Below are positions 1-64,000 of a DNA stretch of 64,000 nt, one piece after another. The number at the start of each line of letters is the position of its first letter. The first letter of the stretch is position 1. The notes under the pieces were generated by a model. The model did not search any database. It was not told the DNA's origin and worked only from the letters and a program-made list of their open reading frames with translations. A program made the position numbers and the translations under genes. Source of the DNA: Mucilaginibacter cryoferens (GTDB lineage Bacteria; Bacteroidota; Bacteroidia; Sphingobacteriales; Sphingobacteriaceae); assembly GCF_014205845.1 (NCBI RefSeq), contig NZ_JACHCR010000004.1, positions 329,460-393,459 of the forward strand, read 5' to 3'.

Positions 1-1268
1 GAACCCAGATCAAAATCGAATGCATCTATTTTGCCGCTATAGCTGGGGTTGCCTTTTTTGTCGATTTTAAGGTTAATGTCCGAATCAAAACGGCCAAGCT
101 TGGTTTTAAAAATACCATAGGCAACAAAATCGTTTTGTAGGCCTGTAAAGCGGCCGGTGAAATTAACGTTGCCAAACTTGTTAATAATATCGGGTACTTT
201 TAAGTTTGGCTGACCGGAAAAATGACTGATTAAATAATCAATATCTTTTTTGTTGGATGCTATCTGGTCAAACTTCAGCTCCAGGAAAGTGTTATCCCAA
301 TCTGGTAATCCCCGTAAATTAAAATCGCCCTTTACAAAAGTAGCCTGGCCGCCGGTAATGGTTACGCCTGTTGATTTGATGTTGCTAACGGTGCCCTTAG
401 CACGGCCATCCAAACCCAGATCGAAGGTTACCTTTTCTAAGCCATCTGTAAAGTAAGCGATATCTGCCGATGACACCCGCGACGATTTAAACTCGGCATC
501 CATGTGCACCCGGGTATTAAACTCGTCAAAATCGCTAAACGATTTAAAGCGCATCCTGAAATAATCTTTGATATAGGAGTGCCCGGTTCTCAGATACATG
601 TTTTGCGCCAGTATCTGGTTGGTATCAACGGTGATATTGGAGGTGAGGTTTTTAACATAAAAACCACTTTTTTCTGCCAGGGTAAGGTTTTGCACGTTGC
701 CTTTAAACAGGTGGTTTTTAATATCCATATCTAAAACAACGGTGCTAAAATGCTTTACATCAATATCATCAAAGTTAACCTGGGCCATTACCGTATCAAT
801 CAACTGATTTTTATAACGGAAATGGAAGTTGTTGATAGTTATCTTATCAAAGTTAAGCGTCCAGGGTTTGCCGGTAGTTTTTGCTGTATCGCCCGAATTA
901 AAATAGTCAATTATAAAACTGAGGTTGGTGGTACTGTCTTTTTGTTTTTTGAGGTAAAATGAACCATTGTCGAGCTCAATTGCCGAAAAGTTGATAACCC
1001 GCTTTTTAATACTGCTAAAAATAGAGAAGCCGTTGATGTCAACAGCCAGTTTGGGGGTGTTTAGAAGGGTATCTTTCTTTTTATCCAGCACATATAAACC
1101 TTCAATCACTACGGTGGTAAATGGCCTTATGTACAGGCTTTTTATATTCACGGTAGTGTGCAGCTCGTCCGACAAATATTGAGTCGCCTTTTTAGCGGCC
1201 CATGTTTGTACGGGTTTATATTGAAAAGCCAGTAAAAGTATGCTCAGTGTCAATAATATCAACAACAC
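1..1268 (-). CDS. TamB-like translocation/assembly module protein, N-terminal part (runs off window)
   Basis: The minus strand is open from about 1337 to the left edge. The translation starts with a lysine-rich stretch (KHKVIKKALK), one hydrophobic helix (GLVLLILLTLSILLLAF) and then long beta-rich AsmA/TamB-like sequence (for example DINLKIDKKGNPSYSGKIDA). TamB-family proteins are anchored in the inner membrane and help outer-membrane proteins or lipids cross the periplasm. A large TamB gene divergent from tsaD is, to my knowledge, a common arrangement in Bacteroidota. The start is uncertain: the first in-frame GTG/TTG is at 1268, inside the hydrophobic helix, and no ATG, GTG or TTG lies between the upstream TGA (1340-1338) and that point, although the basic pre-helix residues look genuine. 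The family call is by sequence style only. The C-terminal DUF490 domain lies outside the window. Confidence 0.7.
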   Translation of the reverse strand, partial: MLLILLTLSILLLAFQYKPVQTWAAKKATQYLSDELHTTVNIKSLYIRPFTTVVIEGLYVLDKKKDTLLNTPKLAVDINGFSIFSSIKKRVINFSAIELDNGSFYLKKQKDSTTNLSFIIDYFNSGDTAKTTGKPWTLNFDKITINNFHFRYKNQLIDTVMAQVNFDDIDVKHFSTVVLDMDIKNHLFKGNVQNLTLAEKSGFYVKNLTSNITVDTNQILAQNMYLRTGHSYIKDYFRMRFKSFSDFDEFNTRVHMDAEFKSSRVSSADIAYFTDGLEKVTFDLGLDGRAKGTVSNIKSTGVTITGGQATFVKGDFNLRGLPDWDNTFLELKFDQIASNKKDIDYLISHFSGQPNLKVPDIINKFGNVNFTGRFTGLQNDFVAYGIFKTKLGRFDSDINLKIDKKGNPSYSGKIDAFDFDLG

Positions 1269-1438
1269 CAGCCCGAATACTATTTTGAGTGCTTTTTTAA
1301 TAACTTTGTGTTTAATTAAAAATTCAAAAGTAAAAATTCAAAAAAGCCCTAAAGGTTTTCACTTTCTGAATTTAATTTATAATCTGTCAATAATAAAGGT
1401 CTTTTTGACTTTTACCTTTTGACTTTTGACTTAAAAAT

Positions 1439-2440
1439 GTGCCTGTAATATTAGGAATTGAATCTTCATGTGATGATACCTCGGCCTCGGTTTGTGTTGA
1501 TGGTGTAATACTAAGCAATGTTATTGCTAACCAAAGCATTCACGAGGCGTATGGTGGTGTTGTCCCTGAGCTTGCCTCAAGGGTTCATCAGCAAAATATT
1601 GTTCCTGCCGTTCAACAAGCACTATTGAACGCAAAAGTAAACAAAAATGATATTGATGCAGTAGCTTTTACGCGCGGGCCTGGCCTTTTAGGCTCATTAT
1701 TAGTAGGGGTATCGTTTGCCAAGGCATTTGCACTGGCACAAAAAGCACCCCTGGTAGAAATTAATCACATGCAGGCCCATATATTGGCTCACTTTATTGG
1801 CGATCATAAACCCACATTTCCGTTTTTGTGCCTTACTGTTTCTGGGGGGCATACGCAGATAGTTTTGGTGAAAGATTATTTTGAGATGGAGATCATAGGC
1901 CAAACATTGGATGATGCCGCCGGCGAGGCTATGGACAAAACCAGCAAGATATTAGGTTTGCCATATCCCGGTGGGCCACTGATAGATAAATACGCGCGCC
2001 AGGGCAATCCGGATGCATACAAGTTTCCCGAGCCGCAGATAGCCGGTTTTGATTTTAGCTTTAGTGGTTTAAAAACTTCTATCTTATATTTCATCCGGGA
2101 TAATGTTGCTAAGAACCCCGATTTTATTGCTGAAAATCTGGCTGATATTTGTGCATCTGTTGAAAAGCGGATAGTTACCATTTTGCTTAATAAGTTTGAG
2201 AAGGCTGCCAAAGAGCAGGGTATTAAACAATTGGCTTTGGCGGGTGGGGTATCGGCAAACACAGGTTTAAGGTTGGGTTTACAAGCGCTTTGCGAAAAAA
2301 ATGGCTGGGAGGGTTTTATACCCAAAATGGAATACTGTACAGATAACGCGGCCATGATAGCCATAGCCGGTTACTACAAATATTTAAAAGGCGAATTTAT
2401 AGGGCAGGAAGTTGCACCTATGGCGAGGATGATATTTTAA
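1439..2440 (+). CDS. tsaD: tRNA N6-adenosine threonylcarbamoyltransferase TsaD
   Basis: TsaD transfers the threonylcarbamoyl group from TC-AMP to A37 of ANN-decoding tRNAs, working with TsaB and TsaE in the cytoplasm. The 333-residue protein has the family length and the opening GIESSCDDTSAS. It carries the metal-binding HMQAH motif (H110 and H114), a glycine-rich SGGHTQ segment, the AGGVSANTGLR nucleotide loop and the late CTDNAAMIA motif with its metal-ligand aspartate. The start is GTG at 1439. An ATG at 1437 overlaps it but is out of frame. The upstream region contains repeated gacttttgactt tracts, and tamB diverges from it. The call is secure. Confidence 0.97.
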   Translation: MPVILGIESSCDDTSASVCVDGVILSNVIANQSIHEAYGGVVPELASRVHQQNIVPAVQQALLNAKVNKNDIDAVAFTRGPGLLGSLLVGVSFAKAFALAQKAPLVEINHMQAHILAHFIGDHKPTFPFLCLTVSGGHTQIVLVKDYFEMEIIGQTLDDAAGEAMDKTSKILGLPYPGGPLIDKYARQGNPDAYKFPEPQIAGFDFSFSGLKTSILYFIRDNVAKNPDFIAENLADICASVEKRIVTILLNKFEKAAKEQGIKQLALAGGVSANTGLRLGLQALCEKNGWEGFIPKMEYCTDNAAMIAIAGYYKYLKGEFIGQEVAPMARMIF

Positions 2441-2446
2441 GCCCGG

Positions 2447-2544
2447 CCCCCTAACCCCCTGAAGGGGGAACTGGAGGAGGGTTACATTTTTTATTTAGTA
2501 CTTTTGCAAATCAAAACATTCCCCCTTTAGGGGGTTAGGGGGCT
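2447..2544. repeat. Inverted pair of GC-rich palindromic repeats
   Basis: Two copies of a ccccctaacccccTgaaggggg-type repeat face each other about 50 bp apart. The left one (about 2447-2470) reads CCCCCTAACCCCCTGAAGGG, and the right one (2521-2543) reads CCCCCTTTAGGGGGTTAGGG. Each is partly self-complementary, and the two can also pair with each other. The pair follows the tsaD stop and ends just before the next start, so it could act as a transcription terminator or mRNA-stabilising hairpin. Similar GC-rich repeats occur at 5.7, 14.1 and 29.3 kb. Confidence 0.75.
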
Positions 2545-2546
2545 AT

Positions 2547-2717
2547 ATGAACATTCCATCATTAATTTTCTGGGCGGTATTTGTGCTGCCAATGGTTGCT
2601 TTTTTAGTTTGGCTTATGCGCCAGGATAAGAAAAAAGGCGTAACCGGCCTTGTGGTATTGGCTATAACCGTTATTGGCGGTATAGTTTATATGTACATTA
2701 AAACGGGTGGCAAATAA
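2547..2717 (+). CDS. Small two-helix membrane protein, unknown function
   Basis: This 56-residue frame begins MNIPSLIFWAVFVLPMVAFL, has a short charged loop (MRQDKKKG), a second hydrophobic helix (VTGLVVLAITVIGGIVYMYI) and the tail KTGGK. The two helices joined by a basic loop are the hallmark of a small hairpin membrane protein, with the positive-inside rule placing the loop in the cytoplasm. It sits 106 bp downstream of tsaD on the same strand, after the inverted repeats. I do not recognise a family. Ordered amphipathic composition and a clean ATG make a real gene likely, but it is short enough to be chance. Confidence 0.6.
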   Translation: MNIPSLIFWAVFVLPMVAFLVWLMRQDKKKGVTGLVVLAITVIGGIVYMYIKTGGK

Positions 2718-2814
2718 TTTAGGTTATTGGTTGATTGGGTTGAGTGGTTGATTAAGTTAATGAGGATCGGTGGTTTTATGAAGGGATTACTTTGAATCTA
2801 TTCGAGAACATACC

Positions 2815-3405
2815 TTAAATCACCGGCGTAACTAATCCTTTATAAAACGTTTGCGCGTAGCCGGCAATAGCGGTAGCCATATCCAATCCGTTAATTATTT
2901 TGCGGGCGTTTATCCAATCGGCTTTTGTGGCTGTAAAATACTTGCCCAGGCCAACGCCGGTAAATAAACCGCCTGTCATCCCCTTTATCATAATACGTGC
3001 TGCCGTTTGTGGCTCTAAAGCCAATTCGGGATTTTCTAATAGTGCAATCTGTAAAAGGTTGCCCATGCTTTGATAGTTCTCGTACCAGGTTAGCTGTACA
3101 TAACCACGGCCATAGTATAATTTATCTGGTGTGGTATAAGGAATGCGATGACCGGGGCCGCCGCCCATTTTTAGTTTTTTACCATAATCGTGCCCCGCGC
3201 CTTTGCCAAATTCGCTTATGGGTTCCATCGTTTTAGCACACTCGTGAAAAACTGTGCCCAGCACGTAGGCTGCTTTACGCTGATCGGTAATTCCGGTGTC
3301 ATCAATCGCTTTTAAAATAGTTTCGATACCATCAATCTGGCTTTGTAAAAGGTGACCACCAAACATAGGACGAATGGTGTCATAAAGGTGTTTTGTACCC
3401 GACAT
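2815..3405 (-). CDS. Glycoside hydrolase family 19-like lytic enzyme (chitinase/endolysin type)
   Basis: The 196-residue protein resembles the single-domain GH19 enzymes found as phage endolysins and bacterial cell-wall lysozymes, which hydrolyse beta-1,4 bonds between amino sugars. The conserved family features are VFHECAKTMEPISE, which supplies the two acidic residues expected for catalysis, and the GRGYVQLTWYENYQ substrate-binding segment. The ATG at 3405 gives MSGTKHLYDTIRPMFGG, the usual N-terminus of these proteins. No signal peptide or cell-wall anchor is visible, so export would need a holin-like or other route, or the enzyme could be a domesticated phage gene. No phage genes surround it. 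It is convergent with nothing and is separated from uvrA by a strong terminator. Confidence 0.8.
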   Translation of the reverse strand: MSGTKHLYDTIRPMFGGHLLQSQIDGIETILKAIDDTGITDQRKAAYVLGTVFHECAKTMEPISEFGKGAGHDYGKKLKMGGGPGHRIPYTTPDKLYYGRGYVQLTWYENYQSMGNLLQIALLENPELALEPQTAARIMIKGMTGGLFTGVGLGKYFTATKADWINARKIINGLDMATAIAGYAQTFYKGLVTPVI

Positions 3406-3580
3406 AAATTTAAGATTTAGAAGTTAATTGCCTTTGGCCGTTATCACATCCTACACAGATAGATATTTGTTTGAGGAGAAAAGATAAGATGTAGGCCTTG
3501 TAGTGTAAATATAGATGTTGCGGTCAGGGATTGCAAGGCAAAATATTGTCAGTAAGACTGGTATGTTTATAGGTAGCACA

Positions 3581-3619
3581 AAAAAGGCGTTTACAGTTTT
3601 TTGCTGTAAACGCCTTTTT
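3581..3619 (-). terminator. Rho-independent terminator downstream of uvrA
   Basis: A perfect 16-bp stem runs from AAAAAGGCGTTTACAG (3581-3596) to CTGTAAACGCCTTTTT (3604-3619), with a 7-nt loop. On the minus strand it follows the uvrA stop at 3641 by about 20 bp and ends in a U-run. The stem is A/U-flanked on both sides, so it could act in either direction. Confidence 0.85.
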
Positions 3620-3640
3620 ATAATCTTACGGGTTTATTTT

Positions 3641-6634
3641 TTACTTGCCGAAGCGCTCTTTTAAATAATACCCTGTATGCGATTTTTTTTCTTTGATCAA
3701 ATTTTCTGGTGTGCCTTCAAATACTATTTTACCTCCGCGGTCGCCGCCATCGGGGCCGATGTCAATTACCCAGTCGGCGCATTTAATAACATCCATATTA
3801 TGTTCAATTACAATAATGGTATTGCCATGCTCCAGCAGGGCATCAAAAGATTTCAGCAGCTTTTTAATATCGGCAAAGTGTAAGCCGGTTGTGGGCTCAT
3901 CAAAAATGAAAAGCGTTTTGTGCGTATTGTTACCCTTTACCAGGAAAGATGCCAGCTTAATACGCTGTGCCTCGCCACCAGATAATGTGTTTGATGACTG
4001 CCCTAATTGTACATACCCTAAACCAACATCAACCAGGGGTTTTATTTTGGCAATTATCTTGGGTTCTTTGGCAAAAAACGCCAAAGCCTCGTCGATGGTC
4101 ATGTGTAATACCTCGGCTACGTTCTTCTCGTTGTAGGCAATATCCAGAATATGCTGTTTAAAACGGTTGCCGCCGCAGGTTTCGCAGGTTAAAAATATAT
4201 CTGCCATAAACTGCATCTCTATCTTCACCTCGCCTTCACCCTGGCAAACATCGCACCTGCCGCCCTCTACGTTAAAAGAAAAGGCAGATGGTTTCAGACC
4301 CGCCGCTTTGGCTGCCGGTTGTGATGCATACAGGTTGCGGATCTCGTCCCAGGCTTTAACATAGGTAACCGGGTTGGAGCGCGACGAACGGCCGATAGGG
4401 TTTTGATCAACCATTTCTACCTGTTCTATTTTAGCGTAATCGCCCTCAATGCTATCGTATGAACCCGTTTGCTCGCCAGAGTAATTGCCCAGCGTTTTTT
4501 GCAGGGCAGGGGCAAGTATGCGTTTTACCAAACTGGTTTTACCAGAGCCGGATACACCGGTAACTACGGTAAGCACACCAAGTGGGAACTTAGCGTTTAC
4601 ATGCTGCAGGTTATTTTCACGCCCGCCCTTTATCTCAATAAAATCGTGCCATTTGCGGCGGCTGGCTGGGATAGCTATCTCATCCTTACCGCTCAGGTAA
4701 CGACCGGTTAAGCTATTATCGTCTTTTATAATTTCGTCATAAGTACCGGTGAAAATCAACTCGCCGCCATGGGTGCCTGCTTCAGGGCCAATATCAATAA
4801 TATGGTCGGCAGCTTTCATGATCTCTTCCTCGTGCTCAACTACCAAAACGGTATTGCCCACATCGCGCAGCGATTTTAGCACACCAATTAAGCGTTGGGT
4901 ATCGCGTGGGTGCAGGCCTATGCTTGGTTCGTCCAATACATAAATAGAGCCTACCAGGCTGCTGCCTAAAGAAGTAGCCAGGTTAATACGCTGCGATTCG
5001 CCGCCCGAGAGGGTGTTTGACAGGCGGTTAAGCGTTAAATAGCTTAGGCCTACATCATTTAAAAACACCAGGCGGTTAGTTATCTCCATTAACAAGCGCT
5101 TGCCAATTTTAGCATCGGTTTCGCTCAGTTCCAAACTTTGAAAAAACTCCAGGGCTTTATCCAAAGGCATCAATACCACATCGGTTATCGAACGTTGGTT
5201 GATCTTTACATACGATGCATCCTGGCGTAAACGGCTGCCCTTACACTCGGGGCAACTTGTTTTACCCCGGTACCGCGATAGCAAAACACGGTATTGAATT
5301 TTATAGGTTTGCTCTTCCATCTCCTTGAAAAACTCATCAAGGCCACGGAAAAATTTATTACCTGTCCAAAGCAGCTTTTGCTCTTTAGCGGTAAGCTGGT
5401 TGTATTGGCGATGGATAGGGAAATCAAACTTGAGGGCATGCTTTACCAGGTTATCGTTCCATTCGCGCATTTTTTCGCCGCGCCATGGGGCAATTGCTCC
5501 ATCATATATCGATTTACTTTTATCCGGAATAACCAGGTCTTCATCAATGCCAATTACCTTACCATAGCCCTCGCATTTTTTGCAGGCTCCGTAGGGGTTG
5601 TTAAAACTGAAAAAGTTAGGAGAGGGTTCTTCAAATTTAATCCCGTCTAATTCAAACCGGTCGCAAAAAAAGCGCTCGGTTTCTTTTGGTTCCCTCTCTT
5701 CATTTAGAGTCCTCCCTTCCTGGGAGGATTTAGGAGGGGCTTGCTCCTGGTAGCGTACGTAGCAGTCGCCTTTACCCTCAAAAAACGCGGTCTGGATAGA
5801 ATCACCTAAACGGCTTACGGTTTCATCTTCCTCGTTTTTGCTGATCCGGTCGATAACGATGCGTACCGCGTTATAGGTATCGGCAGAGTGCGTTGCCGCA
5901 TTGGCGGTTTCTGTATCACTTACTGCCTTTGTTTTTTTACCTTTTGCCTTTAAGCTTTCACCTTTTACCTCTTCTACCAGCCACGATCCATCATCAACAA
6001 TGCTGGTATCTTCTAAAAGTTCTTCTATTTTAGATAGTTTGCCCTGGTACTCTACCCGTACAAAACCTTTTTGCATTAATACCGCCAACTCTTCTTTTAA
6101 GCTGCGGTTATTGTGCGGATATAATGGAGCCAGTAAAGTAACCTGGCTTTCGTTGGGTAAGGCCAGTATAAAGTTCACCACATCGGTAACCGAATCTTTT
6201 TTTACCGGAAGGCCCGATATAGGAGAAATGGTTTTACCAATGCGCGAGAAAAGCAGTTTCAGGTAATCGTAAATCTCGGTAGATGTACCTACGGTTGAGC
6301 GTGGATTAGAGGTAATTACTTTTTGCTCAATGGCAATGGCGGGCGCAATGCCTTTAATATAATCAACGTCGGGCTTATTCATACGGCCCAAAAACTGGCG
6401 GGCGTATGATGAAAGGCTTTCTACATAACGACGCTGCCCCTCGGCATACAAGGTATCAAAAGCAAGTGACGATTTGCCCGAACCAGACATGCCCGTTACT
6501 ACAACCAGCTTGTTTTTGGGGATTGCCACATCCATATTTTTGAGGTTGTGTACACGTGCCCCTTTTATAATAATATGTTTCGACGGATCTTTTTCTGCTT
6601 CTTTACTCATGCTTTGAATTAGTTCGTGGTTCAT
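3641..6634 (-). CDS. uvrA: Excinuclease ABC subunit UvrA
   Basis: UvrA is the damage-sensing ATPase dimer of nucleotide excision repair and loads UvrB (48484-50508 here). The 997-residue protein has two ABC halves: Walker [10 protein letters not shown] at about 48-56 and GVSGSGKTS in the second half, each with an LSGGE signature ([15 protein letters not shown] and [15 protein letters not shown]). Zinc-binding cysteine clusters are visible as [18 protein letters not shown] and CDVCQGEGE...CETCGGNRF. The protein is about 50 residues longer than the E. coli enzyme because of a low-conservation insert at about 225-325. Part of that insert (about 297-315, [19 protein letters not shown]) is encoded by a copy of a GC-rich intergenic repeat. 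An alternative start is MSKEAEKD at 6610. Confidence 0.96.
5691..5745. repeat. GC-rich palindromic repeat embedded in frame in uvrA
   Basis: On the minus strand the sequence reads AAGCCCCTCCTAAATCCTCC followed by a gap-like CAGGAAGGGAGGACTC. It aligns base for base, with small differences, to the intergenic repeat at 29325-29360 (AAGCCCCCTCTAAATCTCCC, then CCGGTAGGAGAGACT). The central CCTCCC/GGGAGG arms form a hairpin. Here it lies inside the uvrA reading frame and is translated without a stop. Confidence 0.75.
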
Positions 6635-7430
6635 AGTTCATTGATGATGGCTGTGTTGAGTTAAAGAGGGTGATGGTGAAATTTATACCATAAACCATGA
6701 TCTATCAACTATGAACTTTTTGCGAGTGCAAAAATCCTAAAATATTTAGCATAATCCAAATCGGTTTTACTTTGTTTTGGTGATTATTATAAATAAACAT
6801 CCGAGTTTACAGTTTGTTGACTTTTAATGATTTACAGTGTTTTTACGGATGCCGATGTAACCACGCCTGTATAAGTAAAATAACGCATTGGCATTGCCCC
6901 GGCCTTTTTGAATTGTAGAGCTGCCTTATTAGTTGTTTCTGCAATTATTAACCTCCATTTCTGATAGCATGGTAGGCTGTGTGCAACATTAAATTCCGTT
7001 CAACATTAATAGTGCAATCAGTAACTATAGAAATTGCTTTAAAGTTAAAAATGGGGCAGGAGGCATCCAGGGCGCAGGGCGTTTGTTTTTCCTTTGCTGT
7101 AAACGCGCGACTCTTACAGCTTGGTAAAATTCTGCTAAACTCCGAAATTGAAATAATAAGTTGCAGATTTTTATACCTGTTATGGGCAGTAAATACTGTA
7201 CCAACCATGGTGGTGTAGCAAAAAATACCCTGTTTTTGGCCTCCATAGGTGCCTCCTTTTTAAAGGTGATTTCTCTGAATAAGCCATGCTTTTCCCCTAT
7301 AAAAAGAGATATTCTTGCTGGTTGTAATTGACTGTTTTTTAATAAACAATCGATTACTTTTTAAAAAAAAATAAAAGTTCTATGTTTTTTTAAATTTATA
7401 TTTTAAGTTTATCAAAAAAATGCCAGCCTA
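6635..7430. other. Gene-free 0.8-kb intergenic region between uvrA and the ROK gene
   Basis: Short open frames exist on both strands around 6950-7250, but they overlap each other, have cysteine/serine-rich compositions and no recognisable motifs, so I do not call them. A small hairpin TTTTTGCGAGTGCAAAAA lies at 6717-6734 upstream of uvrA. The region just before 7431 is very A/T-rich and presumably carries the ROK/SusC promoter. I see no RNA gene. Confidence 0.4.
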
Positions 7431-8618
7431 ATGAGTGTTATAAACAAGCATTACTTATTAAGAAATGACCTTATTAAACATTTCTACTATAATAAAAAGC
7501 TTACCCTTACCGAGCTTAGTAAGCTTACACATAAAAGTTTGCCACTGGTAACCAACACAGTTAACAGTTTGATAGACGACGGATATGTGCTGGAACATGA
7601 CTTTGCCCCATCTACAGGTGGAAGGCGGGCGTTAACGTTTCTGTTAAATGATAAAAAGCAGCGGTATATTGTTGCTGTGGCCGTAGATCAGCTGCTTACC
7701 CAGGTTGTTATTTACGATTTGTTTAATGGTGTTAAAATGGAGTCGGAAGCCAAAGAGCTTATACTCACTAACACGGTTGGATTAATTGAAACATTTACAG
7801 GATTTCTGAAAGATTACATTTTTCGCTCGGGGATACCTGCCGAACAAATATTAGGTATTGGTATTGGTATGCCGGGCTTCGTAAATGCCGAACTGGGCGT
7901 AAATCATACCTTTTTTAAACCCGAAGAAGATATAAGCCTTAAAAAATACCTCACCCGCGAACTTTGCCTTCCTGTATTTATTGATAACGATTCGAGTTTG
8001 ATTGCTTTAGCCGAACTGAAGTTTGGGAAAGGTAAAAAATTAAAAGATGTTTTAGTAGTAAATGTAGGCTGGGGTATTGGCCTGGGGATGATAGTGAATG
8101 GCGGTCTTTTTAGAGGGCATAGCGGCTATGCCGGCGAGTTTAGCCATATCCCGCTATCCGAAAGTAATAAATTGTGCTCATGTGGTAAAAGGGGATGTTT
8201 AGAAGTAGATACCTCTTTGGTGGTAATGATTGAGCGTGCAAAAACAGAAATGGATGCCGGTGCAAGCTCAAGCATGGTGCAGGTATATAAAGACACCAAT
8301 AAGCTTTCTGTTAATAATTTTTTGAATGCTGCCAAAGCCGGCGACCCCCTGGCGGTTTCTATCGTTTCGGATGCGGCGTTTTTAATAGGCAAGGGCATAT
8401 CTACTTTAATCCATATCATGAATCCTCAACTTATTGTTTTAAGTGGAAGAGGATCTATTGCCGGTAAAATTTTAATGGCACCTATACAGCAGGCCATCAA
8501 TGAGTTTTGCATTCCATGGCTTGCCGAGCAAACAGAGATACAGGTTTCAAAGCTCGCTTCAGAATCTGAGCTTTTAGGTGCCGCCACATTGGTAATAGAG
8601 AATTGCAATTTTAATTAA
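7431..8618 (+). CDS. ROK family transcriptional regulator (NagC/XylR type)
   Basis: ROK repressors combine a winged-helix DNA-binding domain with a sugar-kinase-like domain and respond to sugars or sugar phosphates. The 395-residue protein starts with a helix-turn-helix (LTLTELSKLTHKSLPLVTNTVNSLIDDGYVLE, about 25-55). It continues with the phosphate loop region, the GIGIGMPGFV segment, a DNDSSLIALAE catalytic-type motif and the zinc motif CSCGKRGCLE at about 249-258. The intact D-N-D motif means kinase activity cannot be excluded, but the N-terminal HTH favours a regulator. It lies 59 bp upstream of susC on the same strand and is the obvious candidate to control that pair. Confidence 0.9.
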   Translation: MSVINKHYLLRNDLIKHFYYNKKLTLTELSKLTHKSLPLVTNTVNSLIDDGYVLEHDFAPSTGGRRALTFLLNDKKQRYIVAVAVDQLLTQVVIYDLFNGVKMESEAKELILTNTVGLIETFTGFLKDYIFRSGIPAEQILGIGIGMPGFVNAELGVNHTFFKPEEDISLKKYLTRELCLPVFIDNDSSLIALAELKFGKGKKLKDVLVVNVGWGIGLGMIVNGGLFRGHSGYAGEFSHIPLSESNKLCSCGKRGCLEVDTSLVVMIERAKTEMDAGASSSMVQVYKDTNKLSVNNFLNAAKAGDPLAVSIVSDAAFLIGKGISTLIHIMNPQLIVLSGRGSIAGKILMAPIQQAINEFCIPWLAEQTEIQVSKLASESELLGAATLVIENCNFN

Positions 8619-8677
8619 CCATATATATAAACCAAAAACAAACCCAATTAATCATTAACCAATTTAAATCGAGAAAA

Positions 8678-11600
8678 ATGAAACAGATGTACTTAAGGTG
8701 TATCGCTCTATTGTTATTTAGTATGATTACAGTAGCGGCTTACGCGCAAAAAACAGTTTCCGGTACGGTAACTGAAAAAAACGGGTTACCTGCCCCCGGT
8801 GTAAGTGTTGTTGAAAAGGGTACCGGTACCGGTACAGCAACAGGCTCCGACGGAAAATATAGCTTAACCGCTAAGCCGGGCGCCATATTAATATTTTCTT
8901 TTATTGGCTTAAAAACCCAGGAGGTAACAGTAGGTACCGGATCAACTATAAATGTTGTTTTAGAGAGTGCCGAAAATTCCCTTACAGAAGTTGTGGTAAC
9001 AGCTTTAGGCATTAAAAGAGAAAAGAAATCATTAGGATACGCGGTTCAGGAGGTAAAGGGACAAGCCCTTGCCGATACTAAAGAGCCCAACATTGTTAAC
9101 TCACTATCGGGTAAAGTTGCGGGTTTGCAAATTACCCGTTCAAGTAACGGGCCTGGTGCTTCATCCAGAATTACCTTACGGGGCAATAACTCATTAGTAG
9201 GAGACAATCAGCCATTAATTGTAGTGGATGGTGTGCCGCTTGATAACTTTACCGGACCCAATATTGATCCTAATGGAAAACGTAATAACGATTATTATAA
9301 CCCGGCAAAAGATATGGGTAACGGCCTGTCTGATATTAATGCAGACGATATTGAAAGCGTAAGCGTTTTGAAAGGCCCCTCTGCAGCGGCTTTGTATGGT
9401 TCAAGGGCAGGTAACGGCGCTATATTAATTACCACAAAAACAGGTAAAAAGCAAAACGGACTTGGAATAACCTTAACATCATCATTTGGCTTCGAAAGTA
9501 TTTTTGCCAGGGCAAAAATGCAAACTCAATTTGGCCAGGGTACACAGGGCGGTTACGTTGCTACATCTAATTTAGATTGGGGCCAAAAAAACAATGGCCA
9601 GGTTCAAACACTGTTAGACGGAACAAAAGAGCCACAGCAATATTATGATAATGTAAGCAACGCTTTTCAAACAGGTTTAACATCCAATCAGGGTGTGTCT
9701 TTTCAACAGCAGTACAATTCAACCTCGGTATATACCTCTTATAATCGTTTAGATGATAAAAGCTATATCCCCGGAGCAAAGCTTATCCGTAATAACCTGA
9801 TGGCGCGTACTGTAAGCAAATTTGGGCCTCGTGATAAATGGACAATGGATACCAAAGTGCAGTACATTAATTCTACTGCTTTAAACCGTCCGCAGGCTGG
9901 TTCTAATTCGGCTAACTATTTCACTACCCTGGTAAATATGCCCACCTCTATTGATGTAAGAAATTATAAAAATGCGGTTAAACCCGATGGTACTATGAAC
10001 TGGTGGGGTCCGGGTCCGGAATTAAATCCGTATTGGGCTCAGCAATATAATTTAAACCAGGACGTAAGAAACAGGTTCCTGTTAAACGCATCGTTAAAAT
10101 ACCAGTTTAATGACTGGTTAAGCCTTGAAGGAAAAGGCGGTGCCGATACCTATAGCACCAATGCCAACAACAGAACATACGGAGGTGCGCCTGGTAACCC
10201 GGGAGGATCATACGGAATCAGCAGCAATTCATTTACCGAGACCAACTACAGTGGTTTGCTTACAGCAAAGAAAGATAATGTGTTTGGTAAATTTGGCGGT
10301 GTTGTAACATTAGGTGGCAACTTAATGAATCAGCAAAGATCTTTCTTAGGTGCCGGTGCCGGTACCTTAACTGTGCCTAATTTATTCATGATCAATAATG
10401 CGGTAGGCAACCCCACCTTTACCCAGGGATTGATTAAACACGATATTTACTCGGTTTATGGTTCGGTTGGTATAAACTACGACCAGTTATTATTCGTTGA
10501 CGGTACTTTCAGAAACGATTGGTCGTCTACGTTGAATGCAGCTAACAGATCATATTTTTATCCATCTGTTAGTACTTCATTTGTATTTAGCGAGCTAATG
10601 AGCAGAAATGGCAATCTTCCATCATGGTTTACCTATGGTAAAATAAGAGGATCTTTTGCATCGGTAGGTAACGATATGGACCCATATCAATTGTATAATA
10701 CCTATACCATAGGTAAAGATCCCCTGGGCAATACAACAGCAAGCCGTGGCGATGTTTTATATAATCCAAATGTAAAAAGCGAATTAATCAAGTCATACGA
10801 GGCGGGCCTTGAAATGAGATTTTTCGACAGCCGTTTAGGTTTCGACTTTTCGGTGTACAAATCTAATGCTACCAATCAGTTAATTACCCTTCCGCTGGAT
10901 AATTTAAGTGGTTATACCGGAAAGATAATTAATGCCGGTAATATTCAAAATAAAGGCCTGGAGTTGATGCTGGATGGTAAAATTGTTAGAAATAACAATG
11001 GTTTTAACTGGAATGCCATGGTGAATTTTTCAATGAACCGCAACCAGGTTAAAGCACTTACACCGGATGTTAGCATTTACCCGTTGGGCGGTTATGATGT
11101 GGTTAGTATCGTTGCACAAACAGGCCAGTTATATGGCACAATATATGGTACTGTCTTTAACAGGGTTAATGATCCAAGCAGCCCTTACAACGGCAAGTTG
11201 ATTTTGTCGGGCACAGGCTTACCTACCGTATCACAAACAAAATCCAATTTAGGAAGTCAAGGGGCATCAAGCTTATTGGGTTTCACTAACTCCTTCTCTT
11301 ATAAAAGCTTTGATCTCTCGTTTTTAATAGATGCGCGCTTTGGTGGTAAAATATTCTCGGGTACGTTAGCTCACATGGAGGCCATTGGTACATCAAATAA
11401 AACTGTTGTGAACGGCGATAGAGCCAATATGGTGGTTGATGGTGTGGTATTAGATCCTACAACAAATAAATATCAGGCAAACACCGCGTCAGTATCACCT
11501 CAAAACTATTGGGCTGCAGTGGCTGGTAACGGAAATTTAGGTGTTACCGAAGCTAACCTTTACGATGCCTCAAATATCAGGGTAAGAAGCGTTCAGTTAA

Positions 11601-11812
11601 GCTATAATATTTCAAAAAGCTTATTGGCGCGTACAGGTATACAACGGGCTAAAATAGGCATGTCTGTAAATAACCTTTGGTTAATAAAAAGCCACATGAA
11701 TGGTATGGACCCCGAGTCTATTTACGCAACGGGCAGCAATGCTACCGGTTTCGAAAACGGAAGTGCTCCTACAACGCGTACAGTTTTACTTAATTTAACT
11801 GTAGGTTTCTAA
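8678..11812 (+). CDS. SusC/RagA family TonB-dependent outer-membrane transporter
   Basis: The 1044-residue protein starts with a signal peptide (CIALLLFSMITVAAYAQ). It then has a carboxypeptidase-regulatory-like beta-sandwich (KTVSGTVTEKNGLPAPGVSVVEKGTG...), the SusC-specific plug region (VVVTALGIKREKKSLGYAVQEVKG) and a plug domain with VVDGVPLDNF and SVSVLKGPSAAALYGSRAGNGAILITTK. A long beta-barrel ends in an aromatic residue (VLLNLTVGF). SusC proteins import oligosaccharides or peptides across the outer membrane together with a SusD lid lipoprotein. No N-terminal STN domain is present, so FecIR-type signalling is not expected. The GTGTGTATGSDGK run in the first domain is encoded by a ggtaccggtaccggtac microrepeat. 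The substrate cannot be read from the sequence. Confidence 0.95.
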   Translation: MKQMYLRCIALLLFSMITVAAYAQKTVSGTVTEKNGLPAPGVSVVEKGTGTGTATGSDGKYSLTAKPGAILIFSFIGLKTQEVTVGTGSTINVVLESAENSLTEVVVTALGIKREKKSLGYAVQEVKGQALADTKEPNIVNSLSGKVAGLQITRSSNGPGASSRITLRGNNSLVGDNQPLIVVDGVPLDNFTGPNIDPNGKRNNDYYNPAKDMGNGLSDINADDIESVSVLKGPSAAALYGSRAGNGAILITTKTGKKQNGLGITLTSSFGFESIFARAKMQTQFGQGTQGGYVATSNLDWGQKNNGQVQTLLDGTKEPQQYYDNVSNAFQTGLTSNQGVSFQQQYNSTSVYTSYNRLDDKSYIPGAKLIRNNLMARTVSKFGPRDKWTMDTKVQYINSTALNRPQAGSNSANYFTTLVNMPTSIDVRNYKNAVKPDGTMNWWGPGPELNPYWAQQYNLNQDVRNRFLLNASLKYQFNDWLSLEGKGGADTYSTNANNRTYGGAPGNPGGSYGISSNSFTETNYSGLLTAKKDNVFGKFGGVVTLGGNLMNQQRSFLGAGAGTLTVPNLFMINNAVGNPTFTQGLIKHDIYSVYGSVGINYDQLLFVDGTFRNDWSSTLNAANRSYFYPSVSTSFVFSELMSRNGNLPSWFTYGKIRGSFASVGNDMDPYQLYNTYTIGKDPLGNTTASRGDVLYNPNVKSELIKSYEAGLEMRFFDSRLGFDFSVYKSNATNQLITLPLDNLSGYTGKIINAGNIQNKGLELMLDGKIVRNNNGFNWNAMVNFSMNRNQVKALTPDVSIYPLGGYDVVSIVAQTGQLYGTIYGTVFNRVNDPSSPYNGKLILSGTGLPTVSQTKSNLGSQGASSLLGFTNSFSYKSFDLSFLIDARFGGKIFSGTLAHMEAIGTSNKTVVNGDRANMVVDGVVLDPTTNKYQANTASVSPQNYWAAVAGNGNLGVTEANLYDASNIRVRSVQLSYNISKSLLARTGIQRAKIGMSVNNLWLIKSHMNGMDPESIYATGSNATGFENGSAPTTRTVLLNLTVGF

Positions 11813-11840
11813 TCACCATAAAAAGAAAAATTCATTAGAT

Positions 11841-13754
11841 ATGAAAACGATATTAAAAAAGTCATGCGTGGTATTTGCTGCAACAATGATGCTGGCATCA
11901 TGCAAGAAGTTTGACGAGTTAAATAATAACCCGTATGCTGCAAGCGGCACTCAGGTACAAACAGAATACTTTATTGATAATGCAATTGTAGGTGCCCAGC
12001 AAGATCCCGGCTTATCTGAGCGTATGTTTATACTGTATTGGGTTCCCGGTGGGCATAGCTTGCAGGATGAAGACGGCGATACATTTTCGCAGGGTATATT
12101 TGTTGATGATTGGGCATCAGAATATTACAGGCAGTCGTCGCAATGGCTAAATTATGTTAATAGCGCAATTCAGATTGGAACAGATCAGATAGCTAAAGGA
12201 ACATCTAAGCCTTATACTAACAACTTAATACAAGTTGCCAGAATTTGGAGAGCTTACCTGATGAGCGAATTTTCTGACACCTTTGGCCCGATGCCTACCG
12301 ACGGTTTTCAGGGTACAAACCCCCAGTTTAAGGATGTAAAAACGGTGTATTATTATTTACTTGCCGAACTGAAGGATGCAAGCGCGAAACTTGATGTATC
12401 TGTGGTTAATCCGCAGCAGGTAATGAATGAAGATCCGGCATATCAATATAATTATGCAAAATGGCGTAAATATGCCAATTCTATGCGTATGCGATTGGCT
12501 ATGCGTTTGTCTGAAGTGGATGGAGCTAAAGCCCAGGCCGAATTTGAAGCCGCTGCCGCTAACCAGGATTATATAACAGATGCTACAGATATATTTAGCG
12601 TGCAGGAATCAAAAGGTTGGGACCCACTTGCCAGCGTATTCAGAAAAGAATCGTCATGGATGGGGCTTCCAATTTCTGCCACTTATAATAACCTGGCTGT
12701 TGGTTTAGGAAGTATAAAATCGGCCGATCAGTTATCAGCAACCTATCAGGCTGCAATTAAACCGGCAAATTGGATGGGTCAAAAATTTACAGATCAGTTT
12801 GCTACCAATACCAATGATCCGATGGCCGGCTACTGGTTTGATGGCTTACCTAATACTATCGATCCGCGTGCATACAAAATATACAGTATCCCCGGCGATA
12901 TCACTAATGCGAATTATCCGGCTATAGGTACCGCATTTACAACCTTTACCGGTCCTTTAACAGATGCATCGGGAGCTACGGTTAAAACATTAAATGCTTC
13001 GCTTACCTGGAATGCAAAGGTGGATGGAGATTGGGGCGTAAAAGCAGCAAGAAACCAGCCAATGTTTACCGATGGTTGCAAGCCGTTGCTAAATCTTCTT
13101 TACAGAAGCGGTAATAACAGAAGGGTATTTTTTGGCCCTTGGGAAACTTACTTTTTATTGGCCGAGGCAGCAGAACGCGGCTGGGCATCACCAGTTGGCG
13201 CGCAAACAGCTTACGAAACAGGTATTTCAAAAAGCTTTGAGTATTTTGGTACATCAGCAAATTTAGGTGCTTATATCGCATCCACAGATTATAACCGTGC
13301 CGGTACATCTGTGAGCTGGAGTCATGTAACAGAGCCAGCCGCAACGCGTACCATGAACTTTCAGGATGGTATAAGCGGTACCGCAGGTACTGTTGATGTA
13401 GCATATCCTAAAAATGGCTTGTATAAATCAGGGTCGGTGAAAAACGATCATTTAACAAAAATTATAACCCAAAAATATTTGGCCCAGTTACCATGGTTAC
13501 CTTTAGAAACCTGGAACGACCACAGAAGATTAGGGTTGCCATTTTTTGAAAACCCTACAGTTGAAAACCCAATGCCTAGTTTGCCAGCCTTAAACAGCGG
13601 TAATTTTATGACAAGCAGCATTCAGTTTTTCCCTCAGCGTGTGAAATATCCTTCAAACCTGAGTAACAACAATGCAGCTGGTTATAGCCAGGCCATTGCA
13701 GCCTTAGGTGGCCAGGATGCGGTGTTAACACCGCTATGGTGGGCACAGCATTAA
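11841..13754 (+). CDS. SusD/RagB family outer-membrane lipoprotein (SusD-like_2 type)
   Basis: The 637-residue protein begins with a lipoprotein signal (VVFAATMMLASCKK, lipid-modified Cys in LASC). It then has the helical TPR-like SusD fold with segments such as RIWRAYLMSEFSDTFGPMPTDGF, KWRKYANSMRMRLAMRLSEVDG, TYFLLAEAAERGW and LPWLPLETWNDHRRLGLPFFENP, which are typical of the SusD/RagB-associated families. It lies 28 bp after susC, so the two are co-transcribed. It is longer than most SusD proteins (about 500-550 residues). SusD acts as the hinged lid on SusC and captures the ligand. A strong terminator follows at once, which closes the operon with no enzyme genes. Confidence 0.92.
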   Translation: MKTILKKSCVVFAATMMLASCKKFDELNNNPYAASGTQVQTEYFIDNAIVGAQQDPGLSERMFILYWVPGGHSLQDEDGDTFSQGIFVDDWASEYYRQSSQWLNYVNSAIQIGTDQIAKGTSKPYTNNLIQVARIWRAYLMSEFSDTFGPMPTDGFQGTNPQFKDVKTVYYYLLAELKDASAKLDVSVVNPQQVMNEDPAYQYNYAKWRKYANSMRMRLAMRLSEVDGAKAQAEFEAAAANQDYITDATDIFSVQESKGWDPLASVFRKESSWMGLPISATYNNLAVGLGSIKSADQLSATYQAAIKPANWMGQKFTDQFATNTNDPMAGYWFDGLPNTIDPRAYKIYSIPGDITNANYPAIGTAFTTFTGPLTDASGATVKTLNASLTWNAKVDGDWGVKAARNQPMFTDGCKPLLNLLYRSGNNRRVFFGPWETYFLLAEAAERGWASPVGAQTAYETGISKSFEYFGTSANLGAYIASTDYNRAGTSVSWSHVTEPAATRTMNFQDGISGTAGTVDVAYPKNGLYKSGSVKNDHLTKIITQKYLAQLPWLPLETWNDHRRLGLPFFENPTVENPMPSLPALNSGNFMTSSIQFFPQRVKYPSNLSNNNAAGYSQAIAALGGQDAVLTPLWWAQH

Positions 13755-13765
13755 TAATTTTGCAC

Positions 13766-13812
13766 TCCAAAAAAAGAAAGGTACCCCAAAAAGGTACCTT
13801 TCTTTTTTTGGA
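13766..13812 (+). terminator. Rho-independent terminator of the susCD operon
   Basis: A perfect 20-bp stem is formed by TCCAAAAAAAGAAAGGTACC (13766-13785) and its complement at 13793-13812, with a short CCAAAAA loop. It ends in a T-run and lies 12 bp after the susD stop. Confidence 0.85.
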
Positions 13813-13894
13813 GAAAGTTTAATTTAGAGCCTGTTTTTTTAATAAATACACAGATGCGCGACGGCGAGTTTTAAAATCCTTTGGCCTCTTTTTG

Positions 13895-13983
13895 TCATTC
13901 TGAACGTAGTGAAGAATCTATTATCCGCCATACATCTTCGCTCTGTATAGCAGGCGAATAGATCCTTCGTGCCTCAGGATGGC
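13895..13983. repeat. Imperfect palindrome of the TCATTCTGA...TCAGGATGGCA type
   Basis: The ends TCATTCTGA and TCAGGATG are roughly complementary. Inner arms GAAGAATCTATT (13911-13922) and AATAGATCCTTC (13958-13969) pair with one mismatch. Repeats of this kind are, from my memory of these genomes, common between genes in Bacteroidota. No coding frame covers it. Confidence 0.6.
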
Positions 13984-14029
13984 AAACTTAAATAATGTGA
14001 TTTCTCATTCAGAATTTCGCGAAGTTTTA

Positions 14030-14106
14030 CTCCTTATAATAACATGATTGTAAAGTGTTGATTTTCAGTGTATTTTTTTTAAGTTTCTAATGCCCGAGAT
14101 ACAATT
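14030..14106 (+). repeat. Module C repeat, first copy (76/77 identical to 63924-64000)
   Basis: This 77-bp stretch, starting CTCCTTATAATAACATGATT and ending GCCCGAGATACAATT, is repeated at 63924-64000 with a single A/G difference at the twelfth base. The second copy runs off the window, so the full repeat may be longer. More diverged copies of its first 60 bp occur at 14341-14402, 58170-58230 (inverted) and 63768-63830. Confidence 0.9.
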
Positions 14107-14125
14107 AGGTGTCTTCATAATTTTG

Positions 14126-14233
14126 TTCCCCTCTCGAGAGGGGGCGGGATGGGAAGTGCGGTGGCAGGGGTGTGTTCTACTGCGTTCTTTCGCGTGCATA
14201 AACACACCCCTCCGCCCCTCTCGAGAGGGGAAT
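14126..14233. repeat. Inverted repeat with CCCCTCTCGAGAGGGG palindromes at both ends
   Basis: The palindrome CCCCTCTCGAGAGGGG occurs at about 14128-14144 and again at about 14215-14230. The two copies are embedded in longer complementary arms (left ...GAGGGGGCGG, right CCGCCCCTC...). The loop also contains complementary GGGGTGTGTT/AACACACCCC stretches, so the whole 108 bp can fold into one long hairpin. It belongs to the same GC-rich class as the repeats at 2.5, 5.7 and 29.3 kb. Confidence 0.75.
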
Positions 14234-14300
14234 CGCACATTCCCACCACTTTTTTAAAGAAGACCCCATTATTATTTAGTCCACAACCGCCCATTTGCAA

Positions 14301-14690
14301 CCATGTCATTCCCGTTTTTTTCAGGTTAACTCTAGTTGTCACTTATAATGACATACTTTCAAAGCATTGATTATCAGTATGTATTTTTTTAAACACAACA
14401 CCATCGCCACCGTCATTGCGAGGTACGAAGCAATCCCCGACTTACAGAGTAGCTGTGCAAATCCGCCCTGTAATTTGGGGATTGCTTCGTCGTACCTCCT
14501 CGCAAGGACGGTCTTTTTTAAGATGTCATTACTGTTTTTTCTGGGTTACCCCCGGTTGTCACTCGCAATGACGATCTTTTTAGGATGTCATCAATGTTTT
14601 TTCCAGTCAAGCCGGTTGTCACTCGCAAAGACGATCGTTTTTTAAGATGTTATTACTGTTTTTCCCCGGTTGTCACTCGCGATGATGGCT
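14301..14690 (+). repeat. Composite repeat array, order T-C-P-T-T-T
   Basis: Three module types follow each other. T at 14301-14340 carries ATGTCATTCCCGTTTTTTTC. C at 14341-14402 carries CAAAGCATTGATTATCAG. P at 14411-14510 is a 100-bp palindrome with ends CGTCATTGCGAGGTACGAAG and CTTCGTCGTACCTCC. Three tandem T units follow at 14514-14690, whose shared GTTGTCACTCGC landmark is spaced by 60 and then about 54 bp. The P unit at 63839-63928 is nearly identical to this one. Nothing here codes for a plausible protein. Confidence 0.85.
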
Positions 14691-15242
14691 GTATATGTGC
14701 TTAATGGAGCGTATGAAAATATTCTTGAAAGAAATTTAACAAACTCTTAAACCGCTATAATTTAGGTAAGGAAAAAGCCTCCGCAACAACGTTTAATATC
14801 CCATGTTTTAACGTTTCGCCTGTCCTCTCATTACTTTTAACACCCTGAATATGCAATATTTAACATTTTTTAACATCTTGCCGGGCAATAAGTTGATGTG
14901 TTTTAATAAATTTACAATACAAAATATTGTAACGGCTTTAATACAATTGAAAGGAGCGGTATTCTTTCATTAGCTAAGTTTTTAGAATTTATTTTGGCAA
15001 GGGTTAAACCTTTGGCAATTTAAATTAGTCTAAAGGTTTACGGCGCCAAATAAAAAATTGTTTTGCTGCTAATAAGTCCAATGAATATTTAAAAAATGAC
15101 TGGTTAGAAAAATATTATTTGTTTTTTACCCGGGAATTTGTTTTATTTGAAATAACAATTTTATTACCCTAAGGAGCGCGCTATAGAATATACTTTACTT
15201 TTTAAGAGTTTAACTAAAAATTAAGTTTAAGTAGTACTTTCT
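14691..15242. promoter_or_regulatory. A/T-rich upstream region of the ECF sigma gene with two inverted repeats
   Basis: No gene is visible in these 550 bp. Two inverted repeats stand out: TTACAATA/TATTGTAA with a 5-nt spacer at 14912-14932, and TAAACCTTT (15005-15013) paired with AAAGGTTTA (15032-15040). Either could be an operator or a leader hairpin. A purine-rich CTAAGGAGCG stands at about 15170. I cannot place the promoter. Confidence 0.35.
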
Positions 15243-15827
15243 ATGGATTTTCAATTGAAGAGTGATCAGGATCTAATCCATCTATATATTGCCGGCGACG
15301 AAGCGGGGCTTGTAGAATTGATCAGGCGTTATCAATCAAAAATATATACTTCTATTTATCTGCTGGTAAAGGACGAATACCTGGCCGAGGATATTTTCCA
15401 GGATACTTTTATCAAGGTAATAAATACCTTGAAAGCTGGAAAGTACAACGAGGAAGGTAAGTTTTTACCCTGGGTTACCCGTATTGCGCACAATTTGGTT
15501 ATAGACCATTTTCGCCGCGAAAAACGTGCACCAACAGTAAGTAACGGCGACGACTTTGATATTTTTGAGGTGCTTGGCAATTATGATGAAAGCACTGAAG
15601 ATAAAATGGTTAGAGAACAAACCTACAAAGATTTGAAATCGTTGATCCAGCTTTTACCATCGGAGCAGAAAGAAGTGTTGATTATGAGGCACTTTGGCGA
15701 TATGAGCTTTAAGGAGATTGCCGATATTACCGACGTAAGTATCAACACAGCCCTTGGCCGTATGCGTTACGCTTTAAATAACCTGCGCAAAATGATGCAG
15801 GGCAAAGAGCTGAGCCTTAAAAATTAG
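15243..15827 (+). CDS. ECF-type RNA polymerase sigma factor
   Basis: The 194-residue protein has the two-domain layout of ECF (sigma-70 group 4) factors. Region 2 is at about 10-90 (ELIRRYQSKIYTSIYLLVKDEYLAEDIFQDTFIKVI, with the DNA-melting FLPWVTRIAHNLVIDHFRREKR). Region 4 is at about 125-185 (LPSEQKEVLIMRHFGDMSFKEIADITDVSINTALGRMRYALNNLRKMM), including the helix-turn-helix that reads the -35 element. ECF factors direct polymerase to small regulons, usually under an anti-sigma factor. No anti-sigma gene is adjacent here, so control may be transcriptional. A perfect terminator follows the gene, so it is probably monocistronic. Confidence 0.93.
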   Translation: MDFQLKSDQDLIHLYIAGDEAGLVELIRRYQSKIYTSIYLLVKDEYLAEDIFQDTFIKVINTLKAGKYNEEGKFLPWVTRIAHNLVIDHFRREKRAPTVSNGDDFDIFEVLGNYDESTEDKMVREQTYKDLKSLIQLLPSEQKEVLIMRHFGDMSFKEIADITDVSINTALGRMRYALNNLRKMMQGKELSLKN

Positions 15828-15858
15828 GTTGGTTCAATGGTTCATTGGTATTTGCGTG

Positions 15859-15908
15859 CTGATTTGTATATCGGATAAGATTCCCGATATACAAATCAGT
15901 TTTTTTTT
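15859..15908 (+). terminator. Rho-independent terminator after the sigma factor gene
   Basis: A perfect 16-bp stem (CTGATTTGTATATCGG at 15859-15874, CCGATATACAAATCAG at 15884-15899) is followed by nine T residues. The hairpin lies 32 bp after the stop codon. Confidence 0.88.
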
Positions 15909-16040
15909 GCCACGACCACTAATGAACAAATTGAGTTTATTGATTCATTTGCAACCGCTACCCACCAATGAATTAATGAATATGTAAACCAATGAACTAA
16001 TAAACCAATAAACCAAAAAGAAAAAATTTCATTTAATTTT
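15909..16040. repeat. AATGAACCAATGAAC-type simple repeat tract
   Basis: Short variants of AATGAAC, AATGAATTAATGAAT and AAACCAATAAACC recur here. Their complements (GGTTCAATGGTTCATTGG) lie just before the terminator at about 15830-15850. The tract is low-complexity and does not code. It is the first of two such tracts around the small gene at 16107. Confidence 0.5.
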
Positions 16041-16106
16041 CATTTAACAAAATATTATCTTTAAGCCACCGTTATAAATCGTATATAAAATACAGTAGCC
16101 AAGCTT

Positions 16107-16301
16107 ATGGATGAAACCTTTACAAAAACATTAAATGCAATTGCTAATCAAGCTCAGATGGACGAACATGTACATTTAAATCTGGATGCCGACGAAGTGA
16201 TATTCTACAACTCAATTCGTGCGGATTTGGACCTTTTGGCTAAAAAGCCCAAAGTGCAAACTATACACCAGATACTGGATTACTCTAAGAGCCTGCGGTA
16301 A
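16107..16301 (+). CDS. Small acidic protein, unknown function
   Basis: The 64-residue frame reads MDETFTKTLNAIANQAQMDE at the start and ends in LDYSKSLR. It is predicted helical and acidic, with a regular pattern (HLNLDADEVIFYNSIRADLDLLAKKPKVQTIHQIL), and has no cysteine or membrane segment. I do not recognise a family. The composition looks like that of a real soluble protein, and it is the only plausible frame between the sigma factor and nth. The flanking repeats make it an isolated transcription unit. Confidence 0.6.
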   Translation: MDETFTKTLNAIANQAQMDEHVHLNLDADEVIFYNSIRADLDLLAKKPKVQTIHQILDYSKSLR

Positions 16302-16650
16302 GTATTGCCACCCTCACTGGTTCATAGATCATAATTGTTGATTGCGGTTACCCGATGCGAATCGAAATAACCAAAAATCCGATAGATGATTTATGAACCT
16401 TTCTATTTTTTATTTGGTTCATTAGTTCATTGTCGCTGCGCTTGCTCATTGGTTCATTAGTGAATAGTTCAATAAATTTTATAGCGGTATTTTAATCGTT
16501 TTGCCAATTGCAATTTATTGAGCATAATTGCAGTATATTGTTTATGCCGCATTTATTAAAATAAACTATCACCCGGAATAATAAGCCAACTATTCTAATA
16601 AAGCGCGCAACTACCAATAAACTAATGAACAAGTGAACCAATGAACTAAC
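16302..16650. repeat. Second AATGAAC-type repeat tract upstream of nth
   Basis: TTGGTTCATTAGTTCATTG at about 16420 and CTCATTGGTTCATTAGTG at about 16450 are complementary to ACTAATGAACAAGTGAACCA near 16618-16640, just before the nth start. The arms could form a weak long hairpin in the nth leader. No gene is visible in these 350 bp. Confidence 0.5.
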
Positions 16651-17409
16651 ATGCTGAAAGCCGATCGTTATAAACACTTTGTTGAATACTTTTCTAAAAA
16701 CCAGCCTAATCCTGTTACCGAGCTGCATTACGATAATCCGTTTCAGTTATTAGTAGCGGTTATACTGTCGGCACAGTGTACAGATAAGCGCATAAACCAG
16801 GTAACACCCGCGCTGTTTAAGCGTTTCCCTACGCCCGAAGATTTGGCGGCATCTACTCCCGAAGAAGTGTTTACTTATATACGCAGTGTAAGTTACCCTA
16901 ATAATAAGGCTAAACATTTGGTGGGCATGGGCAAAATGCTGGTTGATGTTTTTAATAGCGAGATCCCCTCGGGGGTAGATAACCTGCAAAAAATGCCGGG
17001 CGTTGGTCGTAAAACGGCAAACGTTATAGCCTCGGTTATTTTTGAGGAACCAGCCATGGCGGTTGATACCCATGTTTTTAGAGTGAGCAATCGTATTGGT
17101 TTAACAAATAATGCAACTACGCCGTTGGCTGTAGAGAAGCAGTTAATAAAAAATATTCCTAAAGAGCATATAGCTGTTGCACACCATTGGCTGATATTGC
17201 ATGGCCGATACATTTGCGTAGCCCGTAGCCCTAAGTGCGAGATTTGCCCGCTAACCTGGTTTTGCAGGTATTACGAGCGTAACAATACCGAAACCGCCTT
17301 ATTGAAGGCTGAAGCCGCCAAGGTTAAAAAAGTTAAAGAGGCTAAAAAGAAAGCCACGCTCAATAAGATCAGTAAAGAACTGAAGAAGCGAAGTGTGGAG
17401 AAAGGTTGA
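16651..17409 (+). CDS. nth: Endonuclease III (DNA glycosylase/AP lyase)
   Basis: Endonuclease III removes oxidised pyrimidines in base-excision repair and nicks the AP site. The 252-residue protein shows the helix-hairpin-helix LQKMPGVGRKTANVI with catalytic Lys121 and the VDTHVFRVSNRIGL motif with catalytic Asp139. The [4Fe-4S] ligands follow the C-x6-C-x2-C-x5-C pattern (C189, C196, C199, C205). A lysine-rich tail of about 40 residues (AKVKKVKEAKKKATLNKISKELKKRS) extends beyond the E. coli enzyme, as is common in Bacteroidota. It lies 150 bp upstream of recA on the same strand, but the A/T-rich gap with its own promoter element suggests separate transcription. Confidence 0.96.
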   Translation: MLKADRYKHFVEYFSKNQPNPVTELHYDNPFQLLVAVILSAQCTDKRINQVTPALFKRFPTPEDLAASTPEEVFTYIRSVSYPNNKAKHLVGMGKMLVDVFNSEIPSGVDNLQKMPGVGRKTANVIASVIFEEPAMAVDTHVFRVSNRIGLTNNATTPLAVEKQLIKNIPKEHIAVAHHWLILHGRYICVARSPKCEICPLTWFCRYYERNNTETALLKAEAAKVKKVKEAKKKATLNKISKELKKRSVEKG

Positions 17410-17534
17410 TTAAGTGAATGGTTTTTGTTTTTATATATTTGATGTTGTGTAAGGGTTAAAACTTAATCAACCTAATCCAACCACTCACCCCTAAATTAAT
17501 TACTAAAAAAATTAGTATTTGTAAATAAAACATT

Positions 17535-17542
17535 TATATTTG
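17535..17542 (+). promoter_or_regulatory. Putative recA promoter -7 element (TATATTTG)
   Basis: TATATTTG fits the Bacteroidota TAnnTTTG consensus and lies 18 bp before the recA ATG. A TTTG is present at 17518-17521 but the spacing is shorter than usual, so the -33 element is unclear. I see no obvious LexA-type palindrome. Confidence 0.45.
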
Positions 17543-17559
17543 CTAAAGATAATTTGAAG

Positions 17560-18582
17560 ATGGCTAACATAGATAAAAATAACGCGGACAAATTAAAAGC
17601 TTTACAGTTAACACTGGATAAGCTGGAAAAATCATACGGAAAAGGCACCATCATGAAGCTGGGCGATTCTGTTATCGAACCTCAGGAAGTAATATCAACC
17701 GGTTCTTTAGGTCTCGACATCGCCCTTGGCGTTGGTGGCTTGCCAAAAGGCAGGGTTATTGAAATATATGGGCCGGAATCATCCGGTAAAACTACTTTGG
17801 CTATCCACGCCATTGCCGAATCGCAAAAGAAAGGTGGCATTGCTGCATTTATTGATGCCGAGCACGCGTTCGACCGTTTTTATGCCAAAAAGTTAGGTGT
17901 AGATGTAGAGAACCTGTTGATCTCTCAGCCAGACAATGGTGAGCAGGCTTTGGAAATTGCCGATAACCTCATCCGGTCAGGTGCTATTGATATCCTGGTT
18001 ATCGACTCTGTTGCAGCATTGGTACCTAAGGCCGAGATAGAAGGTGAAATGGGCGACTCTAAAATGGGCTTACACGCACGTTTAATGTCGCAGGCATTGC
18101 GTAAGCTAACCGGTACCATCAGCAAAACAGGATGCTGCTGTATTTTCATTAACCAATTGCGCGATAAGATAGGTGTAATGTTTGGTAACCCCGAAACTAC
18201 TACCGGTGGTAACGCGTTAAAGTTTTACGCTTCGGTGCGTTTGGATGTACGCCGTATCTCTCAAATTAAAGATAGCGACGAGGTTTCTGGTAACCGCGTT
18301 AAAGTGAAGATAGTTAAAAACAAAGTGGCGCCTCCGTTCCGTATCGCCGAGTTTGATATCATGTTTGGTGAAGGTATTTCTAAGGCCGGCGAGATCATCG
18401 ATCTGGGTGTAGAGTACAACATCATCAAAAAAGCAGGCTCGTGGTTTAGCTATGGCGAAACCCGCTTAGGTCAGGGCCGCGATGCAGTTAAACAACTGAT
18501 ACTGGATAACCCCGAACTGATGGAAGAACTGGAAGTTAAAATTAAAGAAACAGTAACCGGCGAACATTTAGCCGAAGTTTAA
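17560..18582 (+). CDS. recA: Recombinase RecA
   Basis: RecA forms filaments on single-stranded DNA, drives strand exchange in homologous repair and triggers LexA-type self-cleavage. Counting from the ATG at 17560, the 340-residue protein has Walker [10 protein letters not shown] at 71-79, [19 protein letters not shown], the Walker B segment [22 protein letters not shown], and loop 2 plus [34 protein letters not shown] two codons upstream is in frame but ATG is the natural choice. Length and motifs are standard. Confidence 0.98.
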
Positions 18583-18655
18583 TATAATATTCTGGATCAG
18601 TCATCATTTATTGGCTCTTTTGTCCAACATATTTAACTAATTTTATCAATATTTA

Positions 18656-18682
18656 AGCTTTCCGTTTTGGAAGGCTTTTTTT
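18656..18682 (+). terminator. Rho-independent terminator after recA
   Basis: The arms AGCTTTCC (18656-18663) and GGAAGGCT (18669-18676) pair with one G-U, with a GTTTT loop. A run of seven T residues follows. It is 73 bp beyond the recA stop. Confidence 0.75.
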
Positions 18683-18705
18683 GTGGATTTAAATCAGTCG
18701 CCATC

Positions 18706-18789
18706 CGAACACTTAATCATTTGATCTGTAGTATCTTAAGTGTTCGCCTGTTTTGCCCGAACACATACGCCCGAAAAAGCGAACACTTA
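18706..18789. promoter_or_regulatory. Cluster of four CGAACAC motifs upstream of the binding-protein gene
   Basis: CGAACACTTAA (18706-18716) and its perfect reverse complement TTAAGTGTTCG (18736-18746) form an 11-bp inverted repeat with a 19-bp spacer. Further direct copies follow: CGAACACA at 18758 and CGAACACTTA at 18780-18789. The repeated, oriented motif looks like a regulator binding array, but a folded RNA or a simple short repeat are alternatives. Confidence 0.45.
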
Positions 18790-18896
18790 GGTGGTTGTTA
18801 GCCTAACATGCTAACACTAATTTAAACCTTCATCTGCGGGTAATAAATCATCAGGTAGCTAAATCGCTAAATCAATAATTGATATCTTAGCTATTG

Positions 18897-20531
18897 ATGA
18901 ATAAACTGGTCTTACTGCTGTTTTTGGGATTGATGATCCAGCTTTCGGCTTGTTCAACAAAACCTGCTGATTCGCATAAAACAGTTTTCAATATCAACCT
19001 CGAAGAGGGGCTTACCTCGCTCGACCCTGCCTTTTGCCGTAACCACTATACCATTTGGATGGATAACCAGGTTTTTAACGGGCTGGTACAAATTAATGAT
19101 AGTTTAAAGGTAATCCCATGCATTGCCAAAAGCTGGGAGGTTTCTGCGGATGGCCTGCTATACACATTCCATCTTCGTAATGATGTTTATTTTCATGATG
19201 ACGCACATTTTACCGGTGGCATTGGTCGTAAGGCATTGGCATCTGATTTTGTTTACAGCTTTGGCAGGCTGATAGATCCAAAAGTGGCCTCATCCGGCTC
19301 ATGGATATTTAGCGATAAGGTGGATGGTAAAAAGGCTTTTATAGCCCCTAACGATAGTACGTTCCTGATTAAACTTAAACAGCCTTTCGCGCCGTTTTTA
19401 AGTATGCTCACCGCGCAATACTGTTCGGTGGTACCCAGGGAGGTAGTTGAGTTTTATGGCAAGGATTTTAGGAGCCACCCTATTGGTACAGGCCCTTTTA
19501 AATTTAAGTATTGGAAAGAGGGGGAGGTGTTGGTATTGCTTAAAAATGATAAGTACTGGGAAAAAGATAGCAAAGGCAAGCGTTTACCTTACCTTGATGC
19601 CGTGCGGGCAACTTTTATTGCCGATAAGCAAACCTCATTTTTAGAGTTTGTAAAAAAGAAACTTGATTTTTTGAATGATATCGATGGCAGTTATCGCGAT
19701 GATATTCTTACTAAATCGGGTAAGGTAACACAGAAGTATAAAGGCAAATTTATACTCAACACAGCTCCGTATTTAAACACTATGTATTTGGGTATGCTGG
19801 TAGATAGTAATCTCGCTATTGTAAAGAAATCGCCATTAAAGATATTGAAGGTTAGGCAGGCAATAAACTATGCCATCGATAGGCAAAAGATGATCAAGTA
19901 CCTCCGCAACAGCATGGGTACACCCGGCTATTCGGGTTTTATACCAGAGGGTATGCCGGGCTTTGATGGTAAATGTGTTAAGGGCTATTCTTACGACCCC
20001 GATAAGGCCCGCAGATTGTTGGCCGAAGCCGGTTTCCCTGATGGAAAAGGGCTGCCTGAGATATCCCTGGCAACTACGGTAGGCTATCGTAGTTTGATAG
20101 AATACGTGCAGGGGCAGCTGGATAGGATAGGGATTAAAACCAGTGTGGAAATAACCCAGGGGGCCAGTTTACGTGAGCTGGTTTCCAAAAACGGGATTAA
20201 CTTTTTCTACGGCCAATGGATAGCCGATTACCCCGATGGCGAAAATTACCTTTCCGTTTTCTATTCTAAAAACAAGATCCCTTACGGCCCCAATTATACC
20301 GGCTTCAACAACAAAAAATTTGATGCTCTATTTGAGCAGACCTACCAGGTAAAAAATGATTCGGCCCGTTATGCCCTTTACCAGCAAATGGATAATTTGG
20401 TGATGGAGCAATCGCCGGTAGTTGTATTGTACTATGATAAATTGGTAAATCTTTATCAAAGCAACATCTCGGGCTTTAGTTTAAACGGGCAGAATTTGTT
20501 GGTGCTGAAGAGGGTTGTGAAGAAGTTTTAA
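18897..20531 (+). CDS. ABC-type oligopeptide/solute binding lipoprotein (SBP family 5)
   Basis: The 544-residue protein has a lipobox (LLFLGLMIQLSACSTK). The family-5 layout is evident in LEEGLTSLDPAFCRNHYTIWMDNQVFNGLVQIND, AKSWEVSADGLLYTFHLRNDVYFHDDA, ASDFVYSFGRLIDPK and HPIGTGPFKFKYWKEGEVLVLLKNDKYW. These proteins bind peptides, nickel or other solutes for an ABC transporter. No permease or ATPase gene is adjacent, so the protein may serve a transporter encoded elsewhere or act in outer-membrane peptide capture. The ATG at 18897 is preferred over an in-frame TTG at 18894. Neighbouring CGAACAC motifs may control it. Confidence 0.92.
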   Translation: MNKLVLLLFLGLMIQLSACSTKPADSHKTVFNINLEEGLTSLDPAFCRNHYTIWMDNQVFNGLVQINDSLKVIPCIAKSWEVSADGLLYTFHLRNDVYFHDDAHFTGGIGRKALASDFVYSFGRLIDPKVASSGSWIFSDKVDGKKAFIAPNDSTFLIKLKQPFAPFLSMLTAQYCSVVPREVVEFYGKDFRSHPIGTGPFKFKYWKEGEVLVLLKNDKYWEKDSKGKRLPYLDAVRATFIADKQTSFLEFVKKKLDFLNDIDGSYRDDILTKSGKVTQKYKGKFILNTAPYLNTMYLGMLVDSNLAIVKKSPLKILKVRQAINYAIDRQKMIKYLRNSMGTPGYSGFIPEGMPGFDGKCVKGYSYDPDKARRLLAEAGFPDGKGLPEISLATTVGYRSLIEYVQGQLDRIGIKTSVEITQGASLRELVSKNGINFFYGQWIADYPDGENYLSVFYSKNKIPYGPNYTGFNNKKFDALFEQTYQVKNDSARYALYQQMDNLVMEQSPVVVLYYDKLVNLYQSNISGFSLNGQNLLVLKRVVKKF

Positions 20532-20571
20532 GTTGCTGAGGTGGAGGATTTTATTTGTTAAATATGTTCCA

Positions 20572-21320
20572 TTACTTTTTATAGAAAGGTGTAGTGCTGT
20601 TTATAAAATAGCCACTAATTCCCTTCTTGCCATCAATCTCTAAAAAGTCTACGATTTCTTTCGGGCCAAGGGTTGTCTTTAATATAGAGGCAAGTTCTTT
20701 GATTAATGTATCCCAATTTCCGGTTTCTTCTATTGCGAAAATATAATGAGGCGGAATGTTAGATGCAGGGTCGTGAATCCAACCTAAATAAGCCGCTTTA
20801 ATATCGGGGTTAGCATAAAATAGCTCGGTAAATGATTTTACAAGAGCTTCGGGGTATGTCCAATCTGTACTTTGGTTTCTTTTTCTATTTCTAAGCGTTG
20901 TACATTTTCAGTAAGAATAGTGCCATCAAGTATTCTTTCAATTTCTGACGGAAGAATTTCTTTTCCGAAATCGGAATAGGGGTTAATGATCAGTGTTTTT
21001 CCAGTTAACATCTTTAACAGGTCTTTTCCCTTGAGTTCTAAAAAACAAACCTCCGTTTTAATTACCCCGCTGTCGAAAATTCTGTCCGTTGAAGTAAAGA
21101 CTGGTACACTACCGTTGTTCAATGTTCGAACCTGGACCTTTGTGTTGCCGTTTGTAATAAATGAGCCTTGAGGAACCATACTTTCTTTGGTCAATACAAA
21201 GAATTTTTCAGAGAGTATTCTTGGATAAAAGTCTATTAGATATGCAGGTTCGACGACAGCCTTTTTTAGCAAAGCTTCAAAGGTCAGTTCTTTCTTTTTA
21301 AACATATCAAATAAACCCAT
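20572..21320 (-). pseudogene. SseB-like protein gene split by a one-base frameshift
   Basis: The N-terminal frame starts at 21320 (MGLFDMFKKKELTFEALLKK...) and carries an SseB-type domain (TSTDRIFDSG..., LINPYSDFGKEILPSEIERIL). It stops after IGHTPKLL at 20838. The next frame continues without a stop as EALVKSFTELFYANPDIKAAYLGWIHDP... to TTPFYKK and a TAA at 20572-20574, which matches an SseB C-terminal domain. One extra C in the minus-strand CCCC run (G-run on the plus strand at 20851-20854) would join HTP to EALVKSF and give about 249 residues, the usual length. It is either a recent homopolymer mutation or a sequencing error. SseB function is poorly known (enhanced serine sensitivity). The domain call is from memory of the family. 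Confidence 0.8.
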
Positions 21321-21380
21321 TGATTACAATATACAAGATAAATAGAAGAAATTTAAATTAGCCATTATTAATTGCAAACA

Positions 21381-21405
21381 AAAAAAGCCTCCCCAAAGGG
21401 AGGCT
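21381..21405 (-). terminator. Rho-independent terminator downstream of aconitase
   Basis: The arms AGCCTCCC (21386-21393) and GGGAGGCT (21398-21405) pair perfectly with a CAAA loop. The A-run on the plus strand (21379-21386) gives a U-tail for minus-strand transcripts coming from the aconitase gene, which ends at 21451. Confidence 0.8.
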
Positions 21406-21450
21406 TCCAAAATATAGCTAAATCCGAAATCGAAAATCCGACTTCCGAAA

Positions 21451-23718
21451 TTAAGAAATCATTTGTTTGCGGATGATATTCAACGCGCCACCTGCTTTAA
21501 ACCACTCAATTTGTTGAGCGTTATAAGTATGGTTAACCTGGAATGATTCAACCGAACCATCTTTATGGTTTAACACAACGGTTAACTGTTTGCCCGGGGC
21601 AAATGTTGTTAAGCCTGTGATGTCGATGATGTCATCTTCCTGAATCTTGTCGTAATCGTTGTTGTCTGCAAAGGTGATACCCAGCATACCTTGTTTTTTA
21701 AGGTTGGTTTCGTGGATACGGGCAAACGATTTTACCAATATGGCACGTACACCCAAGTGGCGTGGCTCCATAGCCGCGTGCTCACGTGATGAGCCTTCGC
21801 CATAGTTTTCGTCGCCTACTACTATCGATCCAATTCCGTTTGCTTTGTAATCGCGCTGTGTGGCCGGTACTGGTCCGTACTCGCCGGTCAGTTCGTTTTT
21901 AACGCTATCTGCAGTGTTGTTAAAGTAGTTGATAGCACCGATCAACATATTGTTTGATATGTTATCCAGGTGACCACGGAACTTTAACCACGGGCCAGCC
22001 ATAGAAATATGGTCGGTAGTACATTTACCTTTTGCTTTGATCAGCAATTTCAAACCTTTAATATCTGTACCTTCCCAAGCGGTAAATGGCTCCAATAATT
22101 GTAAACGTGCTGATTTTGGATCAACAATTACCTGTACCTGGCTGCCATCTTCGGCAGGGGCCTGGTAACCGGCATCTTCAACCGCATAACCTTTAACCGG
22201 CATTTCTATACCCAATGGTTCGTCAAGTTTTACCTGCTCGCCGTTTAGGTTAGTTAAAGTATCAGTTAATGGGTTAAAAGTTAAATCACCTGCAATAGCC
22301 AAAGCTGTTACAATTTCTGGCGATGCAACAAACGCGTGTGTATTAGGGTTACCATCCTGGCGTTTAGCGAAGTTACGGTTAAACGAGGTGATGATGGAAT
22401 TTTTACGGGTAGGATCGTCTGTATGACGTGCCCACTGACCAATACATGGCCCGCAAGCGTTAGCCAATACTACACCGCCCATTTGAGCAAAAGTATCCAG
22501 ATAACCGTCACGGTCAACCGTGTAGCGTACCAGTTCAGATCCTGGAGTAATTGTAAACTCAGCCTTAGTTGTAAGGTGTTTATCAATAGCCTGTTTTGCA
22601 ATAGATGCAGAACGGGTAATGTCTTCGTAAGATGAGTTGGTACATGAGCCAATTAAACCAACTTCTAATTTTGCAGGCCAGTTGTTTTCTCTAACAGCGG
22701 TAGCAAATTTAGATATAGGCCATGCCAGATCTGGTGTAAAAGGACCGTTAATGTGTGGCTCTAATTCTGATAGGTTGATCTCAATAACCTGGTCGAAATA
22801 TTGTTCTGGGTTAGCGTAAACTTCGTCGTCGCCGGTTAGGTGTTCTGCAACGGCATTAGCCAATTCGGCAATGTCGCCACGTTTTGTACCTGTTAAATAA
22901 GTTGCGATCTTTTCATCGTAACCAAATACAGAAGTGGTTGCACCAATTTCGGCACCCATGTTACAGATGGTACCTTTACCTGTTGCAGAAAGTGAACGTG
23001 CACCTTCGCCAAAGTATTCAACAATAGCACCGGTACCACCTTTTACAGTAAGAATACCAGCTACTTTTAATATAACGTCTTTAGCTGATGACCAGCCAGA
23101 TAATTTACCGGTTAATTTAACACCAATCAGTTTAGGGAATTTAAGCTCCCATGGCAGGCCCGCCATAACATCGCAGGCATCGGCACCACCAACACCAATG
23201 GCAATCATACCCAAACCACCCGCGTTTGGCGTGTGCGAATCGGTACCGATCATCATACCACCCGGGAAGGCGTAGTTTTCCAGAACAACCTGGTGAATGA
23301 TACCTGCTCCTGCTTTCCAGAAACCAATACCATATTTATCAGATACCGAAGCCAGAAAATCATAAACCTCGCGGTTAATGTCAATAGCTGTATTTAAATC
23401 GGCAACGGCGCCAACTTTTGCCTGTATCAGGTGATCGCAATGTACGGTAGAAGGCACTGCAACCTGCGGACGGCCAGCCTGCATAAACTGCAGTAAAGCC
23501 ATTTGCGCTGTTGCATCCTGCATGGCCACGCGGTCTGGTGCAAAATCAACATAATCAACACCACGTCCAAATGCTGTTTGAGCATCGCCTTCAGAAAGGT
23601 GGGCGTATAAAATTTTCTCAGTTAAAGTAAGGTGTTTACCAGTCGCTTTACGGGCAGCATCCACACGGGTGCTGTAGCGGTCGTAAACCTTTTTGATCAT
23701 ATCTAAATCAAAAGCCAT
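21451..23718 (-). CDS. Aconitate hydratase (mitochondrial-type)
   Basis: Aconitase interconverts citrate and isocitrate in the TCA cycle through a [4Fe-4S] cluster. The 755-residue protein resembles mitochondrial aconitase in its start ([28 protein letters not shown]) and length. The cluster cysteines are in [17 protein letters not shown] (about residue 359) and [11 protein letters not shown] (about 421 and 424). Substrate-binding segments include [50 protein letters not shown] and [16 protein letters not shown]. It is monocistronic, with a terminator after it and an A/T-rich leader before it. The symbol acnA is often used loosely for this type, so I leave it blank. Confidence 0.96.
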
Positions 23719-23891
23719 TTGTATTTGATTTTTAGGTGAAAAGTAAAAGAAATTGACACTAAAATTAATTGTCAGAAACTTAGTGCGGCGAATTTACAAA
23801 ATATAACATCTAATTAATAATCAAGCTTTCGCCAATTCTTATTTGGATATGTTCTAAATAAGTTGAGGGTTGATAGGGGTGGGTAATGTTA

Positions 23892-24281
23892 TTACTTGAA
23901 AGGGTTAAACAATTTTAGAGACGGTATCTTGTTAAAGCCATCTCTATCATTACTTATTAATATCAATTTTGAGGTAATAGCCGTGGCGGCAATTATAGCA
24001 TCTGGTAGTTTAAGATTGAATGATTTACGTATTTCAACCGTTTGTGCTTTTACATTATTTTCTAATTCAAATACAATGCTATCAGAAATAAAGCTTTTTA
24101 AAACAGCCAGATCACTTTCACTCGCTGCTTTCTAACATAAAAGTTCAATTTCGGTAATTGCAGATATTGCTGGTTGATAGTTATTAATGATATCATTCAT
24201 TAACACGTCGTTGGTTTGCGAGAACTGTTTTTGGAGATAGTAAATAACCGTGTTTGTGTCCCAAAGATATTTTAGTTCCAT
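23892..24281 (-). pseudogene. VapC-like PIN-domain toxin interrupted by an in-frame TAG
   Basis: Reading from the ATG at 24281, the minus strand encodes MELKYLWDTNTVIYYLQKQF and AITEIELLC, then TAG (24134-24132, codon 50). It continues in the same frame as KAASESDLAVLKSFISDSIVFELENN...KLPDAIIAATAITSKLILISNDRDGF...PFK to a TAA at 23892. All four acidic PIN positions (Asp8, Glu46, the D of LPDA and SNDRD) are on the two sides of the stop. A single change from TGG (Trp) to TAG would explain it. The start overlaps the antitoxin stop by 10 bp, as in functional pairs. PIN toxins cleave RNA. This one is expected to be inactive unless the stop is read through. Confidence 0.85.
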
Positions 24282-24481
24282 TCGTCACGAAGGTCATTGA
24301 GCTGCCTATCTATTTCTTCGGGAGATTGTTTAGACATTGCTCCGCTATATTTTGCAGATAAATTTTGAGCAACTTGTTTTTCGCCGGTATCATTTTGTAT
24401 ACGGATTACTTTTAGCATCTCAAGATCTTTCAACAAGTTGTAAGCTTCATCTTTAAGAATATCGAGTGTTACTGTTCTCAT
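24272..24481 (-). CDS. Antitoxin partner of the disrupted PIN-domain toxin
   Basis: The 69-residue protein MRTVTLDILKDEAYNLLKDL... has a beta strand at the start, a helix (AYNLLKDLEMLKVIRI) and a flexible acidic C-terminus (EEIDRQLNDLRDEWN). That layout is typical of small type II antitoxins that bind DNA through the N-terminus and wrap the toxin with the C-terminus. The stop codon overlaps the start of the PIN gene, which supports translational coupling. The family cannot be named with certainty. With the toxin disrupted, the antitoxin may now be a free-standing relic or a protector against a related toxin. Confidence 0.75.
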   Translation of the reverse strand: MRTVTLDILKDEAYNLLKDLEMLKVIRIQNDTGEKQVAQNLSAKYSGAMSKQSPEEIDRQLNDLRDEWN

Positions 24482-24548
24482 TTTAAATGCATTTATGTAA
24501 AGTTAAGAAAAATAATTACCTAATTAAGTTCATCTGTTAGTGGTTACT

Positions 24549-25175
24549 CTATATGTCACTTAAAGACTTAAACTCGTACCCCTCTTTACTCCATTCATCC
24601 ATAGCCTTTGGCAAAACATATTCTAATCTATCAAAAGCCTTCAAACTATCATGAAAAACCACCATCGATCCTGCTTCGGTATGTTTAATGGTATTTTTCA
24701 GGCAATCCTCTGGTTTTAGGTTGATATCAAAATCACCGGTCAATACATTCCACATAATGATTTTGACATCTGGGCGGGCTGCTTTTAAATCTTTTGCCTG
24801 TTGTTTTTTAATGCGGCCATAAGGTGGCCTAAATAAGTTTGTATCCAGTAACTTATCAGCTTTTAAAAAATTATCGAGGTAGGTTTTATTATCGGTTTTC
24901 CAGCCTTTGAGGTGATTGTAGGTGTGATTGCCTATGGCATGCCCATCGTCAACAACCTGCCGGAATATGTCGGGATGTTTGCCTACATTGTCACCAATGC
25001 AAAAAAAGGTTGCTTTAGCATTATATTGCTTTAAAATATTTAATACAAAGGGTGTAACAATAGGTATAGGTCCATCGTCAAAAGTGAGATAAATGCAACG
25101 GTTGGTTTGGTTTACATTCCAAATTAGCTCGGGATAGAGCTTTTTAAGCAGCCAGGGAGTTTTAACCAGGTACAT
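24549..25175 (-). CDS. Polysaccharide deacetylase (NodB family, carbohydrate esterase 4)
   Basis: CE4 enzymes remove N- or O-acetyl groups from peptidoglycan, chitin or exopolysaccharide, using a metal held by an Asp-His-His triad. The 208-residue protein shows the order of family motifs: YLTFDDGPIP (Asp ligand and base), GNHTYNH (the two His ligands), FRPPYGR (motif 3), and late FHDSLKAFDRLEYVLP (motif 5 His). No signal peptide is evident, though a hydrophobic N-terminus (YLVKTPWLLKKLYP) could associate with the membrane. The ATG at 25175 is preferred over an in-frame TTG at 25181. It is divergent from the TolC gene. Confidence 0.9.
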   Translation of the reverse strand: MYLVKTPWLLKKLYPELIWNVNQTNRCIYLTFDDGPIPIVTPFVLNILKQYNAKATFFCIGDNVGKHPDIFRQVVDDGHAIGNHTYNHLKGWKTDNKTYLDNFLKADKLLDTNLFRPPYGRIKKQQAKDLKAARPDVKIIMWNVLTGDFDINLKPEDCLKNTIKHTEAGSMVVFHDSLKAFDRLEYVLPKAMDEWSKEGYEFKSLSDI

Positions 25176-25268
25176 ATTCAATTAAATTTAAATGTTAAAT
25201 TCTCTCATAAATAGAAAACAACATTGCAATGTAGTCATCAGTTGCTTACCATTGTGTAGAAAAACCTT

Positions 25269-26717
25269 ATGAAACTAAAATTTATACCATCACTTAAAGC
25301 GACTGTAATTTGCGCCATTTTGTTTTCGGCATTAAGCTTCAGGGCTAACGCGCAGGAGGTCATATCTTTGCAAAAGGCAGTCGACCTTGCTTTGGAACGC
25401 AACCTTACCATCAAACAATCGCAATTTACCGAGGCTTTGGATGATGAAACTTTAAAGCAATCAAAATATAACGAGTTGCCAAATCTTACCGCCGGTCCGC
25501 AGGGATCATTTAACTTTGGCCGTAATATCGACCCTTCTACCAACCAGTTCATCAACCAACGTATTTTCGCTTTAAATGGTACCGTATCTACCCAGGTAAC
25601 TTTGTTTCAGGGCGGGCAGTTGCGCAACACAATAATTCAGAACAAGTTATTGCTCGATGCTGATAAAACAGCAACAGCTAAAGTAAAAAATGACCTGATA
25701 CTGAACGTGGTTACTACCTATTTACAGGTATTAACCAACCAGGACCTTGTAAAAGCGGCTCAACAGCAAATAGATGTATCTAAAATAACTTTAGACAGGG
25801 CTCAAAAAAACTTTGATGTTGGGAACCAAACCCTGGCCGATCTGTCGCAGGCAAAAGCAACAGTATCAACAGCCGATCTGAATTATACCAATGCCGAAAA
25901 TGCGTATGAAATTTCGTTGCTTACGTTAAAGCAATACATGGAAATGGCCCCGCAAACAGAGATAGCGGTGGAGAAACCAGATATTAGTAAATTAACAGAT
26001 ATTCAAACATTGTACAACGCAGAGGAGGTTTTAAAAACCGCCGAAGCTGTGAATCCTGATGTGCTGTTGGCCGAGCAACGGGAAAAAGCTACCCAACAGG
26101 GCATTAAAATAGCGCAAGGTAACTATTACCCAAGTGTGGTGTTTTTTGGCCAGTTAGGGTCTAACTACTCTGATGCGCGTACCTTATTGGGCGGCATTAC
26201 ACCAACAGGTAGATTAGATACCGTGGGCTTTGTTAACGGCAACCGCAATCAACCAGCAACATTGCCGCAATATGCTGCTGTATACAATAAATACCCGTTT
26301 TTTAAACAGCTTAGCGACAACTTTAACCAATCTGTAGGGATAAGCTTACAGATACCCATATTTAACAGGTTTACTGCACGCACATCGGTACGTAAAGCAA
26401 AAATACAGTACGAAAACGCAAGGGTTACCTCGCAACTGGCCCGTAATAACCTCAGCAAAATTATTTACCAGGCGGTATTGGATGTAAAGGCGGCAGAAAA
26501 ATCGTACCTGTCATACACGCAAACTTACCAGGCTAATAAGGATGCCTTTGACATTATACAGCAACGCTATACTGTGGGTTTGGTAAACTCGCTCGATTAT
26601 AATACCTCGCTAACCAACCTCAACAAATCGCAGTTTGATATGATAAACGCGCAATATATGGTTGTGTTTAGGGCAAAAGTGATTGATTATTACCTGGGCA
26701 AACCAATAACGCTGTAA
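25269..26717 (+). CDS. TolC family outer-membrane efflux protein
   Basis: The 482-residue protein has a signal peptide (ICAILFSALSFRANAQ). Two outer-membrane efflux (OEP) repeats follow, recognisable in ISLQKAVDLALERNLTIKQS and the long coiled-coil stretches QQQIDVSKITLDRAQKNFDVGNQTLADLSQAKATVSTADLNYTNAENAYEISL and KAEKSYLSYTQTYQANKDAFDIIQQRYTVGLVNSLDYNTSLTNLNKSQFDM. TolC proteins form a trimeric outer-membrane and periplasmic tunnel for tripartite pumps. It is followed after 63 bp by the HlyD-type adaptor, so the two form one operon. No inner-membrane pump gene is in the window, so that partner must be encoded elsewhere. Confidence 0.94.
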   Translation: MKLKFIPSLKATVICAILFSALSFRANAQEVISLQKAVDLALERNLTIKQSQFTEALDDETLKQSKYNELPNLTAGPQGSFNFGRNIDPSTNQFINQRIFALNGTVSTQVTLFQGGQLRNTIIQNKLLLDADKTATAKVKNDLILNVVTTYLQVLTNQDLVKAAQQQIDVSKITLDRAQKNFDVGNQTLADLSQAKATVSTADLNYTNAENAYEISLLTLKQYMEMAPQTEIAVEKPDISKLTDIQTLYNAEEVLKTAEAVNPDVLLAEQREKATQQGIKIAQGNYYPSVVFFGQLGSNYSDARTLLGGITPTGRLDTVGFVNGNRNQPATLPQYAAVYNKYPFFKQLSDNFNQSVGISLQIPIFNRFTARTSVRKAKIQYENARVTSQLARNNLSKIIYQAVLDVKAAEKSYLSYTQTYQANKDAFDIIQQRYTVGLVNSLDYNTSLTNLNKSQFDMINAQYMVVFRAKVIDYYLGKPITL

Positions 26718-26780
26718 GAAATTTAAATCTGATAAACAAAATATAACAACGCTAAATCCGAATACCGAAATCATAGAATC

Positions 26781-28127
26781 ATGGGAAAAACTACTAAATA
26801 TATTCTGATAGGGCTTGGCTCGCTGATCGTTCTGCTGATCATATTAAAAGTGACAGGCATTATTGGTAAACCTGCTTTAACACAGGTGGCTACCGAAAAA
26901 GCCGATACTCGTGTTATTAATGAAACAGTATCTGCCAGCGGTAAAATAAAACCACATATTGAAGTTAAAATAAGCCCCGAAGTATCTGGTGAGGTAGTTG
27001 AGCTACCTATAAAAGAAGGCGATGTGGTTAAAAAAGGGCAGCTGCTTTGTAAGATTCGCCCGGATATTTTAAAATCGGGGTACGACCGCGCGGTTGCATC
27101 ATACAATACCCAAAAGGCAAGTGTAGGTAACTCTGGTCAGCTGCTTAAGCAAGCCCAGGCTACTTTTGATAACCAGGCGGGTATTTTTAAACGTAGCGAA
27201 GCCCTTTATAAAAGTAAGGTACTTACCATATCTGAATATGAAAATGCAAGGGCCGCTTACGAAGGTGCAAAAGCATCGTTAGAGGCTGCCAAACAAAACG
27301 TTATCGGTTCGCAATACGGTTTGGTACAAACACAGGCTTCGGTAAAGGAAGCACAGGATAACCTGGCCAAAACAACCATTTACTCGCCTGTTGATGGTGT
27401 GGTATCCAAATTATCTATTGAGTTGGGCGAGCGTGTTTTAGGAACCCAGCAATTTGCCGGTACCGAGATCATGACCATATCTGACCTTAGTAAACTGGAT
27501 GTTAACGTAGATGTAAACGAAAACGATATTAACCGTATTGCCCTGGGCGATTCATCAAATATTGAAGTTGACGCATTTTTAGGCAAAAAATTTACAGGTG
27601 TGGTTTCCGAAATTGGAAGCTCGGCCAATGTAGTAGGTACCACTGCCGATCAGGTAACCAACTTTACTGTTAAAGTGCGTATTAATGCTGCCTCTTACAT
27701 GGCGTTGCTTAAAAAGTCTGCCGATAATCCTTCACCTTTCCGCCCGGGATTAACAGCTACAGTTGATATCAATACTAACCAGGTAAAATCGTTATCCGTA
27801 CCAATTCAGTCGGTAACTACCCGCGAGGAAAAGAAAGACCAGAACGGGCCGCCTAAAAAGGATGATGATAAAAGCAAGCCAGCTATCAGCCAGCCATCAA
27901 AAGAGTATGTGTTTGTGTTAACAGCGGGCAATAAACTTAAACAGGTACAGGTAACCACCGGCATTCAAAACGATACCTATATACAAGTACTTACCGGCCT
28001 TAAAGGTGGCGAAGAAGTAGTATCGGCTCCGTACGCGGCAATCACCAAAACGCTGGCAGATGGTATGGTAGTTGAAAAGGTTGACAAAGCGAAGCTGTTT
28101 AACGCTGACAATAACAAAAGCAATTAA
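26781..28127 (+). CDS. HlyD-family efflux periplasmic adaptor subunit
   Basis: The 448-residue adaptor has an N-terminal anchor helix (ILIGLGSLIVLLIILKVTGIIG). A lipoyl-type half motif (VSASGKIKPHIEVKISPEVSGEVVELPIKEGDVVKKGQLLCKI) follows, with a coiled-coil hairpin (about residues 95-180) and the second lipoyl half (TIYSPVDGVVSKLSIELGERV). A beta-barrel domain and a C-terminal membrane-proximal domain finish it, with a Lys/Asp/Pro-rich insert (EEKKDQNGPPKKDDDKSKPAISQPSKEY). Adaptors link an inner-membrane pump to TolC. The layout with the preceding tolC gene resembles MacA-type exporters, but MacB is absent here. Confidence 0.92.
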   Translation: MGKTTKYILIGLGSLIVLLIILKVTGIIGKPALTQVATEKADTRVINETVSASGKIKPHIEVKISPEVSGEVVELPIKEGDVVKKGQLLCKIRPDILKSGYDRAVASYNTQKASVGNSGQLLKQAQATFDNQAGIFKRSEALYKSKVLTISEYENARAAYEGAKASLEAAKQNVIGSQYGLVQTQASVKEAQDNLAKTTIYSPVDGVVSKLSIELGERVLGTQQFAGTEIMTISDLSKLDVNVDVNENDINRIALGDSSNIEVDAFLGKKFTGVVSEIGSSANVVGTTADQVTNFTVKVRINAASYMALLKKSADNPSPFRPGLTATVDINTNQVKSLSVPIQSVTTREEKKDQNGPPKKDDDKSKPAISQPSKEYVFVLTAGNKLKQVQVTTGIQNDTYIQVLTGLKGGEEVVSAPYAAITKTLADGMVVEKVDKAKLFNADNNKSN

Positions 28128-28152
28128 TTAAAAGATATTTGATATTATTGAT

Positions 28153-28187
28153 AAAGCCGCAGCCCCATAAGGTTGCGGCTTTGTTTT
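28153..28187 (+). terminator. Rho-independent terminator after the efflux operon
   Basis: The arms AAAGCCGCAGCC (28153-28164) and GGTTGCGGCTTT (28171-28182) pair with one G-U and an intervening 6-nt loop, followed by GTTTTTG. It lies 25 bp after the adaptor stop. Confidence 0.75.
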
Positions 28188-28499
28188 TGTAACGAGACTT
28201 TTTTTACGTGTTTTTGATCTGAATTGCTTTTGTAGAATTGTTGCGCAACAAGTGAAACAGTTGTAAATGTTGTTTTACTGGTAATCAGATTTTTGCGAAT
28301 TGCCATAAAATGCAAAGCGCAACAGTTGGGGGCTTTAGATACTTATTGGATAGGCACGAAGCAATCCCCATGACATGTTGTAGACCCGAGACTTACGAAG
28401 TTTCTGAAACTTCGTAAGTCTTTCACCGCATTGTCATTTCCCTCTCGGAATCCCCGGATTTTAATTCTTTCGATGACGGATTATTGAGTGAATAAATTC
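28183..28499. repeat. Gene-free gap with a perfect 15-bp palindromic hairpin
   Basis: No gene is visible here. AGACTTACGAAGTTT (28389-28403) and AAACTTCGTAAGTCT (28407-28421) form a perfect hairpin with a 3-nt loop. A fragment resembling module P (GCACGAAGCAATCCCC) stands at about 28356. Both belong to the dispersed repeats of this genome. Confidence 0.65.
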
Positions 28500-29324
28500 C
28501 TATACCACGCCCTGTAAACTCAATACTGCCTGATCTAAAAAGTTAGGGATCAGGGTTTGTTGGGTATGACTTATTTTATCCGGATCGGCAAGGTGAGAGA
28601 GCATATCCCTGTATTTTACATCGCCGTGTTCGCTGATAACTTCGTTTTTTTTCTCTTCTTTTAACAACAGGTTGCGCATGCCATTAGCATCGGCCTCGGG
28701 GTGAAACTGGGTAGAGAAAAAGTAGTCGTTAAATCGGATGGCCATCATAGCACGGGGGAGATCAACATGGGGGCGTTCTTTTTCGATAGCTACCAATTGC
28801 ATGTTTAAATCTTTAAACCGTTTTTGGTTTGGGTTAATCACCTGCCAGCTACGCGAATCAACAGCATAAAAAGGCTCGGCCAGGCCTTCAAATAAAGGTT
28901 CGGTTAAACCTGTTTCGGTTTTATTTACCGGTAATACACCAAATGATGGCGAACGACGGGTGTTAATATCGCCAAGCTCGTACTTACGGCACATGAGCTG
29001 AAAGGAGTGGCACACAAAAAACGCGTGCTTTTTATCGGTAGTGTTGGAGAGATTGTGATCTTCCAGCCTATCGGTAAGTCTGAAATACTTCTTCTCCCAC
29101 TCGGTACCCTCATCCAACGGACTACCAGGACCGCCGCTCGATAAATAAATATCAAAATTAAGTCCCGGCACTTCGCCGCCCCGGCGTACGTCAAAAATTT
29201 TGTAGGTAATATTTAAATCGTGCTTTGTTTTGTACCTGTTTAAAATATCCTGGAAACCGCGCATACCCTCGTTCGCTATCCCATCATACAGATCAAGTAT
29301 GGCAACTTTTATTTCCGGTTTCAT
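28500..29324 (-). CDS. Class I glutamine amidotransferase-like protein
   Basis: The 274-residue protein has the class I GATase fold, which hydrolyses glutamine and passes ammonia to a partner. The signs are ILDLYDGIANEGMRGF, the SSGGPGSP loop, nucleophile Cys105 in FVCHSFQLM, and His208/Glu210 in STQFHPEAD. The elbow is unusual: family members usually have G-x-C-x-G, here V-C-H-S-F. It could still be active, since Cys, His and Glu are all present. A 60-residue helical extension follows. It is the last gene of the minus-strand group with a GCS2-type ligase and an ATP-grasp ligase, so it could supply ammonia for amide formation. The real donor and acceptor are unknown. Confidence 0.85.
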   Translation of the reverse strand: MKPEIKVAILDLYDGIANEGMRGFQDILNRYKTKHDLNITYKIFDVRRGGEVPGLNFDIYLSSGGPGSPLDEGTEWEKKYFRLTDRLEDHNLSNTTDKKHAFFVCHSFQLMCRKYELGDINTRRSPSFGVLPVNKTETGLTEPLFEGLAEPFYAVDSRSWQVINPNQKRFKDLNMQLVAIEKERPHVDLPRAMMAIRFNDYFFSTQFHPEADANGMRNLLLKEEKKNEVISEHGDVKYRDMLSHLADPDKISHTQQTLIPNFLDQAVLSLQGVV

Positions 29325-29414
29325 AAGCCCCCTCTAAATCTCCCCCGGTAGGAGAGACTTTTTGTTTTTTAATTTCATATAAAGCCCTCCCTACCGGGGA
29401 GGGTTTGGGTGGGG
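29325..29414. repeat. GC-rich palindromic repeat pair in the amidoligase operon
   Basis: AAGCCCCCTCTAAATCTCCC at about 29324-29345 and AGCCCTCCCTACCGGGGAGG at 29382-29402 form two complementary hairpin arms between the GATase and GCS2 genes. The first is closely related to the repeat inside uvrA. It could lower expression of the GATase relative to the upstream genes. Confidence 0.75.
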
Positions 29415-30512
29415 CTATAACCCCTTTAATGTTTGTGATGTGATAAAATCAACCACATCTACAAAGTTATTATTTTGCTGGTAAACGGCCAGCTGTCTGT
29501 CGGCACCGGTGCCGGTTTCCAGTATTTTGTGTACATATTGGAGGTCATCGCGCGAGCCAAGGTCATCTACCACATCATCAACAAAATCTAAAAGCTCCAA
29601 TACCAACGACCGGGTATTTACTTCCATCTCTTTACCAAAATCAATCATTTTGCCGTCGATGCCATAACGGGCTGCACGCCATTTGTTTTCGTTGATGAGC
29701 GCGCGCGAATAGGTTATAAAATTCATGTTTTGTTGCCTCAGCTTATACAGCTTGGCACATAAGGCCTGGAAAAGCGCGGTGAAAGCGATGGTTTCGTCAA
29801 CCAGCATAGGGCAATCACAAATACGAAATTCGATAGTTTCGAAGAATGGGTGAACCCGGATGTCCCACCAGATCTTTTTGGCATTATCAATGCAATTGGT
29901 TTTTACCAGTAGCTTAATGTAGGCATCATACTCTTCAATGCTGCTAAAATAGTCGGGGATGCCCGTCCTCGGAAATTTATCAAACACCTTGGTACGGAAC
30001 GATTTGAAACCGGTATTACGTCCCTCCCAAAAAGGGGAATTGGTTGATAGCGCAAATACGTGCGGCAAAAAGTACCTCACCTGGTTGGCAATATGGATAG
30101 CCATATCGCGCGATTGGATGCCCACATGTACATGTAATCCAAAAATAAGATTCGATCGGGCGGCCTCCTGCATCTCATCCACAATCTCAAAATAGCGGGG
30201 ATTGTCTGTTATCAATTGATGCTGCCAGTGCGAAAACGGGTGCGTTCCTGCTGCGCCAATACGCAGGCCAATATCGCCGGCGAGCATAGCCACCGTTGTA
30301 CGCAGTTTGCTTACCTCTTTACGGGCCTCGGTGGTATTGTGGCAAATATTGGTGCCCACTTCTACCACGGCCTGGTGCATTTCGGCCTTTACCTGGTCTT
30401 CGTGGATCTTTTGCGCGCTATCCACAATTTTTTGCTCATGCGATTTTAATTCCCTGGTAACAGGGTCAATCACCATAAATTCTTCTTCAACACCTAAGGT
30501 AAACTCGTTCAT
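29415..30512 (-). CDS. Carboxylate-amine ligase of the GCS2 family (YbdK-like)
   Basis: GCS2-type ligases join an amine to a carboxylate through an acyl phosphate (the best known products are gamma-glutamylcysteine-type bonds). The 365-residue protein shows GVEEEFMVIDPVTREL, the metal/ATP-binding LIFGLHVHVGIQSRDMAI and STNSPFWEGRNTGFKSFRTKVFDKFPRTGIPDYF, followed by FRICDCPM, all standard for YbdK-like enzymes. It is 6 bp from the DUF4262 gene and shares a strand with a GATase and an ATP-grasp ligase. Two different ligases plus an ammonia-generating domain point to assembly of a small peptide or amide. Glutathione synthesis in the classical sense is not implied. Confidence 0.9.
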   Translation of the reverse strand: MNEFTLGVEEEFMVIDPVTRELKSHEQKIVDSAQKIHEDQVKAEMHQAVVEVGTNICHNTTEARKEVSKLRTTVAMLAGDIGLRIGAAGTHPFSHWQHQLITDNPRYFEIVDEMQEAARSNLIFGLHVHVGIQSRDMAIHIANQVRYFLPHVFALSTNSPFWEGRNTGFKSFRTKVFDKFPRTGIPDYFSSIEEYDAYIKLLVKTNCIDNAKKIWWDIRVHPFFETIEFRICDCPMLVDETIAFTALFQALCAKLYKLRQQNMNFITYSRALINENKWRAARYGIDGKMIDFGKEMEVNTRSLVLELLDFVDDVVDDLGSRDDLQYVHKILETGTGADRQLAVYQQNNNFVDVVDFITSQTLKGL

Positions 30513-30518
30513 AATTGG

Positions 30519-30983
30519 TTAGGTTAAATTAACAGGTCCTAATATTGGTTGTAAATCCTTAATGCTTTCGGGCCATTCATCTTGCCATGGGTAAATACCT
30601 TTTATTGTTGGATAGATGCATTGTAATAAAGGGAAATCATCTCCTTTATAATATCGCTGCGCCTGGCCAACGTAGCTATCATAATTTGATTTTTTTACCT
30701 CAATGATGTAACAATTGAAACCATTTAATATGTCTGATTCATATTTTAGCTGACTGAAAAACTTACCATTTTTGATATCATGAGCCATGTTATTTATTAG
30801 GGTGTGAGCCAACTGCTGTTTCAACCCGATGATGATAATCTCGGGATGCTGATAAGTTTCAAATAATCCAATGGAGTAACTAAAACCAGGACCAGTTTCA
30901 TCTTCCATCACATACATTACCTGTAGACCAAACTTTGTTATATCGTTTTCTAGTTTCGTATCCAGTTGTTGCGGGTTGGTCAT
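30519..30983 (-). CDS. DUF4262 domain protein
   Basis: The 154-residue protein has the DUF4262 hallmark FSYSIGLFETYQHPEIIIIGLKQQLAHTLINNM, and the conserved CYIIEVKKSNYDSYVGQAQRYYKGDDFPLLQCIYP. DUF4262 proteins have no known biochemical role. It lies between the ATP-grasp and GCS2 genes and may be functionally tied to them, or it may be a passenger. Its stop is only 6 bp from the GCS2 start, so they are co-transcribed. Confidence 0.85.
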   Translation of the reverse strand: MTNPQQLDTKLENDITKFGLQVMYVMEDETGPGFSYSIGLFETYQHPEIIIIGLKQQLAHTLINNMAHDIKNGKFFSQLKYESDILNGFNCYIIEVKKSNYDSYVGQAQRYYKGDDFPLLQCIYPTIKGIYPWQDEWPESIKDLQPILGPVNLT

Positions 30984-31011
30984 TTTGTTCCTTATCTGTT
31001 TTGTAGCTTTA

Positions 31012-31038
31012 TAGCGATGGGTTTCAATCCCATCGCTA
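31012..31038. repeat. Hairpin of the GGGTTTCAATCCC repeat type
   Basis: TAGCGATGGG (31012-31021) pairs with CCCATCGCTA (31029-31038). The loop carries TTTCAAT. The GGTTTCAA-type loop resembles the inverted repeat at 44561-44748. It lies between the ATP-grasp and DUF4262 genes and could be a weak terminator or processing site. Confidence 0.65.
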
Positions 31039-31045
31039 CGGGGTG

Positions 31046-32122
31046 TTATTTCTTCACGGTTTTCTTCGCCTTCACCACTTTTTCTTTCTTCACTTTCGCT
31101 TCTGTTTCAATGGCATGATCAACAGCACCAACAGATACATCTGCTTTAGTGGGTTTGGCTTTAGCTGCTACCAGCGGCGTTTTTGCTGCCGATGTTTTTA
31201 CAAACTCGCCCCAAGTAAGGTTGTCTAAGCCGTCTTTTTGTTTTTTTGCGCGTTCAATGGCGTAATCGGCAGCGGTTTCTACCACCCATTCAAAGTTTGC
31301 CTGGCCTACGCTGGTTACTTCGGCATCGGGGGCTGGGTTACAAAAGTCGATAGCGTAGGGGATACCATCGCGAATAGCAAACTCCACTGTATTAAAATCA
31401 TAACCCAAAAACTGGTTGAGTTTTATTACATAATCTTTAATTGTATCCAACAGTTTTTTTGCGGCCGGAGCTTTACCATGCTCGTAGCGCAGGTGGTGCG
31501 GGTTGCGCGGCTCGTACTGCATAATACGTACATGCTTGCCGCCAATGCAATAGCAGCGAAAGTAATCGTCAAAAACAACCTCTTCCTGTAGCATCATTAC
31601 ATACTGTTTGGTTTTGTTGTATTTATCAAAAAAGTCTTCTTTATCTTCCAATTTATAAACCTCTTTCCAGCCACCACCATCAAAAGGTTTCATGTAGGCG
31701 GGGAAGCCTACATAATTAAAAATGCCATCCCAATCTAAGGGGTAGGCCAGGTTACGGAACGATCTGTCTGTAGTATCATCGGGCAGGTCTTTTGATGGTA
31801 GTATCATCGTTTTAGGTACGGGAACACCAATTTTTACAGCCAGCGCGTTGTTGAAAAACTTTTCATCGGCACTCCACCAAAAGGGATTATTGATAACGGC
31901 TGTGCCGCAAATGGCAGCGTTTTTTAATGCCGCGCGATAAAACGGAACATCCTGCGAAATCCTGTCGACAATCACCGCGTAATCCAGTGGTTCGGCCTGC
32001 ATTACCTTATCCAGGCGTACAAACTCTGCCGATATATTTTTCTCAGCCTTCTGGTTTATCCTATCCACAAATGCCTGCGGAAACGAGTTTTCCTGTCCGA
32101 ATAAGATGCCTATTTTTTTCAT
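31046..32122 (-). CDS. ATP-grasp ligase with lysine-rich C-terminal tail
   Basis: The 358-residue protein has the ATP-grasp core: PAYMKPFDGGGWKEVYKL (nucleotide-binding lysine and glycine loop), the MMLQEEVVFDDYFRCYCIGGKHVRIMQYEP substrate region and NTVEFAIRDGIPYAIDFCNPAPD (Glu, Asp and Asn metal ligands). ATP-grasp ligases make C-N or C-S bonds through an acyl phosphate. About 50 residues at the end, past the enzyme core (TSAAKTPLVAAKAKPTKADV...KVKKEKVVKAKKTVKK), are Lys/Ala-rich and probably unstructured. That tail resembles histone-H1 or nucleic-acid-binding tails and could itself be modified. It is 66 bp from the preceding esterase gene. It is the central enzyme of the group. Confidence 0.88.
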   Translation of the reverse strand: MKKIGILFGQENSFPQAFVDRINQKAEKNISAEFVRLDKVMQAEPLDYAVIVDRISQDVPFYRAALKNAAICGTAVINNPFWWSADEKFFNNALAVKIGVPVPKTMILPSKDLPDDTTDRSFRNLAYPLDWDGIFNYVGFPAYMKPFDGGGWKEVYKLEDKEDFFDKYNKTKQYVMMLQEEVVFDDYFRCYCIGGKHVRIMQYEPRNPHHLRYEHGKAPAAKKLLDTIKDYVIKLNQFLGYDFNTVEFAIRDGIPYAIDFCNPAPDAEVTSVGQANFEWVVETAADYAIERAKKQKDGLDNLTWGEFVKTSAAKTPLVAAKAKPTKADVSVGAVDHAIETEAKVKKEKVVKAKKTVKK

Positions 32123-32187
32123 TATTATATGTTTTTGGTAGATGTAGTTTTTTAATTCAATAATTCACTCATTCAATAAATCAATAA

Positions 32188-32952
32188 TTACTTTATCGTC
32201 GATAAATAATGTGGAAACATCTCTTTCCATATCGGCCAATCATGGCTGGCATTGGGGCGAATATCTAACCAATGATTAATCCCCTTTTTGTTTAAAATGT
32301 TTGATAGCTGGATGTTATAATCCTTGCAAATGTCGTGCTCTGATGTGCCCAGGATAATGTTGATGTTCCATAGGTCGGCTATATCGCTGCCCGGGAGGTA
32401 GTCTACCGGGTTGTTGTAAAAAATATCATCATTATAAAAGCCGTCGGTAAACATCTTGATATCAAAAGCCCCGCCCATGGTAAACAGGTGGGCAACCTTT
32501 TCGGGATGTTTAAAAGCGAAGTTAGCGGCATGGTAACCACCAAAACTGCAACCGGCAACGGCTACTTTACCAATGCCGGTTTCGTGCATGGCCCAGGGGG
32601 CAAGTTCATGTAATAGCATCTTATCGTACCAGCTGTAATTACGGGCGCGATCTGCCGGGTGGATACCTTTATCGTACCAGGTACGGTCGTCTAAAGTATC
32701 GGGGCAGTATATTTTTACCAAACCTTCGTCTATAAACCATTTTACACTGTCAATTAATCCAAAATCTTTATTTTGGTGATAGCGCCCCTTGGTTGTAGGG
32801 AACAAAATAAGGGGGAAACCCCTATCGCCAAATACCAGCATTTCTACATGCAGGTTGAGGTTTGGCGAATACCAGCGATGATATTTTTCTATCAAAATGA
32901 GCCATTTAAGTTTACGATGCGGTAAGTTAAGTGGTTTAACTGAAAAAGGCAA
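32188..32952 (-). CDS. Alpha/beta-fold esterase of the amidoligase locus
   Basis: The 254-residue protein belongs to the serine esterases with an esterase D-like fold. Nucleophile motif GCSFGGYHAANFAF, an acidic-residue segment TSEHDIC and the catalytic-His region NASHDWPIWKEMFPHYL are clear. It has no signal peptide, so it is cytoplasmic. It starts the minus-strand group with the ATP-grasp gene 66 bp downstream. The start is uncertain: TTG at 32952 gives 254 residues, and an in-frame TTG at 32895 (MIEKYHRWYSPNL) is nearer to the N-terminus of related proteins, as I recall them. A role in releasing or transferring the ligated product is inferred. Confidence 0.85.
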   Translation of the reverse strand: MPFSVKPLNLPHRKLKWLILIEKYHRWYSPNLNLHVEMLVFGDRGFPLILFPTTKGRYHQNKDFGLIDSVKWFIDEGLVKIYCPDTLDDRTWYDKGIHPADRARNYSWYDKMLLHELAPWAMHETGIGKVAVAGCSFGGYHAANFAFKHPEKVAHLFTMGGAFDIKMFTDGFYNDDIFYNNPVDYLPGSDIADLWNINIILGTSEHDICKDYNIQLSNILNKKGINHWLDIRPNASHDWPIWKEMFPHYLSTIK

Positions 32953-32999
32953 CTAACTGATAAATTAATACGTTAGCTTAATAAATTGAAAACATAGCG

Positions 33000-33007
33000 T
33001 ACTTTTG
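33000..33007 (+). promoter_or_regulatory. Putative -7 element (TACTTTTG) of the second esterase gene
   Basis: TACTTTTG matches TAnnTTTG and stands 23 bp before the ATG at 33030. The intergenic gap between the two divergent esterase genes is only 77 bp, so the element probably serves the plus-strand gene and its position is consistent with the start at 33030. Confidence 0.5.
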
Positions 33008-33029
33008 AGCCCTTAAAAATTAACATAAT

Positions 33030-33845
33030 ATGTATTTGGGCTGGGCAGAAACTGAGATGACGATAACCGAAAAAAATATTACTATAAACTCCGCATTGCT
33101 TAACAGGGCAGTAACCTGTACCTTATTAATGCCCGATGAGCAGGATATAACTGAGCCTTTGAGCCTGTTGTTGTTGAACGATGGGCAGGAGTTGGAAAGC
33201 CTGGCTTTAACGCAAACGCTGGAGCAGCTATATAACAATAATAAGCTAAAGCCAATATTGGTAGCAGCCATACATGCTGGCGAAGATCGTTTGCAGGAAT
33301 ACGGTGTTGCCGGCAAGCCCGATTTTAAAAAGCGCGGCGCAAAAGCCGATAGCTATGCCCAATTTATTATAACCGAACTATTGCCGCAGATAAAAGCAGT
33401 AGCAGGTATCACCGAGTTTGATAGCATGGCCTACGCTGGTTTTTCTTTGGGTGGCTTATCAGCCTTTGACATCAGCTGGAGCAATGCCGGTGTGTTTGAT
33501 AAAGTTGGGGTGTTTTCTGGCGCGTTTTGGTGGAGAAGCAAGGATCTTACAAGCGGTTATACTGATAATGACAGGATAGCCCACACACTTGTAAAGGAAA
33601 CCGCCGGCAAGCCCAATCTGAAATTCTGGCTGCAAACCGGCACCAAAGATGAAACCAGCGACAGGAATAATAATGGCATTATAGACGCCATTGATGATAC
33701 CATAGACCTGATTAAAGAGTTGGAAGCTAAAGGTTATTCGCGCCCTGCTGATATTCAGTATATGGAGGTTGTAGGTGGGAGCCACAACACCGAGACATGG
33801 GGTAGGGTAATGAGTAAGTTTTTATGTTGGGCGTTTGGGAGGTAA
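33030..33845 (+). CDS. Alpha/beta-fold esterase with an EF-hand-like loop
   Basis: The 271-residue protein resembles enterochelin esterase-like and esterase D proteins: nucleophile Ser139 in AGFSLGGLSAFD, catalytic His252 in GGSHNTETW. Between them, residues 211-222 (DRNNNGIIDAID) fit the Ca-binding EF-hand loop spacing (D1, N3, N5, G6, I8, D9, D12). The loop may stabilise the lid or the acid residue through calcium. No signal peptide is evident. It diverges from the esterase/ATP-grasp group with a 77-bp gap, which suggests a shared regulator or the same pathway. An alternative start is the ATG for MTITEKNITI at 33057. The substrate is unknown. Confidence 0.85.
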   Translation: MYLGWAETEMTITEKNITINSALLNRAVTCTLLMPDEQDITEPLSLLLLNDGQELESLALTQTLEQLYNNNKLKPILVAAIHAGEDRLQEYGVAGKPDFKKRGAKADSYAQFIITELLPQIKAVAGITEFDSMAYAGFSLGGLSAFDISWSNAGVFDKVGVFSGAFWWRSKDLTSGYTDNDRIAHTLVKETAGKPNLKFWLQTGTKDETSDRNNNGIIDAIDDTIDLIKELEAKGYSRPADIQYMEVVGGSHNTETWGRVMSKFLCWAFGR

Positions 33846-33872
33846 GATTTGTTTTTGTAAATTAGCTTTATT

Positions 33873-34100
33873 ATGGGAACAGAAATAATTGAGAAAAAAC
33901 TTAATAAGCTGCCCGATAACCTTAAACTTAAAGTGGAAGGTTATATAGACGCATTGCTTATAGAATATAATATTACTGAATCCTCAGCTAAATCGACTTC
34001 ATTTCAGGTTAAGGCTGGTTTTGGTGGCGGTAAAGGGATAATTGGTTATATGGCTGATGACTTTGATGCGCCTTTGGAAGACTTTAAAGATTACATGTAA
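33873..34100 (+). CDS. VapB-type antitoxin (DUF2281-like)
   Basis: The 75-residue protein MGTEIIEKKLNKLPDNLKLKVEGYIDALLIEY... has the short helix pair typical of DUF2281-like antitoxins, and an acidic, toxin-binding C-terminus (FDAPLEDFKDYM). It ends 2 bp before the PIN gene start. The pair is therefore translationally coupled and autoregulated as in other type II systems. The family name is from memory of the fold. Confidence 0.8.
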   Translation: MGTEIIEKKLNKLPDNLKLKVEGYIDALLIEYNITESSAKSTSFQVKAGFGGGKGIIGYMADDFDAPLEDFKDYM

Positions 34101-34102
34101 TA

Positions 34103-34486
34103 GTGAATTATCTTTTAGATACACATGCATTTTTATGGTATATTGATGGTAATTCTGCTTTATCGGACAATGCCAAAGTTATTATTGAAGACCAATCAGC
34201 TGTCAAATTTGTAAGTACTGCCAGTTTATGGGAGATCTCAATAAAAATAAGTTTAGACAAGTTAAGATTAACGCTTGATTTTGACAGTTTACCTACATTT
34301 ATGGATCGTAACGATTTTAAAAACATCGCCATAGAATTTAGCCATTTACAACAGTTAAACCAATTACCCCATTTTCATAAAGATCCTTTTGATCGCCTCA
34401 TTATTTCTCAGGCCATTACAGAGAATATTACCATTATATCTGCCGATCAGCACTTTAAAATCTACCCTGTAGCTACTATTTGGTAA
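34103..34486 (+). CDS. VapC-type PIN-domain ribonuclease toxin
   Basis: The 127-residue protein is an intact PIN domain. Asp6 in LLDTHAFLWYI, Glu43 or so in TASLWEISIK, Asp in KDPFDRLIISQAI and the SADQHF motif supply the acidic metal-binding residues. PIN toxins cleave tRNA or rRNA and halt translation until the antitoxin recovers. The start codon is GTG at 34103, 2 bp after the antitoxin stop. Compared with the disrupted PIN gene at 23.9-24.3 kb this copy has no stop and looks functional. It differs in sequence from that gene, so they are not recent duplicates. Confidence 0.9.
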   Translation: MNYLLDTHAFLWYIDGNSALSDNAKVIIEDQSAVKFVSTASLWEISIKISLDKLRLTLDFDSLPTFMDRNDFKNIAIEFSHLQQLNQLPHFHKDPFDRLIISQAITENITIISADQHFKIYPVATIW

Positions 34487-34547
34487 TAGAAATGTATAAA
34501 TCTTTGCTGATAACTTGACAACGTTTTAAAATCTCATATATTAAACG

Positions 34548-34555
34548 TACCTTTG
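34548..34555 (+). promoter_or_regulatory. Putative -7 element (TACCTTTG) of typA
   Basis: TACCTTTG fits the Bacteroidota TAnnTTTG consensus and lies 26 bp upstream of the typA ATG. No clear -33 TTTG is seen at the usual distance. The vapC gene ends 61 bp upstream, so typA has its own promoter. Confidence 0.45.
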
Positions 34556-34580
34556 CGCCAAATTTATAGGGGCATATTTC

Positions 34581-36392
34581 ATGCAAAAAATAAGAAACAT
34601 TGCGATTATCGCACACGTTGACCACGGTAAAACTACATTGGTTGACAAAATTTTACACAGTTGCGCCATCTTTCGTGATGGTCAGGAAACTGGTGAATTA
34701 ATATTGGATAACAATGACCTGGAACGTGAGCGAGGTATAACCATCGTATCAAAAAACGTTTCGGTAATGTATAAAGACGTTAAGATCAACATTATTGATA
34801 CTCCTGGTCACGCCGATTTTGGTGGCGAGGTTGAGCGTGTGTTGAAAATGGCTGATGGTGTATTATTACTTTGCGATGCGTTTGAAGGCGCCATGCCTCA
34901 AACTCGTTTTGTAACTCAAAAGGCTTTGGCTTTAGGCTTAAAACCGATTGTGGTTGTAAACAAGGTAGATAAAGAAAACTGTCGCCCAGAAGAAGTTTAC
35001 GAACAGATCTTCGAATTATTCTTCAACCTTGAAGCAACTGAAGATCAGCTGGATTTCCCGGTTATCTACGGTTCATCAAAACAAGGTTGGATGAGTACTG
35101 ACTGGAAAACACCTACAGAAGATATTTTCCCTCTGATGGATGCTATATTAGCTAACATTCCACCGGCACCTATAGAAGAAGGTACTTTACAAATGCAGAT
35201 AACCTCTTTAGATTATTCTTCATTCGTAGGTCGTATCGCTATCGGTCGTGTTGCCCGCGGTACTATCAAAGAAAACCAACCGGTATCTTTGGTAAAACGT
35301 GATGGCTCTATCCAAAAATCAAGAATCAAAGAACTTTATACTTTTGAAGGTTTAGGTAAAGTACGTGCTACTGAAGTTGGCTCGGGCGATATCTGTGCTG
35401 TAGTTGGTATTGAAGGTTTTGATATTGGCGATACTATTGCCGATTTTGAAAAACCAGAGCAACTGGCTGTTATTAAAATTGATGAGCCAACCATGAACAT
35501 GTTGTTCACCATCAATACATCACCTTTCTTTGGTAAAGAAGGTAAATTTGTTACATCGCGCCACTTACGTGACCGTTTGTACAAAGAGATGGAAAAAAAC
35601 CTGGCGCTTAAGGTTGTTGAAACCGAATCGCCTGACTCTTACCTGGTGTATGGTCGTGGTATTCTCCATTTATCAGTATTGATAGAAACCATGCGTCGTG
35701 AAGGTTACGAATTGCAGGTTGGCCAGCCACAGGTTATCGTTAAAGAAATTGACGGTGTTAAATGTGAGCCGGTTGAAACCCTTATTGTTGATGTACCGGG
35801 CGATGTTGCTGGTAAAGTAATTGAGCTGGTAACCCAACGTAAAGGCGATCTGTTGATCATGGAGCCTAAAGGCGATTTACAACACTTAGAGTTTGATATT
35901 CCTGCGCGTGGTATCATCGGTTTACGTAACAACGTATTAACCGCTACCGGTGGCGAGGCTATCATGGCTCACCGTTTTAAAGCATACGAGCCTTGGAAAG
36001 GTACTATTCCTGGCCGTTTAAATGGTGTATTGGTATCTATGGATACTGGTAAAACCACTGCTTTCGCAATTGATAAATTACAAGATCGTGGCAGGTTCCA
36101 CATTGATCCGGGAGTTGATGTTTACGAAGGACAGGTATTAGGCGAGCACATCCGCGATAACGATTTGGTTATTAACTTAACTAAAGGCAAGCAGTTAACC
36201 AACATGCGTGCATCTGGTAGCGATACCAACGTTAGGATTGCACCTGCTATCAAATTCTCGTTAGAAGAATCAATGGAATATATCCAGGCCGACGAATACA
36301 TTGAGGTAACACCACTAAGTATCCGTTTGCGTAAAATATTCCTGAACGAAAACGAGCGTAGAATTAACGCCAAGAGATTTACAAACCAATAA
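34581..36392 (+). CDS. typA: Translational GTPase TypA/BipA
   Basis: TypA/BipA is a ribosome-associated GTPase of the EF-G class needed for stress and cold adaptation and ribosome assembly. The 603-residue protein has all G-domain motifs: AHVDHGKTTL (P-loop), RGITI (switch I), DTPGHADFGGEVERVL (switch II) and NKVDKE. Domains II, III and V and the family-specific C-terminal domain follow (GIIGLRNNVLTATGGEAIMAHRFKAYEPWKG...LEESMEYIQADEYIEVTP). A terminator lies 28 bp downstream. Confidence 0.97.
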   Translation: MQKIRNIAIIAHVDHGKTTLVDKILHSCAIFRDGQETGELILDNNDLERERGITIVSKNVSVMYKDVKINIIDTPGHADFGGEVERVLKMADGVLLLCDAFEGAMPQTRFVTQKALALGLKPIVVVNKVDKENCRPEEVYEQIFELFFNLEATEDQLDFPVIYGSSKQGWMSTDWKTPTEDIFPLMDAILANIPPAPIEEGTLQMQITSLDYSSFVGRIAIGRVARGTIKENQPVSLVKRDGSIQKSRIKELYTFEGLGKVRATEVGSGDICAVVGIEGFDIGDTIADFEKPEQLAVIKIDEPTMNMLFTINTSPFFGKEGKFVTSRHLRDRLYKEMEKNLALKVVETESPDSYLVYGRGILHLSVLIETMRREGYELQVGQPQVIVKEIDGVKCEPVETLIVDVPGDVAGKVIELVTQRKGDLLIMEPKGDLQHLEFDIPARGIIGLRNNVLTATGGEAIMAHRFKAYEPWKGTIPGRLNGVLVSMDTGKTTAFAIDKLQDRGRFHIDPGVDVYEGQVLGEHIRDNDLVINLTKGKQLTNMRASGSDTNVRIAPAIKFSLEESMEYIQADEYIEVTPLSIRLRKIFLNENERRINAKRFTNQ

Positions 36393-36419
36393 TCAGGTAA
36401 GTAAATTAAAATACAAAAG

Positions 36420-36447
36420 CCCTTCGGTAACCCCGGAGGGTTTTTTT
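36420..36447 (+). terminator. Rho-independent terminator after typA
   Basis: The arms CCCTTCGG (36420-36427) and CCGGAGGG (36433-36440) pair with one G-U around TAACC, followed by seven T residues. Confidence 0.8.
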
Positions 36448-36523
36448 ATGCCCGGATTTTACGTAAAGCCTGCCCCTGTTTCCATCGCCTGGCGTGTTTA
36501 CATATCTTTTAAGCAGAAGAAAA

Positions 36524-36674
36524 TGTCATTTCGATAGAGCAGTGGGGGCAAGGAGCGGAAGGGCGAAAGAGAAACTATTTCTTGAACGATAGCGAAAAAT
36601 ATTTTACGCCTTGCTATGCGAATTTGCTACGTAAGTTGTATAGGGTTTCTCCTGGTACCTTGCTCAAAATGACA
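36524..36674. repeat. Imperfect long palindrome (TGTCATTTCGA ... TCAAAATGACA)
   Basis: The ends TGTCATTTCGA (36524-36534) and TCAAAATGACA (36664-36674) pair with one mismatch, and inner GAGAAACT and AGGGTTTCTCC stretches add pairing. It covers most of the gap between typA and the flippase gene, in which I see no gene. It is similar in style to the palindromes near 13.9 kb. Confidence 0.55.
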
Positions 36675-36730
36675 ACGTTTTTTGTAAAAAAAATGTTTAC
36701 ACACGATAGTTTCTATCAACGAACCTCACT

Positions 36731-38209
36731 TTATACTTTCTTGAATTTGAGTATCAGTCCATCTATAATGCCATTGATATCCTCAGATAGCTTTAAGAAG
36801 TAAACAGTCGGTAAATAAAGCGCTGTAATAAAAGCGGTGCGCACAATGGTATCAACAATATAATTATGCACATGTGGAATTATCCATAACGACAGGTAAT
36901 AAACCAGCACGCCTGTAGCTAATGCCAGCACGCATTTAAAATCGAACGGCTGCATTTTAAATTTTACCCATATAAATATGTATCTGAACAGGTTAAAAAT
37001 AAAGTAGGTTGCTGCCGATGCAATGGCTGACCCGGTAATGCCATATTTAGGTATCAGCACTAAATTTAAAGTAATAATAACCGGCACAAGCAATAGGTTA
37101 AACAGGGCCTCATATCTGAAATATTTTGATGTGGCCAATATCACCAGGTTAATGCCCGTAGCAGAGTCGATAAAATAACCCAGGCCAACAAAAAATACGG
37201 CATACTTGCCGGCCTTAAAATCGGGAGGTAAAAAAGCAAAAACATTGTCAATACTGGCCCATATCAGCACAAACAAAAATAGCGCGCTGATAATTTGGTT
37301 TACACAGCTTTTCTCATAAACGGTGCTGATGTTCTTCAGGTCGTTTGTTTTCCACGATTCAGAAACAATGGTGTAGGAAATGCTGTATAACGAACGCGAC
37401 GGCAATGAAATAATGAGCCCGAAATTAAAAGCCAACGCATATACACCTGTGTGGGCAAGATCCAGTTTTTTTGAAATAAGTAACGTGTCAATATTCTGGA
37501 TAATTAAAGGCGAGGAGCCGGTTAAAATGGTAAAAAAGCAAATGCCAACTAATTTATTGACCATGTCTTTATCCAGAAACTCAAAATTGGGCCTAAGCGA
37601 AAATTGCTTGTCTTTAATAAGTCTGGCCATGATTTGAAAGGTGGTGATCACATTGGCCGCGAGCCAAAGTATCATAAACAAATCAAAACCAATCAATCGA
37701 AAGTAAACCAGCAGAATGGGTATCAATATAAAAATTCTTTTAGTAAATTCTCTTAGTATCAGGCCGGTGGTAATGTTATAAAGCATCCGGGCATACAGGT
37801 CAAATACATTAAAGAACAAGGTGAAAAAGGTAAGCGGCAACAAGTACCAGTAATATTGTTTAAACAGAATGGTTTTGGTATTGCGGCCAACTATTACATC
37901 CCTAAATAGATACATGAACAGTAAAAGCAGCACGGTGCCCAACAGGGCTACCATACATGCTAAAAATAAATAGCCATGATGTTGCTTTTCTTCACTACGG
38001 AAGTAGGGGAAATACCTTGCTGTACCGTTGAAGCCAAGTATAAAAAACTGTGCAAATAAAGTGGATAAGGAAGCAAGCAGTGTTATAAGTCCTATTTGTG
38101 CCGGTGATAACGAATAAGGCTGAAGGATAGTTACGGTGAGAAAACCAACTAAAACACCCAGGTACGAATAAATGGAACCCTTAATTGTTTGTTGCTTTAT
38201 TATGCCCAT
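36731..38209 (-). CDS. Oligosaccharide flippase (Wzx/MATE-like polysaccharide transporter)
   Basis: The 492-residue protein has about twelve to fourteen membrane helices over its whole length. The pattern starts with GSIYSYLGVLVGFLTVTILQPYSLSPAQIGLITLLASLSTLFAQFFILGF and includes family segments such as NGTARYFPYF, GIYALAFNFGLIISLPSRSLYSISYTIVSESW-like text (ALAFNFGLIISLPSRSLYSI) and GSAIASAATYFIFNLFRYIFIW near the end. Wzx flippases move lipid-linked oligosaccharide units across the inner membrane. It is divergent from the glycosyltransferase block (32-bp gap), so it is probably the export step for that polysaccharide. Confidence 0.9.
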   Translation of the reverse strand: MGIIKQQTIKGSIYSYLGVLVGFLTVTILQPYSLSPAQIGLITLLASLSTLFAQFFILGFNGTARYFPYFRSEEKQHHGYLFLACMVALLGTVLLLLFMYLFRDVIVGRNTKTILFKQYYWYLLPLTFFTLFFNVFDLYARMLYNITTGLILREFTKRIFILIPILLVYFRLIGFDLFMILWLAANVITTFQIMARLIKDKQFSLRPNFEFLDKDMVNKLVGICFFTILTGSSPLIIQNIDTLLISKKLDLAHTGVYALAFNFGLIISLPSRSLYSISYTIVSESWKTNDLKNISTVYEKSCVNQIISALFLFVLIWASIDNVFAFLPPDFKAGKYAVFFVGLGYFIDSATGINLVILATSKYFRYEALFNLLLVPVIITLNLVLIPKYGITGSAIASAATYFIFNLFRYIFIWVKFKMQPFDFKCVLALATGVLVYYLSLWIIPHVHNYIVDTIVRTAFITALYLPTVYFLKLSEDINGIIDGLILKFKKV

Positions 38210-38245
38210 TCAGTTTTTAGCCGTGTATTGTATGAAGTAAAATGA

Positions 38246-38253
38246 TAATTTTG
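38246..38253 (+). promoter_or_regulatory. Putative -7 element (TAATTTTG) before the first glycosyltransferase
   Basis: TAATTTTG matches TAnnTTTG and ends 9 bp before the ATG at 38263. An ATG at 38242 lies upstream of this element, so if the element is real, translation must start at 38263 with a very short leader. Confidence 0.45.
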
Positions 38254-38262
38254 AAGCATTCC

Positions 38263-39273
38263 ATGGCAAATATAAAATATAAAGTGTGTGTGTTAACGGT
38301 AACCTATGCAAATAGGTGGCAATTTTTGGAGCAGGTGCTAAACCGGTTGCTATCGTTGGCACAGGTAACACAGGTGGTGGTGGTTAACAATGCTTCTGTT
38401 TATAGTGTGGATACTAAGGTTGCTGGTTTAAATAATAACCGTGTTACCGTTTTAAATAATACCGAAAATATAGGTTCGGCCGGGGGGTATAAACAAGCTA
38501 TTGAATACGCATACCTGCAAACCGATGCCGATATGGTATGGTTGCTGGATGATGATAACCTGCCAGATGAGCACGCTCTTGCCACTCTGCTAACCAGGTG
38601 GGATGAGATAGCGGGCGCCAACAATAAAAAAGCGCTGTATTGCCTGCGCGAAGACAGGCTGCCACACGTTAAAATAGCTCGTGGCGAAAGCCCGGAAAGA
38701 TATTACCTGGTGCCCGATAATTTTATGGGCTTTAGCGTGTTTAATATTCTGAAAAACCGTGGCTATAAAAAAAACGACAGGTTTGGTAAGGATGTACCCT
38801 ATAAAGATAAAGCTGTAATGCCTTATGTACCCTATGGAGGCCTGCTGATGCACCGATCGCTAATTGAAGTGATAGGCTATCCCGACGAACAGTTTTTTGT
38901 ATATGTAGATGATTCGGAATATACTTATCGCATTACGCAATCTGGCGCTACCATCTGGCTTATACCGGCCTGTAAGGTTATTGATGTGGATACATCGCAG
39001 GGCATCAATTACCAGGCTAAACCGTTCCACTCGCATTTGCTGGATCTGTGGAGTTTTCGCACCTATTACTCGGTACGTAACCGCATGTATTTTTACGCCA
39101 AAGTAGCGGGTAGTTCGGCCTTTGTTTTTGGGCTTAACAAAAGCTTGTACCTGTTTTATTTGTGGGTTGTAAGTATATTAAGCGGTAAGCGAGGCGAGTA
39201 TAGTAAATTAGTATCGGCGGTAAATGATGGCCTAAGGGGTAAACTGGGTAAAGCCACGCCCGAAAAGTTTTAA
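38263..39273 (+). CDS. Glycosyltransferase family 2 protein
   Basis: The 336-residue protein (from ATG 38263, MANIKYKVCVLTVTYANRWQ) has the GT-A fold of family 2: VVVNNASVYSVDT, NNTENIGSAGGYKQAIEYAY, the LLDDDNLPDEHAL metal-binding DxD and a VYVDDSEYTYRITQSGATIWLIP acceptor region. A C-terminal region (YSVRNRMYFYAKVAG...) has amphipathic helices. The family uses nucleotide sugars to extend surface glycans. It is the first gene of the plus-strand block. An in-frame ATG at 38242 would add 7 residues. Confidence 0.9.
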   Translation: MANIKYKVCVLTVTYANRWQFLEQVLNRLLSLAQVTQVVVVNNASVYSVDTKVAGLNNNRVTVLNNTENIGSAGGYKQAIEYAYLQTDADMVWLLDDDNLPDEHALATLLTRWDEIAGANNKKALYCLREDRLPHVKIARGESPERYYLVPDNFMGFSVFNILKNRGYKKNDRFGKDVPYKDKAVMPYVPYGGLLMHRSLIEVIGYPDEQFFVYVDDSEYTYRITQSGATIWLIPACKVIDVDTSQGINYQAKPFHSHLLDLWSFRTYYSVRNRMYFYAKVAGSSAFVFGLNKSLYLFYLWVVSILSGKRGEYSKLVSAVNDGLRGKLGKATPEKF

Positions 39274-39289
39274 TAAGCAATAAAAATTT

Positions 39290-39297
39290 TACCTTCG
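39290..39297 (+). promoter_or_regulatory. Putative -7 element (TACCTTCG) before the methyltransferase
   Basis: TACCTTCG is one base off TAnnTTTG and ends 6 bp before the ATG at 39304. The usual +1 would fall on or next to the start codon, which suggests a leaderless message. Confidence 0.35.
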
Positions 39298-39303
39298 TAA
39301 ATA

Positions 39304-40077
39304 ATGCAGGAATCAATTATTGGCGGCGAATACAAAACCGCGTACGATCAATTTTATCAAAAACACGATGAAGCCTGGCGCATGTTGGGGGCCAAATATA
39401 AAGCGCAGCATATTATTGATGTATGCAAAGGCTTAGCTTTTAACAGTGTGTTGGAAGTAGGTGCAGGTGATGGCAGTATTTTAAAAATATTGTCCGACAA
39501 TAACTTTGCCCCGCAATATGAGGCGGTTGAAATTTCGGCCAGCGGAGTAGAATATATCCTGTCGCGCGGCATAAAAAACCTGAAGGCCGCGCAGGTATTT
39601 GACGGTTACAAACTGCCTTATGCCGATGATAGTTTCGACCTGGTTATCCTTTCGCATGTATTAGAGCATGTAGAACACGAGCGTATGCTGTTGCGCGAAC
39701 TTAAACGGGTTGCCAAACGCTGCCTTATTGAAGTGCCGCGCGACTATAAAACAGGTGTTGATACTCGCATTAAACATTTTTTGGCTTACGGGCACATTAA
39801 CGTATATACCCCAACTTCGTTACGCTACCTGCTAAGCACCGAAGGTTTGGAGGTTGAGAACGACCTTACATCTATGATAGAGCCCGAGGTTACTAAGTTT
39901 AACATGTATGTAAATCAAAAGAAACCCAAAAGCCTTTTGAAAAACATCCGCATTGCCGCGGAGTTTACTGTGAAGCAGGCTTTAAGTAAATTGATGGGAA
40001 AAAAGGTAAGCGAACAATTTGCCAACGCTTATACCGTTTTGTGTAAGAAAGCCAGCGAGCAACCCGAATTATTCTGA
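39304..40077 (+). CDS. SAM-dependent class I methyltransferase
   Basis: The 257-residue protein has a Methyltransf_11/UbiE-like domain: VLEVGAGDGSILKIL (SAM-binding motif I), YEAVEISASGVEYI, FDLVILSHVLEHVEHERMLLRELKRVAKRCLIEVP and a C-terminal extension ending with QFANAYTVLCKKASEQ. It could methylate a sugar, lipid or protein in the polysaccharide pathway, and its position between glycosyltransferases favours a sugar or carrier substrate. The acceptor cannot be told from the sequence. Confidence 0.88.
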   Translation: MQESIIGGEYKTAYDQFYQKHDEAWRMLGAKYKAQHIIDVCKGLAFNSVLEVGAGDGSILKILSDNNFAPQYEAVEISASGVEYILSRGIKNLKAAQVFDGYKLPYADDSFDLVILSHVLEHVEHERMLLRELKRVAKRCLIEVPRDYKTGVDTRIKHFLAYGHINVYTPTSLRYLLSTEGLEVENDLTSMIEPEVTKFNMYVNQKKPKSLLKNIRIAAEFTVKQALSKLMGKKVSEQFANAYTVLCKKASEQPELF

Positions 40078-40091
40078 TTTTTTACCGATCG

Positions 40092-40991
40092 ATGCAACAA
40101 CTTGCCCCAATAGCCCTGTTTGTATATAACCGGCCCGATCATACGCGCCGTACCATCATTCACCTGCAAAAAAATGTACTGGCAGACGAATCGCGCTTAT
40201 ACATTTTTTGCGATGCCCCCAAAACAGAGGCCGACCGCGCCAATGTAGAAGAGGTAAGGCAAGTAGCCAAAGAAACAACAGGCTTTAAAGCTGTAAAAGT
40301 TATCCTGCGAGATCATAACCTAGGTTTGGCCGAATCTATTATCAGTGGCGTAACCCAGCTGGTTTATGAGTATGGCAAGGTAATAGTTTTTGAAGACGAC
40401 CTGCTGTCGTCGCCCTATACGCTGCAATATTTTAACGAGGCGCTAACCCGCTACGCCAACCAGGATAAGGTAATGCATATTGGGGCCTACATGTATAACC
40501 TCAAAGAAAAAGACCTGCCCGAATCATTTTTTTACCGGGCAGCCAGTAGCTGGGGCTGGGCCACCTGGGCACGCGCCTGGGACAGCTTTGAACCCGATAT
40601 TGATAAACTGATAGCGCAGTTTGATACCCTGAAGGTATTAAGGTTTTCTATTGAAGGTAAAATGAATTTCTGGAAACAGATACAGGAGTTTAAAGCCGGC
40701 AAAAATAACTCCTGGGCTATTCGCTGGTACGCTTCTATATTTTTAAAGGGCGGCTTAACGCTTAACCCAGCCCGTTCACTCGTTAACAACATTGGGCACG
40801 ATGGTACCGGGGTACACAGTAACAAAGAAAATATGTACGATGTACATATCTCGCAGCAACCGGTTAAAAAATACCCGGATGTTATAGAAGAAAATGAAAA
40901 GGCTTATCATGCCATTAAACATTTTCTGGCTCATCGTAAGGGTACGCTATTGCAGCGTGCAATTAGGTTTGTTAAACAGAAAGTGGGTTGA
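40092..40991 (+). CDS. Glycosyltransferase (GT-A fold, family unassigned)
   Basis: The 299-residue protein starts with LAPIALFVYNRPDHTRRTIIHLQKN. It contains VIVFEDDLLSSPYTLQYFNEAL (the DDxD-like metal site), a conserved WGWATWARAWDSF and NSWAIRWYASIFLKGGLTLNPARSLVNNIGHDGTGVH. This combination is found in GT-A enzymes similar to GNT-I and the GT2-like group of Bacteroidota. It is 14 bp after the methyltransferase stop, so it is co-transcribed. The donor sugar and linkage are unknown. Confidence 0.85.
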   Translation: MQQLAPIALFVYNRPDHTRRTIIHLQKNVLADESRLYIFCDAPKTEADRANVEEVRQVAKETTGFKAVKVILRDHNLGLAESIISGVTQLVYEYGKVIVFEDDLLSSPYTLQYFNEALTRYANQDKVMHIGAYMYNLKEKDLPESFFYRAASSWGWATWARAWDSFEPDIDKLIAQFDTLKVLRFSIEGKMNFWKQIQEFKAGKNNSWAIRWYASIFLKGGLTLNPARSLVNNIGHDGTGVHSNKENMYDVHISQQPVKKYPDVIEENEKAYHAIKHFLAHRKGTLLQRAIRFVKQKVG

Positions 40992-41021
40992 TTTAAAAAT
41001 TCTGGTTAGTATGAATAAATG

Positions 41022-41029
41022 TATTTTTG
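41022..41029 (+). promoter_or_regulatory. Putative -7 element (TATTTTTG) before the GT4 gene
   Basis: TATTTTTG fits TAnnTTTG and ends only 4 bp before the ATG at 41034. The context TATTTTTGAAGCATG resembles TAATTTTGAAGCATTCC at 38246. It may give a leaderless or very short-leader message. Confidence 0.4.
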
Positions 41030-41033
41030 AAGC

Positions 41034-42320
41034 ATGTTAAAAGTAGTGCATCTGAATACTTATGATGGCAATGGCGGGGCAGGCAGGGGCTGTATGCGTC
41101 TTAACCGGGCGTTGATAAGCCAGGGTATTGATTCTAAAATGGTGGTCCATTATAAGTTTGGCAAAAATGCGGAGATAGGCACTTTCAACAAAAACAAAAT
41201 TCAAAAATCATATGCCGCTTTTACCATTATACTGGAGCGCATACTGGCTAAAAGGTTTTTAAAACCTTTAATGAAAACTCCATTTTCATTTGCCTGGTTC
41301 GGCCGGTCGGTTATTCATCATCCCGATGTTAAAAACGCCGATGTCATTCACCTGCACTGGATCAATCATGGCTTTCTTGACCCTAAGCATATTGCCGAAA
41401 TTGCCAAACTCGGTAAACCCGTAGTATGGACCTTTCATGATAGTAATGCTTTTACCGGTGGCTGCCATGTACGTTACAGCTGCAATCACTTTATGCGCGA
41501 ATGTGGTAATTGCCCACTGCTCATCAATCCTGCCGATAATGATATTTCGCACAATATCTGGCGACAAAAAAACGAGGCTTATAAAACATTGGATTTTGCT
41601 ATTGCGGCGCCAAGCTCATGGATGCAAAAGTCGGTATCATCGAGTAGTTTGATGAAAGGGAAAGCTGTACATCATATCCCCAATACGTTAGAGACAGATA
41701 TTTTTAAACCGATAAATAAGGTAGAAGCTAAGCAAAAGGCTGGTTTGCCGGTTGATAAGTTTATTTTTCTGAGCGGGTTTATGCCTTCGCGTAAAGATTT
41801 GCATAAAGGCACCCAATACCTGCTGGATAGCATGGACCTGCTAAAACAACGCCTTGGCGTCGCGGCCGATAACGTAGAATTGGTGGTTTTCGGCAACAGG
41901 GGTACCGAAGGCTTGCCGGAGTTTCCTTTTAAGACAAGCTTTTTAGGCACGATAAGTAACGATGAGCAGCTGGCACAATACTACGCTGCCGCTGATGCAT
42001 TCCTCATTCCATCGTTAGAGGATAACCTGCCATATACGGTAATGGAAAGCCTTGCCTGTGGTACGCCCGTTATTGCCTTTACTACGGGCGGTATTCCGGA
42101 TATGGTAAAGCATGGCTATAATGGCTATCTGGCTACTTATCGTTCGGCAGAGAGCTTTACAGATGGTATGGAGTGGGTGATTAAGTATCCGGAGCCAGAA
42201 AAATTGCAGCAACAGGCCCGGCAAACTATAATAGACTCGTTTTCTGAAGAGGTGATCGCCAAAAAACATATCCAGCTTTATAAAAGCCTTTTAAAAGGTG
42301 AAGGAGGCGCAGATGTTTAA
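41034..42320 (+). CDS. Glycosyltransferase family 4 protein
   Basis: The 428-residue protein has a GT-B fold of family 4. The N-terminal half starts LKVVHLNTYDGNGGAGRGCMRLNRALISQGIDSKMVVHYKFG and has DVIHLHWINHGFLDPKHIAEIAKLGKPVVWTFHDSNAFTGGCHV. The C-terminal nucleotide-sugar domain has FLSGFMPSRKDLHKGTQYLLDSMDLL and the retaining-enzyme motif ADAFLIPSLEDNLPYTVMESLACGTPVIAFTTGGIPDMV with its EX7E-type pattern. It overlaps the next gene by 8 bp. It probably adds a sugar with retention of configuration in the surface glycan. Confidence 0.92.
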   Translation: MLKVVHLNTYDGNGGAGRGCMRLNRALISQGIDSKMVVHYKFGKNAEIGTFNKNKIQKSYAAFTIILERILAKRFLKPLMKTPFSFAWFGRSVIHHPDVKNADVIHLHWINHGFLDPKHIAEIAKLGKPVVWTFHDSNAFTGGCHVRYSCNHFMRECGNCPLLINPADNDISHNIWRQKNEAYKTLDFAIAAPSSWMQKSVSSSSLMKGKAVHHIPNTLETDIFKPINKVEAKQKAGLPVDKFIFLSGFMPSRKDLHKGTQYLLDSMDLLKQRLGVAADNVELVVFGNRGTEGLPEFPFKTSFLGTISNDEQLAQYYAAADAFLIPSLEDNLPYTVMESLACGTPVIAFTTGGIPDMVKHGYNGYLATYRSAESFTDGMEWVIKYPEPEKLQQQARQTIIDSFSEEVIAKKHIQLYKSLLKGEGGADV

Positions 42321-43065
42321 TCCTAAGCTTAGCGTTATTACCATAGTGTACAACAACGCGCAGGATATTGAACGCACCATGCTATCTGTTTTGGGGCAAA
42401 CGTACACCAATATTGAATATATTATTGTTGATGGCTTATCAAATGACGGCACCTTACAGGTGATCGAAAAATATAAAGATCGCGTAAGCAAATTTATCAG
42501 CGAAAAAGACAACGGTATTTACGATGCCATGAATAAAGGGCTGGCTTTGGCTACCGGAGATTATGTAGTGTTTATGAACTCAGCCGATGAGTTTTACGAT
42601 GCCCAAACGGTAACCGCTGTTTTTGCCGCTGCCGCAGATGCCGATATTTACTATGGCGAAACCGAAATGATTACCGTAAATGGCGAAAGTTTAGGCCAGC
42701 GCAGGCATAGGGCCCCAAAGCAATTTACCTGGCGCGGATTTAAATATGGTATGAGCATTAGTCACCAGGCTATTTATGTAAGAAGGGCCTTGGCCGAACC
42801 TTATGACAGGCAATACCAATTAAGCGGGGATATAGAATGGATCATCCGCACAGCTAAAAAAGCCAAAAAAATAGTAAATGTAAACCGGTATGTAGCTAAA
42901 TACCTGGTAGGGGGGATGTCGAAGAAAAGGCACCGGCAAAGCTTACGAGAGCGGTTTAATATTATGCAGCGATACTACGGATTGGTTCCTACCGTTTTAA
43001 ATCATTTTGTGATTGCCTTTAACCTTGGCTGGTACTGGTTAAAAAACAAACGGACAAACGACTAA
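42313..43065 (+). CDS. Glycosyltransferase family 2 protein
   Basis: The 250-residue protein has a compact GT2 domain: KLSVITIVYNNAQDIERTMLSVLGQTYTNIEYIIVDGLSNDGTLQVIEKY, SEKDNGIYDAMNKGLALATGDYVVFMNSADEFYD (metal-binding motif) and SISHQAIYVRRALAEPYDRQYQLSGDIEWIIRTAKK. The ATG at 42313 is chosen because an AAGGAGG sits 5-11 bp upstream and overlaps the previous gene's stop. A GTG at 42298 is also in frame but unlikely. It is the last transferase of the block. Confidence 0.9.
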   Translation: MFNPKLSVITIVYNNAQDIERTMLSVLGQTYTNIEYIIVDGLSNDGTLQVIEKYKDRVSKFISEKDNGIYDAMNKGLALATGDYVVFMNSADEFYDAQTVTAVFAAAADADIYYGETEMITVNGESLGQRRHRAPKQFTWRGFKYGMSISHQAIYVRRALAEPYDRQYQLSGDIEWIIRTAKKAKKIVNVNRYVAKYLVGGMSKKRHRQSLRERFNIMQRYYGLVPTVLNHFVIAFNLGWYWLKNKRTND

Positions 43066-43077
43066 CCTGCTAAAAAC

Positions 43078-44415
43078 ATGGCTCATTTCGAGGTCGATAA
43101 GCAAACTATTAATGACCTGCAGCTATTTGATGATACCGGAAATAGCCAGTCGGTTTTTAGTTTTTTTGATAAGGTAAGCACCATTGGCAGTAGGCAAAAG
43201 CTGACGCAAATGATGCGTACACCATCGAATAATATCGATATATTAAGCTCCCGGCGAGACTCCATCTGTTATTTTTATGATCATGCTTTAAGCTTTCCGC
43301 TTGATAAAAACGAACTTGATTTTATTGAGCATTACCTGGCGTCAAATATTCAGTTAAGTAGCGGCAATTCCATTGATGCATTTGTGAGCGGCATTGGTTA
43401 CAGGTTTAGCAACAACGGCAATTATTACACGCTTAGCCAGGGTATAAGGGATGTTATCAGTTTGATCCGCTCTTTGTGGGCGTTTTATAACAGAATTACA
43501 GTAGCCGATTGCCCGCCTTACCTGCAATCTATTTTTGTAAGGCTCGGCTCGTTTTTCTCCAAAAAAGAGATCCTTAAAATAGTATCTGCAACAACCGAGC
43601 AGGAACCCGGCTATATCAAAACCGGTTACTACGATAGCCTTTTCAGGGAAAAGGAACGTGCGACTTTGAGGGATGTGATCAATATAGTATACGAGTTAGA
43701 TGTATACATGGCCGTTGCCAAAACTGCTGCAGAGCGTGGCTTTTGTTTCCCGCAATATTGTGCCGATGAGCAGGTTTATGTGAAACTGGTAAATCTGTAC
43801 CATCCCGGTATTCAAAATGCTGTTAAAAATGATGTGCTCATCAATGAACAAAAGAACCTGGTGTTTTTAACAGGTGCTAATATGGCCGGGAAATCATCAT
43901 TTTTAAAAGCATTAGGCTTGGCCGTTTATTTAGCACACGTTGGTTTCCCTGTTCCGGCGGATAGTATGCAAACCAGCGTATTTAACGGACTAATCACCAC
44001 CATAAATCTGTCAGATAACATTGCTAATGGTTACAGCCATTATTATAGTGAAGTAAAAAGGGTAAAAGAAACCGCGCTTAAAATAGCAGAGCGCAGTAAC
44101 ATGTTTATCATTTTTGATGAACTGTTCAGAGGCACTAATGTGAAAGATGCTTATGATGCGTCACTGGCGACGGTAAAAGCGCTATCGAAAATAAATAGCA
44201 GCGTGTTTTTGATCTCGACCCATATTGTGGAGATAGCCGAAGAGCTAAAAGCCTATAACAATATCTCCTTCGGGTATTTTATAGCTAAACTACAAGATGG
44301 CAAACCTATATTTGAATACAAAATAAGGGAAGGTGTATCTGCCGAAACCTTAGGGTATTTTATCTTTAAAAATGAGGGGATATTGGAGATATTGGAAAAG
44401 CTGGCAAAGAAATAA
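43078..44415 (+). CDS. MutS-like ATPase lacking the mismatch-recognition domains
   Basis: The 445-residue protein has a MutS-type ATPase: Walker A LTGANMAGKSSFLKALG, NLSDNIANGYSHYYSEVKRVKETALKI, Walker B FIIFDELFRGTNVKDAYDASLATVKAL and the signature SSVFLISTHIVEIAEEL. The N-terminal half (FFDKVSTIGSRQKLTQMMRTP, then helical sequence) resembles the lever and clamp domains only; domain I, with the Phe-x-Glu wedge that reads mismatches, and the connector are absent. It lies 12 bp after the last glycosyltransferase. Short MutS homologues in Bacteroidota have no known repair function. A role unrelated to mismatch repair is possible. Confidence 0.88.
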   Translation: MAHFEVDKQTINDLQLFDDTGNSQSVFSFFDKVSTIGSRQKLTQMMRTPSNNIDILSSRRDSICYFYDHALSFPLDKNELDFIEHYLASNIQLSSGNSIDAFVSGIGYRFSNNGNYYTLSQGIRDVISLIRSLWAFYNRITVADCPPYLQSIFVRLGSFFSKKEILKIVSATTEQEPGYIKTGYYDSLFREKERATLRDVINIVYELDVYMAVAKTAAERGFCFPQYCADEQVYVKLVNLYHPGIQNAVKNDVLINEQKNLVFLTGANMAGKSSFLKALGLAVYLAHVGFPVPADSMQTSVFNGLITTINLSDNIANGYSHYYSEVKRVKETALKIAERSNMFIIFDELFRGTNVKDAYDASLATVKALSKINSSVFLISTHIVEIAEELKAYNNISFGYFIAKLQDGKPIFEYKIREGVSAETLGYFIFKNEGILEILEKLAKK

Positions 44416-45044
44416 TTGCCGTTAGACTAGTAATGCCCTTTTAATGAAAGGATATTATTGATCGTGAATTTGGATTTCATGAGGGATGCCCCTAATTCAA
44501 TTACTTTTAGAAAGAGATTGTTTGGATTTTTTTTCAAGGGCCATCGGCCCGAAATATATTGTAGCCACGGGTTTCAACCCGTGGAAGATCAAAGCAAACG
44601 GCAAAAGTGCCGTAGGCATGGCTCATTTTTTGAAAAATCCAATTTGTAGCCCATTTAAGTCCAATTTGGCACTTTTAAAATATGGGTCGAACCTACGGCT
44701 CTCAATCGCTTTGTCGATTCTTTTTCACGGGTTGAAACCCGTGGCTACAAAAAGAGCCGAAGCTACGCCTCTTTTTGGTTAAAGAAATCCTGACAAACCA
44801 ATAACCAGAGCAATCGCTTTTAAAAATCTACGCACATTTTTTGGGTAAAGCCTTGACTTACTCCTCCCAATTTAACCATTGGCTGAAGCCAAATGGCAAT
44901 GATTGAGGACTTAGGTAGTTTAAAACAGCTAAACATTCATTGCCGTCCCATTTATGGGGCGGTAGCAGAGGCACAAAAAGCGGCTTTAGCCCCAATTTAC
45001 TATCCTGTTATTTTAAAAGCGATTTACCTGATCTCATAAAGCAA
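44416..45044. repeat. Gap containing a 23-bp inverted repeat (44561-44748)
   Basis: GTAGCCACGGGTTTCAACCC starts at 44561 and its exact complement region (CACGGGTTGAAACCCGTGGC) begins at 44726, giving a 23-bp perfect inverted repeat spaced by 142 bp. Each arm is itself nearly palindromic around GGTTTCAACC or GGTTGAAACC. An AAAAAGAG/CTCTTTTT pair follows at about 44749. The open frames over these repeats encode peptides like SHGFQPVE and are typical repeat artefacts, so I call no gene. Confidence 0.75.
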
Positions 45045-45075
45045 AAAAGCGATGAGCTATTAACCCATCGCTTTT
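45045..45075 (-). terminator. Rho-independent terminator downstream of the YfhO gene
   Basis: AAAAGCGATG (45045-45054) pairs perfectly with CATCGCTTTT (45066-45075). It lies 22 bp beyond the minus-strand stop at 45097 and is A-rich on its left, giving a U-tail. Confidence 0.75.
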
Positions 45076-45096
45076 CGTAATAGTATAGAAACGTAA

Positions 45097-47574
45097 TTAA
45101 GCCTTTTTTGCAACAGGTTTAGCTACAGCTTTCTTTTTGTTTTCGGTGTAAGCGGCACCGCCAAGAGCCAGTACCAACAATATAGAGCCGGCTAATGAAA
45201 TACCCTCGCCCGTGTAATATGATGCCGGGTGGAATATAAATTCTATTTTATGGTTACCCAAAGGTATCACAGCGGCACGTAATATATAATCGGCACGGAA
45301 GTATGGTTGCTCTTTTCCGTCAATCAGCATTTTCCAGCCTTTGTTGTAATAGATCTCAGAAAACACCGCTACCTGCGTAGCCGTAGAACCACTTTGATAG
45401 ATCATGTGATCTGGCGAATAATTGGTTAGCTTAATGCTTGATGTTGCGTCGCTGCCTAATGATTTTCCTTCCAGCAGGCTGGTGTATTGTTTATCAACTA
45501 TAGCCTCTGTTTTTGGCGAAAAGCTGCTGATGGCCTGCATTTCCTGGTCGGCATTATCGGCATATTTTACGCTTTTTACAAACCATGCGTTACCACAAGC
45601 TGTTTCATTAACCTGCATACCCAGGTTTTGGGTTTTAGGATCGGCCGATATGATGTATTTGGTATTCAGCATATCCAGCACTTCCTGGTTAATGCTTTTG
45701 GTAAGCTGTTCGTCAACCAGTTCCTGGAAACGTTTAAGCCTTGCTGCCGAGTAACCACCTATAGATTTGTAAAAATAAGGGGTTGTGGCATCGCTGGTAA
45801 TGTTTTGTGTTAAATCCATTACCCTAAAATCAGGGTCTTTATCTTTCAATAATATCTGGTCAACCTCCCGTGGCTGCGGCGTTTCGTTGTCTTGTTTAGC
45901 TGTAAAGCTATCGTGGTTAAGGTAGCGTTTGTCTACCGTCCACATATCTACCAGTATCAATGCCAAAAAGGCAATAGATAACACGGTAACGTTGATCTTC
46001 TTTTTAAGGAAAGCCCATGCTATACCAAAGGTAAGTACCACAAATATCAACGAGCGTATGGCATCCATTTGCGCAAGCGAAGCTCTGTCTTCAACCAGAT
46101 TATTTACCAGTCCGGTTGCAGTAGCATTATCTGTTTTAAGCATTTGGGCAACCTGGTTCACATACTCCAGGTGGTTGTTTGTTTTAAATGAAAGCAACAA
46201 CGAAGGCACGGCGGCTACAATTAAAGTAATACCACCGGTAATGTAAAAAGCTATTTTTAGTTTTCTAAACAACTCTGCCTTATTTTCATTTACAATGGCT
46301 TCGTTAAGTGCCAGTAATGCCAGTATAGGGAAGCATAAGCTGGCAACTGCCAATATCGATTCAACCGCGCGAAACTTGTTGTAAAGCGGGAAGTAGTTAA
46401 AGAATATATCTGATACATAAGGCCAGTTTTTACCAAATGAAAGTAGCAGCGTTAAAATAACCACGCCCAATAACCACCATTTAATTCGATTTTTAACAAT
46501 GAAAAGGCCCCAGATAAACAGCAGGCAAATTACCGCCCCAAAATAAAAAGGCCCAGAGGTAAATGGTTTATCGCCCCAGTAAAGTGATAATGCATTGGCC
46601 GATATATATTGCGCCTGTTGGGCATCAACACCTTTTGAGGTCAGCTCTTTTATAACATGCGAATCGGGATCAACAGAGCCTTGTGAACTGCCACCATAAG
46701 CATTAGGTATAAGGAAAGTGATAGATTCGCCAAGTCCCTGGCTCCATTGGTAGGCATAATCTTTAGGTAAGCCGTTGCTTGGTTCGGTAGTATGTTGTGT
46801 AAGGTTTGATTTACCACGGATAGTATCCTGCCCGTAATCATAAGTACTCCACAATATTGATGCATTTACAGCAAGCGCCAACAAAGTAGCGCCGCCTACA
46901 TAAGCCAATGATTTTAAAAATGCCGCCGTAGTTTTACCTTTAATGGCGTGGAAAAGTTCGATGCCCACCAATATCAGCAATGCCAATAACAGGTAAAAGG
47001 TCATTTGAATGTGGTTGGCTCTTATTTCCAATGCCAAAAACAATGCCGTTACAGCAAAGCCGGTTAGGTGTTTACCTCTTAATATAAGGATGATACCTGC
47101 CAGTATAGGCGCAAAAAAAGCTATGGCGAAAGCCTGGTTGGCATGCCCGGCCACCAGTAATATAATATTGTACGATGAAAAAGTAAATGCTATGGCGCCT
47201 GCAGCCGCAAGCCATGGGTTAAGCTTTAAAACGGTGAACAGGAAGTAAGCACCTAATAAAAAGATAAGTATGGTACCCACCGGGGTTGGAAATGTTGCGT
47301 TTACCGCATTTACCACCCACGATGTTAAATTTGCCTTGTAGGGGGCCCATATCTGGTAGGTTGGCATACCGCCATGGATCTGGTTTGTCCATAATATGGT
47401 GGTATCTTTTGCCTTGTAGTCATTTATTTCCTTTTGGGTTGATTGTGCCCTGGTAACATCGTTACCACCAAGCGTTTTTCCCTGGAAAGATGGGTTGAAA
47501 TAAATAAAGCAGATAACTAAAAAAATTGCAGCTATGGCAAAGTGAATGCCGTTACGCTTGAGCCAGTTATTCAT
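45097..47574 (-). CDS. YfhO family membrane protein (glycosyltransferase-like)
   Basis: The 825-residue protein has about a dozen membrane helices (for example IHFAIAAIFLVICFIYF, FAIAFFAPILAGIILIL, IVKNRIKWWLLGVVILTLLLSF, SILLVLALGGAAY). A large periplasmic domain lies between about residues 560 and 780. Family segments at the start (GGNDVTRAQSTQKEI, TILWTNQIHGGMPTYQIWAPY) match YfhO, GT-C-like proteins implicated in adding sugars to lipoteichoic acid or other surface polymers in Firmicutes. The Bacteroidota role is not established. A lysine-rich tail ends it. It is not adjacent to the glycosyltransferases on the same strand, but it may act in the same surface pathway. Confidence 0.88.
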   Translation of the reverse strand: MNNWLKRNGIHFAIAAIFLVICFIYFNPSFQGKTLGGNDVTRAQSTQKEINDYKAKDTTILWTNQIHGGMPTYQIWAPYKANLTSWVVNAVNATFPTPVGTILIFLLGAYFLFTVLKLNPWLAAAGAIAFTFSSYNIILLVAGHANQAFAIAFFAPILAGIILILRGKHLTGFAVTALFLALEIRANHIQMTFYLLLALLILVGIELFHAIKGKTTAAFLKSLAYVGGATLLALAVNASILWSTYDYGQDTIRGKSNLTQHTTEPSNGLPKDYAYQWSQGLGESITFLIPNAYGGSSQGSVDPDSHVIKELTSKGVDAQQAQYISANALSLYWGDKPFTSGPFYFGAVICLLFIWGLFIVKNRIKWWLLGVVILTLLLSFGKNWPYVSDIFFNYFPLYNKFRAVESILAVASLCFPILALLALNEAIVNENKAELFRKLKIAFYITGGITLIVAAVPSLLLSFKTNNHLEYVNQVAQMLKTDNATATGLVNNLVEDRASLAQMDAIRSLIFVVLTFGIAWAFLKKKINVTVLSIAFLALILVDMWTVDKRYLNHDSFTAKQDNETPQPREVDQILLKDKDPDFRVMDLTQNITSDATTPYFYKSIGGYSAARLKRFQELVDEQLTKSINQEVLDMLNTKYIISADPKTQNLGMQVNETACGNAWFVKSVKYADNADQEMQAISSFSPKTEAIVDKQYTSLLEGKSLGSDATSSIKLTNYSPDHMIYQSGSTATQVAVFSEIYYNKGWKMLIDGKEQPYFRADYILRAAVIPLGNHKIEFIFHPASYYTGEGISLAGSILLVLALGGAAYTENKKKAVAKPVAKKA

Positions 47575-47671
47575 TTAAATTTTTTGAATGGATATATATT
47601 ATATAATCCTCAAAAATAGAAATTTGAACGGGATTAGGAATTATTAGTTATAAAGGAATTGTTGAACAGTT

Positions 47672-47959
47672 TTAGGCGCGACCGCGTATCACAAAAAAGA
47701 AAATAACCATGATAATTACACTTAAAACGTAGGCAATAACCTGTGCTTTACTGTAGTCCTCACGGTATTTGCGAATGTTGAAAAAATTGTAGACAACTAA
47801 AGCGCCAACTACTACCCAAAAAGCAGTACTTATTTTGTTGATGGAAACAAAAAGCTGTGTAGCCACAGCAAAAATAATAAAGTTTGCAATGATCAGGGTT
47901 ACTGATTCTGGTGTATTGTTGTGATTTGGGCGGCGTTTGTATACTTCGTCGGGTAGCAT
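47672..47959 (-). CDS. Small membrane protein, unknown function
   Basis: The 95-residue protein has three membrane helices (TLIIANFIIFAVATQLFV, AFWVVVGALVVYNFF, VIAYVLSVIIMVIFFFVI) after a short soluble start (MLPDEVYKRRPNHNNTPES). I do not recognise a named family. It ends 97 bp from the YfhO gene and starts 8 bp from the stop of the DUF4834 gene, with which it is likely co-transcribed. Confidence 0.8.
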   Translation of the reverse strand: MLPDEVYKRRPNHNNTPESVTLIIANFIIFAVATQLFVSINKISTAFWVVVGALVVYNFFNIRKYREDYSKAQVIAYVLSVIIMVIFFFVIRGRA

Positions 47960-47967
47960 GGATAGGT

Positions 47968-48216
47968 TTATTTTACTTCCTCATAATCAACAAACTCACC
48001 TTCAGAATCGGGCAGCCTGCTTTTTCTCCCTTCGGGAATGTAATCAACTTTTATAGCGCCCTCCGGCTTTCTGCGCTGATAGCTTTGTTGTTGTTGCGCC
48101 TGTTGTTGCGCTTTGTTTATCACACTCTGAAATAAAGCAGGTATAAGGTACCGCATCAAACTGCGGATGATGTACAAAATACAAATTGATATGATCAGGA
48201 AACGAATTAATAGCAT
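47968..48216 (-). CDS. DUF4834 family protein
   Basis: The 82-residue protein has one N-terminal membrane helix (LLIRFLIISICILYIIRSLMRYLIPALF). A Gln-rich linker (KAQQQAQQQQSYQRRK) and the conserved C-terminal GAIKVDYIPEGRKSRLPDSEGEFVDYEEVK follow, which is the mark of DUF4834. The function is unknown. It is found widely in Bacteroidota. Confidence 0.85.
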   Translation of the reverse strand: MLLIRFLIISICILYIIRSLMRYLIPALFQSVINKAQQQAQQQQSYQRRKPEGAIKVDYIPEGRKSRLPDSEGEFVDYEEVK

Positions 48217-48298
48217 CTGATTTAACTTTAAGCTTACAAATATAAGTATATAACGGCAAAATTGTTTTTTTAGATGCGTAGGTGTGCCGTTAGATGTG

Positions 48299-48466
48299 CA
48301 AATGTGCAGATTTTAGGTATGCAGATTGGAAAATCTTGCAATCATTTTACATTAGCAACATCTGGAAGATGTGGGAATAGATGTGGAGATATGCAAATTT
48401 CAGATGTGCAAATGATAGAAATAATTCAATGTTTTTTAATCTGCATACCTAAAATCTGCACATTTG
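48299..48466. repeat. 29-bp perfect inverted repeat upstream of the DUF4834 gene
   Basis: The arm 48299-48327 (starting CAAATGTGCAGATTTTAGGT) is the exact reverse complement of 48438-48466. The arms are 110 bp apart. The spacer and flanks repeat short relatives such as CAGATGTGCAAATG and AAATCTGCACAT, so the region is a nested set of inverted GTGCA(A/G)AT elements. It lies between DUF4834 (start at 48216) and the uvrB stop (48484). Confidence 0.8.
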
Positions 48467-48483
48467 AAATCTGCACATCCGGT

Positions 48484-50508
48484 CTAAAACTTCTCTTCCA
48501 TCATTTTCTCTAACGCAAACATTTCATCACGTAGCTTGGCGGCTAATAAAAAGTCCATGTTTTTTGCGGCGGAAAGCATTTCTTTTTTGGTATTGTCTAT
48601 AGATTTTTTTAGTTCGGGCTTGGTCATGTACTGTACAATCGGGTCGGCAGCCAGGGTTGCCATATCTGCCTCTACATAAGCTTTTTGTACCCCGCCTTTA
48701 AAGTCTACAACAGATGTTTGCTCCATAATTTCCTCACGGGATTTGCCTACCGTAGTAGGTGTAATGCCGTGCGCAGTGTTATGTGCCATCTGGATGTCCC
48801 TCCTGCGGCTGGTTTCGTCCATGGTTATCTGCATCGAATCGGTGATCTTATCGGCATACATAATAACCCGGCCCCTATCATTACGGGCGGCACGGCCAAT
48901 GGTTTGGATCAACGAACGCTCTGATCTTAAGAAGCCCTCTTTATCAGCATCCAAAATGGCTACCAGCGATACTTCGGGCAAATCCAATCCTTCACGTAAC
49001 AGATTGATCCCTATCAGTACATCAAATTCTCCAAGGCGCAGGCCGCGTAATATTTCTACCCTCTCCAGGGTTTTTACTTCGGAGTGAATATAGCGGCATT
49101 TGATGCCCAGTCTATCCATATACTTGGCCAGCTCCTCGGCCATGCGTTTGGTAAGGGTGGTTACTAATATACGGTCGCCCATTTTAATGGTGCGGTCTAC
49201 CTCGTCTAACAGGTCATCTACCTGGTTTATTACCGGGCGGATCTCAATTAGTGGGTCAAGTAATCCGGTTGGACGGATAACCTGCTGAACCACTACACCT
49301 TCAGACTTTGCAAGTTCAAAATCGCCGGGGGTAGCGCTTACATAAACCGTTTGCGGTGCCAGTTGCTCAAATTCCTGGAAATTAAGCGGACGGTTATCTA
49401 ATGCTGCCGGCAAGCGAAAGCCATAATCAACCAAACTCATTTTGCGCGATCTATCTCCACCATACATAGCCCTTATCTGGGGTACAGTAACATGGCTTTC
49501 GTCAATCACCATCAGGTAATCGTCTGGGAAATAATCCAGTAGGCAGAATGGGCGTGCACCGGGCAGCCTGCCATCAAAAAAGCGCGAATAGTTTTCGATA
49601 CCAGAGCAATAGCCCAGTTCGCGTATCATTTCCAGGTCGTAATTAACCCTTTCTTCCAGGCGCTTGGCTTCCAGGAAACGGCCATCGCCTATAAATTGCT
49701 TTTTGCGGGTTTCCAGTTCTTCCTGTATAGCCCAGATAGATTGTACAAAACGCTCGCGCGGGGCTACGTATAAGTTGGCGGGGTAAACCACCATGTGGGT
49801 CATTTTTTCGATGGTTTTGCCGGTGCCTACATCAAAGGTTGTAAGCTCCTCAATATCATCGCCAAAAAAGGAAATGCGGTAGGCATGGTCCATATAGGCT
49901 GGAAAAATATCTACTGTATCGCCTTTAACCCTAAAGGTACCGCGCTTAAAATCGGCGGTGGTGCGGGCATACAGGATCTCAACCAAACGATGTAAAAAAG
50001 CGTTACGGCTAATGCGGGTACCAACCGCAAATTTAAATACCGACTGCGCGAAATCCTCTGGGTTACCCATACCATAAATGCACGATATAGATGATACCAC
50101 AATAACATCCCTACGGCCCGACATGAGTGCCGAAGTAGTACGTAACCGTAGTTTTTCAATCTCCTCGTTTATTTGTAAGTCCTTTTCTATATAGGTGTTA
50201 GTGGTGGGTATAAATGCTTCGGGCTGGTAATAATCGTAATAGGATACAAAGTAGTTAACCGCGTTCTCCGGAAAAAACTGCTTAAACTCGCCATAAAGCT
50301 GTGCTGCAAGGGTTTTGTTATGACTCAGTATTAACGTAGGCTTTTGCGTTTGCTGAATAACGTTGGCAACCGTAAACGTTTTGCCCGACCCTGTAACACC
50401 CAAAAGTGTCTGAAACGGATCGCCGTTATTTACACCCTCTACCAGTTGCCTGATGGCCTCGGGCTGATCGCCGGTGGGGAAGTATTGGGAGGTTAAATTA
50501 AAATCCAT
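48484..50508 (-). CDS. uvrB: Excinuclease ABC subunit UvrB
   Basis: UvrB is the damage-verifying helicase subunit of nucleotide excision repair and works with UvrA (also in this window) and UvrC. The 674-residue protein has Walker A GVTGSGKTFTVAN at about 39-51, the beta-hairpin region YYDYYQPEAFIPTTNTYIEKDL, DESHVTVPQIRAMYGGDRSRK, the helicase motif QTIGRAARNDRGRVIMYAD, and a C-terminal UVR domain (SIDNTKKEMLSAAKNMDFLLAAKLRDEMFALEKMM). Length is standard. Confidence 0.97.
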   Translation of the reverse strand: MDFNLTSQYFPTGDQPEAIRQLVEGVNNGDPFQTLLGVTGSGKTFTVANVIQQTQKPTLILSHNKTLAAQLYGEFKQFFPENAVNYFVSYYDYYQPEAFIPTTNTYIEKDLQINEEIEKLRLRTTSALMSGRRDVIVVSSISCIYGMGNPEDFAQSVFKFAVGTRISRNAFLHRLVEILYARTTADFKRGTFRVKGDTVDIFPAYMDHAYRISFFGDDIEELTTFDVGTGKTIEKMTHMVVYPANLYVAPRERFVQSIWAIQEELETRKKQFIGDGRFLEAKRLEERVNYDLEMIRELGYCSGIENYSRFFDGRLPGARPFCLLDYFPDDYLMVIDESHVTVPQIRAMYGGDRSRKMSLVDYGFRLPAALDNRPLNFQEFEQLAPQTVYVSATPGDFELAKSEGVVVQQVIRPTGLLDPLIEIRPVINQVDDLLDEVDRTIKMGDRILVTTLTKRMAEELAKYMDRLGIKCRYIHSEVKTLERVEILRGLRLGEFDVLIGINLLREGLDLPEVSLVAILDADKEGFLRSERSLIQTIGRAARNDRGRVIMYADKITDSMQITMDETSRRRDIQMAHNTAHGITPTTVGKSREEIMEQTSVVDFKGGVQKAYVEADMATLAADPIVQYMTKPELKKSIDNTKKEMLSAAKNMDFLLAAKLRDEMFALEKMMEEKF

Positions 50509-50690
50509 GTAATGTAAAAATACAAATAATACTACAATAGGGTTTGCAATTCAAAATAAGCGCATGATAATGACAACTGTATGTCAACAGTGTTTTATCT
50601 TCATTATTTTTATGTATTATTAGCTTACAGCTTTGCCTTATTTCATTCCCCGGGTAGGGCATTATCTGAATTTGCAAAACAAACGGATAT

Positions 50691-51170
50691 TTACTTTGCT
50701 GCTTTTAGCTTTTGGGCACGGGCAAAAAAGCTTTGCTGGTTTATTTGCTCTTCTACTTCGGCAATGGCTTTCATTACGTTGTTTTGGGTGTTGGTGAGTT
50801 CGGCGGCAGCGGCTTTCATTATTTCCCAAACAGGTTGCATGCGTTCTACCATTTCCTGCCCTTTGGCGGTAAGCTGGATAAGGCGTTTCCGCTCGTCGGC
50901 CTTATCTTTTTTAGAGCGGATGAGCTTTTCTTTCTCCAGCTCTTTTAACAGGCTGATGGTAGAGGGATGGGTGTAACCAATTTCGTTGGCCAGCTCTACC
51001 ACGCTTAGCACGGGTTTAAAGTGCAGGGTGTAGATAACCGGGAACCATTTAGGCTCAAACTCAATATTATTGGCCTTGTATATCAGCACCCCATCCTTGC
51101 GTAGTGTATCGGCAAGGCGTTGTAGCCTGGTCGAAATGGCTAAAATTCCCGATTCATCTATAACGTTCAT
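50691..51170 (-). CDS. MarR family transcriptional regulator
   Basis: The 159-residue protein (from ATG 51170, MNVIDESGILAISTRLQRLAD) has the winged-helix MarR fold: VIYTLHFKPVLSVVELANEIGYTHPSTISLLKELEKEKLIRSKKDKADERKRLIQLTAKGQEM. The recognition helix is followed by the typical wing with DERKR. MarR proteins often repress antibiotic or oxidative stress genes and are relieved by phenolic ligands. The start at 51170 is chosen because the longer frame overlaps the upstream GNAT gene. It lies 13 bp after the GNAT stop, so the two form an operon. Confidence 0.88.
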   Translation of the reverse strand: MNVIDESGILAISTRLQRLADTLRKDGVLIYKANNIEFEPKWFPVIYTLHFKPVLSVVELANEIGYTHPSTISLLKELEKEKLIRSKKDKADERKRLIQLTAKGQEMVERMQPVWEIMKAAAAELTNTQNNVMKAIAEVEEQINQQSFFARAQKLKAAK

Positions 51171-51183
51171 CTGTACCTTTTGG

Positions 51184-51681
51184 TTAATTGCCCAAATGTA
51201 ACTCATAAAAAATATTATCGGCACCCATCAGCGGGAATGATTTTGGCAGATCGGTTTTAGTCAGCTGTGTAAAGCCATTTTTTTCGTAAAAACGATGAGC
51301 TGCTTTAAGTACATCAACAGTGCCCAAATACAACGCCGTTATTTGTTTTTGCTTACAGTAGGTCACCAACTCATCAAGCAATAACTGCGCAATGCCTAAT
51401 TCTTTACCCCGGTATTCTTTGCGCACAAACATTTTACGTATTGCCCCGGCGTTGCCATCAATGGCAATTAACGCTATGGTGCCTACCAGTTCATCATCAA
51501 TTTTGGCACCCCAAAAGTTGCCGCCGGTTTGGTGGTAGTTGCTTTCAATATCCAGTAGGTCGGGCTGGCTTTCCAGCGTTATAGGTACATTAAACTCTAT
51601 TTGCTGTATAGGTAATATGATATCTATTATCTGGTTGCAGTAGCTATTATCTAATTGGCTAATTACAGGTGTTGTAGTCAT
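51184..51681 (-). CDS. GNAT family N-acetyltransferase
   Basis: The 165-residue protein has the acetyl-CoA-binding fold: NFWGAKIDDELVGTIALIAIDGNAGAIRKMFVRKEYRGKELGIAQLLLDELVTYCKQKQITALYLGTVDVLKAAHRFYEKNGFTQL. The RKEYRGKELG segment supplies the pyrophosphate loop. It lies upstream of the MarR regulator in the same operon, which is a usual place for a resistance- or stress-linked acetyltransferase. The substrate is unknown. Confidence 0.9.
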   Translation of the reverse strand: MTTTPVISQLDNSYCNQIIDIILPIQQIEFNVPITLESQPDLLDIESNYHQTGGNFWGAKIDDELVGTIALIAIDGNAGAIRKMFVRKEYRGKELGIAQLLLDELVTYCKQKQITALYLGTVDVLKAAHRFYEKNGFTQLTKTDLPKSFPLMGADNIFYELHLGN

Positions 51682-51924
51682 TGCGTTTTAATTTATGTAC
51701 AAATCTACGTAGTTAACTACATATAATCCAAATCGAATATTATTTGATGATATTTTTATGACATGGCGCAAATAAATGGCATCGCCAAATGCAACAAACA
51801 CCGGCGGCCTTGCTGGTCCCATTCATCTTCTTTCGCCTTTAACAAACAATTTGACATTCCCCTGCTTCTATTTTATACGATGGAATGGAGATTTCCCCTA
51901 CCTTTATGCTACAAAAAAAATTAT

Positions 51925-52416
51925 ATGAATACTGAAAAGGCTATTTTGGCTGGTGGGTGCTTTTGGGGAGTGGAGGAATTGATAAGGCATTATCCGGGTG
52001 TTATTTCAACCGTAGTGGGGTATACCGGTGGTAATGTTGCCAACGCCACTTACCGTAACCATGGTACACATGCCGAAGGCATAGCGGTTACATTTGATCC
52101 GGAGCAGCTATCTTACCGCAAACTGCTCGAATATTTTTTCCAGATCCATAATCCTACTACCCGCAACAGGCAGGGGAACGACATTGGAGCATCTTACCGT
52201 TCGGCCATTTTTTATCTGGACGAGACCCAGCATGAAACCGCGAAGGTGTTAATTGCAGAGATGGATGCCTCTGGAATTTGGCCGGGAAAAATTGTTACAG
52301 AAGTAGTACCTGTAACCGATTTTTGGAACGCGGAAGCAGAACACCAGGATTATTTGCAAAAAAATCCTTACGGATACACCTGCCATTTTGAAAGGCCCGA
52401 CTGGAAACTGGCTTAA
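51925..52416 (+). CDS. msrA: Peptide methionine sulfoxide reductase MsrA
   Basis: MsrA repairs the S-form of methionine sulfoxide in proteins with a thioredoxin-linked cysteine. The 163-residue protein (from ATG 51925) has the catalytic Cys12 in [15 protein letters not shown] and Tyr/Glu-containing [30 protein letters not shown]. Further along are [22 protein letters not shown] and the [20 protein letters not shown] end. A frame opening at 51763 would add 54 residues with low-complexity sequence and no match to MsrA, so the short start is preferred. Confidence 0.95.
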
Positions 52417-52478
52417 TTTAGTAGCAGGTAATTAGTGTCAGGTATCAAGACTGAGAATCCTTTGGGCTATTTTAAATA

Positions 52479-53156
52479 ATGCTATATCAATTGAAAAAAA
52501 CATTGTTCTTATTAGCCGCTCTTGTTTTAATAGTGGTAAACGGCTTTGCGCAGCAAGCCAATAGGTATGTTAAAATTGAAACACCGCAGGGATGGTGTAT
52601 TGTGAAATTGTATAACGAAACACCCTTGCACCGCGATAACTTTATAAAGTTGGTAAAAAGCGGCTATTTTAACACAACCACCTTTAACCGGATTTTAAAG
52701 AACTTTGTGATACAGGGTGGCGACCCCGATTCGTTATACGAAAAAACACATGTTTTAAAGCAGGAGCAAAAATGGCTGCCTGCCGAATTTGATGCTAATT
52801 TGTATCATAAACGCGGCGTGTTGGCCATGGGCCGTGATGCAAACGCTGCCCAGGCATCTTTTACAACGCAGATTTACATTGTGGACGGTAAAAAATGGAC
52901 CGGCGAACAGTTGGATGCCATTGAGAAAAAATACAACTTGCATTTTAATGAAGCCCAGCGCCAGGTATATCAAACCGTAGGCGGTACTCCATTTCTGGAT
53001 CAGCACTATACCGTATTTGGCGAAATTGTAAAGGGCATAGATCTGATTGATAAGATAACCGCCCTAAAAGTGGACAAAAATGGTAACCCCGACTCGCTGG
53101 TTTGGATGAAACTTACACTGCTGAAGCCCGGCGAGGTTGCAAAAGCTTTGAAGTAG
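52479..53156 (+). CDS. Secreted cyclophilin-type peptidylprolyl isomerase
   Basis: The 225-residue protein has a signal peptide (TLFLLAALVLIVVNGFAQQ). A cyclophilin domain follows: RYVKIETPQGWCIVKLYNETPLHRDNFIKLVKSGYFNTTTFNRILKNFVIQGGDPD, then the GVLAMGRDANAAQASFTTQIYIVDG region and TVFGEIVKGIDLIDKI. Cyclophilins catalyse proline isomerisation and help fold proteins in the periplasm. A helical insert (GEQLDAIEKKYNLHFNEAQRQVYQTVGG) is larger than in the E. coli enzymes and is common in Bacteroidota. It lies 62 bp after msrA on the same strand. Confidence 0.92.
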   Translation: MLYQLKKTLFLLAALVLIVVNGFAQQANRYVKIETPQGWCIVKLYNETPLHRDNFIKLVKSGYFNTTTFNRILKNFVIQGGDPDSLYEKTHVLKQEQKWLPAEFDANLYHKRGVLAMGRDANAAQASFTTQIYIVDGKKWTGEQLDAIEKKYNLHFNEAQRQVYQTVGGTPFLDQHYTVFGEIVKGIDLIDKITALKVDKNGNPDSLVWMKLTLLKPGEVAKALK

Positions 53157-53250
53157 CTGGCTCAATGTATGAGCAAAGCAATCATAGATCGGCCTGCTGA
53201 TTTTGTGTATTAATTCGTTAAGAGAACCTGATTGGAGAGGACGAGGCCCA

Positions 53251-53760
53251 TTATTTAATATCGATATTAAACCTTCCGCCGGTAATGGTTTTGGTATTGC
53301 CGGAGTTATCTGCGGCTACAAGTGTACCACTAAAAGTACCCTGTATATTGGTACTGTTTAGGGCTGCTATAGTGATGGATGCCGGGTGATTGCCGGTATA
53401 ATCAACAACATAATCATCGGCAAAATTACTGCCTCCGTTGGTTTTATAGATTATTAAAATTCCGAAGGGAGGATTATAATTCTTACTGAGGTTATAGGTG
53501 CCTACAGCGATAGGATTAGGCGAATATATATCAAGTTCTATCTTATCTGCGGTTGCCGAAGTGCCGTTTTTTGCCGAAATAAAAGCCGAATAATAAGTGG
53601 CCGTGTTGCGATATCCCGAACTATCAATAGTACTGAAATTTTCGCCCGTTCCATCAAACGTTGCAGCTATAGAGCTGGTGGGAGCAACGGCCTGCGTGGC
53701 GTTTTTGCACGATAGCCATACAAGCGCTACACAGGCAGCAAAAAGTAATAGTTTTTTCAT
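53251..53760 (-). CDS. Predicted lipoprotein, unknown function
   Basis: The 169-residue protein has a lipobox (LFAACVALVWLSCKNATQ). The mature part is beta-rich: AATFDGTGENFSTIDSSGYRN..., then DIYSPNPIAVGTYNLSKN, FADDYVVDYTGNHPASITIAALNSTNIQGTFSGTLVAADNSGNTKTITGGRFNIDIK. I do not recognise a named family. The pattern of a small all-beta lipoprotein is common in Bacteroidota and such proteins are usually surface or periplasmic. Confidence 0.8.
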   Translation of the reverse strand: MKKLLLFAACVALVWLSCKNATQAVAPTSSIAATFDGTGENFSTIDSSGYRNTATYYSAFISAKNGTSATADKIELDIYSPNPIAVGTYNLSKNYNPPFGILIIYKTNGGSNFADDYVVDYTGNHPASITIAALNSTNIQGTFSGTLVAADNSGNTKTITGGRFNIDIK

Positions 53761-53859
53761 CTGCTTTACTTTTATTTTAAAACGGGTTTATTGACACTAA
53801 TATAGCGTTTTAAATAAAAAAAAGTGCAGGTTACAGGTCAGATCTCTTTACGCATTGTA

Positions 53860-56754
53860 TTACCTGATAAGTGTAACACTACCGCTTTGACGGGAGTTTT
53901 TGCCGTCGGGCATTTTATAAATGGCTATCCAATAATAAACACCAACAGGTAGCCGCCCACCTTTATACGTGCCATCCCAACCCTGGTAAATGCTTTGTGA
54001 TTGAAACAGCTGATTACCCCAGCGGTTATATATCAAAAGCTTAAAATTAAGCGGGTTACTTTCCTGGTTGGGCCTAAAAACGTCATTTACACCATCCCCA
54101 TTGGGGCTAAAGGCGTTGGGGAACACTACAGGCTCGCAATCATCCTGTGTTATATTAACATCTATCTCGTCTAAAATACAGCCCTGCTGGTTAAATATAG
54201 TAAAGTGGTTGGGCCCCGGAGTTAAACCTTTAATAGTTTGACCTATCAGGAACACATCATTATCATGTTTTACTTTTGTAGCCCCTTTGCCATCTCCGTT
54301 TATACTAAACGTTATTTCGCCAAGTAGTGTGCAAACAGCTGCTTTAACCTTATAAATAAGGTTGGGTTTATCCAGCGTAAAATCCGGAACGGTTACCTGC
54401 TGCTCTTTATGATCTCCTCCGGATGAGTTAATGATTAGTATATAACTGCCAGGTGCCAGAAAATTAAACACCCCGGTACTGTTGTTCACATTATTTAGGG
54501 TATAGGTGTAAGTATCCGGATGTTGTTGGGTGGTTACCGTTACACTGGCCTGGCCGTAAGCGCTGCACTCGGCCTGTGTTTGTACGTTGTTAATGATTAT
54601 AGGCGGGCAAACATCCTGTTGCAGGGCATAATCTTTTTCATCGGCTATGCAACCATTTTGGTTTAAAATAGTAAAATGGTAGCTGCCCGCGGTTAAACCG
54701 GTAAACGTATGATCAAATGAAAATACCTGGCCATTGTACCTAATGCTATAAGTTGCGTTGGCTAAGCCTGCATCCAGTTTAATGCTGCCTTTAGCATCGC
54801 ATAGCGGGTTTGTTTTGGTAGATGTTATAGTTGGGTTACCAATTGTAAAATCGGGAACGGTTACCTGTTGCTCTTTATGGTCGCCGCCCGATGAGTTGAT
54901 GATGAGTGTGTAGGTACCCGGAGTCAGAAAATCAAATACTCCCGTATTATTGCTCACATTATTTAAAGTGTAGGTGTAGGTATCGGGATGTTGTTGGGTA
55001 ATTACCTTTACACTGGCTTGTTTATACACATTACACTCGGGCTGTATTTGTACGTTGTTAATGGTTATTGGCGGACAAATATCCTGCTGCAGGGTATAAT
55101 CTTTTTCACCAGCTATGCAGCCGGTTTGGTTTAAAATAGTAAAATGATAGCTGCCCGCGGTTAAGCCGGTAAAGGTATGGTCGAAATTAAAAGCCTGGCC
55201 ATTGTACCTTATGCTATAGGTGGCATTGGCTAAACCTGCATCAAGTTTAATACTGCCTTTGGCATCGCATAAAGGGTTGGTTTTGGTAAATGTTATAGCC
55301 GGATTGTTAACAGAATAATCGGGCACCGTAACATTCAGGTTTGTAGCCCCAACCACCCCGTCGGAAGTTACGGTAATGGTATAGTTTCCCGGATTGAGAT
55401 GATGAAAAACCCCTGTGGTATTGGTAAGCCCGTTTAATGTATAAGTATAATTATCAGTATGTGGTGGGGCTGTTACCGTTACACCGGCTTGGTTGTAAGC
55501 GTCGCACTCCTGCAGTATTTGTTTATCAAGGTCTGGTATCGGCGGGCAATTATCCTGTACCAGGGTGTAATTTTTTTCGTCGATGATACAGCCATTTTTA
55601 TTCAATATGGTAAAGTGATAATTGCCGGTGGAGAGTTCCGTAAAAGTATGATCAAAGCTGTAAACCTGGTTGTTGTACTTAATGCTACTTGTCGCATTGG
55701 CGCCACCGGCGTCAAGTTTAATACTTCCATTGCGTGAGCAAATTGGATTTGTTTGTGTAACAGTTATAACCGGGTTACCAATGGTGTAATCGGGCACGGT
55801 AATAATAGCCGCGTTTGGAGATTCTGCACCATCCGATCTGATAGTTACACTGTAATACCCCGGATCAAGATTGTCGAAAATACCTGTTTTATTGCTTTGC
55901 CCGTTGGGCAGTGTATAGGTATAATTACTGGTGTGGGGTTTAGTAACAACCTCTGCGTGCCCTTTATTAAACACATCGCACTCCTGGCTGGTGCTTGTAT
56001 GATCGATGTTGATATATTGTACAGTACCTGCTTCCGCGTCGCTCGCGGCATCAAGGGTTTGGTATGGCAGAACGCCAACTACACCCTTAATAACCCTTTT
56101 TTGCATATCAAGCTCGTAGATCTGCCGTACAGGGTATTCACTAAAAGCATACGCTTTAACAGTTCCGTTTACAGATGCTGCTGTTAAACTGTAAATAGTT
56201 TCATTGGGTATGGGAATATACAGGGTGCTTAGTGCAACATTGGCTATATTAATTTTGGCTATGCCCTCGCCGGCAGCCATATATAGTTCGTTGTTATAAA
56301 ACATCAGATCTCCCTGCGCTGTATAAGGCATGGTGCCTATAAAAACTGTTATCCCGTTAGCCGGGTTAAATGAATATAGCAGGTTACCTGTTGCATAGTA
56401 TAATATGCCCTTTTTATCAACAGTAAGTGCATTGCCAAAATTACCCGCTCCTAAAAAGGTGCAATTGGCTATAACCGGCGAATTACCGCCAATAATATCT
56501 CCAACAAACATTGCAGAACCGTTACTGTAATATAATTTGTTACCTAATATGGCAATAGAAAAAAAATCATAGGTGCCACCACATCCACCAACCGAAACCG
56601 ATACCGGGCCATTGGGGGTTAAGTTAACGCGTTGCAAGGGCAAACCGTAAGGTGCAATATAAAATTGCTGCCCATATCCTTTAACTAACGTTAAAAAGAA
56701 AAAAACAAAAAAAAGTAACGCGGCTTTTGCAGGAGACGTGATGGTATGAGGCAA
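53860..56754 (-). CDS. Modular secreted protein with T9SS type B sorting domain
   Basis: The 964-residue protein has a signal peptide (ALLFFVFFFLTLVKGYGQ). An N-terminal region of about 225 residues with propeller-like repeats (GNKLYYSNGS, GILYYATGNLLYSFN) follows. Four modules of about 157 residues come next, starting near 257, 416, 572 and 728 (each with EC..., YTYTLN, TVPD, SIKLDAG, YHFTILN, GCI.DEK). The end has the gliding-motility-associated C-terminal domain (VVFPNAFSPNGDGVNDVFRP...NRWGNQLFQSQ...GWDGTYKGGRLPVGVYYW), the type B signal for export through T9SS. It is probably a surface or secreted adhesin. Modules 3 and 4 are most alike, which suggests recent duplication. Confidence 0.9.
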   Translation of the reverse strand: MPHTITSPAKAALLFFVFFFLTLVKGYGQQFYIAPYGLPLQRVNLTPNGPVSVSVGGCGGTYDFFSIAILGNKLYYSNGSAMFVGDIIGGNSPVIANCTFLGAGNFGNALTVDKKGILYYATGNLLYSFNPANGITVFIGTMPYTAQGDLMFYNNELYMAAGEGIAKINIANVALSTLYIPIPNETIYSLTAASVNGTVKAYAFSEYPVRQIYELDMQKRVIKGVVGVLPYQTLDAASDAEAGTVQYINIDHTSTSQECDVFNKGHAEVVTKPHTSNYTYTLPNGQSNKTGIFDNLDPGYYSVTIRSDGAESPNAAIITVPDYTIGNPVITVTQTNPICSRNGSIKLDAGGANATSSIKYNNQVYSFDHTFTELSTGNYHFTILNKNGCIIDEKNYTLVQDNCPPIPDLDKQILQECDAYNQAGVTVTAPPHTDNYTYTLNGLTNTTGVFHHLNPGNYTITVTSDGVVGATNLNVTVPDYSVNNPAITFTKTNPLCDAKGSIKLDAGLANATYSIRYNGQAFNFDHTFTGLTAGSYHFTILNQTGCIAGEKDYTLQQDICPPITINNVQIQPECNVYKQASVKVITQQHPDTYTYTLNNVSNNTGVFDFLTPGTYTLIINSSGGDHKEQQVTVPDFTIGNPTITSTKTNPLCDAKGSIKLDAGLANATYSIRYNGQVFSFDHTFTGLTAGSYHFTILNQNGCIADEKDYALQQDVCPPIIINNVQTQAECSAYGQASVTVTTQQHPDTYTYTLNNVNNSTGVFNFLAPGSYILIINSSGGDHKEQQVTVPDFTLDKPNLIYKVKAAVCTLLGEITFSINGDGKGATKVKHDNDVFLIGQTIKGLTPGPNHFTIFNQQGCILDEIDVNITQDDCEPVVFPNAFSPNGDGVNDVFRPNQESNPLNFKLLIYNRWGNQLFQSQSIYQGWDGTYKGGRLPVGVYYWIAIYKMPDGKNSRQSGSVTLIR

Positions 56755-56942
56755 GGATAAAGTTTTATAAAAACAAATATAAAAATATTGCCTCAGGAGA
56801 CGTTGGCGTTTTTATAAATAACGGTTGCCTGTTTTATATTTGGCGACCGCAACACCATCATGTTTTTTTAACCTACAGACTAAGATATCCGCAGGGTTAC
56901 TGGCGCGATTTACAGAAATGATATCACTACGTTTATTTTGTC

Positions 56943-57776
56943 CTATTGCTTCGCTACACTTTTAAAGAATTTTATCACCACCGGGATAGCCTCCTGCGGA
57001 TAAATATGCCCGCCGGGATGTTTAAATAATATGGTTGTGTTGCCGGTTGCAGATGGATAATAAGTTGCACCGGTATCATCGGTTTTGCCTTCTTCGCTAC
57101 AACTGTTAACTTTTAACACGGTATTAAATGTTTCCAATTGCTTTTCCGGTGCAACCAGGTGATCGTTTGTGCCGGTGATCTGGAGGGCAGGCAGGGGCTT
57201 AAGCAAGCTGTTAACCGTTGGCACGGTTGGCGCAGCAGATGGGGCCACAGCGGCAAGTACATTGCCACGGGTTGCCCACAACAGGTAGGTGAACGCCCCT
57301 CCATTAGAATGGCCGGTGGCGTAGATCCGTTTGTCATCTACCTTATAATTTGCCCGCAGGGATTGCAGCATGGTATCAAAAAAATGCAGGTCACGATCGT
57401 TACGGGTGCCTTGGCGTAATTGCCAGCCGGGTTTATCTACCACGCTTACACGGCCACCGGGACTATTCAATCCCTGTGGCCAAACTATAATAGCTTCGGG
57501 CCAGTATTTATCAAAGCGATGCTGGCTGCACATGGTTTGCATATCGCTCCCAAAACCGTGGAACGCGAAAATAACAGGGGTAAGATCTGTTTTGGCTGTG
57601 GCAGGTATATATACCAAAGCCTGGCGGTCTGTACCGTCAACCATCCAGTACATTACCTGTACCTGCTGGGGTAATGGTTGCGCAATTAGGTTGGTAGTTA
57701 TAAAGCTGAAAAGGATAAGGAGAGAAGCGATTATCCGGCTGTTTGTATTTGTTTTCGAAATAGAATGAGTTGCCAT
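56943..57776 (-). CDS. Secreted esterase of the polyhydroxybutyrate depolymerase/LpqC type
   Basis: The 277-residue protein has a signal peptide (RIIASLLILFSFITTNLIAQP). An alpha/beta-hydrolase domain of the esterase_phb type follows: ALVYIPATAKTDLTPVIFAFHGFGSDM, nucleophile motif ATGHSNGGAFTYLLW, an acid region with TGTNDHLVAPEKQ and the late His in GGHIYPQEA. The family hydrolyses feruloyl, acetyl or PHB esters. The substrate is unknown. A histidine-rich final loop is not seen. It is near the T9SS cargo gene but is a separate unit. Confidence 0.88.
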   Translation of the reverse strand: MATHSISKTNTNSRIIASLLILFSFITTNLIAQPLPQQVQVMYWMVDGTDRQALVYIPATAKTDLTPVIFAFHGFGSDMQTMCSQHRFDKYWPEAIIVWPQGLNSPGGRVSVVDKPGWQLRQGTRNDRDLHFFDTMLQSLRANYKVDDKRIYATGHSNGGAFTYLLWATRGNVLAAVAPSAAPTVPTVNSLLKPLPALQITGTNDHLVAPEKQLETFNTVLKVNSCSEEGKTDDTGATYYPSATGNTTILFKHPGGHIYPQEAIPVVIKFFKSVAKQ

Positions 57777-57940
57777 ATTGGGTACGACAGTTTGAGGAGA
57801 GAAAAAGTTTAACCATTGCCAAAGTAATTTATGATGGTGTTGAAAGGTGGTAGCGGGTGGCCAAAGGCCATGATGAACCAGTGTTAAGTTAATAGTACTA
57901 AGTTGTAAGTCAAAAGTTAAATTTCTTCCTTTTTGACTTA

Positions 57941-58345
57941 GAAGCTGTCTAAATTTGATTTATTAATTCTTTTATAATTCTATTGAAACATCTATGCAGG
58001 CGTTATACGAGTAAGCACCATCACCGCTGGAAAAAACAGTAATGACATCTTAAAAAAAGACCGTCATTGCGAGGAGGTACGACGAAGCAATCCCCCATTT
58101 ACAGAGCGGATTTGCACCGCAGCTCTGTAAATGGGGGATTGCTTCGTACCTCGCAATGACGATGGCGAGGGTGTTGTGTGTGAAAAATAAACACTGATAA
58201 TCAATCATTTACAATCATGTCATTATAAGGAGGTACGGCGAAGCAATCCCCAAATTACAGGGCGGATTTGCATAGCGACTCTGTAGGTTGGGGATTGATT
58301 CGTACCTCGCAATGACGATCTGTTTTTGTGTTTTTAGACAGCTTC
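57941..58345. mobile_element. MITE-like element with 13-bp TIRs and TTA duplication, filled with P and C modules
   Basis: GAAGCTGTCTAAA (57941-57953) and TTTAGACAGCTTC (58333-58345) are perfect terminal inverted repeats. The bases TTA flank both ends directly (57938-57940 and 58346-58348), as a 3-bp target duplication. The 405 bp between encode no transposase. They hold an inverted T fragment (58028-58061), P (58062-58161), an inverted C (58170-58230) and a second P (58228-58317). TIRs of this kind and TNA duplications are known from IS5-family (IS1031-like) elements. That assignment is an inference from the ends only. Confidence 0.7.
58062..58317 (-). repeat. P-C-P repeat modules inside the MITE-like element
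   Basis: P at 58062-58161 has the ends CGTCATTGCGAGG and CCTCGCAATGACG with a GAAGCAATCCCCC stem. C, inverted, runs 58170-58230 (GGTGTTGTGTGTGAAAAATA, then TGTCATTATAAGG). A second P spans 58228-58317 with GAAGCAATCCCC and GGGATTGATTCG arms. The modules are the same as at 14.3 kb and 63.8 kb, here on the other strand. Confidence 0.85.
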
Positions 58346-58663
58346 TTAGAACTTAAGACTTTCTACTAATTACTATCCGTCGTTAAACGGTTAACATAAT
58401 ACTGGCTGCAACTATTGATTATGCAAAGCCCCAAGCACCACTCATCGATATAAATAGGTCATTCGCCGATACTTATCAATTGGCGGGTGCGTATTAACCT
58501 ATTTTTACCATTGTAAATAAAATAGCTAACTAAGCATTGCATGAATAAATTGCTACTATAATCCCAAAGGGAGATCTGCTTTTGCAGATCACGGTACTCT
58601 TGTCGTTCTTTACTTGTTTCTTCATACTTGTTAAGAAGATACTTTCAGTTAATAGTTAATTAA
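58346..58663. other. Gene-free region before the orphan terminator
   Basis: No coding frame of note is present. A short hairpin AGATCTGCTTTTGCAGATC lies at about 58571-58590, about 75 bp before the terminator-like hairpin. The two could belong to a small untranslated RNA, but I cannot place a promoter, and no known RNA family is recognised. Confidence 0.35.
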
Positions 58664-58698
58664 ATAGCGCCCGCTCAGAGTGCGGCGCTTTTTACTTC
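58664..58698 (+). terminator. Orphan terminator-like hairpin
   Basis: AGCGCCCGC and GCGGCGCT pair with one bulged C around TCAGAGT, followed by TTTTTAC. There is no gene ending close upstream on the plus strand. It may end a small RNA or a long transcript, or be part of the repeat-rich gap. Confidence 0.5.
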
Positions 58699-58830
58699 TC
58701 CTTTTTTCACTCAACTCTGTAGTGATAGGTCGATAATCGCCTGCGTATCAGGCATTCTTCAATCAACTTTCTTTATTCCAGTTCCCGTCCCAATGTCATA
58801 TTGCTGTAATTGATAAAATATTTTTTCATT

Positions 58831-58867
58831 TAAACATCTGATGTTTAAAATATACATCGTATGTTTG
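58831..58867 (+). promoter_or_regulatory. Paired operators and -7 element for the FadR-type regulator
   Basis: A perfect 17-bp palindrome TAAACATCTGATGTTTA (58831-58847) carries ACATCTGATGT at 58834-58844. A relative, ACATCGTATGT, stands at 58854-58864, exactly 20 bp downstream (two helical turns). TATGTTTG (58860-58867), a TAnnTTTG match, overlaps the second site and lies 18 bp before the ATG at 58886. Binding at either would block the promoter, so autoregulation is likely. Confidence 0.6.
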
Positions 58868-58885
58868 TGGCGTAAAATTACAACA

Positions 58886-59536
58886 ATGAAAAAGGAGAAG
58901 CTTTCTGACCAGGTGGCAGCCCGGATAAGGCAGGATATAAAAGAAAACAAGTACAAGGCCGGCGAGAAAATTCCCGCCGAGCCCGAGTTGATGAAAAGCT
59001 ATGCCGTTGGACGCTCGTCTGTAAGGGAAGCTATCAAGAGCCTGGCCATGGCCGGCGTGTTACAGGTAAAGCAGGGCGACGGCACCTATGTTAACGACAC
59101 TGCCGACCAGCAACCCATGGAGCAGCGTTTAAAAAACGCCAGTTTTGAAGAGATAAACGCCGTGCGTAAATTATTAGAAAGGGAAATAGTAGGGCTGGCC
59201 GCAGAACTGCACACACCCAATGATGTGGCCGAAATGGACAGGCAGCTGATAGCCCGTAAGCAGGCCATATTAACAGAAGACAAAGCCGCCTGCGCCAATG
59301 CCGATATCGCTTTCCACATGGTTATTGCAACAGCCGCCAAAAACAGCGTGCTTACCGGGCTATACCAAAACTTTACGCAAACCATCCGTTCGTTTTTTTC
59401 GCAGCGCGAGGTGCAGGGCATCAGTCATTTTGCCATGAGCCATCACCTGCACGAGGATCTTTTTAACGCCATCCGCGCCCGGAAGAAAAAACAGGCCGTT
59501 GAGATCATTACCCATATTTTGAACAATAATTATTAA
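58886..59536 (+). CDS. FadR/GntR family transcriptional regulator
   Basis: The 216-residue protein (MKKEKLSDQVAARIRQDIKENKYKAGEKIPAEPELMKSYAVGRSSVREAIKSLAMAGVLQVKQGDGTYVND) has the GntR winged helix followed by an all-helical FCD effector domain (KLLEREIVGLAAELHTPNDVAEMDRQLIARKQAI...IAFHMVIATAAKNSVLTGLYQNF...HEDLFNAIRARKKKQAVEIITHIL). FadR-type regulators bind organic acids or similar ligands. The His-containing FHMV and SHHLHEDL sites suggest a metal-assisted ligand pocket. A longer frame from 58841 exists, but the operator and promoter lie in its first codons, so the start is 58886. It stops 5 bp before tauE. Confidence 0.9.
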   Translation: MKKEKLSDQVAARIRQDIKENKYKAGEKIPAEPELMKSYAVGRSSVREAIKSLAMAGVLQVKQGDGTYVNDTADQQPMEQRLKNASFEEINAVRKLLEREIVGLAAELHTPNDVAEMDRQLIARKQAILTEDKAACANADIAFHMVIATAAKNSVLTGLYQNFTQTIRSFFSQREVQGISHFAMSHHLHEDLFNAIRARKKKQAVEIITHILNNNY

Positions 59537-59541
59537 ACATC

Positions 59542-60375
59542 ATGACTATTCTCACTTTCACTTTGTTATTACTTGCCGGCGCTTATCTGGCCGGTTTGGT
59601 AGGTTCGCTCACCGGTTTAGGCGGTGGCGTGGTCATCATCCCGCTATTAACCCTGGTTTTTCATGTTGATATCCGTTATGCTATTGGCGCCGCGTTACTG
59701 GCATCTATAGCCAATTCATCGGGCGCGGCCAGTGCATATGTTAAAGAAGGTATAACCAACATCAGGCTGGGCATGTTTTTAGAAATTGCCACCACCATTG
59801 GGGCCGTGGTTGGCGCGCTTATAGCAGTGTATACCCCTACCAACACCATTGCTATTCTGTTTGGCAGTATCCTGCTATTTTCTGCAGCCATGACGCTGCG
59901 TAAAAAGAACCAGGAAGCATTGTTGGTGGGCAGCCCCGCTGCCAATAAACTTAAGCTCAACAACAGCTATCCCACTAAAGACGGCGAAGTAAGCTACCAT
60001 CTCAAAAACGTTGGTGCCGGGTTTTCTATTATGACGGTTGCAGGTATCTTTTCGGGCCTGCTGGGCATAGGCTCTGGCGCGCTTAAGGTGCTGGCAATGG
60101 ATTCTACCATGCATATTCCCTTTAAGGTAAGTACCACCACCAGTAATTTTATGATAGGGGTAACCGCTGCTGCCAGTGCCGTGGTTTACCTGCAAAGGGG
60201 CTATATGGATGCAGGTATCGCGTTCCCGGTAGTGCTTGGGGTATTGGCCGGCGCGTTTACAGGTTCAAAAATTTTGCCGGGGATGGACGCCCGGGTGTTA
60301 AAATACATTTTTTGCACCGCCATTGCCTTTGTGGCCGTAGAGATGATCTACAATGGTTACAACCATAAATTCTAA
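59542..60375 (+). CDS. TauE/SafE family sulfite or anion exporter
   Basis: The 277-residue protein has eight or so membrane helices in two mirrored halves, each with a glycine-rich motif: VGSLTGLGGGVVIIPLL near the start and GIFSGLLGIGSGALKVLAMD in the second half. TauE/SafE proteins export sulfite, sulfoacetate or other anions. A larger cytoplasmic loop separates the halves (RKKNQEALLVGSPAANKLKLNNSYPTKDGEVSYHLK). The start is 5 bp after the GntR stop. The GntR-tauE-DUF1634 order suggests export of an organic sulfur or acid compound under substrate control. Confidence 0.9.
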   Translation: MTILTFTLLLLAGAYLAGLVGSLTGLGGGVVIIPLLTLVFHVDIRYAIGAALLASIANSSGAASAYVKEGITNIRLGMFLEIATTIGAVVGALIAVYTPTNTIAILFGSILLFSAAMTLRKKNQEALLVGSPAANKLKLNNSYPTKDGEVSYHLKNVGAGFSIMTVAGIFSGLLGIGSGALKVLAMDSTMHIPFKVSTTTSNFMIGVTAAASAVVYLQRGYMDAGIAFPVVLGVLAGAFTGSKILPGMDARVLKYIFCTAIAFVAVEMIYNGYNHKF

Positions 60376-60385
60376 AACATCAGAT

Positions 60386-60787
60386 ATGAAAAATATATTT
60401 TCAAAACACCACCTGGCCGATCAGGATATAGAGCAATTTATAGGGTTGCAATTACGGTATGGTGTATTACTTTCCAGTTTTATTGTGCTTGTGGGAGGCA
60501 TTGTTTATCTCATTCAATCGGGCAGTATGCCATTGCCCCACTACCAATTGTTTATTGGCGAAAAGGGCGGGTTAAATACAGGCAGCGCAATATGGCACGG
60601 GGCTACAGCTATGCAGGCTAAAGGTATCATTCAGCTTGGCGTTATGGTGCTTATTGCTACGCCCATATTGCGGATAATGTTTTCGCTGATAGGTTTTATT
60701 TTAGAAAAAGACCGCCTTTATATCGGCATCACCCTCATCGTGTTATCGGTAATGATGTTCAGCATCTTTGGCGGTTTAAAAGTTTAA
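60386..60787 (+). CDS. DUF1634 membrane protein
   Basis: The 133-residue protein (MKNIFSKHHLADQDIEQFIGLQLRYGVLLSSFIVLVGGIVYLI) has three membrane helices with the DUF1634 pattern: Gly-rich first helix, periplasmic loop (FIGEKGGLNTGSAIWHGATAMQAKGIIQLG), then MVLIATPILRIMFSLIGFILEKDRLYIGITLIVLSVMMFSI. DUF1634 genes are typically found next to TauE/SafE genes, so it is likely an accessory subunit of that exporter. It begins 10 bp after tauE. A longer frame (60353) overlaps tauE and is not preferred. Confidence 0.88.
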   Translation: MKNIFSKHHLADQDIEQFIGLQLRYGVLLSSFIVLVGGIVYLIQSGSMPLPHYQLFIGEKGGLNTGSAIWHGATAMQAKGIIQLGVMVLIATPILRIMFSLIGFILEKDRLYIGITLIVLSVMMFSIFGGLKV

Positions 60788-60805
60788 CAGTCAATTTTAT
60801 CTATC

Positions 60806-61588
60806 ATGAAAAATAATTTAAACAGAATAATCCGGATGATGATAGCTTGTAGCTTGGCATTGGCCGCCTTATTTACTTTGCCTGTAAAGGCACAGCAGGT
60901 TGCACCGGTAAAAAATATAGTGTTGGTGCACGGCGCGTTTGTAGATGGCTCGGGCTGGAAACCGGTTTACGATATACTGGTTGCTAAAGGTTATCATGTA
61001 AGTATTGTGCAGCAGCCATTAACGGCCTTTGATGCCGATTTGGCGGCTGTAAAACGGGTGTTGGATTTACAGGATGGTGCGTGCATTTTAGTAGGCCATA
61101 GTTATGGCGGGGGCCTGATAACCGAAGCAGGTAACAACGCGCATGTTGTGGGCCTGGTTTACATTGCCGCCCACGCGCCGGATAAGGGAGAATCTGAGGC
61201 AGATAATGGTAAACGGATGCCGTCGGCTTATAAATCACTACAAAAACCGGCTAATGGTTTCGACTATATAGACCCTTTGCAGTTTCCGGCAGATTTTGCC
61301 GGTGACATTCCCAAAAAACAGGCCGAATTTATGGCCAATGCCCAGATGCCTACCGCCGATGGCGTTTTTCATGCTGTAATTCAAAACCCGGCCTGGAGAA
61401 CCAAACCCAGCTGGTACATGGTAGCCAAAGCCGACCGCATTATTAACCCCGACCTGGAACGTATGTATGCCAAACGTGCCGGCAGCCATACAGTAGAAAT
61501 TGAGGGCGCAAGCCATTCGGTATTCGAATCGCATCCTAAAGAAGTTGCCAATTTGATTATAGCCGCAGCTACCGGGGCTGTAAAATAA
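60806..61588 (+). CDS. Secreted alpha/beta hydrolase
   Basis: The 260-residue protein has a signal peptide (MMIACSLALAALFTLPVKAQ). An alpha/beta-hydrolase domain follows: NIVLVHGAFVDGSGWKPVYDILVAKGYHVSIVQQPLTAF (oxyanion HG motif), nucleophile in ILVGHSYGGGLITEAG, acid near VAKADRIINPD and the late His in IEGASHSVFESHP. This group includes salicylate-esterase-like and haloperoxidase-like enzymes. It lies 18 bp after DUF1634 in the same operon. The substrate is unknown. Confidence 0.88.
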   Translation: MKNNLNRIIRMMIACSLALAALFTLPVKAQQVAPVKNIVLVHGAFVDGSGWKPVYDILVAKGYHVSIVQQPLTAFDADLAAVKRVLDLQDGACILVGHSYGGGLITEAGNNAHVVGLVYIAAHAPDKGESEADNGKRMPSAYKSLQKPANGFDYIDPLQFPADFAGDIPKKQAEFMANAQMPTADGVFHAVIQNPAWRTKPSWYMVAKADRIINPDLERMYAKRAGSHTVEIEGASHSVFESHPKEVANLIIAAATGAVK

Positions 61589-61617
61589 TAGTGATCTGGT
61601 GCAATAATAAATTGGAT

Positions 61618-61658
61618 ACAAGTCCCGGATGAAATCTTTCATCCGGGACTTGTTTTTG
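61618..61658 (+). terminator. Rho-independent terminator of the TauE operon
   Basis: ACAAGTCCCGGATGAAA (61618-61634) and TTTCATCCGGGACTTGT (61637-61653) are perfectly complementary, followed by TTTTTG. It lies 29 bp after the hydrolase stop. The inner pairs must open to make a loop. Confidence 0.85.
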
Positions 61659-61720
61659 TTTAAGGATCAAAATAAATCGCTTCAAAATACCGTCCGTAAA
61701 GTATTAGGCTACAACAACGG

Positions 61721-61728
61721 TAGATTTG
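61721..61728 (+). promoter_or_regulatory. Putative -7 element (TAGATTTG) of the NmrA-like gene
   Basis: TAGATTTG fits TAnnTTTG and stands 55 bp before the ATG at 61783, between the terminator and the gene. No clear -33 TTTG at the usual distance. Confidence 0.4.
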
Positions 61729-61782
61729 GATACGCCCGGCCGGTGTGTTCTGCAGAACTTTGGGCTAACAAAAAACAAACAG

Positions 61783-62679
61783 ATGAAAATTATAGTAACA
61801 GGTTCATTAGGCCGCATCAGTAAACCACTTACAGTGGAGTTAGTGCAAAAAGGACACGAGGTTACCGTTGTTAGCAGCAATCCCGAAAAACAAGCGGCTA
61901 TTGAGGCATTAGGTGCAAAGGCTGCCATTGGCTCTATAGCCGACGTTGATTTTTTAACGGCTACTTTTACCGGCGCCGATGCCGCTTATTGTATGGTGCC
62001 ACCCCAAAACTACTTTGATCATAACTTTGATGTAAATGCCTATGCCCGCAAAATGGGCAATAATTACGCGCAGGCCATCAAGGCGTCGGGCGTAAAGCGT
62101 GTGGTTAACCTCAGCAGTATTGGTGCTCATTTAGATAAGGGAAATGGTATTATAGCGGTTTATCATCAAATAGAGGGTATACTGGGCAATTTGCCGGGTA
62201 CTACGGTAACCTTTATGCGCCCGGTTGGTTTTTATTACAATTTATATAGTTTTTTAGATACAATAAAAAATAAGGGCTTTATTGCGGCAAATTATGGCGC
62301 GGATGAAAACCTGGTATGGGTATCGCCAATAGATATTGCTGCCGCGGTAGCCGAAGAACTGGAAACACCACAAACAGGCAACAAAGTACGCTACGTGGTA
62401 AGCGACGAACTTACCGGTAACCAAACAGCCAGTGTTTTAGGTGAGGCCATTGGTATACCCAATTTAAAGTGGATATTGATAAGTGACCAGGAAATGCAAA
62501 GCGGCCTGGAAGCCGTTGGCATGAACCCGGCAATTGCCGTCGGCTTAACAGAAATGTTTGCAAGCCAGTACAGCGGCAAATTAACCGAAGATCTTTACCG
62601 CAACAAACCGGCCACTATTGGCAAGGTAAAGCTTACCGATTTTGCAAAAGAATTTGCAGCCACCTTTAACCAAAAATAG
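61783..62679 (+). CDS. NmrA-like NAD(P)-binding oxidoreductase
   Basis: The 298-residue protein (MKIIVTGSLGRISKPLTVELVQKGHEVTVVSSNPEKQAAIEALGAKAAIGSIAD) has a Rossmann NmrA/QOR2-like fold: VTGSLGRI is the GxxGxxG-type loop, followed by AAYCMVPPQNYFDHNFDV, RVVNLSSIGAHLDKGNGI and the RPVGFYYNLYSF segment. These proteins reduce quinones or act as redox-sensing NAD(P)-binding regulators. The start is ATG 61783, since the extra 19 residues upstream are unrelated. The AraC regulator follows 12 bp after the stop. Confidence 0.88.
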   Translation: MKIIVTGSLGRISKPLTVELVQKGHEVTVVSSNPEKQAAIEALGAKAAIGSIADVDFLTATFTGADAAYCMVPPQNYFDHNFDVNAYARKMGNNYAQAIKASGVKRVVNLSSIGAHLDKGNGIIAVYHQIEGILGNLPGTTVTFMRPVGFYYNLYSFLDTIKNKGFIAANYGADENLVWVSPIDIAAAVAEELETPQTGNKVRYVVSDELTGNQTASVLGEAIGIPNLKWILISDQEMQSGLEAVGMNPAIAVGLTEMFASQYSGKLTEDLYRNKPATIGKVKLTDFAKEFAATFNQK

Positions 62680-62691
62680 GTATATTGTGAT

Positions 62692-63609
62692 ATGGGAAAT
62701 ATGCAGCCACATAGGTTTAAAACAATCAGCGAATTTCACCAGGGTAGAAATTTACCTAAGCCAGAGCATCCGTTAATAAGCGTTATAAACCTGGAAACCA
62801 TTAATAATATGCCCGCAGGCGAAATAAGTTTGGTAAAGGATTTTTATTCCATAGCATTAAAGCGGAATTTTAATTTGAAGATGAAATATGGCCAGCATGA
62901 ATATGATTTTAATGATGGTGTGATGTTTTTTATGGCTCCAGGTCAGGTTTTTAAAATTGAGGTTGAACACGATACTCCACTTAAGCAATCAGGCTGGATG
63001 TTATTATTTCATCCCGACTTTTTATGGAACACTCCGTTGGCTAAAACCATTAAGCAGTACGAGTATTTTGACTATTCGGTAAATGAAGCCCTGTTTTTGT
63101 CTGAGAAGGAAGAAACAATAATTGGCGGTATTATGCAAAACATCCAGCAGGAGTATCATTCCAACATCGATAAATTTAGCCAGGATATTATTGTTGCCCA
63201 ATTGGAACTATTACTTACCTATTCCGAAAGATTTTATCAGCGCCAGTTCATCACCCGTAAAATTGCCAGTCACCAAATCCTCGATAGGCTGGAAGATACG
63301 CTGGCAGCATACTTTAATGGTGATGCCTTAGCCCGAAAAGGATTGCCCACTGTAGCGTACATTGCTGAGGCGTTAAATGTATCGCCCAATTATTTAAGCG
63401 GCTTATTAAAAGTGCTTACAGGCCAAAGCACCCAGCAGCACATTCACCATAAGTTGATAGAGAAGGCAAAAGAAAAGCTATCCACTACCAATTTATCGGT
63501 AAGTGAAATTGCTTATGAGCTGGGCTTCGGGCATCCGCAGTCGTTCAGCAAGTTGTTTAAAATCAAAACCCAGGTTTCGCCGCTGGAGTTTAGGCAGGCG
63601 TTTAATTGA
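62692..63609 (+). CDS. AraC family transcriptional regulator
   Basis: The 305-residue protein has an N-terminal sensing domain (cupin-like, FNDGVMFFMAPGQVFKIEVE) and two C-terminal helix-turn-helix units: LPTVAYIAEALNVSPNYLSGLLKVLTGQSTQQHIHHKLIEKAKEKLSTTNLSVSEIAYELGFGHPQSFSKLFKIKTQVSPLEFRQAF. The F-GxPQSFSKLFK pattern is the AraC signature. It directly follows the NmrA-like gene (12 bp) and is probably co-transcribed or linked to it. The ligand is unknown. Confidence 0.9.
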   Translation: MGNMQPHRFKTISEFHQGRNLPKPEHPLISVINLETINNMPAGEISLVKDFYSIALKRNFNLKMKYGQHEYDFNDGVMFFMAPGQVFKIEVEHDTPLKQSGWMLLFHPDFLWNTPLAKTIKQYEYFDYSVNEALFLSEKEETIIGGIMQNIQQEYHSNIDKFSQDIIVAQLELLLTYSERFYQRQFITRKIASHQILDRLEDTLAAYFNGDALARKGLPTVAYIAEALNVSPNYLSGLLKVLTGQSTQQHIHHKLIEKAKEKLSTTNLSVSEIAYELGFGHPQSFSKLFKIKTQVSPLEFRQAFN

Positions 63610-63686
63610 GGGGCTTGTACAATTATTATGTGATTTAGAATGCTGATAAAATTTTCTGAGCAAGTTATTGACGATTTTCTGACGCC

Positions 63687-64000
63687 ATCAATTTCGAGGT
63701 ACAACGAAGCAATGACGATCTTTTTTAAGATGTCATTTCTGTTTTTTTCTGGTTAACCCTGGTGCTTCCTTATAATTACATGATTATAAAGCATTGATTG
63801 TCAGTGTGTATTTCTTTCAGGCACAACACCCCCACTACCGTCATTGCGAGGTACGAAGCAATCCCCGACATACAGAGTAGCTGTTCAAATCCGCCCTGTA
63901 ATTTGGGGATTGCTTCGTCGTACCTCCTTATAATGACATGATTGTAAAGTGTTGATTTTCAGTGTATTTTTTTTAAGTTTCTAATGCCCGAGATACAATT
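63687..64000 (+). repeat. Composite repeat array, order (P)-T-C-P-C, runs off the right edge
   Basis: A damaged P fragment (about 63687-63712) is followed by T (63713-63760, TGTCATTTCTGTTTTTTTC), C (63768-63830, ATTATAAAGCATTGATTGTC), P (63839-63928) and a second C (63924-64000 and beyond). The P unit matches 14411-14500 with only a few differences, and the last C is 76/77 identical to 14030-14106. No gene is visible after the AraC stop. Confidence 0.9.

Follow-up and report, generated by a model that had tools for sequence, protein, structure and literature searches.

The described systems closest to the locus presented here are the glutathione, homoglutathione and trypanothione ligases GSS, GspSA and TryS, and the Escherichia coli proteins YgiC and YjfC, peptide-spermidine ligases according to those passages of PMC12568646 and PMC10948618 that cite Pederick 2023. 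The comparison centers on X, the usual last gene of the operon in relatives. GSS, GspSA and TryS share 9–14% identity with X in structure alignments, X gives no above-cut-off GSP_synth match, and the Asn of their metal site is, by eye, a Gln at the putative site in X. The operon further differs from these systems by its third ligase and by the presence of BshC, the bacillithiol ligase, in 196 of the 198 genomes of the phylum. YgiC and YjfC are 14–15% identical to X, and we know of no GCS2 or GATase partner for them. Neighborhoods of mixed ATP-grasp and GCS2 ligases with peptidases were reportedly described as amidoligase systems by Iyer et al. in 2009 (Mol Biosyst 5:1636); our operon resembles them in concept. 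Passages of PMC12568646 place Cp1B in fungal E-64 biosynthesis, where it uses epoxysuccinate and has an ANL enzyme as partner, in contrast to the GCS2 and RimK-like ligases found here. Among the best matches listed from the open-licence PMC literature there was no description of this operon.

Layout of the locus and its ligases

Six ORFs that a sequence-only reading had delimited in the window, i.e., the whole 64,000-nucleotide stretch of Mucilaginibacter cryoferens DNA that was analyzed, were confirmed as follows:

28500..29324, minus strand: GAT, class I GATase-like hydrolase (PF00117 and catalytic triad)
29415..30512, minus strand: GCS2/YbdK-family carboxylate-amine ligase (PRK13515; nearest solved structure YbdK 1r8g)
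30519..30983, minus strand: DUF4262 protein (PF14081), probably an operon insertion and not a conserved part
31046..32122, minus strand: GRASP, predicted RimK/LysX/Ddl-fold ATP-grasp ligase (AlphaFold and Foldseek)
32188..32952, minus strand: EST1, alpha/beta-hydrolase (PF00561/PF00756), likely true start TTG at 32895
33030..33845, plus strand: EST2, divergent PF00756 esterase

From EST1 to GAT, the intergenic gaps given by the ORF coordinates are 65, 62, 6 and 90 bp. For a precursor-peptide gene beside the ligase, as in graspetide systems, the operon interior offers gaps of 6–90 bp, and the flanking small ORFs were covered unsystematically. The divergence of EST1 and EST2 holds, whereas the 77 bp first given for their gap probably does not: EST1 more likely starts at the in-frame TTG at 32895, because its homologs begin there, and the gap would therefore be about 134 bp. 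It contains no strict Bacteroidota-type promoter (TTG-N16-22-TAnnTTTG).

The gene set of the window is incomplete. In this genome X is encoded apart from the set, at a distance of about 240 kb but still on this contig. Its AlphaFold model (pLDDT 92) shows the glutathione-synthetase/GspS/YgiC fold over the whole length, although X has no confident Pfam match: the L049 copy reached 17.9 bits against PF03738 (cut-off 29.3), and among 44 X members a single one matched weakly, the copy of this genome not at all. Residues D95, E112 and Q114 are invariant in the 44 members; matched by eye to the GspS numbering, they may correspond to the metal ligands Asp, Glu and Asn, with an Asn to Gln change at the putative site. 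Because of the fold of X, the earlier count of two ligases has to be raised to three.

The window copy of GRASP has no Pfam match, and its score against the NCBIfam family rimK_fam (TIGR00768), 34.3 bits, lies under the cut-off of 143.4; among the members scanned, GRASP and X stay below every curated Pfam and NCBIfam family cut-off. Yet the AlphaFold model of GRASP (pLDDT 86) has an ATP-grasp fold, for which Foldseek returned Ddl (E 1e-14), LysX/ArgX (2e-13), RimK (7e-13) and also PsnB. K145, Q179, E247, D259 and N262 are invariant in 47 aligned members, five of which match R2K_2 weakly, and the C-terminal tail is Lys/Ala-rich and modeled with low confidence. At least 8000 homologs exist in the protein collection. 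The GCS2 ligase scores 216 bits against PF04107 (cut-off 21), 310 against TIGR02050 (176) and 540 against PRK13515 (371), and its nearest solved structure is YbdK 1r8g (E 2.7e-52). TIGR02050 and PRK13515 bear out its likeness to YbdK/GCS2 ligases; what differs is its company here, a hydrolase plus a pair of ATP-grasp ligases.

Distribution and exchangeable positions

Co-occurrence of the genes in Bacteroidota, a check proposed in the sequence-only reading, proved strong in 198 genomes of the phylum (Fisher p-values, phylogeny ignored), often with the genes unlinked; GRASP and GCS2 do not lie within 6 kb of each other in 20 of the 58 genomes having both. The association persists in the unlinked state, with joint absence within 12 families. 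The refutation proposed in that reading, a gene order limited to close relatives or genes with unrelated distributions, thus failed: Acidobacteriota, Ignavibacteria and further groups show this order as well. These counts exclude a partial GRASP match (G047) and weak GAT matches (G134, G119). Evolutionary distances of GRASP, GCS2 and X are correlated (r 0.67–0.83 in 55 loci, shared organism history not removed), and one genome (G154) has kept GCS2-GAT-X in the absence of GRASP and EST1. This joint distribution delimits the gene set; a universal sixth gene was not found among the 25 largest neighbor clusters (ORFs < 100 aa excluded, identities judged by eye). The phyla with GRASP are common in soil and fresh water.

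Individual members vary. Among 61 genomes of the genus, no more than 34 carry a clear X. A circularly permuted ATP-grasp protein substitutes for X in 11 genomes and there occupies the GCS2 place (46 genomes matched; G137, at 37%, was excluded and the other 34 reached at most 42 bits). GCS2 is dispensable, being absent from 14 of the 72 phylum genomes with GRASP. The GATase scores 30.5 bits against PF00117 (cut-off 22.8), and the intact Cys-His-Glu claimed for it is borne out by Cys105, His208 and Glu210, invariant in 17 aligned sequences. Across 117 loci (at least one contig was judged to be present twice, as L036 and L073, and some contigs end near GRASP), its slot holds GAT in 44 and an M29-type enzyme in 33, never both. 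The latter scores 55.8 bits against PF02073 (cut-off 27) and has the metal ligands of M29 aminopeptidases, E196, E268, H294, H314 and D316, invariant in 12 sequences; its sole PDB profile match is the dioxygenase NicX (E 0.0019). By sequence it is a putative peptidase, with a dioxygenase also near.

The GATase is missing from 23 of the 72 phylum genomes with GRASP, and only two of these (G055, G093) carry an operon-type M29 (at least 468 bits; the remaining M29 matches, at most 100 bits, were not counted). We therefore rejected M29 as a universal replacement and consider the hydrolase dispensable. Since its slot alternates and is often empty of GATase, the GATase, proposed earlier as a part of the pathway and indeed present here, is not a fixed member.

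A candidate three-ligase pathway and its rivals

We consider it reasonably probable that the locus represents most of a conserved, accessory, non-ribosomal three-ligase pathway to a small peptide or peptide-amine, with one exchangeable hydrolase for trimming. The earlier proposal of an amidoligase pathway remains the best reading, given the conserved order and distribution; what had to be given up is the pair of ligases, the fixed GATase and the membership of DUF4262. The chemistry, order of steps and product class that we infer are these: GCS2 would most likely form a gamma-glutamyl-type or similar amide, GRASP (RimK/LysX-like) a second amide, and X would link the carboxylate so formed with an amine or an amino acid; all three would work via an acyl phosphate. 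The GATase here, or the M29-type enzyme elsewhere, would most likely cleave a product or intermediate amide in trimming, release or recycling, and the esterases may act on substrate or product. Of the three ligases it is X, encoded outside the window, whose predicted fold suggests a reaction class that is already established, peptide plus amine; the modeled ligase folds alone would not reveal the substrates. The GATase/M29 exchange and the replacement by the circularly permuted ATP-grasp hint at equivalent steps, which makes the chemistry testable. A more specific version, possible if rather doubtful, is that GCS2 and two kinds of ATP-grasp make widespread, previously unseen gamma-glutamyl peptide-amine conjugates, similar to glutathione or trypanothione, beside bacillithiol-type thiols in Bacteroidota, Acidobacteriota and Ignavibacteria.

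BshC is found in genomes with and without the operon (of 14 control genomes, 3 match as well), so that the operon is accessory and its product is probably not the general thiol. A general thiol pathway was rejected on these grounds, a gamma-glutamyl product still being compatible. A glutathione-like system making a gamma-glutamyl peptide thiol beside bacillithiol would fit the combination of GCS2 with a ligase of glutathione-synthetase fold, as well as a DinB_2 protein, from a superfamily that includes thiol S-transferases, whose gene lies upstream of the GRASP gene in three of the scanned loci, all from Acidobacteriaceae (L098, L111, L148); with BshC so general, GCS2 dispensable and DinB_2 in few loci, we hold it to be improbable. 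RimK and LysX, to which the GRASP fold is near, act on proteins, and tagging or C-terminal modification, in which ligases extend a protein by residues that the hydrolase strips off again, would also account for the weak R2K_2 matches and the Lys-rich tail of the window's GRASP. This is unlikely, as GCS2 and X-fold enzymes mostly have small-molecule substrates and the 25 largest neighbor clusters (by eye, ORFs of at least 100 aa) contain no recurrent small target protein.

PuuA glutamylates amines and PuuD deglutamylates them. By analogy, GCS2 might glutamylate an amine and the hydrolase remove the glutamyl group, in line with GCS2 plus a stand-alone GATase and with the PF00248 aldo/keto reductase that directly follows M29 in five Acidobacteriaceae loci (in two it lies between M29 and X); the two additional ligases, the dispensable GCS2, the few loci with the reductase and the lack of an amine oxidase recognizable by eye in the 25 largest clusters make this very unlikely. 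A true glutaminase supplying ammonia to a ligase for a primary amide would suit the PF00117 score and the triad, but with M29 in 33 of 117 loci and ligases persisting in 23 of 72 genomes without GATase, we give this idea little credence, and the GATase as ammonia donor is not our leading reading; as both enzymes exchange in one slot, amide hydrolysis is favored. That unrelated housekeeping ligases and esterases are mere neighbors, by chance or shared regulation, would agree with the variable esterases and GATase and with the distant GRASP and GCS2 genes, but is extremely improbable in view of co-occurrence that survives unlinking, the joint absences and the identical order across several phyla.

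Esterases, DUF4262 and further neighbors

Both esterases had been taken as members of the locus. EST1, with PF00561, PF09752 and PF00756 modestly over their cut-offs, is common: in 73 of 117 loci it sits upstream of GRASP at a distance of at most 2.5 kb, on the same strand in 71 (81 of 90 matched genomes kept, matches below about 70 bits dropped). EST2 (PF00756, 71 bits, cut-off 22) occurs in a subset. In 29 of 117 loci it is found upstream of GRASP, no more than 3.5 kb off and always divergent (29/29), and while at least 100 genomes matched, only 18 of 198 exceeded 200 bits, the limit applied; all 18 have GRASP.

The DUF4262 protein (PF14081, 133 bits, cut-off 28), formerly listed among the genes of the pathway, was not seen between the ligases in L002–L030 or the other mapped loci, among which only one further genome of the genus (G099) covers the spot. 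Seen there in the window only, it is probably an insertion into the operon, and we rejected it as a pathway member.

Also among the neighbor clusters are proteins judged by eye to be ABC-type ATPases (12 loci), an additional ATP-grasp protein (8 loci), an aldo/keto reductase (8 loci, six of them Acidobacteriaceae), a GH13-like protein (6 loci) and an isoaspartyl peptidase (5 loci, three of these from one genus).

Operon genes in the window and a predicted third ligase

All six open reading frames lie where the sequence-only reading had placed them, and Pfam returned the families it had named: a class I GATase (GAT, PF00117), a GCS2 ligase (PF04107), a DUF4262 protein (PF14081) and two alpha/beta-hydrolases, the esterases EST1, which probably starts at TTG 32895, and EST2. 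The proposed ATP-grasp ligase (GRASP) matches nothing in Pfam and reaches NCBIfam rimK_fam only below the cut-off; its identity is borne out by the predicted structure (pLDDT 86), which shows the ATP-grasp fold, and the structures nearest to this model are Ddl, LysX/ArgX, RimK and PsnB. Its Lys/Ala-rich tail is absent or altered in several aligned relatives, and no DUF4262 gene between the ligase genes was seen in the mapped relatives. Next to the operon, a 75-codon ORF and a PIN-domain gene look like a VapBC-type toxin-antitoxin pair.

Window 31046-31150, minus strand: C-terminal tail of GRASP, Lys/Ala-rich, low-confidence in the AlphaFold model
Window 30519-30983, minus strand: DUF4262 gene, 6 bp from GCS2 and flanked by conserved ligase genes on both sides
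Window 28390-28425: inverted repeat, by eye, within the 372 bp that separate GAT from the next gene
Window 33873-34100, plus strand: 75-codon ORF, by eye
Window 34103-34486, plus strand: PIN-domain protein (PF01850), directly after the 75-codon ORF

In relatives, GAT is followed by a gene of about 395 codons, here called X, which takes the position of the window's 372-bp gap with the inverted repeat. X is absent from the window (contig C4:329460-393459), and the source genome carries it outside, at C4:119626-120816. Both ligases of the possible two-ligase pathway proposed earlier are present, and a predicted third is encoded elsewhere. X has neither a Pfam match above cut-off nor a PDB relative by sequence; its structure model (pLDDT 92.4, pTM 0.91) matches YgiC, YjfC, glutathione synthetases and GspSA over the whole length. 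YgiC and YjfC are reported to be peptide-spermidine ligases (Pederick 2023, cited in PMC12568646), and Cp1B, which shares the fold of X, makes a pseudodipeptide (PMC12568646).

Matches to X at 72-79% identity mark the source genome as Mucilaginibacter-like, since they include named Mucilaginibacter. In the genus, X has a match in 35 of 61 genomes, of which one is weak (E 9e-4). GAT lies within ~1.5 kb of X in 23 of the 30 genus loci fetched; the other seven include one incomplete locus, the source genome and the two relatives closest to it in X (83%).

Co-occurrence and gene order

Using each operon protein as query against the 198 genomes of the phylum set, we found GRASP in 72 (73 matched), GCS2 in 62, X in 60, GAT in 50 (52 matched) and EST1 in 81 (90 matched), whilst EST2 matched at least 100, 18 of them strongly. 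GRASP shares 58 genomes with GCS2, 70 with EST1, 49 with GAT and 58 with X; GCS2 and X share 56. As only 38 of the 58 genomes with both GRASP and GCS2 have the two starts at most 6 kb apart, their co-occurrence persists without linkage. Fisher p-values for the gene pairs are tiny and ignore kinship, and a within-family comparison is the better control: GRASP with X or its stand-in, a circularly permuted ATP-grasp protein (cp-ATP-grasp), is present in 24 of 39 families, 12 of which also include genomes that have neither. Unrelated distributions, or an order limited to close relatives, had been named as outcomes speaking against a pathway; instead, co-occurrence and order extend further.

A pattern scan of genome contigs, of which the best 80 of at least 573 confirmed relatives were kept, yielded loci labelled as Acidobacteriota, Ignavibacteria, Chlorobiota, Rhodothermia/Balneolia and Bacteroidota. 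Among these 80 loci, GCS2 lies within 8 kb in 57 and cp-ATP-grasp in 7, and 16 have neither within that distance.

There are exceptions to the gene set. One genome (G154) keeps GCS2, GAT and X without GRASP or EST1, another (G144) has X and GCS2 and no GRASP match, and divergent GRASP proteins (34-44%) occur without partners in G007, G087 and G160. GAT and GCS2 are dispensable.

L183 3370-6557, minus strand: GCS2-GAT-X run of G154, exception to the core set
L043 5952-7760, minus strand: two squalene/phytoene synthase-like proteins (HpnC/HpnD-like by eye) adjoining the divergent GRASP (44%) of G160

Exchangeable slots and proposed pathway

Of the 117 GRASP loci, 44 have GAT nearby, 33 have an M29-type protein, and none has both. 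Two Ignavibacteriaceae loci, L113 with M29 and L128 with GAT, have GCS2 proteins 85% identical, so the exchange occurred within this family. M29-type proteins retain five putative metal ligands, and the sole PDB match by profile is NicX, a dioxygenase. Within the phylum such an exchange is uncommon, with an operon-type M29 in 2 of the 23 genomes that have GRASP and lack GAT.

The cp-ATP-grasp gene lies beside GRASP in 11 genomes that have GRASP and GAT and lack X. Its copy at locus L031 matches PF14403 above cut-off, and identity to that copy across the 11 genomes is 52-100%. GCS2 was found at none of the nine such loci mapped, and in four of the 11 genomes a more divergent GCS2 (46-47%) is encoded elsewhere. 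A cp-ATP-grasp of 37% identity occurs alongside X in G137.

The set of three ligases and one exchangeable hydrolase is consistent with a pathway that builds a small amide-linked molecule. In it, GCS2 and GRASP would form amides, X would link an amine to a carboxylate, and either GAT or M29 would cleave one amide; an acyl-phosphate route for each ligase is implied by the families, and the proposed substrates and order of steps are inferred. BshC, the bacillithiol ligase, occurs in 196 of 198 genomes; therefore, the operon pathway would be accessory and not that of the general thiol. In the open-licence literature searched we found no description of the cluster, and an earlier listing is possible (Iyer 2009, the founding comparative study).

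Further neighbours in relatives

Six Acidobacteriaceae loci have an aldo/keto reductase gene downstream: in five it comes after M29, with X on its other side in L114 and L134. Pfam scans covered four of the six copies. DinB_2 genes occur upstream of GRASP at three loci of the same family, and some members of this superfamily are thiol S-transferases. Both may be lineage additions, and the pathway may include a redox or thiol step.

L114 5044-5997, plus strand: aldo/keto reductase (PF00248), directly after M29, before X
L134 5006-5968, plus strand: aldo/keto reductase (PF00248), directly after M29, before X
L111 6238-7221, plus strand: aldo/keto reductase (PF00248), directly after M29
L093 16498-17517, plus strand: aldo/keto reductase (PF00248), directly after M29
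L111 1555-2061, plus strand: DinB_2 (PF12867), upstream of GRASP
L098 9302-9820, plus strand: DinB_2 (PF12867), upstream of GRASP
L148 8397-8876, plus strand: DinB_2 (PF12867), upstream of GRASP

Relatives also have peptidases next to the operon, and a protein of 1050-1330 aa is encoded 5-7 kb downstream in six loci of Bacteroidota and Ignavibacteriaceae.

L049 3840-5255, plus strand: M17 aminopeptidase
L031 13386-14375, minus strand: isoaspartyl peptidase (PF01112)
L057 1506-5312, minus strand: copy of the 1050-1330-aa protein, matching alpha-amylase (PF00128)
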